A stretch of 51,169 bases of DNA. It comes from Boseongicola sp. GTDB lineage: Bacteria > Pseudomonadota > Alphaproteobacteria > Rhodobacterales > Rhodobacteraceae. Both the position numbers and the translations under genes were made by a program. Where the stretch lies: NCBI GenBank assembly GCA_028824715.1, contig JAPPCV010000146.1, positions 1-51,169 on the forward strand, in the 5' to 3' direction. Position 1 is the first letter of the stretch. The number at the start of each line of letters is the position of its first letter. Positions 1 to 51,169 of the stretch are shown piece by piece. The notes under the pieces were generated by a model. It was not told the origin of the DNA. It saw only the letters and a program-made list of their open reading frames with translations, and ran no database searches.

Positions 1-61
1 GACCTCATCGACCCGTGAAATCAGTGCGAGAGCGGCCTGATGGTCACTTACGTATTCCCAA

Positions 62-320
62 ACTCTCGACACCGATCAGGTGCGTTCATCGATTGCGCGG
101 CGGCTCGGCATCGACATCGGTGCCTTGACGCCAGCGGATCGAGATGTTGAAGGCGTTGTCGAAATGACGCTGGACGCAACGCGCAATTTCGACAAGCCGC
201 TGACCGGAGGGCGCCTCTTCGACTGGCACGCCGCCTTGTTTCCGGCCGGGCGCAGCGGGATGCGCCGGGTTGTCGTTGGCGCATGGCGGGACGACCGGTC
301 AGGTCCCTTGCGCGAGTTCT
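62..320 (+). pseudogene. Fic-family protein remnant (N-terminal DUF4172-type segment)
   Basis: A short open stretch encodes a segment recognisable as the region between the N-terminal DUF4172 helices and the start of the Fic domain in Fic/DOC proteins: VRSSIARRLGIDIG, then VEGVVEMTLDATRNFDKPLT, then FDWHAALFP and VVGAWRDDRSG. In intact relatives the text continues after that point towards the HxFx(D/E)GNGR AMPylation motif. Here it turns into unrelated sequence near position 310, and a stop codon at 38-40 cuts the frame upstream. The catalytic motif is absent from the window, so no AMP-transferase activity is expected. The upstream part may continue beyond the window edge in another frame. 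The family call rests on remembered similarity of the conserved text. Confidence 0.6.
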
Positions 321-511
321 ATGGTGGAAACCAGCTCCTGCCGCGAGACGGGCCGGTCCTGTCTCTCGTTCATGGCCCTGTCCCTCGCACGGGAACTGAC
401 AGGCACAAGACCGGCACGGCGAGCACATTCCGGCAGCCGCGGTCCGGCGTGGCGCTTGCGCCGGAAAGCCCGTAGAAGGACCCGGCAACGGTGCGCGGAC
501 GCCATGGGCGG

Positions 512-527
512 CGTTCCCCCGGGAACG
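512..527. repeat. Short palindrome upstream of the NYN-domain gene
   Basis: A 7-bp perfect inverted repeat (CGTTCCC, 2-nt centre, GGGAACG) lies 29 bp before the TTG start of the NYN gene. It could be an operator for a dimeric regulator or a small hairpin in the leader. No regulator is assigned. Confidence 0.25.
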
Positions 528-555
528 GGGTGCGCCGGAAGGAAAGGGAGCGGCA

Positions 556-1326
556 TTGGCGGACACACGGAAAACCACGAGCCTCGCGGTCCTGATCGAC
601 GCCGACAACACCAGCGCGAAACACGCGCAGGCGATCTTCGACGAGATCGTCAAGCTGGGCGAGGCAAACGTGCGGCGCATCTACGGCGACTTCTCGGCTG
701 GCCGGCTCGCCGGTTGGGACGCGGCGGTCAAGTCGCTCGCAATTCTTCAGCACCAACAGCGCAGCAACTCGCGGGGGAAGAACGCCTCCGACATCGCGCT
801 CGTCATCGACGCGATGGACCTGATGCACAAGAAGACGCTCGACGGGGTCGTGCTGGTCAGCTCGGACAGCGACTTCACGCGGCTGGCCCAGCGCCTCCGC
901 GAGGAGGGTCTCGTCGTGTACGGGTTCGGCGAGCGAAAATCGGTCGAGGCGTTTCGCAACGCGTGCACCCGCTTCATCTACGTCGAGAACCTCCTGGAGA
1001 CCGAACCCGAGGCGAGAAAGGACGGAGAGGCGCCGGCCAGGGCCGCGGCACGGAGGAAGGAGCCGCCGGCCAGGGCCCGCAAGATCATCGCCGGCGCGAT
1101 CGGGGAGCCGGACGCGGACGGATGGGAGAACCTCGGCAGCGTCGGGCAGCGCATCCAGGGCGCGCATCCCGACTTCGATCCCCGCAGCTACGGCTGCGCG
1201 AACCTGAGCACGCTTGTCGAGCGGGCGGGCGGCTTCGACGTCCGCAAGGGGACGGACGCCGTCCATGTCCGCCGCAAGGTCGCCCGTCCGAAAGGTGCCG
1301 GAGCAGGGAAGGGACAGGCGGCGTGA
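556..1326 (+). CDS. NYN (PIN-like) domain protein with C-terminal OST-HTH/LOTUS domain
   Basis: This is a 256-residue protein. Residues about 10-150 form an NYN domain of the LabA/DUF88 kind, a PIN-like fold of putative ribonucleases. The acidic motifs are visible: AVLIDADNTS near the N-terminus, DIALVIDAMDLMH in the middle and VLVSSDSDFTRLAQRL, with SSDSDF as the usual metal-binding acidic loop. A basic Ala/Arg/Lys linker follows, then a LOTUS-like module from about residue 190 (LGSVGQRIQGAHPDFDPRSY, then LSTLVERAGGF). In related proteins this module binds RNA. The start is a TTG with a GGGAG ribosome-binding site 5 nt upstream; the frame has no better ATG. A role in RNA turnover is family inference. 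It sits among toxin-antitoxin remnants. Confidence 0.85.
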   Translation: MADTRKTTSLAVLIDADNTSAKHAQAIFDEIVKLGEANVRRIYGDFSAGRLAGWDAAVKSLAILQHQQRSNSRGKNASDIALVIDAMDLMHKKTLDGVVLVSSDSDFTRLAQRLREEGLVVYGFGERKSVEAFRNACTRFIYVENLLETEPEARKDGEAPARAAARRKEPPARARKIIAGAIGEPDADGWENLGSVGQRIQGAHPDFDPRSYGCANLSTLVERAGGFDVRKGTDAVHVRRKVARPKGAGAGKGQAA

Positions 1327-1549
1327 CCGCGACCGGATCGCGGTGAGCATTGGCATGTCGCGGTCGGCCGGACGAGGCCGGACACCAGCGCGACATGGTC
1401 GATGCCCACAGTTCCGGACTGGCATTCCTGCCCGGTCCGGGCTACGTCCTGCGTGCAAGGCAGATCAGGCAGGCTCGCGGGCCGGACGGCCAGGGCCGCG
1501 CAGCTTTCGTTGCGGTCGTGACCGGGAAACATGGCGAAAGGAGGCAGAA

Positions 1550-1822
1550 ATGAAGGATCGAGCGTCGGGTGCGGACGAGCGCATCGGAAGCGAAGGCCGG
1601 GACGTCGTCAGGATCGAGCTTCCGCGCGAAGCCTGCGAAGTCATATCGGAATTGTGTGCACACCTTGCGGACATTATCGCGGACAGCGACTGCGGGTGCG
1701 AGGTTTGCGACGAGCGGCTCGCGCAGGCCGAGGCCTGGGAAGGCGTCTTCCGGGGCATGGCGGAGACCGAGCCGGGCACGACGCACGAGGTCGTTGTCGG
1801 GCAGGATGGATACGTTCATTGA
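1550..1822 (+). CDS. Small acidic protein with a CxC-x2-C cluster, function unknown
   Basis: The product is 90 residues. The start was chosen at the ATG preceded by a strong AAAGGAGG Shine-Dalgarno (1538-1545), which is better than any upstream candidate. The middle carries SDCGCEVCDE, a short cysteine cluster that could bind metal, but no second Cys pair is present to make a classical zinc ribbon. It is rich in Glu and Asp with no signal peptide or membrane segment. I do not recognise the family. It lies 223 bp downstream of the NYN-domain gene on the same strand and could be co-transcribed. Confidence 0.55.
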   Translation: MKDRASGADERIGSEGRDVVRIELPREACEVISELCAHLADIIADSDCGCEVCDERLAQAEAWEGVFRGMAETEPGTTHEVVVGQDGYVH

Positions 1823-1897
1823 AGCGTCGGCGCCGGCCCGGTGCACGCGTGAAGTCGGTCGCGGCAGCAGGCGCTCGACGGCCTCCACGACGACTCT

Positions 1898-2233
1898 TCA
1901 AATTAGCACGCGGAGCGCGGTCTCCGGGGCCTTGTCGAGCACCCGCAGCTGGGCGCGGGCCGCGCCAGTCGGGCAGCGCTTGCCCCGCTCCCGGTTCCGG
2001 ATCGTCTCGTGCGGCACATCGAGGCGGCTCGCCAGCTCCGTCTGGCTGAGGCCCAGGCGCCGCCGGGCCCGGCGCGTATACCGCGCCATCTCCTGCATGT
2101 TCTCCGCGTCGTCCTCGCGCTCTTGCCGGGCGATGTCGGCCTCCGTGGTCGCGTCGACGATCGCCGGGGCGATCCGACTCTCGGGGAAGGTGGAAGGGTC
2201 GTCGGGATCAACCTTGATTCGTGTCGTGCCCAT
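1898..2233 (-). CDS. HTH-type antitoxin, partner of a BrnT-like toxin
   Basis: This 111-residue protein has a helix-turn-helix of the Cro/C1 (HTH_3) type near the C-terminus, LGLSQTELASRLDVPHETI, followed by NRERGKRCPTGAARA. The N-terminal half is acidic and helical (TEADIARQEREDDAENMQE). HTH proteins with this design are the usual downstream partners of BrnT-type toxins, where the antitoxin neutralises the toxin and represses the operon. Its ATG overlaps the end of the upstream brnT-like frame by 26 nt, consistent with translational coupling. The gene is open and looks functional even though the toxin frame is broken. BrnA-like role: inference from context and HTH. Confidence 0.7.
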   Translation of the reverse strand: MGTTRIKVDPDDPSTFPESRIAPAIVDATTEADIARQEREDDAENMQEMARYTRRARRRLGLSQTELASRLDVPHETIRNRERGKRCPTGAARAQLRVLDKAPETALRVLI

Positions 2234-2500
2234 GTTCAGCGACCGCCTTTCGACCTGCCTTGCGAACCGAGACTATGCGGACTCCCGCTCCATGCAGGCG
2301 ACGACGTGGACGCGCCCGTCGATCGCGCCGATCAGCATGGACCGATCCCCGCCATGGTCCCTGCGCGTGTCCTGCACGACGGTCCGCTCCGGATCGCGGA
2401 AGCCGTGCCCGGCATAGGCGAAGTCGACGCTGCGAAGCTCGAAACATTCATCGCTCCTGGCGTCATCCCACTCGAACTCCGTGCCGAGGACATGGGTCAA
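2208..2500 (-). pseudogene. brnT: BrnT-family toxin, frameshifted
   Basis: The first frame reads FEWDDARSDE, VDFAYAGHGFRDPERTVVQD, TRRDHGGDRSMLIGAIDGRV and VVACMER, the BrnT ribonuclease-toxin pattern of FEWD...DTR(R/D)...GEDR. That frame hits a TAG just after MERESA near position 2270. The expected C-terminal continuation, VRIVSVRKAGRKA, is present immediately downstream but in the next frame and ends at 2208. A single small indel near 2275-2285 therefore separates the two halves. The probable start is the TTG at 2500. Toxin loss with antitoxin retention is a common end state, but a sequencing indel cannot be excluded from the sequence alone. Confidence 0.7.
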
Positions 2501-2828
2501 TGGCCTATGGAGGTCACGTTGTGCGGATGTCCGCCCGGCACTTGCCGACTCGAGACGGACACGGACGCAAAGGCGGAGGCGGCGACTTCCCGCGAGCTCG
2601 GGGACAGTCCCGCGTGATGACGCGTCCAGGCCCACAACGTCCTTGAGGCCCGGAACAACCCGCCCGGCACCGAGAATGGCCTCGCCGCCTCGCCGGACCA
2701 CGAAGGGCGGCAGACGTTCCGGCACGTCGGTGCTTTCCGAGGGCCGTGACAGGGACGGACCCTTTACCTCCGCCGCTGCCCTCGTCCCGCCGCCGCCGCC
2801 GCTCTCCGAATGCTTTATCCGCCGCCGC
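2501..2828. other. Stretch without a recognisable gene
   Basis: This roughly 330-bp GC-rich stretch lies between the brnT-like frame and the broken membrane-protein gene. Open frames exist on both strands, but all are rich in Arg, Ala, Pro and Gly with no recognisable domain or convincing ribosome-binding site. I regard them as GC-driven chance frames. It may hold the decayed N-terminal part of the downstream membrane-protein gene. Confidence 0.4.
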
Positions 2829-3575
2829 ATGACAGGCCCCGCGATCGCGCTGGCGCCGCCCTCCGGGTCCAACGCGCTGGCAGGCCTCTGGAAATCGGGG
2901 GCGCAGGCGGGGGCGGTGGAGCCTGGACGCCGCCCGGCCACGTTCCTCCTCTCCGGCGCCGCGATGTACCTGTGGTGGCTGCGCTACCGCGTCCCTTTCG
3001 CCCTGGCGCCGTTCGCGCTCTCCGTCTTCGCTGCCGCCATGGCCGTCGCCGCCGCACGGGCCCGGGCGCCCATGGAGTCCCGGGGCATTCTCGTCCTTTC
3101 CGGAATTGGCCCCTTAGCCTGGATCACCTTGGCGACGGGACTTGCCACGTTCGGCGCGGCGATCGCCTTCGACGTCTCCGGCCCGCACCGGGTGACGCGG
3201 CACGCGCAGAACGGATTCTGGCGCCATCTGGTCGCCGCCCCCGCGATCGTCAACACGGCGGCGCTGACTCTCCTCGAGGCGGAACGGCCCCCTTGGCCCT
3301 CCTCCCCGTGCCGGCGGCCTTCGCCACCGTCTCCGAGGTCATCGACCGGAGATCGTTTCTGCTGGTTGCCTGCCTATACGTCGTCGCGCTGACCAATGCC
3401 GTGACCGGGCAACGACGGGGCGTGGGCAGCGCTGCTGGCGCTGGGCTCGTTCAGGTCGCAGGCGAGGTTTCGCCTGGTCTCCGTGCTGCCCGCCTGGTTC
3501 CCGAAGCACGCCTTCCCGCCCGTCCACCGCCCCGTGCCTGTCCGCGGATCCGGGTTCGAAGCCAGCCTGCGCTGA
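2829..3575 (+). pseudogene. Decayed polytopic membrane protein gene (two frameshifts)
   Basis: Three segments in alternating frames make one coherent hydrophobic protein. Segment one (to about 3290) has MYLWWLRYRVPFALAPFAL, then GIGPLAWITLATGLATFGAA and RHAQNGFWRHLVAAPAIVNT. Segment two, one frame over (about 3295-3415), has DRRSFLLVACLYVVALTNAV. Segment three, back in the first frame (3420-3575), has AWAALLALGSF, then RLVSVLPAWFPKHAFPPVHR and a TGA at 3573. The order of transmembrane helices and the final basic/Pro-rich tail resemble the C-terminal half of uncharacterised alphaproteobacterial membrane proteins of the DUF2157 kind. That family identification is from memory and tentative. Two indels make it non-functional as it stands. 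Confidence 0.5.
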
Positions 3576-3740
3576 TTCCAGGTCGAAAGGGGCGGAAGCG
3601 CGTCAAGTGCGGCGAAGAGGCATCGCACGCCACGAGGGCGACGTGCAGGAGGTCCACGACGACGTCCGTGAGCGTCAAGGTCGGCCAGTTGTCCTGCATC
3701 GCCCACGCGGGGCATGCCAGGTCGGCTAATGCTAAGCGAA

Positions 3741-4673
3741 TCACATCTTCAGGTCGTTGTCGTCCTCCCCTGTTCCTATTGGGCCGGCAAACGCTGCGAG
3801 CGCCTTTGCCAGATGTTCATTCACCGTGTTCGCCAAGTAGTGGACGAACTCCGGACGATCGAGTGTCCGTGCGACGACATCGCGGGGCAGGAACCGGGAC
3901 ATCTCTTCACGGAACCTGTCACCGGCGACATGATCCGGAAGCGCGCGCCGCATCATGTCCAGGCGGCCTGGGTAGTCTTCGAGCCTGAACTCCGCAACAC
4001 GGTTCGCGACCCACTCAGGGTTCAATTCCGCGCCGTTCTGGGCCAGCCAGGCTATGTCCCAGATATCGCGGTGGCGGATGTTCCCCTGGTGCGCGGACGC
4101 CGGCAACGACACGAGCTTGTTCGCCATGATCTCGTCCTTGCTCATGGTCGGAACCAGCAGGTCGCCGAGACCGCTCGGCAGAACCGAATAGTTCTGGCGG
4201 ATGGCCTTCGCGTCCCTTGTCCGTGCCTCCATGGTCGCGATGTCGATCTTGATCCGCTGTCGCGGTAGGTGAGGCAGTCCCGGATCTGTCACCACGCTGA
4301 TCTGCCAAGTATCGACCGCAACCGGTTGGTCAGCCTCCTTTCGGGGCTTAGGATCTTTCACGGACACTTCGAGGCCGTAACGGTCGGCCAGGTGGGACTG
4401 TACCACCCCTGAAATGCCAGCCACGTCAGTCCTGGTGAAGCCCGGACCTCCGGTGAAGTCGATGTCCTCGCTCAGCCGCGACGCCCCGTAACAAAGCCGA
4501 AGAGCCGTTCCGCCGTGAAAGGTCAGGCCCCTGAGAAGACCGGCCTTGTCCAGCGACCACATGATCTCATGGTGAACCAGTTCCTTGACGACGACGGGCT
4601 GCAATGCCTCCAGTTCCGGTCTCCGGTCAAAGACGCGTTGAACCAGGTCGTTCAGGTTCACCCTGTCTGCCAT
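3741..4673 (-). CDS. abiEii: AbiEii-type nucleotidyltransferase toxin (type IV TA)
   Basis: This 310-residue member of the AbiEii/AbiGii family is the nucleotidyltransferase-fold toxin of AbiE systems, which mediate abortive infection against phage or act as bacteriostatic toxins. The nucleotidyltransferase motifs are visible: GGTALRLCYGASRLSEDIDF (motif I, with the acidic pair), QRIKIDIA (motif II), SKDEIMANKLVSLPAS (motif III Lys) and RHRDIWDIAWL (motif IV). The start was taken at the ATG giving MADRVNLNDL, matching the usual family N-terminus; an ATG 24 nt upstream is an alternative. The gene overlaps the upstream antitoxin by 47 nt, typical of the pair. All motifs are intact, so the toxin is probably active. 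Confidence 0.9.
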   Translation of the reverse strand: MADRVNLNDLVQRVFDRRPELEALQPVVVKELVHHEIMWSLDKAGLLRGLTFHGGTALRLCYGASRLSEDIDFTGGPGFTRTDVAGISGVVQSHLADRYGLEVSVKDPKPRKEADQPVAVDTWQISVVTDPGLPHLPRQRIKIDIATMEARTRDAKAIRQNYSVLPSGLGDLLVPTMSKDEIMANKLVSLPASAHQGNIRHRDIWDIAWLAQNGAELNPEWVANRVAEFRLEDYPGRLDMMRRALPDHVAGDRFREEMSRFLPRDVVARTLDRPEFVHYLANTVNEHLAKALAAFAGPIGTGEDDNDLKM

Positions 4674-5214
4674 CTGCAATGGCCTCCTCCAGTTCATGTT
4701 CGTCGATCAGGTGCACGTTGCGCCCGACCCGTCGCAAGTCGCGGGCCGCCGCGCCGGGCGTGGCGATCCTCAAGGGGCGGCCAGTCTCCCGCGTCTGCTT
4801 GAGGATGTCATTCACGCTTCTCTTCGTGTGGGTGAACTCGATCCGTCCGAACGGCGTGTCAAACAGGCCCGCGCGGCCCGTTGTCATGACGGTAAGCCCG
4901 GCCAGGGGAACCTGCGAGATCACGCCATGCTCCGACAGCGCCGATTCCAGGCTGAGATAGCTGTAACAGCCTCTTCGCAAGGCGACCGCGATCCGTTCGA
5001 GAAGATGCGGGTCGCGGCGCCCTGCCAGCGCGAACACGAAGAGGCCCCTGGACACCCGCTGCAGCACGCCTGCGGAAACCAGGCGATCGAGACCTCCCCT
5101 GAAAGCCGAGTCTCTGTCTCGCGGGAACAGCTTGCGCAGATCCTCGAGCGTGAACAGGACGCGTCCTTTCCTTGCCCACTCAGTGAAAGTATTGATGGCT
5201 TCAGGCAGACGCAT
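4627..5214 (-). CDS. abiEi: AbiEi-type antitoxin / transcriptional repressor
   Basis: This 195-residue protein is the cognate antitoxin of the adjacent AbiEii toxin. Its N-terminal winged-helix region (FTLEDLRKLFPRD, then LDRLVSAGVLQRVSRGLFVF) is followed by the AbiEi C-terminal region (YSYLSLESALSEHGVISQV, IEFTHTKRSVNDIL, TPGAAARDLRRVG). In characterised AbiE systems this protein binds inverted repeats in its own promoter with the winged helix and counteracts the toxin through its C-terminal domain without a stable complex. It is first in a two-gene minus-strand operon overlapping the toxin. An AT-rich promoter-like region lies immediately upstream. Confidence 0.85.
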   Translation of the reverse strand: MRLPEAINTFTEWARKGRVLFTLEDLRKLFPRDRDSAFRGGLDRLVSAGVLQRVSRGLFVFALAGRRDPHLLERIAVALRRGCYSYLSLESALSEHGVISQVPLAGLTVMTTGRAGLFDTPFGRIEFTHTKRSVNDILKQTRETGRPLRIATPGAAARDLRRVGRNVHLIDEHELEEAIADGRQGEPERPGSTRL

Positions 5215-5275
5215 TTCGAATCCAAGTCAACGTGAACGACACTTTTTCATATTTTTCGTGTATACTTATTTAGCA
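5215..5275 (-). promoter_or_regulatory. AT-rich promoter/operator region of the abiE operon
   Basis: Just before abiEi the sequence becomes markedly AT-rich compared with its surroundings. On the minus strand it contains TAAATAAGTATACACG and a direct repeat of GAAAAA separated by TAT. This is the natural place for the abiE promoter and for AbiEi autorepression. No clean long inverted repeat was found, so the operator is inferred. Confidence 0.4.
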
Positions 5276-5485
5276 TCACGCCCGTTCCTTTGCAAGGGAA
5301 TTCCAAAGAGCGCCCCCGGTTTCGTTGCGCTGTCCGTTGCATTGCAGGACGGGACGCACCACAATTCGCGCATTGCCCCGATCCAGCACGGAACGCGCGT
5401 GGATCCGCCACGCCAGGCTGGGCGCGGAGGGCAAGTGCATCCAGTGCGGCGGCAAGCCGTCGTCTTCAGGCCAGGGAGGGTTCAC
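5276..5485 (-). CDS. Small hypothetical protein downstream of ABC exporter
   Basis: This 69-residue frame starts with GTG 11 nt after the stop of the second ABC-transporter gene and has an AGGAG sequence 7-8 nt upstream, supporting coupled translation. The product is soluble, with many Trp, Pro and Arg at the start (MNPPWPEDDGLPPHWMHL) and no known domain. It ends directly in front of the AT-rich abiE promoter. Neither a signal peptide nor a transmembrane helix is evident. The ribosome-binding site and position argue for a real gene; the family is unknown to me. Confidence 0.4.
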   Translation of the reverse strand: MNPPWPEDDGLPPHWMHLPSAPSLAWRIHARSVLDRGNARIVVRPVLQCNGQRNETGGALWNSLAKERA

Positions 5486-5496
5486 GACGGAGTCTC

Positions 5497-7335
5497 CTAT
5501 TCGGCAGCCTCCCGGATTCCGATGAACCCGCCAGACTGGCGTCGCCAGAATCTGGCATAGTGCCCGTTAGCGGCCAGCAACGCGTCATGGGCTCCGGCCT
5601 CCACAACTTTTCCCTCGTGCATCACGACGATCCGGTTCATCTGCGCGATCGTCGAAAGGCGATGCGCAATCGCCAGCACGGTCTTGCCAGCCATGACGGC
5701 CTCAAGCGCCAGTTGAATCGAGGCTTCGACCTCCGAATCCAAGGCGCTTGTCGCCTCGTCCAGCACCAGGATCGGTGCATCTTTCAGAATGGCCCGCGCA
5801 AGCGCGATGCGTTGTCGCTGCCCGCCAGAGAGCTTTACGCCACGTTCCCCGAGATGGGCGTCATAGCCCCTCCGTCCGAAGTGGTCCTCAAGGTCGAGGA
5901 TGAAGTCGTGCGCCTCGGCACGGCGGGCGGCGGCGACCATCTCCGCCCTGGTCGCGTCAGGTCGGCCGTAGAGGATGTTCTCGCGCGCCGAACGATTGAA
6001 CATCGCCGTTTCCTGCGTGACCATGCCGATCTGTCGGCGGAGGCTTTCTTGCGTCACCGTCTGGACATCGCGTCCGGACACCAAGACTGTGCCCGCTTCC
6101 GCGTCATAGAGCCTCAAAAGAAGCGCAACCAGGGTCGACTTGCCGGCTCCGCTCGCCCCGACAATCCCAAGCTTCTCACCCGATGCAATGTTCAGGTTGA
6201 TCCTGTCCACACCTCCCGCCGCACGTCCGTAGGCAAAGCTCACGTTCCTGAACTCGATGGTCGGCGTGCGAAGTTCAGGTGCCTCCGCGCCAGGCCTGTC
6301 CGTCAGGCCGTGGGGAGCGGTCAACGTGTTCATCCCGTCCTCGACTTCGCCGACATTGCCATAGATCGCCATCAGCACGTGGCTGACCCAGCCTGTCATC
6401 TGCGCGATCCGAATCGAGATGGCGCCTGCTGCCACGACGTCACCCGGGCTCGCGACGCCCCGGCTCCAGAACCATAGCGTGCCGCCAATGAGCAGAACCG
6501 GAACCATGCCTGCGACCGTGATGAGGCAAATCCTGAAAGTCACTGCGAGGGAACCGTAATCAAGCGCGCGTTCGCGAAACGCCCTCACCGCGTCAATCGC
6601 CGCGCGCTCCTCGTGATTGGCGTGAGCGAAGAGCTTCACTGTCTTTATGTTTGTAATCGTGTCGACAACCTGTCCAGTGACCATCGCGCGCGCGCCAGCA
6701 CGGGAACGGGACCGCATGCGGATGCGCGGCATGAACCAGCGCACCATGTAGAGATATCCGCACAGCCACACGAACAGGGCGAGCGCAATCCATCCGTTGA
6801 TGGCGGTCAGCAGAAGCGCGGAGGCGATCAGCGAGGCCAGTGCAAAGAAGAGGACGTTGATCACTTCGCTCGCGACATCCGCGAGTGCGCGAGCCGTCTG
6901 CATCTGCTTCTGGGCGATCCGTCCGGCGAAATCGTTGTCGAAGAACGTGACTGACTGGCCCAATGTCCATCGGTGAAGCCGGGTGAGCACGAGCGGATTG
7001 ACGTTGGGCAGGATCACTACAGCGTTCGCAATCGAGCTCAGCCCGAAAACGACCGGCCGCGCGACCAGAAAGAACGCCGCCACACCAATGACAAGTGCCC
7101 AGTTCGCTGAGAAGAACGTGTCCGGAGTGGAGGCAAGCGCCGTGTCTATCACGTGACCAAGTATCAATGCCGTCACGACCTCAAGCGTCCCAGCGGTTGC
7201 CGAAACCGCTGCAGCAACGGTCAGCACCGGGAACGCGCCCTTCAGCCCCCAGACCATGAAGGCGCCAAGCGTTCTTGGCGGCGGTCCGTCGGCCGCGCGA
7301 AAGGCGTCAATCAGTCGTCCGGCGTGGCGGATCAC
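5497..7335 (-). CDS. ABC exporter subunit (TMD-NBD fusion), second of pair
   Basis: This is a 612-residue half-transporter of the multidrug/lipid exporter type. An N-terminal six-helix ABC membrane domain (about residues 30-330, with FFDNDFAGRIAQKQMQT typical of the first intracellular loop) precedes a C-terminal ATPase domain. Walker A is GASGAGKST, the signature is KLSGGQRQRIALARA, Walker B is ILVLDEATSALD, and the H-loop is AIAHRLSTI. The start is a GTG whose GTGA overlaps the stop of the upstream subunit gene, so the two are translationally coupled and probably form a heterodimer in the inner membrane. Both end in a shared FWRRQSGGFI motif. The substrate cannot be inferred. Confidence 0.9.
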   Translation of the reverse strand: MIRHAGRLIDAFRAADGPPPRTLGAFMVWGLKGAFPVLTVAAAVSATAGTLEVVTALILGHVIDTALASTPDTFFSANWALVIGVAAFFLVARPVVFGLSSIANAVVILPNVNPLVLTRLHRWTLGQSVTFFDNDFAGRIAQKQMQTARALADVASEVINVLFFALASLIASALLLTAINGWIALALFVWLCGYLYMVRWFMPRIRMRSRSRAGARAMVTGQVVDTITNIKTVKLFAHANHEERAAIDAVRAFRERALDYGSLAVTFRICLITVAGMVPVLLIGGTLWFWSRGVASPGDVVAAGAISIRIAQMTGWVSHVLMAIYGNVGEVEDGMNTLTAPHGLTDRPGAEAPELRTPTIEFRNVSFAYGRAAGGVDRINLNIASGEKLGIVGASGAGKSTLVALLLRLYDAEAGTVLVSGRDVQTVTQESLRRQIGMVTQETAMFNRSARENILYGRPDATRAEMVAAARRAEAHDFILDLEDHFGRRGYDAHLGERGVKLSGGQRQRIALARAILKDAPILVLDEATSALDSEVEASIQLALEAVMAGKTVLAIAHRLSTIAQMNRIVVMHEGKVVEAGAHDALLAANGHYARFWRRQSGGFIGIREAAE

Positions 7336-9179
7336 TCGGCGGCCTCCAGATCGGTCGTTATGAACCCGCCGGATTGCCGCCTCCAGAAACCGGCATAAAG
7401 GCCGCCCCGCGCCAGCAGCGAGGCGTGGCTGCCAGTCTCGACAATTTTGCCGTCGTCCAGAACCACGATCCGGTCCATCCGCGCGATCGTCGAAAGCCGA
7501 TGCGCGATGGCAATCACCGTCTTGCCTTCCATCATGCCATGGAGCGCGTCCTGAATCGCGGCCTCGACTTCGCTGTCCAGCGCACTTGTCGCCTCGTCGA
7601 GCACGAGAATCGGTGCGTCTTTCAAGATGACCCTTGCCAGCGCGATCCGCTGGCGTTGGCCACCTGACAGCTTCACGCCCCGCTCACCGACATGCGCATC
7701 GAATCCGGTCCGGCCCTCGGGGTCTTCCAGGTCCATGACGAATTCGCAGGCCTCGGCTTGCCTTGCCGCCCTGATCACCATTTCATCCGTGGCGTCCGGC
7801 CGGCCATAAAGAATGTTGTCTCGCACCGACCGGTGCAGCAGCGAGTTTTCCTGTTGAACCATCCCGATGCGCGCACGAAGGCTGTCCTGCGTCACGAGCG
7901 ATATGTCCTGCCCGTCAATACGAATGGTCCCGCTTTCGACATCGTAGAATCGCAGGAGCAGCTTGACAAACGTCGACTTGCCCGATCCCGACCGTCCCAC
8001 CAGCCCGACCTTCTCTCCGGGTTCAATCACGTGGTCGATCCTGACCAGGCCACCCGCCCGGCGACCGTAGTGGTGAGCAACCGCATCAAACTCGATTCGC
8101 CCTGGCCCCGGATCGAGCGGCTTGGCGTCTGGATGATCAACCAGGGTGATTGGCTGGGCAATCGTCTCCATTCCCTCCGCCACGATGCCGAGATTTCGGA
8201 AGAAGCTCGTAAGCGCCCACATGATCCATCCGGTCATGGCATTCAGCCGCAAGACCAGTGAGGTGGCGATCGCCACCGCCCCGATGCTTGCCGCACCCGT
8301 CGACCAAAGCCAGATCGCCCACCCGACGACCGACACGATGAGGTACCCGTTGATCAGCGTCAGGCCGAGATCCATCCGCGTGTATACGCGCATTTCATCC
8401 TGGAAGGTTCGTCGCGCGTGCTCAATCGCTTCCCGCGCATATTCTCGCTCCGTCGAGGTGTGGGCAAACATCTTGACGCTGTGAATGTTCGTGTAGCTGT
8501 CCACGACCCTGCCGGTCACCGCACTGCGCGCGTCGGATGCGGCCTGGCTGGCTGGCCCGACCCGAACCACGGTCCAGCGGATCAGGAGCACGTAGAGGAA
8601 CAGCCATGCAAGCAGGGGAAGCGCAAGCCGTGCATCCGCATCGCCCAAGAGAATCAGTGCCCCCGCCACGTAGGCCGTGGCGAATGTCAGCGCATCAAAT
8701 ATCTGGAAGACCGCCTCTCCCGCAGCGGGCGGCGTCTGCATGATCCGGTTCGCGATTCGGCCGGCAAAGTCGTTTTCGAACCAGCCGACGGACTGTCGCA
8801 GGACATGGCCATGCGACCGCCACCGAATGAGCGTTCCGAAGTTGGGCAGGATCGCGTTGTTCAGCAGGCCGACGTCGAGAAGTTCAAGCAATGGCCGAAC
8901 GGTCAGCAGAAACAGCCCGACCAGGATCATCTCGGTCCCGTGCTCTTGCCAGAACGATTCGGGATCCGTTGCCGCCAGCAGGTCAACCAGCCGCCCGACA
9001 TAGGAAATCAACCAGATCTCCACAGCCGCCACTGCAATTGCCACGGCTGTCGTTGCCGCAAACACCTTTCGGAACGGCCGCGCATATTGGTTCAGGAAAG
9101 GCCAGAGCCTTTTCGGCGGATGATCCTCCTGCGGATAGTCGCAATAGGGATCGACGAGACTTTCAAAAAAGCGAAACAT
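7332..9179 (-). CDS. ABC exporter subunit (TMD-NBD fusion), first of pair
   Basis: This is a 615-residue half-transporter. The start was placed at the ATG giving MFRFFESLVDPYCDYPQED, the usual beginning of this subfamily; the open frame extends upstream but without family similarity. The membrane domain covers about residues 40-340 (WFENDFAGRIANRIMQT in the coupling-loop area) and is followed by an ATPase domain. Walker A is GRSGSGKST, the signature is KLSGGQRQRIALARV, Walker B is ILVLDEATSALD, and the switch is AIAHRLSTI. Both catalytic sites of the pair look canonical, so neither subunit is a degenerate partner. It overlaps the next gene by 4 nt. Confidence 0.9.
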   Translation of the reverse strand: MFRFFESLVDPYCDYPQEDHPPKRLWPFLNQYARPFRKVFAATTAVAIAVAAVEIWLISYVGRLVDLLAATDPESFWQEHGTEMILVGLFLLTVRPLLELLDVGLLNNAILPNFGTLIRWRSHGHVLRQSVGWFENDFAGRIANRIMQTPPAAGEAVFQIFDALTFATAYVAGALILLGDADARLALPLLAWLFLYVLLIRWTVVRVGPASQAASDARSAVTGRVVDSYTNIHSVKMFAHTSTEREYAREAIEHARRTFQDEMRVYTRMDLGLTLINGYLIVSVVGWAIWLWSTGAASIGAVAIATSLVLRLNAMTGWIMWALTSFFRNLGIVAEGMETIAQPITLVDHPDAKPLDPGPGRIEFDAVAHHYGRRAGGLVRIDHVIEPGEKVGLVGRSGSGKSTFVKLLLRFYDVESGTIRIDGQDISLVTQDSLRARIGMVQQENSLLHRSVRDNILYGRPDATDEMVIRAARQAEACEFVMDLEDPEGRTGFDAHVGERGVKLSGGQRQRIALARVILKDAPILVLDEATSALDSEVEAAIQDALHGMMEGKTVIAIAHRLSTIARMDRIVVLDDGKIVETGSHASLLARGGLYAGFWRRQSGGFITTDLEAAE

Positions 9180-9346
9180 GTCGCTTGCACCTTGCGTTGG
9201 CGGGCAGAACGAGAAGCAACGAAACAGCGGGGCGCTCATGCCGCGGCAAACGGGACTGGCCGCGACAGCAGGTGGCTGTTCCCGTCGACCGTCAAGCGCC
9301 TCACGGGTATCGGCTGTCGCCGATCTACCCTGTCTGGCCGCCAGAG

Positions 9347-10504
9347 TCATCCCTTGGTCAGCGCCAGCAAATCCTGTCGTCCAAGCGCGAAACCGGACGC
9401 GATCCACTTCCGCTCCAGCCTGTCAAGGGCCATGCCAAGCTCTGGCCCTTCGAATGCCGGTGACAGATCCGCCGCCTTGACTGGAAACGCCTGTGCCGCA
9501 CCATGCTCGATCAGCTCCAGCGTCTCCGCCGAAAGCAGCCGCCCCGATACAGCGCATGCCGCGAGCATGGCGTCCCGAGCTACGGCTGCGCCGAGACGAT
9601 ACCCTGCTTCGCCAGGATCCGTCTCGCCATGTCCTTGCACGTCGCGTAACCGCTGCGCCTCTCGACGCGACAGTTTCAACCGATCTGCCAACCCGTCGCC
9701 GCCCATCACCGCCAGACGGCGCATCGGGTCCGCCGCAACGCCCAGTCCTCGCTCAAGCGCAACCAGATTGCCTAGCGCGTTGTCGCTGGAACCCGGCAAG
9801 ACCGCCGCCAGAACCCCGGACGACCGCATCGCCGCAACCGCTTGTGCGGGGTCTGGGGCGCTCAACAGCCGCTTCAGCTCCGAGCCGACACGTTCCCTTG
9901 AAAGGCCGCTCAACCCGTCGAGATTTGCGGCAATCGCCGCAATCGCCTCAGGATCGAAACCCTCGCTGGACGTGCAGTACCAGGCATGAAACCGGAAATA
10001 GCGCAGACTCCGCAGACAGTCCTCGCGAATGCGGGCCTCAGGATCGCCGATGAAGCGTACGCGCCGGGCCACGAGATCGGCTTGACCACCCAACGGATCA
10101 TGCACGACACCTCCCGCGTCGACGTAGAGCGCGTTCATCGTGAAGTCCCGGCGTTGTGCATCGTCCTCGATTCGATCCGAGAATTCCACGACTGCGCGCC
10201 GCCCGTCCGTCGCCACGTCTCTGCGGAATGTCGTCACCTCGTGGAGGATGCCGCCGGCGATGACGCCCACGGTTCCGTGCAAGATCCCTGTGGGGACCGT
10301 CTTGAGACCTGCCCGCTTCGCAAGTTCGAGCACGCGGTCCGGCGGCGCGTCAGTTGCAAAGTCGACATCGTTGACGAGCTCACCCAGAAGCGCATTCCTC
10401 ACGCATCCGCCTACGGCATAGACCTTATGGCCGGCATCGGCGAGCAGCGAAAACACCCTCTGCGTCGCCTCGGCAACCAGCCAGTCCGCTTCAAGCTTCG
10501 ACAT
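9347..10504 (-). CDS. cca: CCA tRNA nucleotidyltransferase
   Basis: This 385-residue class II polymerase-beta-fold nucleotidyltransferase adds or repairs the 3' CCA of tRNAs, or acts on poly(A)-type substrates. Motif A is YAVGGCVRNALLGE followed by NDVDFATDAPP (catalytic DxD), motif B is RRDFTMNALYVD, and motif C is EDCLRSLRYFRFHAWY, the head and neck of the family. The start is the ATG giving MSKLEADWLV, which lies inside the last codons of the NUDIX gene (14-nt overlap). The pairing of a NUDIX CoA pyrophosphatase with cca is common in Rhodobacterales. Confidence 0.92.
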   Translation of the reverse strand: MSKLEADWLVAEATQRVFSLLADAGHKVYAVGGCVRNALLGELVNDVDFATDAPPDRVLELAKRAGLKTVPTGILHGTVGVIAGGILHEVTTFRRDVATDGRRAVVEFSDRIEDDAQRRDFTMNALYVDAGGVVHDPLGGQADLVARRVRFIGDPEARIREDCLRSLRYFRFHAWYCTSSEGFDPEAIAAIAANLDGLSGLSRERVGSELKRLLSAPDPAQAVAAMRSSGVLAAVLPGSSDNALGNLVALERGLGVAADPMRRLAVMGGDGLADRLKLSRREAQRLRDVQGHGETDPGEAGYRLGAAVARDAMLAACAVSGRLLSAETLELIEHGAAQAFPVKAADLSPAFEGPELGMALDRLERKWIASGFALGRQDLLALTKG

Positions 10505-11096
10505 TCGGCATTCGATCCGCCAGGGCCCGGAGAATGCGGGCCGTCGCGCCCCAGATGTAATAGGGACCCCATGGCACGACAAAGTAGAATCGTCGCTCTC
10601 CGCGCCAACGCCGTGATTCAATCAGGAACCGCTCCGGATTCAAGACGTGGTCCAGGGGCACCTGGAACGCTTCCGCCACTTCGCCTGGCTCTGGCCTGGG
10701 CTTGAATTCCGGCGTCACCAGCGCCAGCACCGGCGTCACTTGGAATCCGGTCACCGTTTCGTGCGGCGGCAGCGCCCCGAGAACATCGGCATGCCGCCTC
10801 TCCAGCCCGATTTCCTCGCGCGCCTCTCGCAAGGCTGCATCCACCGCGCCGTCGTCGGCCTCGTCGACCTTGCCGCCGGGAAACGCGATCTGGCCGGGAT
10901 GGTGTTTCAGTGCGGAAGACCGCTTGGTCAGGATGACGCTTGCCTTGGCCGGTCGGTCGATGACCGGGATCAGCACTGCGGCACTGCGCAACGTTCTCTT
11001 CGGCGACAACTGAGTGTCGGGATTCAAGTCGTAGTCCGACGATGGAAGGCCGTCCGCGGCAAGCGCCGACCGAAGCTCCCCCGCAAGATCAGCCAT
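10491..11096 (-). CDS. NUDIX CoA pyrophosphatase (NudL-like)
   Basis: This NUDIX hydrolase of about 201 residues belongs to the CoA diphosphatase subgroup, which cleaves CoA or acyl-CoA to phosphopantetheine and 3',5'-ADP. The NUDIX box is visible as FPGGKVDEADDGAVDAALRE followed by AREEIGL. It is preceded by the subgroup motif LKHHPGQIAFPGG. The chosen ATG gives MADLAGELRSALA and overlaps the hsp33 stop by 8 nt; another ATG 18 nt upstream is possible. It overlaps cca downstream, so hsp33, this gene and cca form one minus-strand operon. Confidence 0.88.
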   Translation of the reverse strand: MADLAGELRSALAADGLPSSDYDLNPDTQLSPKRTLRSAAVLIPVIDRPAKASVILTKRSSALKHHPGQIAFPGGKVDEADDGAVDAALREAREEIGLERRHADVLGALPPHETVTGFQVTPVLALVTPEFKPRPEPGEVAEAFQVPLDHVLNPERFLIESRRWRGERRFYFVVPWGPYYIWGATARILRALADRMPNVEA

Positions 11097-12072
11097 TCCG
11101 CACCCCATTGCCAAGCGCGGTCGGTTGAAACTCGTAGTGTGCCCCGCAGAACTGGCAGTCCACCGTCACGACGCCTTCGTCTGTCGTCATGGTCCCGGGA
11201 TCCTCGCTCACGCAAAGCGAAAGGGACTCCCTTGCCCGCTCCATCGTGCACGTGCACCCGAACTCCACTGGCTGCACGCGATACGCCCTGGGCCCATCGG
11301 CACCAAAGAGCCGTAAGAGCAGGTCCGTCGGCGCCACGACCGGCCCGACCAGGTCGATTTCGTCTGCGCCATCCAGAAGCAGGTTGACACGGTTCCAGGA
11401 TTCGGCGGCGGCGGCGTCCAGGAGGTCCGAAGCCGCCAAGAGGCCTCCGGCACCGCTTCCGCCGTCCTCGACGCGCGGCTCCGCGGCTGGCATTTGTTGC
11501 AGCATCATGCCGCCGGCCCGCCAGTGCATTTCCTCTTCAGGAATCCTCGAGCGCCCGAACGCCAGTACAAACCGGGTCGGCAACTGCTCGGACTGTGCAA
11601 AGTAGGTTTCGGCGCACGCCGCCAGCGATCCGCCGGCAAGTGGCGTGATTCCCTGATAGGGCGCGGTGCCGCTGCCCTGGTCGATCATGATCGAGAAACA
11701 TCCTGATCCCACCTGCGCGAATGCATCGCCGTCAAGGTCAAGCCGCGCTTCGTCAAATCCCGCGTAGGCCCTGATCCTCGCCGGCGAACCATCTTCGGCC
11801 GGGCCGTAGTAATCGGTCGCGATCAATCGCGCCGGGCCGTCCCCACGGACTTGAAGCGAAAGCTTCCACCTCGTCTTGATCGCCTGCCCTATCAACGCCG
11901 TGAGCAAGGTAGCCTCGGCAAGAAGCGCCTCGATCACCCCCGGGTAGCCGTGCTGGGCCAGGATGCGCTGCAGGACGTCGCACAGGCGCACGACCCTTCC
12001 CCGCGTTGCAGTGCGGTCGAGTTGAAACGGCAAGACCGTGTCGTCCCAAGCTGGGCTTGACTTGATGTTCAC
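11089..12072 (-). CDS. hslO: Hsp33 redox-regulated holdase chaperone
   Basis: The product is 327 residues. Hsp33 is a cytoplasmic chaperone activated by oxidation of a C-terminal zinc site. The body reads FQLDRTATRGRVVRL, then EALLAEATLLTALIGQAIK and YFAQSEQLPTRFVLA. The C-terminal redox switch is FGCTCTMER and, later, DCQFCGAHYEF, giving the four zinc-ligand cysteines in CxC and CxxC arrangement. The start is a GTG with a GGGGA ribosome-binding site; the frame continues upstream without similarity. It is the first gene of the hslO-NUDIX-cca operon and is divergent from argG. Confidence 0.92.
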   Translation of the reverse strand: MNIKSSPAWDDTVLPFQLDRTATRGRVVRLCDVLQRILAQHGYPGVIEALLAEATLLTALIGQAIKTRWKLSLQVRGDGPARLIATDYYGPAEDGSPARIRAYAGFDEARLDLDGDAFAQVGSGCFSIMIDQGSGTAPYQGITPLAGGSLAACAETYFAQSEQLPTRFVLAFGRSRIPEEEMHWRAGGMMLQQMPAAEPRVEDGGSGAGGLLAASDLLDAAAAESWNRVNLLLDGADEIDLVGPVVAPTDLLLRLFGADGPRAYRVQPVEFGCTCTMERARESLSLCVSEDPGTMTTDEGVVTVDCQFCGAHYEFQPTALGNGVRNG

Positions 12073-12325
12073 GGCGCATCCCCGGCAATCGAACCCAAAT
12101 GCACTACCATGTGCCTGGGCAACTTGGCGAGTCAAAGGCCTCGATGACAGACCACCCTGGGGCAATTGCCCTGCCTGCGGATCAATCGGCTTCCGAACCG
12201 GTCCGCATTCAGCGCAGAGGCACCCGTCGAGCGCGCCGGGGCGGTGAAACGCGTGATGCGTTGCTTGTTCCCCTTGCAAAAAGACCGTAAACGCCCTCGA
12301 ACACCCGACGGCCCCTGGAGAGTCC
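12073..12325. promoter_or_regulatory. Divergent hslO / argG intergenic region
   Basis: This 253-bp gap must contain the promoters of hslO (minus) and argG (plus). I see no clear -35/-10 pair or ArgR-type box. A 48-codon plus-strand frame at 12144-12290 ends shortly before argG but has no recognisable domain and no strong ribosome-binding site, so it was not called. Confidence 0.35.
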
Positions 12326-13543
12326 ATGTCCGCGCCCAAGAAAGTCGTTCTCGCCTATTCCGGCGGTCTCGACACTTCCATCATTCTCAAGTGGCTGCAG
12401 ACCGAATTCGGGTGCGAAGTCGTGACCTTCACTGCCGACCTCGGCCAAGAAGAGGAGCTGGAACCCGCCCGCAGGAAGGCCGAGCTTCTTGGCGTCGCGG
12501 AAATCCATGTCGAGGATCTTCGGGAGGAATTCGCGCGCGACTATGTCTTCCCGATGTTCCGTGCCAACGCGGTCTACGAAGGCCTGTACCTGCTCGGAAC
12601 TTCCATCGCGCGCCCGCTCATTTCCAAGCGACTCGTGGAAATCGCGGAAGAGACGGGAGCCGATGCCATTGCCCACGGCGCAACGGGCAAGGGCAATGAC
12701 CAAGTGCGCTTCGAGCTGTCTGCCTACGCTCTCAATCCGGACATCAGGGTAATCGCGCCCTGGCGCATCTGGAGCCTGACCTCGCGGTCGAAGCTCCTCG
12801 AGTTTGCCGAACGGCACCAGATTCCCATTTCCGGAGACAAGCGCGGCGACGCGCCGTTTTCCGTCGATGCCAATCTCCTCCATACCTCTTCAGAAGGAAA
12901 GATCCTGGAAGACCCGGCGGAGGAAGCGCCCGCCCATGTCCTGCAGCGCATCACGGTGCCCGAGGACGCGCCGGACAAGGCAGAAACCGTCGAGATCGCG
13001 TTCGAACGGGGCGACGCCGTCGCGGTCGACGGGAAGGCCATGACCCCGGCCGAAGTCCTGACCCACCTGAACGACCTCGGCGGTCGGCACGGTGTTGGCA
13101 TTCTCGACCTCGTGGAAAACCGATTCGTCGGAATGAAGTCCCGTGGCCTTTACGAAACGCCGGGAGGCACGATCCTGCTCGAAGCTCATCGCGGCATCGA
13201 GCAGATCACGCTGGATTCCGGATCCGGGCACCTCAAGGACTCGATCATGCCTCGCTACGCGAAACTGATCTACAACGGTTTCTGGTTTTCGCCGGAGCGC
13301 GAAATGCTGCAGGCGCTGATCGACAAGAGCCAGGAGCACGTGACTGGCACAGTGCGGCTGAAACTCTACAAAGGGTCCGTACGGACGGTTGCGCGCTGGT
13401 CTGATCGCTCGCTCTATTCCGAGGCCCATGTCACGTTCGAGGAGGACGCGGGTGCCTATGATCAGAAGGACGCACAGGGATTCATTCAGCTGAACGCGCT
13501 CCGCCTGAAACTGCTCGCCGCGAGGAACCGACGGCTGAAGTGA
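12326..13543 (+). CDS. argG: Argininosuccinate synthase
   Basis: The 405-residue ArgG catalyses ATP-dependent condensation of citrulline and aspartate to argininosuccinate, the penultimate step of arginine synthesis. The N-type ATP pyrophosphatase loop [15 protein letters not shown] lies near residue 10. Other family blocks are present: [55 protein letters not shown] and the C-terminal [13 protein letters not shown]. The length matches the family. The start ATG has a GGAGAG ribosome-binding site. It is a single-gene unit: divergent from hslO and convergent with the sulfotransferase-like gene. Confidence 0.96.
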
Positions 13544-13595
13544 CGCCGGCGGCGACCAACCTTCGTCTTGCGCGGGACATCCTGCAAGCAGGACC

Positions 13596-13618
13596 CGCTG
13601 CGGTTCAGAACCGCAGCG
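13596..13618. terminator. Hairpin between convergent argG and sulfotransferase-like gene
   Basis: A 10-bp perfect stem (CGCTGCGGTT / AACCGCAGCG) with a 3-nt loop spans the last codons of the minus-strand gene, 53 nt after the argG stop. There is no U-tract on either strand, so it may act as a bidirectional 3'-end stabiliser or a partial terminator rather than a classical intrinsic terminator. Confidence 0.4.
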
Positions 13619-14309
13619 CTTCCGCCGCGAGCCGCTCGTAGAACGGCAGCGCCTGCTCCGCCAGCTTCCGCGCCTCGCCTTGCAGTTCCGGCAAGGGCGC
13701 CTCCGAGCCTGCAAACCCGGTGGACTTGTGTGCCGAACCGTACCAATGCGGTGCCCAGGCTCCGTCGAACGGCTTGGGGCCCGCCGGCCAGGACAGCATC
13801 GAGGAATCAAAATCGAGCTTGATCGCTTCGCAAAGCCCGCGAAGCGCCGCTTCCGGGTTCCGGAGAATGTCCGCACTGTCCACAACCGGTCCTGGAAACC
13901 TCTCGAACATGGCCAGCTGCTCCTTGAAGCCGATGTCGCGCATGACCGGATTGTCGCGTTTCGCGGCATAGCTGGCCACCACCCTTGCCGGATGCCGGAT
14001 CAGGTGGATGTTCACGCAGCTCTCTGCCCAGTCGAGCGGGAATTCCGGTTCCATGTGAAACGGCATGTGTTTCATGTAGAAATGCCGTCGGCCCCCGGGA
14101 ATTGGCCCGAGGCATCGTTCGGCCACGCGTTGCGGGTCACTTTCATTGGCCGCAAGCACGTGCTCCCGCATCGGGTGATCGATCCCGGTCGCCTCCAGAT
14201 AGGCGGCATAGAACGGCTCGTCCCATGCCGCGAAGTCCGGCCGGTTGCCGAAGGCGTACATCATTGCCGTCGAAATGTTTCGCGGCCCGCTCCAGTTTGC
14301 AATCCTCAT
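13605..14309 (-). CDS. Sulfotransferase-like P-loop protein
   Basis: The 234-residue product resembles small sulfotransferase-family proteins of alphaproteobacteria. The PAPS 5'-phosphosulfate loop-like motif is at the extreme N-terminus, WSGPRNISTAMMYAF, followed by WDEPFYAAYL. The 3'-phosphate-binding motif is HLIRHPARVVASYA in the middle. The C-terminal half contains DSADILRNPEAALRGLCEAI. The start ATG was chosen at MRIANWSG, where family similarity begins; the frame extends 22 codons upstream. The acceptor substrate is unknown, and related proteins are often annotated only as hypothetical or HAD-like. It is convergent with argG and divergent from msrA. Confidence 0.7.
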   Translation of the reverse strand: MRIANWSGPRNISTAMMYAFGNRPDFAAWDEPFYAAYLEATGIDHPMREHVLAANESDPQRVAERCLGPIPGGRRHFYMKHMPFHMEPEFPLDWAESCVNIHLIRHPARVVASYAAKRDNPVMRDIGFKEQLAMFERFPGPVVDSADILRNPEAALRGLCEAIKLDFDSSMLSWPAGPKPFDGAWAPHWYGSAHKSTGFAGSEAPLPELQGEARKLAEQALPFYERLAAEALRF

Positions 14310-14456
14310 GCCTCTCGATCCAATCCCGCCCGCCGCCAAAGCCGTCACGTCGCTGGCGCCTGAAACAGCCTTCACACCAACGCGACTTCACGCTCCGTTG
14401 AATGGACTGTCGGCCAAGACCACGCCATTCTCCGGCCAATCGCAAGGAGCAAAACC

Positions 14457-15110
14457 ATGAGCACGCCCATTCCCCGGACATTTCTCTCGCTAGCACTGGT
14501 CCTCTCCGGTCTCGTCCTGCTAGGCACGCACGCCGTAGCGGAAGAGAAGAAGGCCTATTTTGCGGGCGGCTGTTTCTGGTGCGTGGAGTCAGACTTCGAG
14601 TCTCTCGCGGGCGTTCACGAAGTCGTCTCCGGATATACCGGCGGGACGACCGCCAATCCGACCTACAAGGCGGTCACGAAGGGCGGCACCGGGCACTACG
14701 AAGCGGTCGAGATCAGCTACGACGACGGCGTGATCGACTACGACCGGCTGCTTCACCATTTCTTCCGTTCCGTCGATCCGACCGATGCCGGCGGCCAGTT
14801 CTGCGACCGGGGCGACAGCTACCGCACGGCGGTTTTCGTCTCGAATCCCGAAGAGCGCGCTGCCGCCGAAATGGCAAAGGAAGAGGCGCAAAGGGATCTC
14901 GGGCGCACGATTGTCACTCCCATTCTGGATGCGTCCAGATTCTATGTGGCCGAGGACTATCACCAAGACTATTACAAGAGCAAAGACCTTGTCCTGACCC
15001 GCCGGGGCCCCAAGTCAAAGGCCAATGCTTACAAGTTCTATCGCAAGGCCTGCCGACGTGACGACAGAGTTCGGCAACTTTGGGGCGACGCCGCGCCATT
15101 CGCCAGCTGA
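14457..15110 (+). CDS. msrA: Peptide-methionine (S)-S-oxide reductase MsrA, exported form
   Basis: This 217-residue MsrA repairs oxidised methionine S-sulfoxide. The catalytic motif GGCFWC is at about residues 38-43, followed by SGYTGGTTANPTY, GTGHYEAVEISYD, DAGGQFCDRGDSYRTAVF and the C-terminal EDYHQDYY. Residues 1-28 form a hydrophobic signal peptide (FLSLALVLSGLVLLGTHAVA, then EE), so the enzyme is likely periplasmic, unlike the common cytosolic MsrA. Further Cys residues (FCDRG; KACRRD) could act in resolving the sulfenic acid. The ATG follows a CAAGGAG ribosome-binding site. Confidence 0.93.
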   Translation: MSTPIPRTFLSLALVLSGLVLLGTHAVAEEKKAYFAGGCFWCVESDFESLAGVHEVVSGYTGGTTANPTYKAVTKGGTGHYEAVEISYDDGVIDYDRLLHHFFRSVDPTDAGGQFCDRGDSYRTAVFVSNPEERAAAEMAKEEAQRDLGRTIVTPILDASRFYVAEDYHQDYYKSKDLVLTRRGPKSKANAYKFYRKACRRDDRVRQLWGDAAPFAS

Positions 15111-15173
15111 TTTTGAACTTTCGCCCTGCTGGCCTGATCGCTAGATTCGGCCAGATAGCTGGGGATGTGAGCA

Positions 15174-17813
15174 GTGCCCGTCGCGACCGCCGACGTGACG
15201 CCGATGATGGCGCAGTACATGAAGATCAGGGACGAGCATCCCGATGCTCTCCTGTTCTACCGCATGGGGGATTTCTACGAGCTGTTCTTCGATGATGCCG
15301 TTGCCGCCTCGGAGGCGCTCGACATTGCGCTAACGAAACGCGGCAAGCAACTCGGCGAAGACATTCCGATGTGCGGAGTTCCGGTGCACGCCGCGGAAGG
15401 CTACCTACTGACACTCATCCGCAAGGGCTTCCGCGTTGCGGTCTGCGAGCAGCTCGAAGAGCCTTCCGAGGCCAGGAAGCGGGGCTCCAAGGCGGTCATC
15501 AAGCGGGGAGTCGTCCGGCTTGTCACGCCGGGGACACTAACCGAGGAATCCCTTCTTGACGCCCGCCGACACAACTATCTTGCGGCGCTGGCTGAGGTCC
15601 GTGACGAAGCCGCCGTCGCCTGCGTTGATGTCTCAACCGGAGAGTTGCGCGTCCTTTCGACTTCGCCGGAGCGCTTCGGGCCGGAACTTGCGCGTCTTTC
15701 GCCAAGCGAGGTCATCATTTCCGAAAGCAAGTATTCGGAATACTCCGACTTCGTCACCGATTTCGGCGCGTGCCTGACCCCACTTTCACCGGCGAGCTTC
15801 GACAGCCAGTCGGCGCAGAAGCGGCTTGCAAGGTTCTGGCAGATCCAGAGCCTTGATGCTTTCGGGACGTTTACGCGCGCAGAAATCTCGGCAATCGGCG
15901 CGCTTGTCGACTACCTGGAGCTCACACAGAAGGGAAAGCTGCCCCTGCTGCGCGCGCCGGTGCGCGACGTGGAATCCGGAACCGTCCAGATTGACGCCGC
16001 GACCCGTCGAAATCTCGAGCTTACCCGTTCCCTTTCCGGAAGCCGGGAAGGCTCCCTCCTTCAAGCGGTTGACCGCACGGTAACCGCGGCAGGCGGTCGC
16101 CTGATCGAACGCAGAATTTCATCTCCCTCTCGCGAACTCGGTGCCATTCGAGCCAGGATCGGCGTTGTGGAGTGGTTCGCCTCGGACAGTGCGCGACCGG
16201 AAGTGATCCGGAGCATTCTCAAGCGCTGCCCCGACATACAGAGGGCAATGTCGAGGCTGGCCCTGGACAGGGGCGGGCCGCGCGACCTCGCGGCGATCCG
16301 AAACGCCCTCGACCTGCTGCCGGAAGTCACGACCGCTCTCGCTGGCGAACGGCCCGAGCCGGTTGACGCCTGGCTGTCCGACCTTGACGGATTTGACGAA
16401 CTGGCCCGATCTCTCTCTGATGCCCTTGTCGCCGAGCCCCCTCTTCTAGTGCGGGATGGCGGATTCATCGCTGAAGGCCATGACACCGGCCTCGACGAAG
16501 CGCGCAAGCTGCGTGACGAGGGTCGCAGTGTCGTGGCCGGGCTGCAGGCGGACTACGCAAGTTCCACGGGCATCGGTTCGCTCAAGATTAGACACAACAA
16601 CGTCCTCGGATACTTCATCGAGACGCGCTCCACTCATGCCCAAAGGATGATGTCGCCGCCATGCTCCGAGCGTTTCATTCACCGACAGACCACGGCAAGC
16701 GCCGTCCGCTTCACCACCGTTGAACTTTCGGAACTCGAATCCAGGATCCTCAATGCCGGGGCGAAGGCCATCGAGATCGAGACCGCCCTGCATGCGGATC
16801 TGGTCCGCCTAGTCCTTTCGAACGGAGACCGCCTCGGCGCTGCTGCCGGCGCCCTTGCCGAAATTGATGTCGCCTGCGCTTTCGCCATCCAAGCCAGGGA
16901 CCGGAAATGGTGCGCGCCGCGCATTGACGACAGTGAGGCCTTCTGCATTTCCGGTGGTCGTCATCCCGTGGTCGAGCAGGCCCTCAAGGTCGAAGGCGCG
17001 CCATTCATCGCCAATGACTGTGATCTTTCCGATGACCAAGACGGAAGGATATGGCTGTTGACCGGGCCCAACATGGCTGGCAAGTCCACTTTCCTCCGCC
17101 AGAACGCAATCATCGCCATTCTCGCTCAGGCAGGCAGCTTCGTTCCCGCCGAGAGCGCGCGCATTGGCCTTGTAAGCCAGATTTTCAGCCGAGTCGGTGC
17201 CTCCGACGACCTTGCCCGGGGCCGATCGACCTTCATGGTCGAAATGGTCGAAACAGCCGCGATCCTGAACCAGGCAGACGACCGGGCGCTGGTCATCCTT
17301 GACGAGATCGGTCGCGGCACCGCCACCTACGACGGCCTTTCCATCGCGTGGGCAACGCTCGAACACCTGCACGAGACGAACCGGTGCCGCGCGCTCTTCG
17401 CGACCCACTACCACGAATTGACGGAGCTCGCGAACCGGCTTGAAGGAGTCCGAAACGCAACCGTGGCGGTCAAGGAGTGGGAAGGTGAGGTCATTTTCCT
17501 CCATGAAGTCCGAAAGGGCGCGGCAGACCGCAGTTACGGCGTGCAGGTCGCCCGTCTTGCCGGACTGCCGCAGCCAGTCGTGGATCGCGCACGTACAGTT
17601 CTCGAAGCGCTTGAAAGGGGCGAGCGCGAAGGAAGCGTGCGCCCGAAAGCCCTGATCGACGAATTGCCGCTTTTCTCCGCCAGCCATCCTCCTTCAACTG
17701 GGGCGCCGAAGACGTCAGAACTGGAGGAAGCATTGGCAGCGATCCATCCTGACGAAATGTCCCCGCGCGACGCGCTGGATGCGCTCTACCACCTCAAGAC
17801 ATTGACGAAATAG
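15174..17813 (+). CDS. mutS: DNA mismatch repair protein MutS
   Basis: This full-length 879-residue MutS recognises mismatches as a dimer and recruits MutL. The mismatch-binding DFYELFFDD motif (Phe34, Glu36) is in the N-terminal domain. The connector, lever and clamp domains run to about residue 590. The ATPase follows with Walker A GPNMAGKSTFLRQ (around residue 630), GASDDLARGRSTFMVEM, Walker B ILDEIGRGTATYDG (around 710) and FATHYHELTEL. The C-terminal tail RLAGLPQPVVDRARTVLEAL and HPDEMSPRDALDALYHLKTL is the helix-turn-helix/dimer region. The start is a GTG near a GGGGA ribosome-binding site. The tail is partly duplicated just downstream. Confidence 0.97.
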   Translation: MPVATADVTPMMAQYMKIRDEHPDALLFYRMGDFYELFFDDAVAASEALDIALTKRGKQLGEDIPMCGVPVHAAEGYLLTLIRKGFRVAVCEQLEEPSEARKRGSKAVIKRGVVRLVTPGTLTEESLLDARRHNYLAALAEVRDEAAVACVDVSTGELRVLSTSPERFGPELARLSPSEVIISESKYSEYSDFVTDFGACLTPLSPASFDSQSAQKRLARFWQIQSLDAFGTFTRAEISAIGALVDYLELTQKGKLPLLRAPVRDVESGTVQIDAATRRNLELTRSLSGSREGSLLQAVDRTVTAAGGRLIERRISSPSRELGAIRARIGVVEWFASDSARPEVIRSILKRCPDIQRAMSRLALDRGGPRDLAAIRNALDLLPEVTTALAGERPEPVDAWLSDLDGFDELARSLSDALVAEPPLLVRDGGFIAEGHDTGLDEARKLRDEGRSVVAGLQADYASSTGIGSLKIRHNNVLGYFIETRSTHAQRMMSPPCSERFIHRQTTASAVRFTTVELSELESRILNAGAKAIEIETALHADLVRLVLSNGDRLGAAAGALAEIDVACAFAIQARDRKWCAPRIDDSEAFCISGGRHPVVEQALKVEGAPFIANDCDLSDDQDGRIWLLTGPNMAGKSTFLRQNAIIAILAQAGSFVPAESARIGLVSQIFSRVGASDDLARGRSTFMVEMVETAAILNQADDRALVILDEIGRGTATYDGLSIAWATLEHLHETNRCRALFATHYHELTELANRLEGVRNATVAVKEWEGEVIFLHEVRKGAADRSYGVQVARLAGLPQPVVDRARTVLEALERGEREGSVRPKALIDELPLFSASHPPSTGAPKTSELEEALAAIHPDEMSPRDALDALYHLKTLTK

Positions 17814-18047
17814 CGTCCCGGCTGCATCGGAGCGGCGCCCCGACAGCTCCCTCTGCCGGCAGAAAGCAGGATTCCTGGTGCTGGCTCCGTCCATCGCACG
17901 AAAATGTGCGGGTAGCATGCGTCATGCGCAGGTCTGTGACAGGGAATTCTTCAGCACGCACGCCTGGCACGCCGGACCCTGCCAGCCAACGGCAATCAAC
18001 GGCGGATCTTGCGGCCTTTGATTTCCAGATCGCGCAACGTCTCGCGC

Positions 18048-18306
18048 TGCACGCCTTGCCGGGTTTCCAAAGTCCTTCGTTGATCGCGCCCGCACAGTTC
18101 TTGTGGCGCTTGAAATGGAAGGGCGTGAAGGCAGCGTTCGGCAGAGGCCCGGATTGATGAATTTCCGCTCATCGCCGCTTGCCAGCCGCCGTCAATCGCC
18201 GCCCCGGACTTTGTCCGGACCTGGAAAAGCCCAAGCAGCAATCCTTCCCGACGAAATGAACCCGCCTGATGCTCTGGATGGGCCTTGCCACCTCAAGACG
18301 TTGGAG
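18048..18306 (+). pseudogene. Degenerate duplicate of the mutS 3' end
   Basis: This stretch aligns with the mutS C-terminal tail about 0.5 kb upstream. Translated in one frame it gives RLAGFPKSFVDRARTVLVAL, then EGREGSVRQRPGLM, and after a gap ILPDEMNPPDALD and CHLKTL. The mutS counterparts are RLAGLPQPVVDRARTVLEAL, EREGSVRPKALI, IHPDEMSPRDALD and YHLKTL. The 5' border is blurred and similarity there needs a frame change near 18045. Non-coding sequence after the mutS stop (GCGCCCCGACAG at 17835) is also repeated (18315), so the copied unit extended past the gene. No start or ATPase is present, so it is a relic. Confidence 0.8.
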
Positions 18307-18352
18307 AGGCAACCGCGCCCCGACAGTGCTGTTCGCGGGCGAAATCAGGCGT

Positions 18353-18952
18353 TCATGATGCCGGCGTCGAACTCACGCCAACCTTTGCGGGTCGCAGCAG
18401 GCGGTCGTGCAGGATGAAGCCGTCTGCCTCCACCTGAATGACCTCGCCGGCCACGGTCCCTGGCATCGGCGCCTCGAACATTGCGTCGTGAAGCTGCGGG
18501 TCGAACCGGTCCCCGACTTCGGGCGAAATCACGCGCACACCGTGCTTGCCTAGCACGTTGAGGAGTTCGCGCATCGTCAGTTCGACGCCCTCAATCAATG
18601 CCTTGTTTGCCTCCCGGGCATCTTCAGGTACGGCCGCCACGGCACGCTTCATGTTGTCGAAGACCGGGAGCAAGTCCCGCGCCAGCCTTGACCCGCCATA
18701 CCGTTCCGCCTCGCGCCGGTCCCGATCCGATCTCTTCCGCGCGTTCTCGGCATCTGCCAGCGCGCGCATGAACTTGTCCTGCAGCACATCCCGTTCCGTT
18801 TCCAGTGCGGCTATCCTCTCGTCGTCAGACGGATCTTCAAGCGCCTCGGGCGAAGTGATGTCGATCAGCTCCTCACTGGAACCGGCGATCCGTTCCTCGG
18901 TTTTGGGGACCTCTTCCTCGGCCACCGACCTTTTCGTCTTTGTGTCGTTCAT
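18353..18952 (-). CDS. grpE: Nucleotide exchange factor GrpE
   Basis: This 199-residue GrpE is the ADP/ATP exchange factor of the DnaK chaperone. A charged N-terminus precedes the long coiled-coil (ERIAALETERDVLQDKFMRA, then ENARKRSDRDRREAERYG). The head domain follows: LLPVFDNMKRAVAAVP, IEGVELTMRELLNVLGKHGV and the C-terminal VEADGFILHDRLLRPAKVGV signature. Its ATG overlaps the hrcA stop by one base (TAATG), so it is translationally coupled to hrcA. Its 3' end abuts the relic of the mutS duplication. Confidence 0.96.
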   Translation of the reverse strand: MNDTKTKRSVAEEEVPKTEERIAGSSEELIDITSPEALEDPSDDERIAALETERDVLQDKFMRALADAENARKRSDRDRREAERYGGSRLARDLLPVFDNMKRAVAAVPEDAREANKALIEGVELTMRELLNVLGKHGVRVISPEVGDRFDPQLHDAMFEAPMPGTVAGEVIQVEADGFILHDRLLRPAKVGVSSTPAS

Positions 18953-20019
18953 TACTGCCCTCGATCCGTAAACAGCCGGCCCACCAGCTGTGCGGTATAG
19001 TCCACTATTGGGACGATCCGTCCATAGTTGAGACGGGTCGGTCCGATCACTCCAATGGCTCCGATGATCCTTCGATCGGAGTTCATATAGGGAGAGACGA
19101 CCAAAGAGGAACCGGAAAGCGAAAAAAGCTTGTTTTCCGAACCGATGAAAATGCGCACTCCCTCCCCCGCATCCGTCAGCTCGAGGAACTCCGCAATGTC
19201 ACGCTTGCGTTCCAGGTCGTCAAACAGGTTCCGGATCCGCTCAAGGTCTTCCTCCTCTGCACTTCCTGCCAGCAAGTTGGAGCGGCCTCGCACGATCAGG
19301 CGCTCGTAGTCGGTTCCCTCATTCTCCCAAATCACCGTCCCGCTTTCGACAAGGTCCCGCGCCAGCTCGTTGAGCTTCTGTCGATGGTGCTGGATCTCCC
19401 TTTGGAAGACTTCCCCAAGTTCCGAAAGCGTATGGCCGGCCAATGCGGCGTTCAGGAAATTGGCGGCCTCTCGAAAGCTGCTTGCAGTCTGTCCCGGCGG
19501 CGGCGAGAACAGCCGGTTTTCGACATGTCCGTCCTCGAAGACCAGCACCACCATAGCGCGATCGGCCGCGAGGCTGATGAACTCGATGTGCCGCACAGCT
19601 GCATCGTGCTTCGGCGCCAGCACGAGAGATGCGCCCTGAGTAACGCCCGACAGGGCCGAACCAACCCGGTCAAGCAAGGTCACGACACTTTCGTCGGTCG
19701 ACTGCAGCTCGGATTCTATGGCTTCCCGATCCTGGCTTGAAGGATCGCTCACTTCCATCATCCCGTCGACGAAGAGTCGCAGTCCCGACTCGGTCGGGAA
19801 GCGCCCAGCAGAGGAATGCGGCGAAGCCAGGAGTCCGAGAAATTCCAGATCCTGCATGACGTTTCTTACCGTCGCTGCGCTGACCTTCTCGTTCAGTTCC
19901 CGCGTGAGCCTGCGCGAGCCCACCGGGTCACCGGTTTCCAGATACGCTTCCACGACCCGTCGAAACACTTCCCGCGAGCGTTCGTTCATCTCTTCCAGAA
20001 GTTGTCCTGTGTCAGTCAT
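18952..20019 (-). CDS. hrcA: Heat-inducible transcription repressor HrcA
   Basis: This 355-residue HrcA is a repressor of class I heat-shock genes that binds CIRCE elements. The N-terminal winged helix reads [20 protein letters not shown], then [20 protein letters not shown] and [20 protein letters not shown]. The GAF-like and C-terminal dimerisation regions include [10 protein letters not shown] and [19 protein letters not shown]. hrcA-grpE forms a minus-strand operon divergent from rph. I found no CIRCE sequence in the 118-bp upstream gap, so autoregulation through CIRCE is not supported here. Confidence 0.96.
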
Positions 20020-20137
20020 GTGTCGGTCGGGATGTCAGGGCGCTGCAATTAAATTGAAGCGGCGCACAAGGTCAATCGGGGTTGATGCGGTCCGGAGCCG
20101 CAACTATCAAGCGTCCCGTCCAAACCGGAGAATTTCC

Positions 20138-20848
20138 ATGCGGCCCTCGGGACGAAATAACGACGAGATGCGCAACGTCTCCATGGAAGCGGGCGTCGCG
20201 CGCCATGCGGAAGGATCATGCCTGATCAAGTGCGGCGACACGCAGGTTTTGTGCACCGCATCAATCGATGGCCGGATACCGTTCTGGATGAAAAACTCCG
20301 GGCTTGGCTGGGTGACTGCGGAATACGGCATGTTGCCTCGTGCAACGCATTCGCGTGGCCGTCGCGAGGCCAAGACGGGTCAGTCCGGACGTACGCAGGA
20401 AATTCAGCGCCTCATAGGTCGGGCCCTTCGCGCCGGCGTGGACCGTTCCGCGCTCGGCGAACGCCAGATCGTCATCGACTGCGATGTCCTCCAGGCCGAT
20501 GGTGGCACACGCTGTGCATCCATCACCGGCGGTTGGGTTGCATTGCGTCTTGCGACCAATGAGCTCTTGAAGTCAGGTCAGATCACAGCCGATCCTGTCA
20601 GGGATCACGTTGCAGCGGTGTCCTGCGGCATCTACGGCGGCCAGCCGATCCTGGACCTTGACTATCCTGAAGACAGCGAAGCAAGCGTTGACGGCAACTT
20701 CGTCATGACAGGTGCCGGCCGTCTTGTAGAAGTCCAGACATCGGCAGAAGGGGAGACGTTCTCCCGCAACGAATTGTCCGCGATGCTCGACCTTGCCGGT
20801 CGCGGCGCCCAGGCCCTTGTCGCCGCACAAAGGGATGCCATTGCCTGA
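20138..20848 (+). CDS. rph: Ribonuclease PH
   Basis: This 236-residue phosphorolytic exoribonuclease trims tRNA 3' ends. Diagnostic blocks are [85 protein letters not shown] and the C-terminal [17 protein letters not shown]. The ATG at 20138 follows an ACCGGAG ribosome-binding site; upstream in-frame sequence has no similarity. It is the first gene of the rph-rdgB-hemW operon and overlaps rdgB by one base (TGATG). Confidence 0.97.
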
Positions 20849-21459
20849 TGCGCCGCTTCTCCGGCGACCGCCTTCTGGTCGCGACACACAATTCCGGAAA
20901 GCTCGAAGAGATTGCCGACTTGCTCAGTGACCACGCCATCCAAGTCATCGGAGCGGCCGAACTTGGCCTCGATGAACCGGAAGAGACCGGCGCGGACTTC
21001 GTCGCGAACGCACGGATCAAGGCGCATGCCGCCTCCAGCGTCACCGGACTGCCCGCGCTCGCCGACGATTCCGGGATCGAGATCGATGCCCTTGGCGGCG
21101 CGCCGGGCGTCCACACTGCGGATTGGGCCGAGACGCCCGGTGGACGCGACTTCGTGCGCGCGATGACCCGCACCTACAACGCACTTCTCGATTCCGGCGC
21201 CGCACAACCTTGGATCGCCCGGTTTTGCTGCACCTTCGTGCTTGCCTGGCCTGACGGTCATTGCGAGACGTTCGAAGGATACATGAACGGCAGGATCACA
21301 TGGCCCATGCGTGGCAATAGGGGCCATGGATACGATCCGATTTTCCAGCCCGATGGCCATGCCGTCACGTTCGGTCAGATGAGCCGCCTGGAGAAGAATC
21401 GCATCAGTCACCGTGCCGATGCTTTCCGGAAGCTGAATGCGGTGTTTCGGCATGGATAG
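20848..21459 (+). CDS. rdgB: dITP/XTP pyrophosphatase (RdgB/HAM1)
   Basis: This 203-residue member of the HAM1 family removes non-canonical purine nucleotides (ITP, dITP, XTP) from the pool. The N-terminal substrate loop VATHNSGKLEEIADLL, the ETGADFVANARIKAHAA block with the catalytic acidic residues, LADDSGIEIDALGGAPGVHT and GHGYDPIFQPDG near the end are all present. The gene is coupled to rph by TGATG and overlaps the start of hemW. Confidence 0.96.
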   Translation: MRRFSGDRLLVATHNSGKLEEIADLLSDHAIQVIGAAELGLDEPEETGADFVANARIKAHAASSVTGLPALADDSGIEIDALGGAPGVHTADWAETPGGRDFVRAMTRTYNALLDSGAAQPWIARFCCTFVLAWPDGHCETFEGYMNGRITWPMRGNRGHGYDPIFQPDGHAVTFGQMSRLEKNRISHRADAFRKLNAVFRHG

Positions 21460-22636
21460 GGGCTTTGGGCTCTATGTTCATTGGCCGTTCTGCCAAGCGA
21501 AGTGCCCCTATTGCGATTTCAACAGCCATGTCGGCGCATCCATCGACCAGCCACGCTGGCAAAAGGCGTTCCTGAAGGAAATCATGAGAATCCGGAAAGA
21601 CATTGGCCCTCGCAAGCTGGGTTCAATTTTTTTCGGCGGCGGCACGCCAAGCCTCATGGCGGCGGAAACCGTCGCCCGCATAATCGAGGCGGCAAGGGAT
21701 TCCTGGGCCCCTGCCGACGATGTCGAGATCACGCTTGAGGCCAACCCGACCTCGGCCGAAGCCGGACGCTTTCGCGCCTACGCCCGGGCTGGCGTCAATC
21801 GTCTCTCGCTTGGCATCCAGTCGCTTCGCGATCCGGACCTGAAGGCGCTTGGCCGACTTCACACAAGCGCCGAGGCCGTCGCTGCCTACGACATCGCACG
21901 ATCCGTGTTTCCGCGCGTTTCCTTCGACTTGATCTACGCCCGGCAGAAACAGACAGCGGCGGAATGGAAGGCGGAACTTGCAGAGGCGCTCGAACTCGCC
22001 GCCGATCACATGTCACTCTACCAGCTTACGATAGAGCCGGGCACGGCGTTCGGCGACCGTCACGCTGCTGGACGCCTGCCGGGACTTCCTGACGAGAGCC
22101 GTTCCCTGTACATGTTCAACCTCGCGCAGGACATGACGGAGGCGGCGGGACTTCCAGCCTACGAAATCTCGAACCACGCACGGCCAGGGGAAGAGAGCCG
22201 GCACAATCTCGTGTATTGGCGCTCGGGCAGCTGGGCTGGCATCGGACCAGGCGCGCATGGTCGCCTGACGGTCGACGGCCTTCGGATCGCAACGGAATGC
22301 CATTCCGCCCCTGACCGTTGGCTCTACGCGGTGGAAACGACAGGCAGCGGCTACAGCCAGTGCGATGCCGTTTCCGCGGAGGACGCGCGCATCGAGGCTG
22401 TCATGGCAGGCCTGCGACTTGCGGACGGCGTCACAGCAGATTTGCTCAATAAAGTTAATAACATCAATGACTTAATTGATTCCGGGCATTTGGAGCGAAC
22501 TCCCGGTTTCGTTCGAACGACCCGCAAGGGCCGCCCGCTTCTTGACGCGATCCTGCGGGAAATCCTCGTTCAGCCCGTCCCGGTGGTCACCAGCAGCCGC
22601 CGGCAGAGCTCGTCGAACTGCTCCAGGCTCCCGTAA
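21452..22636 (+). CDS. hemW: Radical SAM protein HemW (heme chaperone), 3' end overlapping parB
   Basis: HemW is a radical SAM protein related to coproporphyrinogen dehydrogenase that binds heme and donates it to respiratory enzymes. The cluster motif is VHWPFCQAKCPYCDF (Cx3Cx2C), followed by FFGGGTPSLM, EANPTSAEAGRFRAYARAGV, RLSLGIQSLRDPDLKALGRL and GIGPGAHGR. The start was set at MDRGFGLYVHWPFC, overlapping rdgB by 8 nt; an upstream ATG at 21437 with a better GGAAG site is an alternative. The frame runs past the usual family end (RPLLDAILREIL) by about 22 codons into the oppositely oriented parB, a 67-bp convergent overlap, so this tail may not be ancestral. Confidence 0.92.
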   Translation: MDRGFGLYVHWPFCQAKCPYCDFNSHVGASIDQPRWQKAFLKEIMRIRKDIGPRKLGSIFFGGGTPSLMAAETVARIIEAARDSWAPADDVEITLEANPTSAEAGRFRAYARAGVNRLSLGIQSLRDPDLKALGRLHTSAEAVAAYDIARSVFPRVSFDLIYARQKQTAAEWKAELAEALELAADHMSLYQLTIEPGTAFGDRHAAGRLPGLPDESRSLYMFNLAQDMTEAAGLPAYEISNHARPGEESRHNLVYWRSGSWAGIGPGAHGRLTVDGLRIATECHSAPDRWLYAVETTGSGYSQCDAVSAEDARIEAVMAGLRLADGVTADLLNKVNNINDLIDSGHLERTPGFVRTTRKGRPLLDAILREILVQPVPVVTSSRRQSSSNCSRLP

Positions 22637-23484
22637 CGAAACGTCACCGAGCCCGCCTCCCCGTCGGCAACGTGGTCGATGCTGACCTTCATGCCAAGCG
22701 CGGCCGCAAGGTCTCTCTCCGCGGCCCGCGTGTCGGCATCCTTCTCCGCCCGACGCCGGCCACGAGGCTGTGTGCGGCTGTCTGCCCCTTCGTCCCGGAC
22801 GAGCGCCTCGGCCTGGCGCACGGACAGCCCCCTGGCGACGATCCGCTGCGCCAGCGCCTCCGGGTCCGCCGCCGTCACCAGCGCGCGGGCATGGCCCGCC
22901 GACAGCTCCCCCGACCGCACCAGCGCCTGCACCGCCTCCGGGAGCGCGAGCAGGCGGAGCAGGTTCGCGACATGGCTGCGGCTCTTGCCCAGGGCCCGCG
23001 CGAGCGCCTCCTGCGTGTGGCCGTAACGCTCCGTCAGCTGCCGGTAGCCCGCCGCCTCCTCCATCGCGTTCAGGTCGGCGCGCTGTATGTTCTCGACGAT
23101 GGCGATCTCCAGCACCTCGGCGTCGTCGAGGTCGCGCACGATCGCGGGGACCTCGTGCAGCTGCGCGCGCTGCGCCGCCCGCCACCGGCGCTCGCCGGCG
23201 ACGATCTCGTAGCGGTCCGGGTCGCGGGGGTCCTTCCGGAGGATCAATGGCTGGATGATCCCTTTCTCGCGGATCGAGGCGGCGAGCTCGTCGAGGGCGG
23301 TTTCCGCGAACGCCCGCCTCGGCTGGCCGGGGTTCGGGGAGATCCGGTCGATGCCGACCGTCGTCTCGCCGCCGCGCGCCGGTCCCGCTCCGGATGCCGG
23401 CTTCGCTTCCAGGTCGGCCATGAGGGCCGAAATCCCTCGCCTAGGCGCCAGTCCGCGCCGAAGCTCAGCCTTTCCCTTTGCCAT
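22570..23484 (-). CDS. parB: Chromosome-partitioning protein ParB
   Basis: This ParB of about 304 residues is the CTP-dependent clamp that loads at parS and spreads along DNA. The N-terminal basic start MAKGKAELRRGLAPRRGISA is followed by the ParB/Srx domain (ISPNPGQPRRAF, then IREKGIIQPLILRKDP, EIVAGERRWRAAQRA) with the CTP-binding GERRWRA motif. The parS-reading helix-turn-helix is YGHTQEALARALGKSRSHVA, and the C-terminal dimerisation end is FRYGSLEQFDELCRRLL. The start at 23484 has a GGCAGG site. The coding strand is unusually GC-rich compared with parA, starting a little downstream of the first codons. It lies 11 nt downstream of parA. Confidence 0.96.
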   Translation of the reverse strand: MAKGKAELRRGLAPRRGISALMADLEAKPASGAGPARGGETTVGIDRISPNPGQPRRAFAETALDELAASIREKGIIQPLILRKDPRDPDRYEIVAGERRWRAAQRAQLHEVPAIVRDLDDAEVLEIAIVENIQRADLNAMEEAAGYRQLTERYGHTQEALARALGKSRSHVANLLRLLALPEAVQALVRSGELSAGHARALVTAADPEALAQRIVARGLSVRQAEALVRDEGADSRTQPRGRRRAEKDADTRAAERDLAAALGMKVSIDHVADGEAGSVTFRYGSLEQFDELCRRLLVTTGTG

Positions 23485-23495
23485 GATCCTGCCCC

Positions 23496-24299
23496 TCACG
23501 ATGTGATCTGCGCCTGCTTCACTAGCATCTCCTTTGCCAAAGCACGATAGGCCAAGGCGCCCTTTGAATCCGGTTCATAGCCGATGACAGGCATTGCATA
23601 GCCGGGCGCCTCGGAGATGCGCACGTTTCGCGGCACGATTGTTTCGTAGACAAGGCCGCCCAAGGTCTCCCGGGCATTGCCTGCCACTTGCTGGCTTAGC
23701 TTGTTCCGCCCGTCATACATGGTCAGGACGATTCCCTCGATGCGCAGATCCGGGTTGGCCGTGTCACGCACCTGCCGAAGGGTAAGCATAAGCTGCGAAA
23801 GGCCCTCCAGCGCCAGGAATTCGGTCTGCAGCGGCACCAGGACGGAATCAGCAGCCACCATCGCGTTCACGGTCAGGAGATTCAGCGCCGGAGGGCAGTC
23901 GATCAGCATGAAATCAAGGCCCAGCGCGCCTGTGTCCGGATGTCTCAACGCATTGCGCAACAGGAAGCTGCGCCGCGCCATCGAGACCATTTCGATGTCT
24001 GCGGAGCTCAGGTCGGTCGTTCCTGGAGCCACGTAGAGCCCCTCGACGCCGCATTCCTGCACCACGCGTTGCAGCTCCATGCCCTCCAAGACCAGGTCGT
24101 ATGTCGTGTATTCCCGGAGTTCGTGACCTATTCCCAGCCCGGTGGACGCGTTGCTTTGGGGATCGAGGTCAACCAGGAGAATCCTGTAGCCCGATTCCGC
24201 GAGCGCGGCCCCAAGGTTGATCGCTGTCGTCGTCTTCCCGACACCGCCTTTCTGGTTGGCAATCGCGATAATTCGCGGCCGCGGGCTCCGCTCAGGCAC
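23496..24299 (-). CDS. parA: Chromosome-partitioning ATPase ParA
   Basis: This 267-residue deviant-Walker ParA/Soj ATPase drives origin segregation with ParB. The N-terminal deviant Walker A is IANQKGGVGKTTTAINLG (signature Lys in KGGVGKT), then LLVDLDPQSNASTGLG (Walker A'), MLIDCPPALNLLTVNAM (Walker B) and VLTMYDGRNKLSQQV. The start is a GTG overlapping the rsmG stop by 8 nt. It is followed by parB after 11 nt, completing the rsmG-parA-parB arrangement typical of alphaproteobacterial origin regions. Confidence 0.97.
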   Translation of the reverse strand: MPERSPRPRIIAIANQKGGVGKTTTAINLGAALAESGYRILLVDLDPQSNASTGLGIGHELREYTTYDLVLEGMELQRVVQECGVEGLYVAPGTTDLSSADIEMVSMARRSFLLRNALRHPDTGALGLDFMLIDCPPALNLLTVNAMVAADSVLVPLQTEFLALEGLSQLMLTLRQVRDTANPDLRIEGIVLTMYDGRNKLSQQVAGNARETLGGLVYETIVPRNVRISEAPGYAMPVIGYEPDSKGALAYRALAKEMLVKQAQITS

Positions 24300-24900
24300 G
24301 CTCTATTCCTCCGATGCTCAAGATCACGGCCTCTTCATCCGTCTCGCTCGGAAATGTTTCGCAATCAAAGCGCCAGTGTTCAAGCGCCTGCCTGATTTCG
24401 CCCTGCACTTTCTTCCCTTTCGGCAGGATTGCCCGGCCATCGGGCTTAAGGTGCCGGCGCACATGGCCAAGAAGCGATCCCAGCGGTGCAAGGGCGCGCG
24501 CCGACACCACGTCGCCGAATTGTGGTTCCGCATTCTCGAGCCGCTCGGATATGACCTTGAAACCGGTGGTTTGCCGCGAAAGCGCGCCCAGGAAAGCGGC
24601 CTTTCTCTGATCGGCCTCGATCAGGACGGTCTCGGTCATGTCCTTTGCCATGATGGCGACGACGGCTCCGGGAAAGCCTCCTCCGCTCCCGAGGTCGACC
24701 CAGCGACGCGCCGGGGGCGCCAGCCGGAGCAGTTGCGCCGAATCGAGGAAATGCCGTGTCCACAACGCCTCCATCGTTCCCGCTGACACGAGGTTTACGC
24801 TCCGATTCCAGTTCTTCAGGAGCTCGGCGTGAGTCTCGAGCATTGCCAGTGTTTCACGTGAAACATTCATCCGGGCACAAAACTCGGCCTTGCCGGTCAT
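24292..24900 (-). CDS. rsmG: 16S rRNA (guanine527-N7)-methyltransferase RsmG (GidB)
   Basis: This SAM-dependent methyltransferase of about 202 residues modifies G527 of 16S rRNA. The conserved start [13 protein letters not shown], the SAM-binding [18 protein letters not shown] and [18 protein letters not shown] are visible. The first ATG overlaps the mnmG stop as ATGA, supporting this start; the ATG 30 nt further on is an alternative. The codons for NVSRETL contain a perfect parS site (24850-24865), so the N-terminus doubles as a centromere element. Confidence 0.95.
24850..24865. other. parS: parS site inside rsmG
   Basis: A perfect 16-bp palindrome TGTTTCACGTGAAACA, the universal chromosomal parS sequence bound by ParB, lies within the first codons of rsmG. 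It is about 0.6 kb from parA and about 5 kb from the proposed replication origin, as expected for origin-proximal centromeres. Confidence 0.95.
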
Positions 24901-26771
24901 GATGCGCGGCGTTCAGCCAAGCGAAGCCTTGCCAGGATCAGCGTCAGCGCGGCAGGCGTCATGCCCTCAACCCGTCCCGCCTGACCGAGCGTTTCGGGGC
25001 GCACCGCCGCAAGCTTCTGTCGCAATTCGTTGGAGAGCCCGCTCAGGACCCCGTAGTCGAAGTCTGCCGGGATCGCATGTGCCTCGTCGCGCCGAAGGTT
25101 GTCCACATCCCTTGCCTGCCGCGCCACGTATTGCGCATAAAGGGCATCACGCTTGAGCTGTTCCTGAATATCCACACGGATATCCGAAAGTTCCGGCCGC
25201 AGCGCCAGAAGATCTTCAAAGCCGACATCCGCAAAGGCCAGGAGTTCCGGTCCTGTTCGCCGTGCACCGTCTCGCGAAATCCGGATTCCGGCATCCGCGG
25301 CCTCGGATGCGGAAACTCGCACCCGTTCAAGGCGCGACTTGCCGGATTCCAGTGCATCCATCTTCCTTGCGAACTCCGCCTGTCGTGCCTTGCCCACGCA
25401 TCCGAGCCCGATTCCGAACGGAGTCAGGCGCTGGTCTGCGTTGTCGGCCCGCAGCGAAAGCCTGAATTCGGCGCGCGACGTAAACATCCTGTAGGGCTCT
25501 GTCACGCCTCGGGTCACGAGATCATCGATCATGACTCCAACATATGAGGATTCGCGCGAAAACCTCGCCGGCTCGAGATCCAAGGCATCAGCGGCCGCAT
25601 TGAGACCTGCAACCAAGCCCTGCGCCGCCGCCTCCTCGTATCCTGTTGTCCCGTTGATCTGACCAGCCAGGTAAAGGCCTTCGACGTCCCGCAGCCTCAA
25701 TGTCGACGCCAGCGCCCGCGGGTCGACATAATCGTACTCGATCGCGTAGCCCGGTTGCGCGATTTCCGCTCGCTCCAGGCCCGCTACTGAATGAACGTAG
25801 TCATGTTGCACGTCTTCCGGCAACGATGTCGAAAGCCCGTTCGGATAAACCAGGTCGGTATTCAGCCCTTCGGGCTCCAGGAAGACCTGGTGCGCGGGCT
25901 TGTCCGCGAAGCGCACCACCTTGTCCTCTATGGACGGGCAGTATCGTGGCCCGACGCCCTCGACAATGCCGCTGTACATCGCCGACCGGCCAAGGTTCTG
26001 CCGGATGATGTCGTGCGTCGTCTCGTTCGTGCGGGTGATTCCGCAGGCGATCTGCCGCGCCTCTGCACGCCGCGTCAGAAATGAAAAGAACACGGGATTC
26101 TCGTCGCTGGGCTGCATTTCAAGCCCGTCCCAGTCAATGGACGACGTGCGCAGCCGTGGAGGCGTTCCCGTCTTCAGTCGCCCGAGCGGCAGTCCGAATT
26201 CCTCGATCCGCTCCGCCAATGCCACCGACGGCGCGTCGCCAATCCGTCCGCCCGGGCGCGAAGTGGTGCCGACATGGATCATCCCACGCAAGAAGGTTCC
26301 CGTGGTCAGCACTGTTGCTGAAGCCTCGATCCTGGATCCGTCCGCAAGCACAACGCCGACGACCCTGGATCCCTCCATGATGAAATCCGTCACTTCGCCT
26401 TCCAGAATGCTTATCGCTGGATGAGACGTGATTTCCGCTAGCATTTCAGCACGATAGAGCGCCCTGTCTGCCTGGGCGCGCGGCCCCTGGACCGCGGGGC
26501 CCTTGCGCCGGTTCAGAAGCCGGAACTGGATGCCCGCGCGATCCGTCACGCGGCCCATGAGTCCGTCGAGCGCATCGATTTCCCGTACAAGGTGTCCCTT
26601 GCCCAGGCCGCCGATCGCCGGGTTGCATGACATGACACCGATTCCGTCACGCGAAAGCGTAACGAGCACCACGCGCGCTCCCCTGCGCGCCGCTGCATGG
26701 GCGGCGTCCGCGCCGGCATGACCGCCGCCGACAACGACCACGACTGGCCGGGGCTGTTTCACGTGAAACAC
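24897..26771 (-). CDS. mnmG: tRNA uridine-5-carboxymethylaminomethyl modification enzyme MnmG (GidA)
   Basis: This 624-residue FAD-dependent enzyme works with MnmE to modify wobble U34 of several tRNAs. The FAD-binding [20 protein letters not shown] is at the N-terminus. Other blocks are [62 protein letters not shown] and the C-terminal [12 protein letters not shown]. The start is a GTG giving MFHVKQPRP. The codons FHVKQ overlap a perfect parS palindrome, as seen in some other bacteria. The gene starts 6 nt after mnmE ends and overlaps rsmG by ATGA. Confidence 0.97.
26755..26770. other. parS: parS site at the start of mnmG
   Basis: A second perfect TGTTTCACGTGAAACA palindrome lies in the first codons of mnmG, one base short of its GTG start codon's outer edge. 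It lies about 1.9 kb from the rsmG parS and about 3.2 kb from the origin candidate. ParB bound here could influence mnmG translation or expression, but that is speculative. Confidence 0.95.
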
Positions 26772-26777
26772 CGCTTG

Positions 26778-28067
26778 TTACTTGCCAATGCAGAAATTGG
26801 CGAAAATGTCGTCAAGAATATGCTCGACATCCACGCGCCCGGCAAGGGAATCAAGTGCGCGGATTGCAGAACGAACTTCTTCAGCGGCAATTTCTGCCTG
26901 ATCCGCCTCCCCGTTCAGCTGGATTGCCGCTCGCTGCAGCGATTCAATCGCTCTCTTCATTGCCGTTCGATGGCGCTCCCGAATTGCAAGGCCTGCCGTG
27001 CCTGCACGTGATTCCAGTCGCGTTCCGATCTCGTCCGCCAGCCAGTCAAGTCCTGCACCGGTCTTTGCCGAAAAGTCCCCTTCGCGAATGTCCGCCTTTG
27101 GAACGGCCAGAATGTCGTCGCCTTGCGGCTCCATTGTCGGCGCCGCTGCGCGGCAATCCGTGAGAATCACGCGAAGATCCGCCTGTTCCGCTCGAACACG
27201 GGCTTTCGCGACTCCAAGCGTCTCGATTTCATCACGCCCTTCTCGAAGCCCGGCTGTGTCCAGTACCGTGACAGGCAGTCCCCGGAGATCCATTCTAACC
27301 TCAATGACATCGCGTGTCGTGCCAGCCATGTCCGACGTGATCGCCGCGTCCCGCCCAGCCAGCGCATTCAGCAATGTCGACTTTCCCACGTTTGGCGGCC
27401 CGACAATCGCGACTTCGAAGCCGTCACGAATGCGTTCCGCAATTCCGGTACCTGCGCTTTGCTTCTGGAGGTCCGAAATGACATCCGCCACCAGCGCCCT
27501 AACCTCCGGTGTCACGTCCGCAGGCACGTCCTCATCGGCAAAGTCGATCGTTGCCTCAAGCAACGCGGCCGCCCTGACAAGCTTTGATCGCCAACTGGCC
27601 GCCCGTGCTCCCAATGCACCCGAAAGGACCCGCAGCGCCTGTCGACGTTGTGCTTCGGTTTCCGCTTCGATGAGGTCGGAAAGGCCTTCGACCTGGACAA
27701 GGTCGAGCTGTTCGTTCTCCAGTGCACGTCGCGTAAACTCTCCAGGCTCCGCGGGCCTGTGCCCCGGCTGGTTGCCAAGAGCCCGCAAGACCGCATCCAC
27801 GGTCGCCAAGGAGCCGTGCAAATGAAGTTCGGCCGCGTCCTCACCTGTAAAGCTGCGCGGTTTCGGAAACCAAAGGACGAGTGCCTCGTCCAGCATGGCT
27901 TCGCCGTCCGAAAGAACCCGCAACGACGCACGCCGCGGCTGCGGCCGGCCGCCAGCCAGCCGATCAAGGGCCGCTCCTGCATCGGGACCGGAAAGCCGTA
28001 CTACGGCGACGCCAGACCTCCCCCTGGCGCTGCTGAGGGCAAAAATCGTATGGCTATGATTAACCAT
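26778..28067 (-). CDS. mnmE: tRNA modification GTPase MnmE (TrmE)
   Basis: The 429-residue MnmE is a K+-activated GTPase that forms the MnmEG complex. The N-terminal folate-binding domain ([34 protein letters not shown]) precedes helices and the G domain, with G1 [15 protein letters not shown]2 region [10 protein letters not shown] and G3 DTAGLRE. The G4 position reads VPKADI rather than a standard NKxD. The C-terminal FCIGK carries the conserved catalytic-type cysteine motif. Start ATG at 28067; mnmG follows after 6 nt. Confidence 0.96.
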
Positions 28068-28085
28068 TTGAAATAAAACATAAAA

Positions 28086-29354
28086 TTACGCATTCATCGA
28101 GTCGAAGAACTCGGAATTGGTCTTCGTCTGCTTGAGTTTCGACAACAAGAACTCGATGGCATCTGTTGTGCCCATCGGGTTCAGGATCCGCCTCAGCACA
28201 AAAGTCTTCTGCAGGTCGTTCCTGTCAACCAGCAGGTCCTCTTTCCTTGTGCCGGACTTCAGAATGTCCATTGCGGGATAGACGCGCTTGTCTGCGACTT
28301 TCCTGTCCAGCACGATCTCGCTGTTGCCTGTTCCCTTGAACTCCTCGAAAATCACCTCGTCCATACGGCTGCCGGTCTCGATGAGCGCGGTAGCGATGAT
28401 GGTCAAGGATCCGCCCTCCTCGATATTTCTTGCCGCTCCGAAGAACCGTTTCGGACGTTGCAAGGCGTTGGCGTCCACGCCGCCCGTCAGCACTTTCCCC
28501 GAGGATGGCACAACGGTATTGAACGCACGTCCCAGACGGGTGATCGAGTCCAGCAGGATCACGACGTCCCGCTTGTGTTCAACCAGTCGCTTGGCCTTCT
28601 CGATCACCATGTCGCTCACCGCGACATGGCGACTGGCGGGCTCATCGAAGGTCGACGAGATCACTTCGCCCTTAACTGACCTCTGCATGTCGGTCACCTC
28701 CTCGGGACGTTCATCGATCAGCAGGACGATCAGGTAGCACTCGGGGTGATTGGTTTCGATCGAATGCGCAATGTTCTGGAGAATCACGGTCTTTCCGGTC
28801 CGAGGCGGCGCCACGATCAACGATCTCTGGCCCTTTCCGATCGGGGCAACAAGGTCGATGACCCTGGCAGACCTGTCCTTGATCGTCGGGTCTTCGATTT
28901 CCATCGTCAGTCGCTCGTCTGGATACAGCGGCGTGAGATTGTCGAAGCTCACCTTGTGCCGCGCCTTCTCAGGATCCTCGAAGTTGATCTTCTCCACTTT
29001 TGTCATGGCGAAGTATCGTTCGTTGTCGTTTGGCTCGCGAATTACGCCCTCAACCGTGTCGCCTGTTCGCAACGCGAACTGGCGGATCATCTCCGGCGAC
29101 ACGTAGATGTCGTCCGGCCCGGGCAGGTAGTTTGCTTCCGGTGAACGCAGGAAACCAAACCCGTCCTGGAGAACTTCCAAAACGCCGTCGCCACCAATCG
29201 TCCAATCCTCGTCCGCACGCTCCTTCAGGATCGAGAACATCATCTCGCCCTTGCGCATGGTCGACGCATTTTCGATTTCGAGGTCCTCTGCGAGGTCAAG
29301 CAGCTCTTTCGGAGACTTGGACTTGAGTTCGGCGAGATTGAGGCGATCAGCCAT
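28086..29354 (-). CDS. rho: Transcription termination factor Rho
   Basis: This 422-residue hexameric RNA helicase terminates transcription. The N-terminal Rho domain starts [20 protein letters not shown]. The RNA-binding cold-shock fold is [20 protein letters not shown]. Walker A is APPRTGKT, Walker B is [16 protein letters not shown], the Q-loop is [20 protein letters not shown], and the R-loop is [20 protein letters not shown]. Length and motifs are standard. mnmE begins 18 nt after the rho stop. Confidence 0.98.
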
Positions 29355-29417
29355 GACAATGCCTTTCGGACGTCCTTGGCGCGGACGGAAGGGAAGCAGG
29401 ATTGCAGAATTGCCAAT

Positions 29418-29434
29418 GGTGCCAGGACGGCACC
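29418..29434. repeat. Perfect 6-bp inverted repeat upstream of rho
   Basis: GGTGCC and GGCACC are separated by 5 nt between hemJ and rho on the minus strand. It lacks a U-tract and could be part of a rho leader or an attenuator; rho genes are often autoregulated, but nothing here proves it. Confidence 0.25.
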
Positions 29435-29478
29435 GACAACACGTAACTAGTTGCAGCCGAAGGCAGAGTCAACAATCG

Positions 29479-29928
29479 TCAGAACTTGAGCATGACCGAA
29501 AAGACTATGACGATCATCAGGACCGTTGGCACCTCGTTCATCAGCCGGTAGTTTCGGCCCGTCAACGCATTCGCTCCCATTTCAAGTGTCTTGCGCCTCT
29601 GTGCCAGCCAATGATGATACCAGGTCATGGCGAGAACGGCCGCGGCCTTTGACCATGGCCAGACTTGCGACCAGTCAACAATTCCTGGAACAAGCAGCAA
29701 TGCAAGGCCAAAAACCCATGTCGCAATCATGGCAGGGTTCATGATGATGCGCAAAAGCCGTCTCTCCATCATCACGAAGAGATCATGCTTTTCGCCAGTG
29801 CAGCATGTCTGTTCAACATGATGTACGAAGAGACGGGGAAGATACAAGAGACCTGCCATCCATGAAATGACGGAAATGACATGAAGGGCTTTCAACCAGG
29901 GATACAGAAAGACCGGAACTTCTGGCAT
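29479..29928 (-). CDS. hemJ: Protoporphyrinogen IX oxidase HemJ
   Basis: This 149-residue membrane protein has four transmembrane helices. HemJ oxidises protoporphyrinogen IX to protoporphyrin IX in most alphaproteobacteria. Conserved features are LKALHVISVISWMAGLLYLP with the essential helix-1 His, RLFVHH, LLRIIMNPAMIATWVFGLAL, WPWSKAAAVLAMTWYHHWLA with the conserved Lys, and NEVPTVLMIVIVF at the end. The start ATG (MPEVPVFLYPWL) has a GGAGAAGAAG site. It is the last gene before the origin region, reading away from it. Confidence 0.93.
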   Translation of the reverse strand: MPEVPVFLYPWLKALHVISVISWMAGLLYLPRLFVHHVEQTCCTGEKHDLFVMMERRLLRIIMNPAMIATWVFGLALLLVPGIVDWSQVWPWSKAAAVLAMTWYHHWLAQRRKTLEMGANALTGRNYRLMNEVPTVLMIVIVFSVMLKF

Positions 29929-30334
29929 TCTTCTTCTCCGACAGGACTGGTTCCCAAACAAAGAATAAGGATTAAGAAAGGTTGTGGTGGTAGTAAGACA
30001 CGGGAACAAGTGGAATTCTCGTCATATGACCCGAGTTATGCACACGGCGTGGTGTCAGGCCACTTGGTCGGCATGATCTGTGGAGACATCGTGTTTCATC
30101 CATTGAAAAGAACCTCTTATCATGTTCCGGGTCCGAAGGAGTGCTGTGCAACGTTATGGGAAAGCCCTTGGAAAAAAGGGTTGTCCACATGCCATGACAG
30201 CCCGGTTTCCACGGTGGACAAGGCTGGCATGAAACCGGCGAGGACGATAACGGCAAGATGCAAGACCGGCAACGGCTCGATTCCGTCCAGGTCTCGGCCG
30301 GAACATGCATCAAGACTTGCACAGAGTTATCCAC
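29929..30334. other. oriC: Candidate chromosomal replication origin (oriC)
   Basis: This 406-bp gene-free gap lies between divergent hemJ (minus) and maf (plus). DnaA-box-like nonamers are TTATCCACA at 30327-30335 (perfect), TTGTCCACA at 30181-30189 and TTATGCACA at 30036-30044 (one mismatch each), plus weaker ones at 30079-30087 and 30213-30221. Two AT-rich patches stand out from the GC-rich surroundings: 29941-30000 (about 60% AT by count) and 30061-30120 (about 57%). Either could be the unwinding element. Flanking genes read outward on both sides. parS sites and parAB lie within 3-7 kb. Known alphaproteobacterial origins lie beside heme genes and the maf-aroE-coaE-dnaQ group. Confidence 0.75.
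30181..30189 (+). promoter_or_regulatory. DnaA-box-like nonamer TTGTCCACA
   Basis: It differs from TTATCCACA by one base and sits next to an A-rich run (GAAAAAAGGG). Confidence 0.6.
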
Positions 30335-30335
30335 A
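30327..30335 (+). promoter_or_regulatory. Consensus DnaA box touching the maf start codon
   Basis: This is the perfect nonamer TTATCCACA. Its last base is the A of the maf ATG, so DnaA binding here would cover the maf translation start and possibly affect its expression. Confidence 0.85.
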
Positions 30336-30934
30336 TGCCTGAACGCTTGATTCTTGCCTCGGGTTCGGCTGCACGTGCAGAAATTTTGCGTCGGGCAGGT
30401 GTCGCCTTTTGCGTCATTCCAGCACAGGTCGATGAAGAGGCGGTCAAGGCGGGGCTTCTGGCCGAGGGTGCAAGGTTTCGGGACATTGCTGATGCGCTTG
30501 CGGAGGCAAAGGTGCGGAAGGTCGCGGCAAAGCACCCGGAGGCACTTGTTTTGGGTGCCGATCAAGTTCTTGAATTTGGCGGGAAGATTCTCTCCAAGCC
30601 GGACTCCAGGACAGACGCGGTCCGGCAACTGATGTCGATGAGAGGCCTCGAACACAAGCTCCATTCGGCCGCCGTCATCTATGAAGGATTGCGCCCGGCC
30701 TGGCGACATGTTGGCCAAGCGCGGCTGAATATGGCGATGCGCTCAGAAGACTGGATCAAGAGTTACGTCGACCGGAACTGGGATCATGTGCGGCGCTCCG
30801 TCGGTGCCTACAGGATCGAGGACGAAGGTGTTCGCCTCTTTTCCCGTATCGATGGCGATCATTTCGTCGTTCTTGGGCTCCCGCTGCTGGAAGTCTTGTC
30901 CTACTTGACGATGCGAGGCACGTTGCCGTCATGA
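30335..30934 (+). CDS. maf: Maf-family nucleotide pyrophosphatase
   Basis: This 199-residue Maf/YceF-like protein hydrolyses the phosphoanhydride of canonical or modified NTPs. The N-terminal signature LILASGSAARAEILRRAGV, then IPAQVDEEAVK, VLGADQVLEFGG with the catalytic Asp, and LSKPDSRTDAVRQL are present, as is GAYRIEDEGVRLFSRIDGD. The start at MPERLILASGS fits the family. It heads the maf-aroE-coaE-dnaQ operon and overlaps aroE by ATGA. Confidence 0.93.
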   Translation: MPERLILASGSAARAEILRRAGVAFCVIPAQVDEEAVKAGLLAEGARFRDIADALAEAKVRKVAAKHPEALVLGADQVLEFGGKILSKPDSRTDAVRQLMSMRGLEHKLHSAAVIYEGLRPAWRHVGQARLNMAMRSEDWIKSYVDRNWDHVRRSVGAYRIEDEGVRLFSRIDGDHFVVLGLPLLEVLSYLTMRGTLPS

Positions 30935-31767
30935 CGTCACATGACCGAATTCCTCTTGCAGGCGTGATCGGTACGCCGGTTGCACATTCGAAGTCGCCTC
31001 GCATCTTTCGGCACTGGCTGGCGCGTTTCGGTGTCCGCGGCCACTACATCCCGATGGATGTTGCGGAACAGGACTTGGAAACCGCCCTCCGCGCGCTTCC
31101 AAGACTCGGATTTGTTGGCGTGAACGTCACGATTCCGCACAAGGAGCATGTCCTCGAAATTGCAGACCTGGTGTCTGATCGGGCAGCATTGACAGGTTCC
31201 GCAAACACGCTTGTCTTTCGGGACGATGGCATGGTCCATGCAGACAGCACGGACGGCCATGGTTTCATGGAGAACCTGCGCAGCAATGTTCCTGACTGGG
31301 ATCCCATGCAGGGACCCGCCGCGATTTTCGGCGCAGGCGGCGCCGCGCGCGCCGTTGTCGCTTCGCTCCTGAGCGCCGGGGCCGAGGAAGTCCGGCTTTC
31401 AAACCGCACGCGGGCACGCGGCGAGATCTTGGCAAAGGAGTTCGGCGCCAAGGTCCGGATTCATGACTGGAACGAGGCCGGCGACATGTTGAAGGGCGCA
31501 AGGACGGTTGTGAACGCCACATCGCTTGGCATGGTTGGCCATGAGAAGCTGCAGGTGCCGCTTGGCGAGCTTTCAGATGGCGCGGTCGTGACGGACCTTG
31601 TCTATGCACCGCTTGAAACGGAGCTTCTTGCGGAAGCTCGCCGCATCGGGTGCCAGACGGTTGACGGTCTCGGGATGCTCCTGTTTCAGGCCGCACCCGG
31701 GTTCGAGCGCTGGTTCGGGGTCGCGCCGCATGTTGACGACCGGTTGCGGCAGGCCGTTCTTTCGTGA
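30931..31767 (+). CDS. aroE: Shikimate dehydrogenase
   Basis: This 278-residue NADPH-dependent enzyme converts 3-dehydroshikimate to shikimate. The shikimate-binding motif GTPVAHSKSPRIFRHWL, catalytic Lys in NVTIPHKEHV, GSANTLVF, nucleotide-binding FGAGGAARAVVASLL, SNRTRARGEILA, NATSLGM and the C-terminal DGLGMLLFQAAPGFERWFG are all visible. It overlaps maf (ATGA) and coaE (GTGA). Confidence 0.97.
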   Translation: MTSHDRIPLAGVIGTPVAHSKSPRIFRHWLARFGVRGHYIPMDVAEQDLETALRALPRLGFVGVNVTIPHKEHVLEIADLVSDRAALTGSANTLVFRDDGMVHADSTDGHGFMENLRSNVPDWDPMQGPAAIFGAGGAARAVVASLLSAGAEEVRLSNRTRARGEILAKEFGAKVRIHDWNEAGDMLKGARTVVNATSLGMVGHEKLQVPLGELSDGAVVTDLVYAPLETELLAEARRIGCQTVDGLGMLLFQAAPGFERWFGVAPHVDDRLRQAVLS

Positions 31768-32396
31768 CCCGTCCGATAGTCATCGGGCTCACGGGTTCCA
31801 TCGGCATGGGAAAGACAACCACGGCAAGGATGTTCCGAGAGGCTGGGGTCCCGATCTGGGAGGCCGATTCTGCAGTGCATCGTCTCTATGGGAACGGAGG
31901 TCCGGCTGTTGGGCCGATAGAGTCTCTCAATCGCGACGTGATCCGCGACGGCGCAGTTGACCGGACAGCGCTTTCCGACTGGATAGCCCGGGACAATGCC
32001 GCCCTGGACCGGATCGAGAGCGTCGTTCACCCGCTTGTGCGCGCCGACCGTGAGAAGTTCGTTCGAGATGCAAAAGCGCCGGTCGTGCTTGTCGACATTC
32101 CCCTTCTCTTCGAGACTGGTGCGGAGGGGAGCGTGGATGTCGTCGTCGTCGTGTCAGTGCCCGAGGAGATCCAGCGCGAGCGCGTCCTGGCTCGCCCGGG
32201 ATGGACGAAAGAGAAGTTCGAGCAGATCAGGTCCCGACAGATGCCGGACGCCGAAAAGTGCCGCCGCGCGGACCACGTGATCGAAGCGGCCACACTTGAA
32301 GCCGCTCGCAAGTCTGTCCATGATGTCCTGGAGCGGATCAAGGCCGGGCGGGCAAATGAGGGAAATTGTTCTCGACACCGAGACGACAGGCCTTGA
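31764..32396 (+). CDS. coaE: Dephospho-CoA kinase
   Basis: This 210-residue P-loop kinase performs the last step of coenzyme A synthesis. The Walker A motif is [17 protein letters not shown], followed by [36 protein letters not shown] (core/lid) and [20 protein letters not shown]. The GTG start overlaps the aroE stop. The 3' end overlaps dnaQ by 41 nt; the last dozen residues ([12 protein letters not shown]) are encoded within the overlap and are unlikely to be conserved. Confidence 0.95.
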
Positions 32397-33048
32397 TCCG
32401 GATTCCGGCGACCGAATCGTCGAGATCGGTGCGGTGGAGCTGGTCGGGCACGTACCGACGGGAAAAACCTATCACCAGTACGTCAATCCGGAGCGCGAAG
32501 TGCCCAAGGAGGCAGTCGACGTGCACGGCCTCACCGACGACTTTCTGCGCGACAAGCCGGCATTTGCCGCAATTGCACAGGATTTCCTGACGTTCATCGG
32601 CGATGCGAAGCTGGTCATCCACAATGCGGCATTCGACCTGAAATTCCTGAATGCGGAACTCCGCTGGCTGGCACTTCCGCAAATTGACGAAGTACGAGCG
32701 GTGGACACCCTTGAAATCGCGCGCAGGAAATTCCCTGGCTCGCCCGCGTCACTTGATGCCCTGTGCCGGCGCTTTGGAATCGACAATTCGAACCGGGTCC
32801 TGCACGGGGCGTTGCTCGACAGCGAAATCCTGGCGGAACTCTATCTCGAACTGATGGGCGGCAGGCAACCGGACCTGCTGCTTGCGACCAGGGACGAAGC
32901 GACGGTTGCGACCGGGGCGGGCGAGCAATGGCGGCCGAGGCCGCGTCCCGTCCAGCTTGGGTCGCGCGTGACACCTGAAGAAGAGAGGGCCCACGCTGAG
33001 CTGGTGGCCAGGCTGGGCGAGGATTCGGTCTGGCAACGGCTCAGTTAG
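32356..33048 (+). CDS. dnaQ: DNA polymerase III epsilon subunit (proofreading exonuclease)
   Basis: This 230-residue DEDDh exonuclease is the proofreading subunit of the replicative polymerase. ExoI is [20 protein letters not shown], ExoII is [17 protein letters not shown], and ExoIII is [20 protein letters not shown] with the catalytic His. A C-terminal tail probably binds DnaE. The start ATG inside coaE has a GGGCGGG-type upstream purine tract and gives [12 protein letters not shown], the family start. The 3' end overlaps the convergent secB by 8 bp. An origin-proximal position suits a replication gene. Confidence 0.96.
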
Positions 33049-33541
33049 CCGGCGTTTCCGCGACCTTGGGTTCTTTGCGTTGCTGCTTGAGCCGTTCCCT
33101 GTAGAGCGTGACGAAGTCAATGACGTCCAGGTTCAGCGGCGGGAAGCCGCCGTCGCGGGTCATGTCGCTGACAATCCGGCGCACGAACGGGAACATCATC
33201 CGCGGGCACTCGATCATCAGGAACGGATGCAACTGTTCGCCGGTGATGTTCTTGATCTGGAACAGTCCCACGTACTCGAGTTCGAGAAGAAACAGCACAT
33301 CGTCGCTGTCCTTGTTCTTTGAAGTTATGCTGTACTTGGATACAACCTCGAACCGGTCGTCACCGCCAATCTTCCGGGAATCGATCGTCACTTGCGCCTG
33401 GAAGTCTGGCCGAACTTCCGCCTTGATAGGCTTTCGCGTGACGATGTTTTCAAATGACAGGTCACGAATGAACTGCCCGAGAACCTTCATTTGCGGAACC
33501 TGTGGCTCCTGTGGTGCCGAACCGTTCTCTTTCTTGGCCAT
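33041..33541 (-). CDS. secB: Protein-export chaperone SecB
   Basis: The 166-residue SecB tetramer keeps precursor proteins export-competent and hands them to SecA. Conserved blocks are [55 protein letters not shown] and [20 protein letters not shown] with [15 protein letters not shown]. The acidic/low-complexity N- and C-terminal tails are usual. A possible -10 TATAAT for this gene lies within the inverted repeat of the mobile-element-like insertion just upstream (33593-33598 on the minus strand). Confidence 0.97.
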
Positions 33542-33581
33542 TAGCGGACTCCGATGGCAGGCTTGAGACCTGCAGGGCTCA

Positions 33582-33851
33582 ATCAGAGGGGAATTATACC
33601 GTTGACTGAAACGTGTTCGTTCCAGCCCCGGCTGATTTCACGGGTCGATGAGGTGGGCAACCCCAACGCCTCTTGCCGTGCAGATGCGCCAATCCCGGAC
33701 GCCTCGTCATGTCATTCCGCCCACGCGGCGGTCTTTCACGGGGCCATTGGCCCAAATCCTGATGAAGATCGGCGGGAAACCCGCCCTTCCGGATGGCCCC
33801 GGACATGGCACGTTCCGCAGTTTCAGTCAACGATATAATCCCCTATCAGAG
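33582..33851. mobile_element. MITE-like non-autonomous element between secB and fxsA
   Basis: Terminal inverted repeats of 24 bp with 22 matches bound this element: 33589-33612 against the reverse complement of 33820-33843. Both share ATTATA, one variable base, then CGTTGACTGAAAC. Immediately outside them is a 7-bp direct repeat ATCAGAG (33582-33588 and 33845-33851), the expected target-site duplication. The interior of roughly 205 bp has no credible transposase; a GGCGG-GAAA-CCGCC hairpin lies at 33772-33785. The right direct repeat contains the fxsA stop codon, so insertion happened exactly at the fxsA 3' end. Each repeat carries an outward TATAAT. It is short and non-coding, as expected for a MITE mobilised in trans. 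Confidence 0.7.
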
Positions 33852-34316
33852 CGTCCGGCGACGCTCAATGCCGCGGTCATCCACGGGTTCGTCCGAGAGC
33901 TCCTCGAATTCCCCTTCAACGACATCCGTTTCCGGCGGCCGGGCAGTGGACCCATAGGCAAGTTCCTGCACGACCAGCCGATCTCTTGCGAAGCGAAAGA
34001 CGGCGCTGCGCACCGCCGGGACCATCATGGAGAGCCCGATCGTGTCAGTAAGGAACCCGGGTGTCAGCAGAAGCGCCCCAGAAAAGAGGATCATGGCTCC
34101 ATGGGCAAGAGGTTCGGTCGGATCCTTCAGATCGTGAAGGCTGTCACGCAGTTCGGACAGGACCAGAAGGCCCTGGCTGCGGACGAGAGCGGCCCCGAGC
34201 ACTGCGGTCAGGATCACGATGGCCAGCGTCAGGCCGAGGCCGATGGCCCCGCCTACCTGTATGAACAGGGCGATTTCGCAAAGCGGCACCAGCAGAAACA
34301 GCAAGAAAAGGCGCAT
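33846..34316 (-). CDS. fxsA: FxsA-family inner-membrane protein
   Basis: This 156-residue FxsA/UPF0716 protein has transmembrane segments at the N-terminus (RLFLLFLLVPLCEIALFIQV, then IGLGLTLAIVILTAVLGAAL) and around residues 75-100 (MILFSGALLLTPGFLTDTIG, a family signature). A charged cytoplasmic tail follows. In E. coli it influences F-plasmid exclusion of phage T7; its normal role is unclear. The start at 34316 was preferred over the ATG 6 nt upstream because the GGAGGA site is then 7 nt away. It is divergent from the Tim44-like gene. The stop codon lies inside the direct repeat of the MITE-like element. Confidence 0.9.
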   Translation of the reverse strand: MRLFLLFLLVPLCEIALFIQVGGAIGLGLTLAIVILTAVLGAALVRSQGLLVLSELRDSLHDLKDPTEPLAHGAMILFSGALLLTPGFLTDTIGLSMMVPAVRSAVFRFARDRLVVQELAYGSTARPPETDVVEGEFEELSDEPVDDRGIERRRTL

Positions 34317-34419
34317 GCGCATTTCCTCCATTGAAGGCATCAGGTGGACTCGGGCACCAACTCGCCCTACATATGTGTCCTGTCGACCGAAATCCAATTC
34401 CTTGTCGTTGAGAGGCCGA

Positions 34420-35073
34420 ATGAGTTCTTCAATATTCCAGCTTCTGGTCCTTGCTGGCGTAGCCCTGTTCCTGATCTTCAAGTTGCGAAGCGTCCTGGGG
34501 ACGAGAGGGGGGTTCGAAAAGCCTCCGATTGTCGGGGGCAGCGCCCGAACCCGGCCGGAGTTCGATGTCATCGAGGGCGGACCGGATCCTGACATTACCG
34601 ACTTTGTCGAGGATGGATCGGCCAGCGCCAAGGCGTTGGCGGCAATGAAGGAAGCCGAGCCCGGATTCATGGTCGCGACTTTCCTCGAAGGCGCGCGCGA
34701 GGCCTTCGAGATGATTCTCATGGCATTCGAAAACGGCGACCTTTCGGAAGTGGAAGGCCTGATTTCCGAAGACATCGAAAAGTCGTTCGCCCCCATCTTC
34801 ATTGCCCGCAGGGAGCGCAGGGTCACGGTTGAGGCGAGCCTTGTGGCAATTCGTGACGTCACGCTGAAGGAAGCCACTTTCGATGCGAATTCCGGCCTGG
34901 CTGAACTGACGGTTCGCTTTGTCTGTGAACTGACATCGGTTGTGAAGGACCACATGGGCAAGGTCGTTGAAGGCGATCCGAACGAGATAAAGCGCCAGAA
35001 GCACGCTTGGACCTTTGCCCGGACCATGGGTGCGAATGATCCGAACTGGCAGCTGGTCGCCACGATGGAATGA
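34420..35073 (+). CDS. Tim44/TimA domain protein
   Basis: This 217-residue protein has an N-terminal membrane anchor (FQLLVLAGVALFLIFKLRSV) followed by an acidic linker and a Tim44-like domain (about residues 75-217): FLEGAREAFEMILMAFENGD, LISEDIEKSF, then AELTVRFVCELTSVVKDH and HAWTFARTMGANDPNWQLVA. In Caulobacter TimA binds inner-membrane FtsH-related factors; the family resembles the mitochondrial import component. It sits in the conserved fxsA/Tim44/Smr neighbourhood. Its stop overlaps a tiny downstream ORF as ATGA. Confidence 0.88.
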   Translation: MSSSIFQLLVLAGVALFLIFKLRSVLGTRGGFEKPPIVGGSARTRPEFDVIEGGPDPDITDFVEDGSASAKALAAMKEAEPGFMVATFLEGAREAFEMILMAFENGDLSEVEGLISEDIEKSFAPIFIARRERRVTVEASLVAIRDVTLKEATFDANSGLAELTVRFVCELTSVVKDHMGKVVEGDPNEIKRQKHAWTFARTMGANDPNWQLVATME

Positions 35074-35207
35074 ACCGCCTATCGGCCGCGGCCTCGCCCG
35101 GGACGGCGTGCGTGCAGGTTGATGGCTGCCGTTCGTGCGCAAGGCGTTCCGCGATCGTGGACGGAGCGGCGCTGACAGAGGACGCACCACGGGCTGGCCG
35201 GCAATGA
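35070..35207 (+). CDS. 46-codon ORF coupled to both neighbours, possible mltA deletion scar
   Basis: This frame begins with an ATG overlapping the Tim44-like stop (ATGA at 35070-35073) and ends with a TGA overlapping the smr start (ATGA at 35204-35207). The 45-residue product (MNRLSAAASPGTACV at the start, DAPRAGRQ at the end) has five cysteines or so but no known domain. In related Rhodobacterales a murein transglycosylase gene (mltA) commonly sits between these two genes. Both stop/start couplings survive although the gene does not, so an internal in-frame deletion of mltA is an attractive explanation. That origin is inference; no MltA motif is visible. It may instead be a genuine small protein. 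Confidence 0.35.
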   Translation: MNRLSAAASPGTACVQVDGCRSCARRSAIVDGAALTEDAPRAGRQ

Positions 35208-35779
35208 GTCGAAGGCCGCGCGTCGTTAGCCCCGAGGAGGAACGCCTCTGGCAGCGCGTTGCAGGCGGCGCCAAGCCGCTCGCAAAGAAGCGGGCAGGAA
35301 AGATTCCGCAGGAAACTCCGAAGACGCGACCGCGACCGGAAAAAAGCGAGACCTTCGAGATTCCGGAATTTCGTGTTGGCGAGAAGGCCGCGCCCTCTCC
35401 TGCCGCGATGCAGGATGCCAGCCGAACAACGATTCGCATGGACCAAAGGAAATTCACGCGCATGAAGCGGGGGAAGACCACTCCGGATGCGCGGATTGAT
35501 CTCCACGGCAAGACGGTCTCGGAGGGGCGGGCGGCGCTCGTCTCGTTTCTGCTCAATGCACATCGGGAAGGGCATCGAACCGTTCTTGTGATCACAGGCA
35601 AGGGCCGCGAGAGCATCGACGCTGGGCCCATCCCGCAAAGACCCGGGATCCTTCGTCACCAGCTTCCTCGATGGGTTTCGAGCGCGCCGCTTGACCAAAT
35701 CGTGCTTCAGTGCACCGAAGCCCATCCGCGACACGGGGGATCCGGCGCGTTCTACGTCTATCTTGCACGGCGTCGATGA
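35204..35779 (+). CDS. Smr-domain protein (putative endonuclease)
   Basis: This 191-residue protein has a basic, disordered N-terminal half (RRPRVVSPEEERLWQRVAGG and Lys/Pro-rich linker) and a C-terminal Smr domain. The domain signatures are DARIDLHGKTVSEGRAALVS (the LDLHG motif), VLVITGKGRES (the TGxG motif) and LQCTEAHPRHGGSGAFYVYL. Smr domains occur in MutS2 and in stand-alone nicking or RNA-cleaving proteins; the function of the alphaproteobacterial form is not established. The start was chosen at the ATG coupled to the preceding small ORF. Confidence 0.88.
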   Translation: MSRRPRVVSPEEERLWQRVAGGAKPLAKKRAGKIPQETPKTRPRPEKSETFEIPEFRVGEKAAPSPAAMQDASRTTIRMDQRKFTRMKRGKTTPDARIDLHGKTVSEGRAALVSFLLNAHREGHRTVLVITGKGRESIDAGPIPQRPGILRHQLPRWVSSAPLDQIVLQCTEAHPRHGGSGAFYVYLARRR

Positions 35780-35836
35780 GGGCTTAACGCAATTTGTGAT
35801 CACGAAAATGGCCGCGCGACGGGGCGGCGTCTGTCC

Positions 35837-35850
35837 GCCGCCGCGGCGGC
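35837..35850. terminator. GC-rich palindrome in convergent smr/hslU gap
   Basis: GCCGCCGCGGCGGC is a perfect 14-bp palindrome in the 89-bp gap between convergent smr and hslU. It can fold as a 5-bp stem with a CGCG loop, or with an upstream GGCGGC copy. There is no U-tract, so this is at best a Rho-independent-like or transcript-protecting structure. Confidence 0.3.
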
Positions 35851-35868
35851 ACGTTGCAAGCGCCGTGT

Positions 35869-37179
35869 TCAGAGAATGTAGCGGCTCATGTCGGAGCCTT
35901 TCATGAGCTCGCCAAGGTGCTCTTCCACAAAACTCGCGTCTACCGTGACCGAACTGCCGGGCTGATCGGGTGCAGCATAGGACAAGTCCTCGAACACGCG
36001 TTCGAGGACCGTGTACAGGCGCCGCGCCCCGATGTCCTCGACGGACTGGTTCACGTCGGCCGCGATTCGGGCAAGCGCGGCAATGCCGTCGTCGCTGAAC
36101 GACACGTCTACGTCCTCCGTCGCCATCAGCGCGGAATACTGTCGCGTCAGCGCATTGTCGGTTTCGGTCAGGATGCGCACGAAGTCCTGTTCAGTGAGCG
36201 CGCGCAAGCTGACACGGATCGGCAGACGGCCCTGCAGCTCCGGCAAGAGGTCGGACGGCTTCGCGACGTGAAACGCGCCGGACGCAATGAACAGGATATG
36301 GTCCGTCTTGACGGGACCGTGCCTGGTGGAGACGGTCGTGCCCTCAATGAGGGGCAGGAGATCCCGCTGGACGCCTTCGCGGGAAACGTCTGCCCCACGC
36401 GTTTCCGAACGTGCCGTGACCTTGTCTATCTCGTCGAGGAAGACGATTCCGTCTTGCTCGACCGCGCGAAGCGCCTGCTTGGCGATCAATTCGTCATCGA
36501 GCAGCCTGTCCCCTTCTTCACCGACCAGAACGTCGTAGGACTGCGCCACGGTCATGGATTTCTTCACCTTGCGGTCGGAGAAGCCCTTGCCGAAAATGCT
36601 GCCAAGGTCGATGGCAAGACCGCCCTGTCCGGGCGGCAGTCCGGGAATCTCCATGCCGGAGAAGGGACTTGACTGGTCCTGAACCTCCAGCTCGATCTCC
36701 GTGTCGTCCAGTTCGCCACTCGTAAGCTTCCTGCGGAACATTTCACGGGTTTGCTCGCGGGCGCCCTCGCCGGCGATCGCGTCGAGCACGCGATCCTCGG
36801 CCGCGCGACGCGCCTTTTCCTTGACCTCGTCGCGCATGTGCTCCCGCGTCATGTTGATCGACGCCTCGACCAAATCCCGGACAATCTGCTCGACGTCCCG
36901 GCCCACGTAACCGACTTCAGTGAACTTTGTGGCCTCGACCTTCAGGAACGGCGCTTTCGCGAGCCGTGCCAGGCGGCGGGAAATCTCCGTCTTTCCCACC
37001 CCCGTCGGGCCTATCATCAGGATGTTCTTCGGATAGACTTCGTCGCGTATGTCGTCAGCCAGCCGCTTTCGCCGCCACCGGTTCCTGAGCGCGACGGCCA
37101 CGGCGCGCTTTGCGTCTCTCTGTCCGACAATGAAGCGATCAAGTTCCGAGACGATTTCCCTGGGCGTGAGGTCAGTCAT
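35869..37179 (-). CDS. hslU: ATP-dependent protease ATPase subunit HslU
   Basis: This 436-residue AAA+ unfoldase feeds substrates to HslV. The N-terminal [20 protein letters not shown], Walker [17 protein letters not shown], pore-loop region [17 protein letters not shown]-domain (about 105-240), Walker [12 protein letters not shown], sensor [12 protein letters not shown] and the C-terminal docking tail SDMSRYIL are intact. The start ATG has an AGGAG site 5-6 nt upstream. hslV normally lies next to it; here a plus-strand DM13 gene separates the two by about 600 bp, so hslU needs its own promoter. Confidence 0.97.
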
Positions 37180-37330
37180 GGGTGCTCCTAACAGGTCTCG
37201 CCTATCTAGGAATGTTACAGGAAAACGCAAGCTGATCACGGTACATGACGTTGACGTTGTCCATGGTGACAGGGGCGCCATGTCATGCAATCTGACCCAT
37301 GGACCAATTCCTGCGAGGAGACTGGACGAA

Positions 37331-37702
37331 ATGATTGATCGCCGCACATTCCTGGTTTCGCTTCCGGCGACGGGCCTGAGCTTTGGCTTGGCCAGGGCCC
37401 AGGGTGCCCGCACCGGCATGTTTTCCGGGCGTTCGAACCACGACACCACAGGCACCGCAATCCTGGATAGCATGACATTGACGCTTGGAGACGACTTTGT
37501 TCTTGATCGCGCTCCCGATCCCGTCGTGGGCCTTGGGCGCGATGGAAATTGGGATCCGAACACGTATATGGGTGAGCTCATGCAGAAGAGGGGACGGCAG
37601 GTCTACACGTTGCCGGCCGGCATAAGTGCAGCGGACTACAACGAAGCCTACATCTGGTGCCGTGCGGCGGACGTCCCGCTTGGAATCGCGCCGCTGAGCT
37701 GA
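37331..37702 (+). CDS. Tat-exported DM13-domain protein
   Basis: This 123-residue protein has a twin-arginine signal ([20 protein letters not shown], ending near ARAQG). The mature part is a DM13 domain: [20 protein letters not shown], then [20 protein letters not shown] and [16 protein letters not shown], with the conserved Trp-Cys. DM13 domains are proposed to take part in redox or electron transfer, often beside DOMON or other Tat-exported proteins. The start ATG has a GAGGAG sequence about 10 nt upstream. It lies on the opposite strand between hslU and hslV, which suggests later insertion. Confidence 0.82.
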
Positions 37703-37779
37703 GTTCGGTTGCGCCGCCGCTGATCCGGATGGCTCGATCGGCTTGAAACAGGACGGCGGCAGGCGCGGCCCGGCTTTTG

Positions 37780-38328
37780 CTATATGACCTCGACCGTCAG
37801 GTTGCCGTTGGTGTAGACGCAAATGTCTGCAGCGATCGCCATCGCCTTTCGCGCAATCTCTTCGGCGCCGAGCTCGCCATCCATCAGGGCCCGGGCCGCC
37901 GCGGCTGCATAGTTTCCGCCGGAGCCAATGGCCGCCACGTCATGCTCGGGCTCAAGCACGTCACCTGCGCCAGTGACCACGTAGAGCGCGGATCCGTCGG
38001 TGACGATCAGCATTGCTTCAAGCTTCTGCAGGAACTTGTCCGTTCGCCAGTCCTTGGCAAGGTCAACACAGGCCCGCTGCAACTTGCCCGGAGCGGCCTC
38101 GAGCTTCGCTTCCAGCCGTTCCAGGAGCGTGAATGCATCTGCGGTCGAGCCGGCAAACCCTGCAACCACTTCATGGCCGCCCGGGCTCATGCGGCGCACC
38201 TTCGTTGCCGATCCCTTGATCACGGTGTCGCCAAGGCTCACTTGCCCGTCGCCCGCGACAACAACCTCGCCGCCCTTTCTGACCCCGATGATCGTGGTGC
38301 CGTGCCAGCCAGGATTCATCTGCGTCAT
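37780..38328 (-). CDS. hslV: ATP-dependent protease peptidase subunit HslV
   Basis: This 182-residue proteasome-beta-like threonine peptidase forms the HslV dodecamer. Processing before the Thr in [20 protein letters not shown] exposes the N-terminal nucleophile. Downstream blocks are [60 protein letters not shown] and [13 protein letters not shown]. It is transcribed in the same direction as hslU but separated from it by the DM13 gene. Confidence 0.97.
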
Positions 38329-38497
38329 CGTCGTTCTCCCACCTCATGGACCGCGCATGCGCGCAAGGCTCTAGATTCGGGCCCAAGGAAATCGCGTCGG
38401 CCACCCGTCGGCAATGTCCGGCCATTCGCATAATGCCGCTCCATCAGGTCACCGGCCAGGACTCCCGGCAGGACAATGAAGCTTGCAGCGCCCGGCC

Positions 38498-38818
38498 TCA
38501 GATCGATCCGTCGATCCAGCCCTTCAGCACGGATTTTGTCACCGCGCCCGTCTTGTTGGAGACAACCTCGCCATCCTTGAACAGGAACAGCGACGGGATG
38601 TTCCGAACGCCAAGTTCTGCCGCGGCGTTCGGGTGCTGGTCCACGTTCACCTTGGCGATCTTGACGGATGCGCCGTACTCGTCGGAAAGCTCTTCCAGGG
38701 CAGGAGCGATGGCCTTGCAGGGGCCACACCACTCAGCCCAGAAATCCACCACGACCGGAACGCCCGACTTCAGGACTTCGGCGTCGAACGATTCATCAGT
38801 AACGGCGACTGTTCCCAT
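38498..38818 (-). CDS. trxA: Thioredoxin
   Basis: This 106-residue thioredoxin is a general cytosolic dithiol reductant. The active site is [17 protein letters not shown], followed by [20 protein letters not shown] with the cis-Pro and [10 protein letters not shown]. The start at [12 protein letters not shown] was chosen because an AAGGA site lies 8 nt upstream; two earlier ATG codons are less well placed. It is the last gene of the long minus-strand operon, 54 nt downstream of addA, as is common in Rhodobacterales. Confidence 0.96.
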
Positions 38819-38872
38819 GGAATCCATCCTTGTCTGATCAGGCAATGAACCTAGAAACGCTTGAACGGAAGG

Positions 38873-41800
38873 TCAAGATATCGTGGATCGTGCAAGCGCT
38901 TCCCGCACGATTGCGTGTGGGAGCGAAACCAGTTCGCAGGTTTCGGTCCAGAGAATTGCAACGTCGACCTCACGATCCGGGTAAATGAGTTCCAGCGCTT
39001 CAAGGTACGCGCCCATCTGGCGAAGCAGTCCTTCCGGCGTGTCCGCAGCACGTTCCGGCACGACGGCATTTGTCTTGAAGTCCGCTGCCAAGACACGCTC
39101 CGGACGCAAGATCAGCCTGTCGATCTTGCCCGAAATCGCGTGATCAAGCGCAGGCAAGTGCGCCGAGACGTCCACCTCTGCCAAGGCGTCTCTGCCAAAG
39201 AGCTCGGGATGACGTTCCAGGTTGGCAAGCGCCTGCTTGACGAGTCCGTCGACTTCATCCGGCTCCGCCCTGTCCGGTCCGTGTGAAAGCAGGCGTCTGG
39301 CCATCGCTTCCGGGTCGGGTTGCCCCGGCAGGTGTTCAAGCAGCAGGTGGATCTGACTGCCGCGCCGGAGCGCACGGTCCCCATCGGACGTGCCGCCCCC
39401 TGAGACCTTTGCGCCGCCGAGATCGGACGGCGACGCCGGAATGACCGGGCGTTCCGCGTCCGGCGCGTCATCGCTCAGAAAGCTGGGCAATTCGCTGCGT
39501 GCAACCGGTCGCGATGCGTCGGAAACCGGTCCAGGTCCAGGCCATTCGCCGTGCTGGAACCGCAGGACGCCTGCCGGCCATTCGCACGGGATGGCCCCGA
39601 GGGCTTGCAGGGCGTCTTCAATGGACTTGTACCAGTTCAACGGCGTGTCGCTCTTCGCCGTCCGCTCAACGCCGCCCGCTATCAACCACTGCTTGGCACG
39701 CGTCATGGCGACGTAGAGCAGGCGATTGCGCTCCTCGATGTCTGCCGTCTTTCTCTCCCCCTTGGCTTCGCGCAGCAGGTCGGGGCACTCGTCATCCGGC
39801 AAGGACGCCAGGGGAGTTCCGTCCGGACCGGTGACAATGCCGCCGGATCGCGCATGATCGGCAGCCATCGTGTCGGGCAGGATGACGATGGGACTCTCAA
39901 GACCCTTCGCTCCGTGCACGGTCATCACCCTGACCAGGTCCTCGGCCCCTTCGAGGCGCCGCTTCACCTCGATGTCCCCGGATTGCACCCGTGCCAGGAA
40001 ACCGGTCATGTTCGGCACGGCGTCCTGTTCGAAAGCCAGTGCCTGATTCAGCAATTCATCAATTCCGTCCTCGGCTTCGGGACCAAGCCGGGCCAGGAGC
40101 CGTTGTCGACCGCCATGCCTGCTCAGGACATGTTCAAGCAGTTCGTAGGGTGCCATGAAGTCCACGGCGCGGCGCAAGTCGTCCAGCGTCGCAACCACGC
40201 CCGAAAACTCGTCGCCTCGATTGCGCAGTTCCGCCCAAAGCGGTCTCCCGGACGGGCGCGATGATGCCAGCCGATAGAGGTCTCGCTCGCTCAATCCAAG
40301 CAATGGAGAACGCAAGGCTGAGGCCAGCGAAAGGTCGTCCTCTGCAAGGGTCAGAAACGTCAGCAGCGCCAAGAGGTCCCGCACGGCGAGTTCCGCTCCG
40401 ATCTTCAGCCGGTCTGCGCCCGCAATCGGGACATTTTCCACCTTGCAGGCCTGGATGATCTGCTCGAACAGGAGACCGCGCCGCTGCACGAGAATCATGA
40501 TGTCTCCAGGGCCGACGCGCCTGAACTTGCCGTCATCTCCGTGAATGGATTCCCTGTCGAGCAGCCCGCGAACCAGCCTGGCGATTTCCGTGCCGAGCAC
40601 GATGTCAGGCGCGTTGTCGACAGGTCGGTCAACGGGATGATGCCAGGGCGGCTCCTCCATGGTTTCCGGCTTGGGAACGAGCGGCAGGAGATCCACGCGA
40701 CCGGGAAGGTCCGCGTGGAAGGCCTCGTGGCGAGCGACGGCTTCGCCGAGGCCATCGAGTCCTTCGCAGACCTGGTCCACGACCCGCAGGATGGCCGGAG
40801 AGGAGCGGAAGGAGCACAGCAGCTCCCTTGAACGCAGCTGGCCGTGAAGCAGCTGGTCGAATTCCGCCTCCTTGCGATCGAAGCCCGCGGCATCCGCTCC
40901 CTGGAAACTGTAGATTGACTGTTTCTTGTCTCCGACGACAAAGAGCGTGCGGCCCCGGTCCGGGTCGTCCGCCATGACCTCCGCAAGGGCTCGCACGATC
41001 TGCCATTGCTCGGGGCTCGTGTCTTGCGCCTCGTCGACCAGGACATGCTCGACCTGGCCGTCGAGCCGGAACAGGACCCAGGGCAAGGCCTCGGAAGACA
41101 GGACGTCACGCGTCCTTCGGATCAGGTCATCGAAGTCCAGGACGCCGTGAGCCTGCTTGGCGTCGCGGTATGCTGGCAGGAACAGTCGCGCGAAGCGATG
41201 CAACGCGAGCGACTTCGTGGCAGCGTCAAGTGCCATCAGGCGCGCGCGCGCCGATTCCACCCGCACCATGACTTCGTTGAACCTCGGCATCATGGGTGCG
41301 AGATTCTCCGAATCCCTGACCTTCTTGGTGGGCAGGGCATCGATCTTGGCCGTGAAGGGCGATTTCGCCGCCTTTCCGTAGAGCAGGACGCCGGAGAGAG
41401 TTTGCAGCGCTCCCCTCGAAGGCCGATTCGGCAGGCCGGAAAGCACCAGGGACAGCTTCAGGTCCGTCGGCCCCAACGGGCTCGGAAGTGCCGTCCGGAA
41501 CTCTTTCAGGAACGCAATTTCTCCTTCCGCAAGAGCGTCGTTCAAGATCTGGTCGCAGGTGAGATCCGGGGGCACGCCAAAGGTCTCGAATATCGTGTCC
41601 GGATCCAGAGCGGCATCGAATGCGTCCTCTTCGCCTCCAATGTCTTGGGCAAGCGGCAAGAGGCTGTCGCCGGGATGAAACCGGGCAACGTCCACGAGCG
41701 CGGACGGGTCCGTCGCGGCCATTTCATCAAGGACTTCGCCTATCAGGCGGAGCTGGTCGGAGTCATCCATTTCGCGGAATCGTGGCGACACCTTCCCTTC

Positions 41801-42196
41801 GAGCGGAAACTGCCGGAGGACTGCTGCGCACAGTGAATGAATTGTCTGGATTCGGAGACCGCCGGGCGTCTCGATGGCGCGCGCAAACAGCGTTCGGGCC
41901 TCGGACAGGTCGTCGGGCGGCGATTCTCCCAAGCTGCGCAGCTCTTGCCGAAGCGCGCCGTCTTCCAGCATTGCCCACTTGCCAAGGGTGGCAAAGAGCC
42001 GGTTCTGCATCTCGTTGGCCGCGGCCTTTGTATAGGTCAGGCACAGGATGTTGCGCGGGTTCGTTCCTTTCAGCAGAAGTCGCGCAACCCGGTTCGTGAG
42101 CACGCGCGTCTTCCCCGTGCCGGCGTTGGCGGAAAGCCATGTGGACTGCAGCGGACTGGCTGCATCCACCTGCACCGCTGTCGCCGCGTCCATCAT
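38873..42196 (-). CDS. addA: Double-strand break repair helicase AddA
   Basis: This 1107-residue UvrD-type helicase-nuclease is a subunit of AddAB, which resects DNA ends for RecA. Walker A is LSANAGTGKTRVLTNRV near the N-terminus, followed by ILCLTYTKAAANEMQNRL, DFDDLIRRTRDVL, the DEAQDTSPEQWQIVRAL box, VVGDKKQSIYSFQGADAAGF and MTVHGAKGLESPIVILPDT. The C-terminal nuclease has HLPALDHAISGKIDRLI and VLAADFKTNAVVP, with the catalytic DFKT. The start ATG overlaps the addB stop (ATGA). Confidence 0.96.
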   Translation of the reverse strand: MMDAATAVQVDAASPLQSTWLSANAGTGKTRVLTNRVARLLLKGTNPRNILCLTYTKAAANEMQNRLFATLGKWAMLEDGALRQELRSLGESPPDDLSEARTLFARAIETPGGLRIQTIHSLCAAVLRQFPLEGKVSPRFREMDDSDQLRLIGEVLDEMAATDPSALVDVARFHPGDSLLPLAQDIGGEEDAFDAALDPDTIFETFGVPPDLTCDQILNDALAEGEIAFLKEFRTALPSPLGPTDLKLSLVLSGLPNRPSRGALQTLSGVLLYGKAAKSPFTAKIDALPTKKVRDSENLAPMMPRFNEVMVRVESARARLMALDAATKSLALHRFARLFLPAYRDAKQAHGVLDFDDLIRRTRDVLSSEALPWVLFRLDGQVEHVLVDEAQDTSPEQWQIVRALAEVMADDPDRGRTLFVVGDKKQSIYSFQGADAAGFDRKEAEFDQLLHGQLRSRELLCSFRSSPAILRVVDQVCEGLDGLGEAVARHEAFHADLPGRVDLLPLVPKPETMEEPPWHHPVDRPVDNAPDIVLGTEIARLVRGLLDRESIHGDDGKFRRVGPGDIMILVQRRGLLFEQIIQACKVENVPIAGADRLKIGAELAVRDLLALLTFLTLAEDDLSLASALRSPLLGLSERDLYRLASSRPSGRPLWAELRNRGDEFSGVVATLDDLRRAVDFMAPYELLEHVLSRHGGRQRLLARLGPEAEDGIDELLNQALAFEQDAVPNMTGFLARVQSGDIEVKRRLEGAEDLVRVMTVHGAKGLESPIVILPDTMAADHARSGGIVTGPDGTPLASLPDDECPDLLREAKGERKTADIEERNRLLYVAMTRAKQWLIAGGVERTAKSDTPLNWYKSIEDALQALGAIPCEWPAGVLRFQHGEWPGPGPVSDASRPVARSELPSFLSDDAPDAERPVIPASPSDLGGAKVSGGGTSDGDRALRRGSQIHLLLEHLPGQPDPEAMARRLLSHGPDRAEPDEVDGLVKQALANLERHPELFGRDALAEVDVSAHLPALDHAISGKIDRLILRPERVLAADFKTNAVVPERAADTPEGLLRQMGAYLEALELIYPDREVDVAILWTETCELVSLPHAIVREALARSTIS

Positions 42197-45123
42197 TCCA
42201 CCGGCCGCGGCCGGGTTGTGGCCGAGGCGTCCCATTCGCCGAACCGGGCGAGGTGGTCGTAGTCTCCCTGAAAGCGCATCCTTTCCATCGCGCGGCGCGA
42301 AATGTAACCTGTGCCGGGACTCTGGAAACTTTCCAGCAACTTCGTCAGCTCGGCGTGAACGGTGTCAGTCCTGAAGCTGCCCTCAAGCTTGATTGCCTTG
42401 CGCCTGGGGGAGCGGCCGATGCTGATGTGAGCGACCGAGCGAACAGGCGCTGCGGGAACGCCCTCGAATGCGCCTCTTTCCGCCATGACCGCCTCGATCA
42501 GGAGCTGGCGATCGAAGTGGAGAATCTGCGGCTCGCTCGGGATGCCGCCGGTCTTGTAGTCGTAGATTGCCAGCTCCCCGCTTGAGAGCCGGTCAATCCG
42601 GTCCGCCTTTCCGGAAATCGACAGCCCTGTCGCACCCAGCCGCAATTCCCCGCCGACCTCCGTTTTCCGGTCCTTGATCCCGGCACGCCCGGCGACCTCT
42701 TCGGAGACAAGCCAGTCGGAAATCTGTTCGATATGTCCGCGCCAGTGGGACCGAATCGCCGGCCAGGGAACGTCCTTCCGGAACTCTTCATCGGCGATTT
42801 CCAGAAGCCGCTGGCGCATGATCGCGGTGTCGGCGGTGTCGGTTTCGGCGAATGCCGCAAGAATCGCATGAAAGACGGTGCCCTTGAGGCGGACATCGGG
42901 TTCCGGGACCAACGGCGGAAGCGGGCGCAGCCTGAGCACGTGCCGCGCGTATATTGCGTAAGGGTCTCGTATCAGCCGCTGGATCTCGGTGACCGACAGC
43001 TTCTTCGGGCGCTTGTCCGACGGCGGCGACGGGGCCGGCCTGGGCTCCGGCTCGATCGTCCCTGCGGGCCGGTCGAGCATGCCGGCCAGCGCAAGCAGCC
43101 TGTCGCCCCTTTGCCTCATTTCGGCCAGCGCTTCGGGGCCGGACTGCCCGGGCAGCCCCTCGAGCAGATTCGTCAGCCGGTTGACCCAGCGTGACGGGAC
43201 AGCATCGCCGTCGCCATCGCGGGACGAGCGTGACAGGACGACCCGCCGCGCCCCGATCGCCTGCTGGTAGTCGTGCGCGGCCAGGCCGGTCTGCCCTTCG
43301 GGAAGCGGCAGCCCGAGGCTGCGCCGCATTTGCCGGTTCAGCCAAGGGTCCGGATCGGGCTGTTCAGGCCAGCGCCCTTCGTTCAGCCCGCCCAAGATGA
43401 CGAGATCAGGCCCTTGTACCCTGGCCTCCCGCGCGCCCCAGACCATCACGTCGGGGCGTGCCTCGGAAGAGTCCCGGTCGCGTTCCGCCAGCAGCATGCC
43501 TTCAAGGTGACGAAGATAGTCGGCGAAGGGCACGGGTTCTCCAAAATCCGCTTCTTCCTCGATTCTGTCAATTTCGGCCCGAACGAGACGTCCGGAAGAC
43601 TGCGCCCAGAGCCCGTTCCAGCCTTCGTCATCACCACCGGAAATCGACTTGGCGAGGTCGAGATGGTGGGTCACCGCGTCCAGTAGAGTCGGAGCGGGAA
43701 GATGTCCGAGCGGGCCGAGAATCGATGCAAGCCAGCCGACCCATTCCTGGCGTTCGTCCGGCGATCCTTGCGCAAAGCCCTTGAGTTCTGCTTCGGTGAA
43801 TGCGTGGACTGAGTTTCTGCGGAGGAACAGTTCGAGCTGCCGAGTGTTCGCAAGGTGGTATCCGCGGTCCGTCCCGGCCTGGGTGAACGGGTGCTTCAGC
43901 AGTGCGATCAAGTCTTCCGGACGTGGCGATTCGCCGATGAGCCGACCGATCTGAAGCAGAAACGTTCCCGGCGGCGTCAGGGAGAGCTGCATTCCGAAAC
44001 TGTTGTCAGGAACGATGTTCCAACGGGCAAGGCCGGCGGAGACACGGCGAACCAGATCCTGATCCCGGGTGACGAGCGCCGAACGCTCCCCTTGCTGCAC
44101 GGCTTCTCGAATTGCCACCGAGATTGCCAGCGCCTCTTCCTTGGAATCCGACGCTTCGACCAGCGCCATTGACGAAGTCGCCTGTCGAAGGTCACCGATC
44201 CCTGGGCCTTCCGACAGCCATTGATCGGTGACCTGGGCAGGGCGGAGGGAAAGGGAGACAAGCCCGTTGCGGGCCTTGTCCGGAGGCTCTCCCCAGGTGA
44301 GCACCTGGTCGCGGGCCATGTCGAGTGCCGAGAACAGCGCCGCGAAACGGTACTGTGGATGATCCTCGCAGTCGCGGCCGGAGCCAAGCGAATCCCAGAT
44401 CGGCCTTGGAAGATCGACATCGAAGCCGGGCAGCACGATCGCGCCTTGCGGCAGTCGCGCAACGGCGCACATCAACATTCGGGTAGTGGTGCGCGAACCT
44501 GTCGAGCCGGCGATGATCACAGGGGTGTCGGGTGGCTTCGATGCCCAGGCGGCAGACACTTGCTCGACCCCGAGCCTGCGCCGCGCCTCGAAGTCGAGAC
44601 CATCTTCTGAGACGCTCTCGACATAGGCGCCGACGATGTCGAGGAACTTCAGGCTTCGCTGCCAGTGCAGGGAGTCGTCGCCAATCTCGAGCGCGCGAAC
44701 CTGTTCTGGAACGATTCCTTCGCCCTGAATCTCGTCGAGAAGCGCGGCGAGGCTGTCCGCAAGGCTGACCGCAGCCGCCGGGTGGGCGAGGTCGGGCTCG
44801 GCGTCGACAAGACGAGCGGTCAGTTGGGCCAGCTCAAGCTGGCGCCGCAGCCGGGACACAGGGCGCGGGAGATCGATTCCCGGAAGGATTTTCTCGATCT
44901 CGGTAACTAGCAGGATCCGGGGCAGGAGCAGTGGACCGGAAGCCTGAAAGAGGGAGGCAAACCGTCGCTGCATGCGCCGGGAATTGACCAGGAGACGGAC
45001 CCGGGCAAGGTCCTCCGGCGGCCGGCCGGCATGGGCATCCAGTATTCGCTCGACCACCACTTGCGGGAAGTCGGCTCCGGGCGGGACTCCGAACACGCGC
45101 GGACATTCTGCCGGCTCAAACAT
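42193..45123 (-). CDS. addB: Double-strand break repair protein AddB
   Basis: This 976-residue partner of AddA belongs to the alphaproteobacterial AddB family. The N-terminal half is an inactivated helicase-like fold (FPQVVVERILDAHAG, ARVRLLVNSRRMQRRFASLF). Further family blocks are PVIIAGSTGSRTTTRMLM, VIREA-type loops, and GPDLVILGGLNEGRWPEQP. The C-terminal RecB-type nuclease reads KLSVTEIQRLIRDPYAIYAR, LKGTVFHAILAAF, ISGKADRIDRLSSG and ELAIYDYKTGGIP with catalytic DYKT. The start at MFEPAECPRVFG overlaps the upstream murU-like gene by 8 nt. Confidence 0.95.
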   Translation of the reverse strand: MFEPAECPRVFGVPPGADFPQVVVERILDAHAGRPPEDLARVRLLVNSRRMQRRFASLFQASGPLLLPRILLVTEIEKILPGIDLPRPVSRLRRQLELAQLTARLVDAEPDLAHPAAAVSLADSLAALLDEIQGEGIVPEQVRALEIGDDSLHWQRSLKFLDIVGAYVESVSEDGLDFEARRRLGVEQVSAAWASKPPDTPVIIAGSTGSRTTTRMLMCAVARLPQGAIVLPGFDVDLPRPIWDSLGSGRDCEDHPQYRFAALFSALDMARDQVLTWGEPPDKARNGLVSLSLRPAQVTDQWLSEGPGIGDLRQATSSMALVEASDSKEEALAISVAIREAVQQGERSALVTRDQDLVRRVSAGLARWNIVPDNSFGMQLSLTPPGTFLLQIGRLIGESPRPEDLIALLKHPFTQAGTDRGYHLANTRQLELFLRRNSVHAFTEAELKGFAQGSPDERQEWVGWLASILGPLGHLPAPTLLDAVTHHLDLAKSISGGDDEGWNGLWAQSSGRLVRAEIDRIEEEADFGEPVPFADYLRHLEGMLLAERDRDSSEARPDVMVWGAREARVQGPDLVILGGLNEGRWPEQPDPDPWLNRQMRRSLGLPLPEGQTGLAAHDYQQAIGARRVVLSRSSRDGDGDAVPSRWVNRLTNLLEGLPGQSGPEALAEMRQRGDRLLALAGMLDRPAGTIEPEPRPAPSPPSDKRPKKLSVTEIQRLIRDPYAIYARHVLRLRPLPPLVPEPDVRLKGTVFHAILAAFAETDTADTAIMRQRLLEIADEEFRKDVPWPAIRSHWRGHIEQISDWLVSEEVAGRAGIKDRKTEVGGELRLGATGLSISGKADRIDRLSSGELAIYDYKTGGIPSEPQILHFDRQLLIEAVMAERGAFEGVPAAPVRSVAHISIGRSPRRKAIKLEGSFRTDTVHAELTKLLESFQSPGTGYISRRAMERMRFQGDYDHLARFGEWDASATTRPRPVE

Positions 45124-45793
45124 GACCGGCAAGGCCTTCGGCGATGCGCAGCCCCGCCGGATGGCCCAGGTCGCACCAATTCCCGTCGTAGACCAGGCCG
45201 TGGAGACCGTCTGCTTCCGACAGCAGGTCCCAATAGTCATTCAGGGAAAACACTTTCTCGGCGACCTCATCAAGCTGGTCGGTCCTGATGACTTGTGCTC
45301 CGCCATAAATCAAGGGCCCGCCGCGCCGGACTCGCCCGTCTTCGAGGCGGAAGTCGCCGGCGCTCGACGTGCCGTGAGCCAATGATTGCGGCACGAGCGC
45401 AAGCAGCGCCTGCATCGCGGGCCGCCAGGCGTCGATCAGCACCTTGACGGGATTGCATCCAAGCCAGGCAGCATCGGGATTGATCGTGATGACGGGAGCG
45501 TTTCCCAGAAGCGGCACCGCGGCCTTCAGGCCGCCTCCTGTTTCCAGGATGTCGGGATGTTCGCGCGAAATCGCGATGCCTTCGGATTGCAGGAATGGCT
45601 CGATTTCCTGGGGCAAGTGATGCGTGTTTGCCACGATGGTCGTGATGCCGGCGTCCCGCAGAAGGCCGATGCAATGGCAGATCATCGGCTTTCCCGCAAA
45701 CGGCACCATGGGTTTGGGCATGTCCCGGCACAGCTCGCCCATCCGCGTGCCGAAACCGGCGGCGAAGACCATGGCAGAGGGCTGCCGCCTCAT
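45116..45793 (-). CDS. murU: Sugar-1-phosphate nucleotidyltransferase (MurU-like)
   Basis: This 225-residue nucleotidyltransferase-A fold protein has the signature MVFAAGFGTRMGELCRDMPK, then PMVPFAGKPMI, as in MurU, the UDP-MurNAc pyrophosphorylase of the cell-wall recycling pathway. Other blocks are HHLPQEIEPFL, EHPDILETGGGLKAA, VITINPDAAWLG with the metal-binding Asp, and GNWCDLGHPAGL at the C-terminus. Its ATG overlaps the amgK-like stop (ATGA). The amgK-murU pairing supports MurNAc/GlcNAc-1-phosphate salvage; exact specificity is inference. Confidence 0.85.
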   Translation of the reverse strand: MRRQPSAMVFAAGFGTRMGELCRDMPKPMVPFAGKPMICHCIGLLRDAGITTIVANTHHLPQEIEPFLQSEGIAISREHPDILETGGGLKAAVPLLGNAPVITINPDAAWLGCNPVKVLIDAWRPAMQALLALVPQSLAHGTSSAGDFRLEDGRVRRGGPLIYGGAQVIRTDQLDEVAEKVFSLNDYWDLLSEADGLHGLVYDGNWCDLGHPAGLRIAEGLAGHV

Positions 45794-46737
45794 GCCGCCA
45801 CTTCCGGGGCAGGGAGTCCGGCGCAAAGGATTCCGCGCACATCGCGGAACACCTCGTGCTGTGCCGCTTCCATGAGGCAGCGATAGACGCGCGGCACCTT
45901 TGGCAAGTGGTGCGCCTTGCCGAGGTCGCTTGCTGCGCGATGAAAGATCCCGAGGATCCTCAAGTTGCGTTGTGCGGAGAACGCGGCAAAGGCGGTCCGC
46001 AACGCGGGCAGCCCGTCTCCCGAGACCGCTGCGTATCTCTCGACATACCGGGCACGAAGAGCGGGCGGCACTTCAACGCGCGCATCTGTCAGGAGAGAGA
46101 CGAGATCATAGACAGGATGCGTAAGGAACGCGTCCTGGTAGTCCAGCACCCCGAGACGCGCGACGCCCTCTCGGTGAGGCAAAGGCATCAGGTTCTCGGC
46201 GTGAAAGTCCCTGAGTGAAACCGTGCAGCCATTTTCCAGGAGACGGGCAAGGACATCCTTCAGCACGGCCCGAAACTCGTCGAGCGCGCCTGAATCGGCG
46301 CCTGGATAGTGCTCGTCTGCGACGCGCGTCCATTCGCACAGCCTCTCCGCCCCGGGGCAACGGAGCGGCGGTGGCGGCGCATTTCGGATCGCGAGCAGGA
46401 TCTCGATGCAGGCATCAAGGACCTCGGTCTGCGCGTTCCGGCCCGTCATCAATTCGCTTGCCGGCACCGGGCCAAGGTCTTCCAGCAACAAGAGCGCGTT
46501 TTCGACGTCAGTGCCAAGGACCTCTGGCGCGGAAAGGCCAGCCTGCCTCAGCCAAGCCGTCATTTTCAGGAAGGGCGGAACGGAAGCGCGATCATCTCTC
46601 GCGTCCATCATGACGGCAGTTTCGCCGTTTCTTGACAGGCGGAAATAGGATCTTTGCGACAGATCGCCCGCGATCGGCTGGATCCTTGCACCTTCCCAGC
46701 CGCGCGACTTCAGGAAAGACGTCACCGTGTCATGCAT
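45790..46737 (-). CDS. amgK: Aminoglycoside-phosphotransferase-fold sugar kinase (AmgK-like)
   Basis: This APH-fold kinase of about 315 residues resembles AmgK, the anomeric MurNAc/GlcNAc kinase of peptidoglycan recycling. Motifs are IAGDLSQRSYFRL at the N-terminus, LLLEDLGPVPASEL, catalytic SLRDFHAENLM and metal-binding GVLDYQDAFLTHPVYDLVS. The ATG at 46737 (MHDTVTSFLKSRG) was chosen; a GTG at 46746 is possible. It follows tsaE with a short overlap and precedes murU. Specificity rests on operon pairing rather than on residues I can verify. Confidence 0.85.
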   Translation of the reverse strand: MHDTVTSFLKSRGWEGARIQPIAGDLSQRSYFRLSRNGETAVMMDARDDRASVPPFLKMTAWLRQAGLSAPEVLGTDVENALLLLEDLGPVPASELMTGRNAQTEVLDACIEILLAIRNAPPPPLRCPGAERLCEWTRVADEHYPGADSGALDEFRAVLKDVLARLLENGCTVSLRDFHAENLMPLPHREGVARLGVLDYQDAFLTHPVYDLVSLLTDARVEVPPALRARYVERYAAVSGDGLPALRTAFAAFSAQRNLRILGIFHRAASDLGKAHHLPKVPRVYRCLMEAAQHEVFRDVRGILCAGLPAPEVAA

Positions 46738-47296
46738 CGATGTCACCGATCGACGAGATGCAACTCTGCCAGCGATCCGCTTCGGAAAGAAGCGTCACCC
46801 TGCGGCCGCTGTCCAGGACCTCGATTTCCAGCACCAATGCGTCGTCCGGCATCACCTCAAGACGGTCAGGCCACTCCACCAGGACGATGTCGTTTCCAAA
46901 GGCCTCTTCGAGCCCGAGTTCGGTCACTTCGGATGCTTCGGCAAGACGGTAGAGATCCGCGTGCCAAACCTGCGTGCCCGGCAATTCGTAAGCCTGGACA
47001 AGCGTGAAGGTCGGCGAAGGCACTTCAGGTTCGGGCTGGCCCGCCCTGAGGTGCAGGGCGGAGATTGCGGCGCGTGCAAGGCTCGTCTTGCCAGCGCCGA
47101 TCTGCCCCGAGAGCAGAACCGTGTCGCCAGGCTTCAGCGAGCGTCCGAGCGCTTTGCCGAAACGATCCGTTGCGGCAGCATCGGACAGGACGACCGACCC
47201 TCGGCAATTCGCGACGGAGCAATTTCGGCCGGCCAGGCCGGAACTCTCAGGCGGCAGCCCCGCGCGCGCGGAGGATCTGACACGCGAGAATGCCAC
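46730..47296 (-). CDS. tsaE: tRNA threonylcarbamoyladenosine biosynthesis ATPase TsaE
   Basis: This 188-residue P-loop protein is needed for t6A37 tRNA modification together with TsaB and TsaD. Walker A is LLSGQIGAGKTSLARAAI, then PSPTFTLVQAYE, WHADLYRLAEASEVTELGLE and VLVEWPDRLEVMP. The start is a GTG beginning one base after the regB stop; the first 45 or so residues (RSSARAGLPPESSGL) lie upstream of the family core and may not all be translated, but no better in-frame start is visible nearer the core. Confidence 0.9.
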   Translation of the reverse strand: MAFSRVRSSARAGLPPESSGLAGRNCSVANCRGSVVLSDAAATDRFGKALGRSLKPGDTVLLSGQIGAGKTSLARAAISALHLRAGQPEPEVPSPTFTLVQAYELPGTQVWHADLYRLAEASEVTELGLEEAFGNDIVLVEWPDRLEVMPDDALVLEIEVLDSGRRVTLLSEADRWQSCISSIGDIDA

Positions 47297-47297
47297 G

Positions 47298-48677
47298 TCA
47301 TGCCCTGATCGGCCGGTTTTGCCCCAGCGGCGCCCTCTCTGCGCCCCCCGCACCGGCAAATGCCTCGCGGTTCCACCGAACGTCCGCGATCGCTCCGGTC
47401 CGCTCGCCCGGCCCGTTGTCCGGCGCGCCATACTCGCGGCCATTGGAGAAGCTCAGTTCGGCACCCGTTCGCTCAAGCAGCGTCTTGGCAATGAACATGC
47501 CGAGCCCCATGCCCTCATAGCGCAATCGTGAGTCCCGCTTTCGACGAATCATGTACGGCTCGCCGATCTGACTGACCGCCGTGGACGAGTATCCCGGACC
47601 GTCATCCACGATTCTCACGACAAGCTGCTCATCGTTCCAGGAGACGTCGATCCAGACGTTCGCACGGGCGAAGTCAACCGCGTTCTGGATCAGGTTGCGA
47701 AGTCCGTGAATGATTTCCGGCCGCCTGTCGATCGTGGGTTGGCGCGCATCCACTGAATCGGGGCCGTCGAATTCATAGTGCAGCTTCTTCCCTCGATCTG
47801 CATGCGGCTCCGCAGATTCGCGAACGACGGCGCTGATGGGCGCATGGTGGACATGCAGGTCGTCCTTGCCAGCCCGGCCCATCGAGCTGAGAATGTCCCG
47901 GCATCGGTCTGCCTGGTCCCGGATGAGAATTGCGTCATCCTGCAGGAGCGGGTTGTCGTGCAACTCCTCCAGGAGTTCGCTGCTGGCGAGCTTGATCGTC
48001 GCGAGCGGCGTTCCCAGTTCGTGTGCGGCCGCGGCAACAACGCCGCCGAGATCGGTAAGCTTTTGTTCACGCGAGAGCGCCAGTTGAGTTGCCGCCAGCG
48101 CTTCTGACAACGTTTGCATCTCGCCGGTCACCCTGCTGGCATAGACCGACAGGAACAGGACGCCGATCACGATGGCGACCAGGAATCCGTAAGCGAACAT
48201 TTGCGGCATCTGCATGACGGCCCCGTCCAGGGTCCGGAGCGGAAAGTGCCAGAACAGCAGGCATGTCGCCAGCACAACGGCCAGCAGGGCGATGCCCGTC
48301 GCGGCGCGCGCGTTGAGAGTCATGGCAGCGATGGCGACTGGCGCTATGATAAGGAGGGCAAACGGGTTGTTGAGCCCTCCCGTCAGGAAGATCAGGAGCG
48401 CCAGTTGAAGGACGTCAAAGGCGAGCATCCCGGCGACCTCGGCTTCGGACAGGCGCTTTGCCCTTGGATAGACGGTGATGGCAAGGAGGTTGGCGGCCAC
48501 GGATGCGCCGATCGCCAGCAGGCAGAGACCGAGATTCAAGTCCAGCCCGAACAGGCGCTGCGCAACGACAATCGCCGAAATCTGGCCGAGAATGGCAATC
48601 CACCTCAAAACCACCAGGGTCTGGAGCCGAACCCAGTTCGTGCGCGGACCGTATGGCTGAATTGACGTTTCGGTCAT
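47298..48677 (-). CDS. regB: Redox sensor histidine kinase RegB/PrrB
   Basis: This 459-residue membrane kinase senses redox state and controls photosynthesis, respiration, and carbon and nitrogen fixation genes in Rhodobacterales. Six transmembrane segments occupy about residues 20-180. The quinone-binding motif GGLNNPF is at 100-106. The phosphoacceptor His219 lies in AAAAHELGTPLATIKLA and the redox-active Cys259 in RDQADRCRDILSSMGRAGKD. The ATPase has RNLIQNAVDFA, VDDGPGY and GMGLGMFIAKTLLE. It is divergent from senC-regA, the classical arrangement, and heads the tsaE-amgK-murU-addBA-trxA string. Confidence 0.95.
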   Translation of the reverse strand: MTETSIQPYGPRTNWVRLQTLVVLRWIAILGQISAIVVAQRLFGLDLNLGLCLLAIGASVAANLLAITVYPRAKRLSEAEVAGMLAFDVLQLALLIFLTGGLNNPFALLIIAPVAIAAMTLNARAATGIALLAVVLATCLLFWHFPLRTLDGAVMQMPQMFAYGFLVAIVIGVLFLSVYASRVTGEMQTLSEALAATQLALSREQKLTDLGGVVAAAAHELGTPLATIKLASSELLEELHDNPLLQDDAILIRDQADRCRDILSSMGRAGKDDLHVHHAPISAVVRESAEPHADRGKKLHYEFDGPDSVDARQPTIDRRPEIIHGLRNLIQNAVDFARANVWIDVSWNDEQLVVRIVDDGPGYSSTAVSQIGEPYMIRRKRDSRLRYEGMGLGMFIAKTLLERTGAELSFSNGREYGAPDNGPGERTGAIADVRWNREAFAGAGGAERAPLGQNRPIRA

Positions 48678-49045
48678 GACCTTCCTTTCACGTCGGATTG
48701 AATTGTATTCTCAGGCGCCGTCGGTGATCAATGACTCCGCTGGCGCAAAATAGGGGGGCTTGTGCTCTGGTGCTGACCGAGATTCGCTTTGACGTGCGCG
48801 TTGCACGCGCAAATGGCGTCCCTGTCGGGACGACAGGGCGCTCTGCCGGTTGCCGCAGCGGCATCGCATCGGCTCGAGCATTCCACGGCATCGGCCTCGA
48901 TCGGCGAAACTTCAGGAGGCGTTCGGAACAGGCACATCGGCGGACATGGGGCGCTGACCACGCCAATGACCGGGGAGCGCATGTCGAGAGAGGCGGCATT
49001 CATGCCGTCAGCCCGTTCACATAGCTCCCGAAACCGGATGGCCGC
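48678..49045. promoter_or_regulatory. Divergent regB / senC-regA control region
   Basis: This 368-bp non-coding gap has regB reading left and senC-regA reading right. It contains an inverted repeat CCCTGTC-GGGAC-GACAGGG at 48820-48838 and a smaller TGCGCG-TTGCA-CGCGCA stem at 48796-48812. RegA is known to autoregulate such regions in relatives, but its degenerate site is not recognisable by eye. Open frames across the gap have no domain similarity. Confidence 0.5.
48820..48838. repeat. Inverted repeat in regB/senC control region
   Basis: A 7-bp perfect inverted repeat with a 5-nt centre, flanked by GCG/CGC that extends the pairing with one bulged T. It is a candidate operator or RNA hairpin. 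The nested GTCCC-TGTC-GGGAC can form an alternative stem. Confidence 0.4.
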
Positions 49046-49645
49046 ATGAACAGAGCCGCAATCTTTATTGCAGGTCTCGGCCTGCTGGTCCTGGTGAGTG
49101 GAACCGCGCTCTACACGCTTTTGGGCGCAAGGTCCGAATGTGACGTCTCATCTGCGGTCGGCGCAGCGATCGGAGGCCCCTTCGAGCTTGTCGACAGGGA
49201 GGGCGAGCTGGTGACGGACGCGGACGTGCTGAACCGCCCGGCGCTGGTCTATTTCGGCTACACCTTTTGTCCCGACGTCTGTCCGTTTGACATGGCGCGC
49301 AACGCGCTTGCCGCCGACATTCTGGCGGAGCAGGGGCACGACGTCGCCCTCGTGTTCATCTCCGTTGATCCTGAGCGGGACACGCCCGAAGTGCTGGGCC
49401 AATACGCCGATGACATGTTTCCGGAGATGGTTGCTCTCACGGGCAGCGCGGAACAGGTCAAGGCCGCGGCCAAGGCGTATCGTGCGTATTTTGCAAAGGG
49501 CGAGGGAAGCGGCGAATTCTATCTCGTTGACCACTCCACCTTCACCTACCTGATGTTCCCCGGCAACGAGCTCGGCACTTATTTTCGCCGCGAGGACACG
49601 GCAGAGGGAATCGCGGAATCCGCAGCATGCCTTATCGAATCCTGA
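49046..49645 (+). CDS. senC: SCO1/SenC/PrrC copper-binding protein
   Basis: This 199-residue thioredoxin-fold protein is anchored by an N-terminal helix (AAIFIAGLGLLVLVSGTALY). It delivers copper to cytochrome oxidase CuA or CuB sites and is linked to RegB redox signalling. The copper-binding CxxxC is YFGYTFCPDVCPFD, with the distal His in LVDHSTFTYLMFPGNE; VFISVDPERDTPEVLGQYAD is also conserved. It is upstream of regA on the same strand. Confidence 0.95.
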   Translation: MNRAAIFIAGLGLLVLVSGTALYTLLGARSECDVSSAVGAAIGGPFELVDREGELVTDADVLNRPALVYFGYTFCPDVCPFDMARNALAADILAEQGHDVALVFISVDPERDTPEVLGQYADDMFPEMVALTGSAEQVKAAAKAYRAYFAKGEGSGEFYLVDHSTFTYLMFPGNELGTYFRREDTAEGIAESAACLIES

Positions 49646-49704
49646 AGATTTGACGACGGGCGGGCTAGCGAATAGCCTTGCCGGAACCGAATCCGATTGA
49701 AGAG

Positions 49705-50247
49705 ATGCCGCAAGAGATTGGACCAGACCCATCGCTCCTGATCGTTGACGATGACGAGCCGTTTCTGAGGCGCCTTGCCCGGGCAATGGACAAGCGGGGC
49801 TTTGACGTCGAAACGGCCGCCTCGGTTGCCGCCGGCCGGGCAGCTGCGGCCATACGGCCTCCTGCATACGCGGTTGTCGACCTGCGACTTGAAGACGGAA
49901 ATGGCCTAGACGTGGTCGAGAGCATTCGTGAACGCAGGAATGACAGCCGCATCGTCGTTCTGACGGGCTATGGAGCGATTGCAACGGCAGTAGCCGCAGT
50001 CAAGATTGGGGCGACGGACTACCTTTCAAAGCCGGCGGATGCCAATGACGTCACGGCTGCGCTGCTGGCGCCGGAGGACGAGATGCCCCCGCCGCCGACC
50101 GACCCGATGAGTGCCGACCGGGTTCGTTGGGAACATATCCAGCGGGTCTACGAGTTGTGCGGCCGGAATGTCAGCGAGACTGCGCGGCGCCTGAACATGC
50201 ATCGGCGAACGCTTCAGCGCATTCTGGCCAAGCGGTCACCGCGCTGA
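49705..50247 (+). CDS. regA: Redox response regulator RegA/PrrA
   Basis: This 180-residue response regulator receives phosphate from RegB. The receiver domain has the acidic pocket LLIVDDDEPFLRRLARAMDK, the phospho-accepting Asp59 in YAVVDLRLEDGNGLDVV, VVLTGYG and the invariant Lys in GATDYLSKPAD. A Pro-rich linker (EDEMPPPPTD) leads to a Fis-type helix-turn-helix: NVSETARRLNMHRRTLQRIL. ATG 49705 gives the expected length; a TTG nine codons upstream at 49678 is less likely. It ends one base before the convergent HD hydrolase gene. Confidence 0.95.
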   Translation: MPQEIGPDPSLLIVDDDEPFLRRLARAMDKRGFDVETAASVAAGRAAAAIRPPAYAVVDLRLEDGNGLDVVESIRERRNDSRIVVLTGYGAIATAVAAVKIGATDYLSKPADANDVTAALLAPEDEMPPPPTDPMSADRVRWEHIQRVYELCGRNVSETARRLNMHRRTLQRILAKRSPR

Positions 50248-50248
50248 G

Positions 50249-50854
50249 CTATCCCATTTCGGCCAACAGCGTGTTGTGCCGCTCCACGAATGCCAAGCGC
50301 GACTCGATGGGTGGTCGGAGCAGGATCGAGAGGCCCTTCACCAATGACAGGTCGGGACGCCCGAAGAACCTGTTTGCCTCGGATTCGGCGAAGCCTGCAA
50401 TCTGGGTTGCCTCGAACCAGGCCGACATCTTGTCCGCCCGCTTGATCCTGGACTTGACCGTTCTTGGCACCGCGGCCGGCAGGCCGAAGCGGAGGTGGAT
50501 TGCGGCCGTGAGGCGGTCGTCCAGCGCAGAATATCCGGGGCCGACCGAGGACTTGACGGGCGCGATCATGTCGCCGATCACGTATTCCGGTGCGTCATGC
50601 AGGAGCGCCGCAAGCCGCCACTTTGCAGGCGACTTCGGGACGAGGCGCGTGAACAGGGTCTCCACCAGCAGCGAATGTTCGGCGACGGAATAGGGATACT
50701 CCCCTTTTGTCTGGCCGTTCCAGCGGGCAACGAAGGCCAGCCCGTGCGCGATGTCCTCGATCTCGATGTCAACTGGCGTCGGATCCAGAAGGTCCAGCCT
50801 TCGTCCCGACAGCATTCGCTGCCATGCTCGCGGTTCCGACTTCCTGGGGGCCAT
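50249..50854 (-). CDS. HD-domain hydrolase (YfbR-like)
   Basis: This 201-residue HD-superfamily protein resembles YfbR-type 5'-deoxynucleotidases found next to regA in Rhodobacterales. The metal-binding residues are in YSVAEHSLLVETLF (His), AALLHDAPEYVIGDMIAPVK (His-Asp) and RIKRADKMSAWFEATQI (the later Asp). The start ATG gives MAPRKSEPRAWQRML, followed by the family SGRRLDLLDPTP. It is convergent with regA. Whether it acts on deoxynucleotides is inference. Confidence 0.85.
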   Translation of the reverse strand: MAPRKSEPRAWQRMLSGRRLDLLDPTPVDIEIEDIAHGLAFVARWNGQTKGEYPYSVAEHSLLVETLFTRLVPKSPAKWRLAALLHDAPEYVIGDMIAPVKSSVGPGYSALDDRLTAAIHLRFGLPAAVPRTVKSRIKRADKMSAWFEATQIAGFAESEANRFFGRPDLSLVKGLSILLRPPIESRLAFVERHNTLLAEMG

Positions 50855-51169
50855 GGCGCGCAGTCGTGCACCAATGTCGGCGGCACGGTCAAGAGCAATT
50901 GAAAATGGCGCCAGCCGCGGTTCAGGGCGGAGCGCGTGATTTTTGGCCCGTCTTCGGAAGGCCGCCCTGACCTGCCCACGTGCCTGTCGACAGGATCTGC
51001 GCCGACAGCCGATGCCGACAGCGTAACGTCACTCGTTCACGGCCTGCGTTCATGCAAGGCCCTTCGAGGAATGCGTGACACGGAGTCGGCGGGACGTGAC
51101 ACGTTCCCTGTCAACCTCGTATGCTCCGAGAATCAGAAAGGGACCGGGAGGTGGCTGTGGATAAGTTGG
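50855..51169. promoter_or_regulatory. Intergenic region at right edge of window
   Basis: No gene was recognised in this roughly 315-bp stretch. It is upstream of the HD hydrolase gene (minus) and probably of a plus-strand gene beyond the window. GTGACAC occurs twice (51075-51081 and 51096-51102). A perfect DnaA box in reverse orientation is at 51156-51164. Confidence 0.4.
51156..51164 (-). promoter_or_regulatory. Consensus DnaA box (TGTGGATAA) at window edge
   Basis: This is a perfect match to the DnaA box complement, about 21 kb from the oriC candidate. It may be a regulatory DnaA site for the gene beyond the edge, or a chance match. Confidence 0.45.

Follow-up and report, generated by a model that had tools for sequence, protein, structure and literature searches.

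A short IS1595-type mobile element between secB and fxsA of Boseongicola sp. with a putative TnpB guide-RNA scaffold

TnpB is the ancestor of Cas12. In bacteria, the nuclease is described together with the IS200/IS605 and IS607 elements (PMC8612924, PMC9956272). In ISDra2, the guide RNA (reRNA or omega RNA) comes from the 3' end of tnpB and the right end of the element plus about 16 nt of flank, cutting requires the motif TTGAT before the target, and the proposed target is the empty donor site (PMC8612924). The related eukaryotic Fanzors also occur in inverted-repeat DDE transposons, such as the ascovirus element. These include a nonautonomous element that codes only for Fanzor1, whose inverted repeat and duplication are predicted to be part of the RNA (PMC10711439). 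TnpB-derived repressors exist as well. IS1595-family insertion sequences encode an ISXO2-like DDE transposase, typically generate 8-bp target duplications, and give rise to MITEs. Literature searches for TnpB in combination with IS1595, MITEs, inverted repeats, or target duplications showed no title or abstract opening on TnpB in bacterial IS1595-type elements or on guide-only MITEs, although most subscription papers were outside their reach.

The window analyzed here is a 51,169-nt stretch of Boseongicola sp. (contig JAPPCV010000146.1 of GCA_028824715.1, positions 1 to 51,169). A sequence-only reading had described a MITE-like element at the fxsA stop codon upstream of secB, with inverted repeats, 7-bp direct repeats, no transposase, and a possible promoter for secB. 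The features relevant to this element are as follows (gene names as given by that reading).

33589 to 33843, minus strand: MITE of 255 bp with IS1595-type ends, oriented by its RNA core, with the left end at 33843 and the right end at 33589
33820 to 33843, minus strand: left-end terminal inverted repeat GGGGATTATATCGTTGACTGAAAC, similar to the ends of the IS1595 element at locus L215 (GGGAATTATATACTTGACTGAAAA and GGGGATTATATACCTGACTGAAAC)
33589 to 33612, plus strand: right-end terminal inverted repeat GGGAATTATACCGTTGACTGAAAC, on the guide side
33844 to 33851: target-site duplication TATCAGAG on the fxsA side, holding the fxsA stop
33581 to 33588: target-site duplication on the secB side, AATCAGAG, one change from TATCAGAG
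33635 to 33703, minus strand: omega-RNA-like core, a scaffold derived from the 3' end of tnpB, with four helices
33569 to 33588, minus strand: predicted guide segment, the first 20 nt of the flank after the right end (CTCTGATTGAGCCCTGCAGG), inferred by position from the ISDra2 reRNA (PMC8612924)
33852, minus strand: TAM-like G just outside the duplication on the left-end side
33041 to 33541, minus strand: secB (166 aa), the downstream gene, codirectional with the RNA core
33846 to 34322, minus strand: fxsA (158 aa), the upstream gene, codirectional with the core (open reading frame 33846 to 35063, with the start MRMRLF chosen by eye)
1 to 59, plus strand: right end of a second core-bearing element, cut by the contig edge and followed by the flank AAACTCTC

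The observation itself is confirmed. The 24-nt ends match at 22 places (92% complementary), and the open reading frames listed inside the element are of 94 aa or less or run into fxsA on the other strand, none resembling a transposase by eye. A search of the genome itself returned 36 matches, 13 of them spanning nearly the whole element. Of 41 genomes searched, 9 had a match: the 8 of the genus, with the source genome included, and 1 weak match in another genus (E 9e-4). This is far beyond chance. Several contigs of the genome end inside such repeats, and the loci L008 and L031 (contig C150 of genome G000 and contig C120 of genome G005) show the same MITE insertion with the same flank in two genomes of the genus, so some insertions are older than the split. 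The direct repeat, however, is 8 bp and not 7 bp. Other copies have perfect 8-bp duplications, and the secB-fxsA junction was found uninterrupted in 7 of 7 other genomes of the genus. In three of these (L365, L367, and L368) the site reads CTC-TATCAGAG-CGTCC with a single TATCAGAG, while in the other four the two flank matches overlap by a few bases, so no element lies between them. One base of the secB-side copy in the window has therefore changed. The fxsA stop (TGA on the minus strand, 33846 to 33848) is present in the uninterrupted site, so FxsA is not altered.

The interpretation given by the sequence-only reading is supported only in part. The MITE assignment holds on the basis of the copies, the duplications, the uninterrupted sites, and full-length IS1595-family elements with closely similar ends. 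The outcome named beforehand as refuting it, an absence of further copies together with conservation of the sequence between secB and fxsA, was not found. The promoter suggestion is not supported: sigma-70 and terminator scans of positions 33400 to 34000 found none, and the TATAAT at each end is part of the conserved end GGGAATTATATAC that related elements share, which is not evidence of a promoter. The reading also missed the main content of the element, a tnpB-derived RNA scaffold.

The source genome and its relatives contain elements with the outer end GGGAATTATATAC, or one close to it, and different inner end sequences. One group codes for an IS1595-family transposase. PF12762 occurs in 8 of 8 genomes of the genus and at 8 places in the source genome. 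Other IS families with 8-bp duplications were also considered. Complete copies with 8-bp duplications include the element at L215 (positions 310 to 2735, 2,426 bp), whose ends are among the closest to GGGAATTATACCGTTGACTGAAAC; the match of the MITE to the ends of L215 and of a second IS1595 element, L219, is close but not identical. The transposase of L215 matches PF12762 and PF12760, and the element also carries a DNA methylase-like gene. The IS1595 elements L215, L219, L220, L223, L224, L207, and L213, of 2.4 to 4.1 kb, hold further open frames besides the transposase.

The 69-nt core of the MITE occurs in other repeats directly at the 3' end of tnpB, with the reading frame of TnpB running into it. 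TnpB genes (PF07282, the Zn-ribbon family) occur in 8 of 8 genomes of the genus and at 13 places in the source genome. Several of them (L041, L046, L064, L066, L067, and others) lie in elements of about 1.1 to 1.5 kb with IS1595-type ends, 8-bp duplications, and, as far as seen, only tnpB. The TnpB of L066 matches PF07282 and PF01385. By profile, the TnpB matches ISDra2 TnpB structures over nearly its full length (E 6e-37), and the motifs GLDRN, VEGL, and ADLNAA, which have a catalytic role in ISDra2, are present. A scan of a collection of genome contigs with a TnpB alignment found 96 relatives, of which 80 loci were kept, in records titled Alphaproteobacteria, Gammaproteobacteria, Rhodothermaceae and other Bacteroidetes, Bryobacterales, Terriglobia, Dadabacteria, and a few others. 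Many of these come from marine sponges. Of 65 loci examined, 34 had inverted ends with a duplication, with up to 2 mismatches in the duplication allowed. IS1595 transposases were found in 18 of 19 genomes searched that hold TnpB relatives of this set. TnpB genes of another clade (L035, L036, and L279) lie in 1.2-kb elements with different inverted ends (GGTAGTGTATCAC...) and 8-bp duplications with 0 or 1 mismatch, perhaps a second capture of TnpB by an inverted-repeat transposon.

The core shows conserved RNA structure with strong compensatory change. RNAalifold on an uncurated alignment gave a poor structure. A four-helix structure was then written by eye and counted, so it leans to these sequences. 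Over the 42 of 90 distinct cores that are exactly 69 nt long, 96.0% of cells form standard pairs, 92 cells are changed on both sides compared with a mean of 24.8 in shuffles, and no slid version exceeds 45.2%. Over 25 rows taken as tnpB-less, not each of which was checked for this (L075 has a tnpB relic), the values are 96.7% and 25 cells compared with 8.9. Two measures do not stand out: further pair types (reached by 115 of 500 shuffles in the 42 and by 130 of 500 in the 25) and, in the 25, the number of pairs with change on both sides (211 of 500). Folding of the 87-nt core of the window alone gave no unusual energy (z −0.35), while the whole element does (z −5.1 and −5.8), as its inverted ends alone would lead one to expect. 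The case for an RNA rests on covariation and not on energy.

Within MITE subfamilies, the core is better kept than the left body, with 0.876 compared to 0.792 in subfamily A (14 copies) and 0.934 compared to 0.739 in the second (13 copies). In subfamily A, the right body (0.842) is close behind and the right end (0.898) ahead, and conservation of the core could partly be gene conversion between copies. One 194-bp copy (L183) has lost much of the body but kept the ends and the core. A covariance model built from the 42 cores finds the core in 17 of 17 chosen genomes and at 31 places in the source genome, with the window copy, itself one of the model's sequences, among the best scores (94.9 bits; E 8.7e-18). 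In 142 genomes drawn from the class, it was found, with stricter filters, in only 2, the source genome included. An Rfam scan of positions 33000 to 34500 gave no match up to E 1, which is not a defining requirement because Rfam holds only described families. By place and structure, the core is very probably the scaffold of the TnpB omega RNA.

If the MITE RNA works as in ISDra2, insertion sites should carry a fixed motif on the left-end side only, the mark that a TnpB recognition motif (TAM) would leave. They do: the base just outside the duplication on that side is G in 26 of 27 MITEs, 7 of 7 TnpB elements of the genus, 0 of 1 degenerate TnpB element of another genus of the family (L143), and 31 of 31 further TnpB elements of other genomes. 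Together this amounts to 64 of 66, compared to 12 of 66 at the mirror position. The two exceptions are L143 and the MITE L173. The controls, which were IS1595 transposase elements, show the G in 19 of 47 (Fisher p 7e-12), and in the outside genomes in 9 of 22, compared to 31 of 31 (p 6e-7). Ten MITEs whose two ends are nearly identical still show the G in 10 of 10 forward and 2 of 10 reverse, so the ends themselves hardly explain the direction. Within the genus, with L143 counted in, the contrast for G alone is modest (33 of 35 compared to 10 of 16, p 0.008) but stronger for G followed by A (28 of 35 compared to 3 of 16, p 9e-5). The window site has the G followed by C and not by the commoner A. 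The IS1595 transposase elements of the genus (L106 to L134 and L205 to L224) also often have C at the first duplication base (8 of 15), and both controls and core elements share A or T at positions 2 and 7 of the duplication, as expected if the same kind of transposase moves them.

These counts carry several restrictions. Only 6 of the 47 control ends were confirmed by a right end with duplication when the control list was compiled, 2 of them with G. Of 8 genus IS1595 elements with both ends in a separate comparison, 5 have G. A first control attempt gave 4 IS1595 elements with both ends, one of them (L306) doubtful. The copies are related and only identical 20-nt flanks were merged, so the counts are not fully independent. 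Of the 34 TnpB loci that passed the end thresholds, 31 enter the count: L226 and L230 are same-genus copies, and L279 (ends GGTAGTGTATAAC, base A at the place of the G) was dropped before the count, while the similar L035 and L036 were not counted. L179, a different 345-bp repeat with a false core hit, was also dropped.

Scaffold-carrying MITEs without tnpB are not a peculiarity of one genus. Two genomes titled Gammaproteobacteria hold 213-bp elements (L384 and L386) with the core, no tnpB, perfect duplications (ATATACTT and TATCCAAA), and the G. Among the 32 loci of this comparison, 17 had both ends and a duplication, all 17 with the G, although 12 of the 15 with tnpB repeat elements already counted. 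Three further tnpB-less loci showed no duplication. Promoter-like 9-of-12 pairs in the two gammaproteobacterial MITEs are matched in about 20% of shuffles (203 and 196 of 1,000), and in four MITEs of the genus a 9-of-12 pair uses the end's own TATAAT. No promoter was recognized in the window element.

The favored explanation, which is likely but unproven, is that of a nonautonomous IS1595-type transposon carrying a trans-acting guide RNA. The ends, the 8-bp duplications, the copies, the uninterrupted site in relatives, the identity of the core with the 3' end of tnpB in larger elements with the same kind of ends, and the conserved RNA structure rest on data, whereas movement by an IS1595 transposase in trans is inferred from shared ends and duplication length, the role of the G as a TAM is inferred from its one-sidedness, and transcription, binding by TnpB, use of the flank as guide, and cleavage are inferred without expression or cleavage data. 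In this view, the RNA would be made on the minus strand, perhaps by read-through from fxsA, run out of the right end, and take the duplication plus adjacent DNA as its guide. TnpB encoded elsewhere in the same genome would bind it and cut only DNA with a G just before the guide match, that is, the site without the element, since at the occupied site the element's own CCC stands there instead. Repair from a copy that holds the element would restore or install it. At this locus, the changed base in the secB-side duplication is position 8 of the guide, so this copy may already match the empty allele of relatives less well.

An unlikely but not negligible alternative is an ordinary IS1595 MITE that arose by internal deletion of a TnpB element, with the tnpB 3' end as a passive remnant and the G as the target preference of the transposase. 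The shared ends, the shared A/T preference within the duplication, the lean of the genus controls to G, and the lack of a recognized promoter fit this reading. In contrast, the core structure is kept by compensatory change in copies taken as tnpB-less and is better kept than the left body, and the G is one-sided relative to the core even with nearly identical ends and separates the outside TnpB elements from their controls. Less likely still, the MITE RNA may be a decoy or regulator that binds TnpB, active or not, and titrates it or represses transcription near the target. Retention of the scaffold while tnpB is lost would agree with this, but the TnpB motifs and the TAM-like G at insertion sites fit cutting of the empty allele. 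An internal guide, with the scaffold ending at GTGAAATCA, after which similarity between subfamilies stops, is improbable because the following subfamily-specific stretch forms, as judged by eye, hairpins that differ in sequence but keep their shape and include the end, and because the TAM-like G lies outside the element, where a flank guide needs it.

The broadest reading, held to be somewhat more probable than not, is that bacterial DDE transposons of the IS1595 type have taken up TnpB and its guide RNA across several phyla and have thrown off guide-RNA-only MITEs, which move with one borrowed enzyme and are kept or driven by a second, RNA-guided one. TnpB in bacterial inverted-repeat elements with target duplications would show that its benefit does not depend on the single-strand excision of IS605. 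A MITE carrying only the guide RNA would be a minimal selfish element, akin to a natural gene drive in two parts, and would show how guide RNAs become separate from their nuclease, a step needed for CRISPR-Cas12 to arise. The one-sided G gives a direct TAM prediction.

Compared with IS1595-family insertion sequences and their MITEs, the element shares the GGG ends with inverted repeats, the 8-bp duplication, and the presence of IS1595 transposases in the same genomes, but it carries a putative TnpB guide-RNA scaffold instead of a shortened transposase gene. The TnpB systems of IS200/IS605 and IS607, such as ISDra2, share the TnpB family, an RNA from the tnpB 3' end to the right end, and the flank as guide (PMC8612924), the last two being inferred for the MITE. 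Here, the ends are inverted repeats with target duplications, and the guide RNA also occurs without tnpB. The small IS200/IS605-derived elements known as PATEs are likewise short and moved in trans, the latter being inferred for the MITE, but they have subterminal palindromes, no inverted repeats, and no target duplication, which does not agree with the ends and duplications found here. Fanzor1 and Fanzor2* in eukaryotic inverted-repeat DNA transposons offer a parallel in the nonautonomous element with inverted repeats and duplications that codes only for the nuclease (PMC10711439), whereas here the host is bacterial, the nuclease is a TnpB, and the small forms lack the nuclease altogether.
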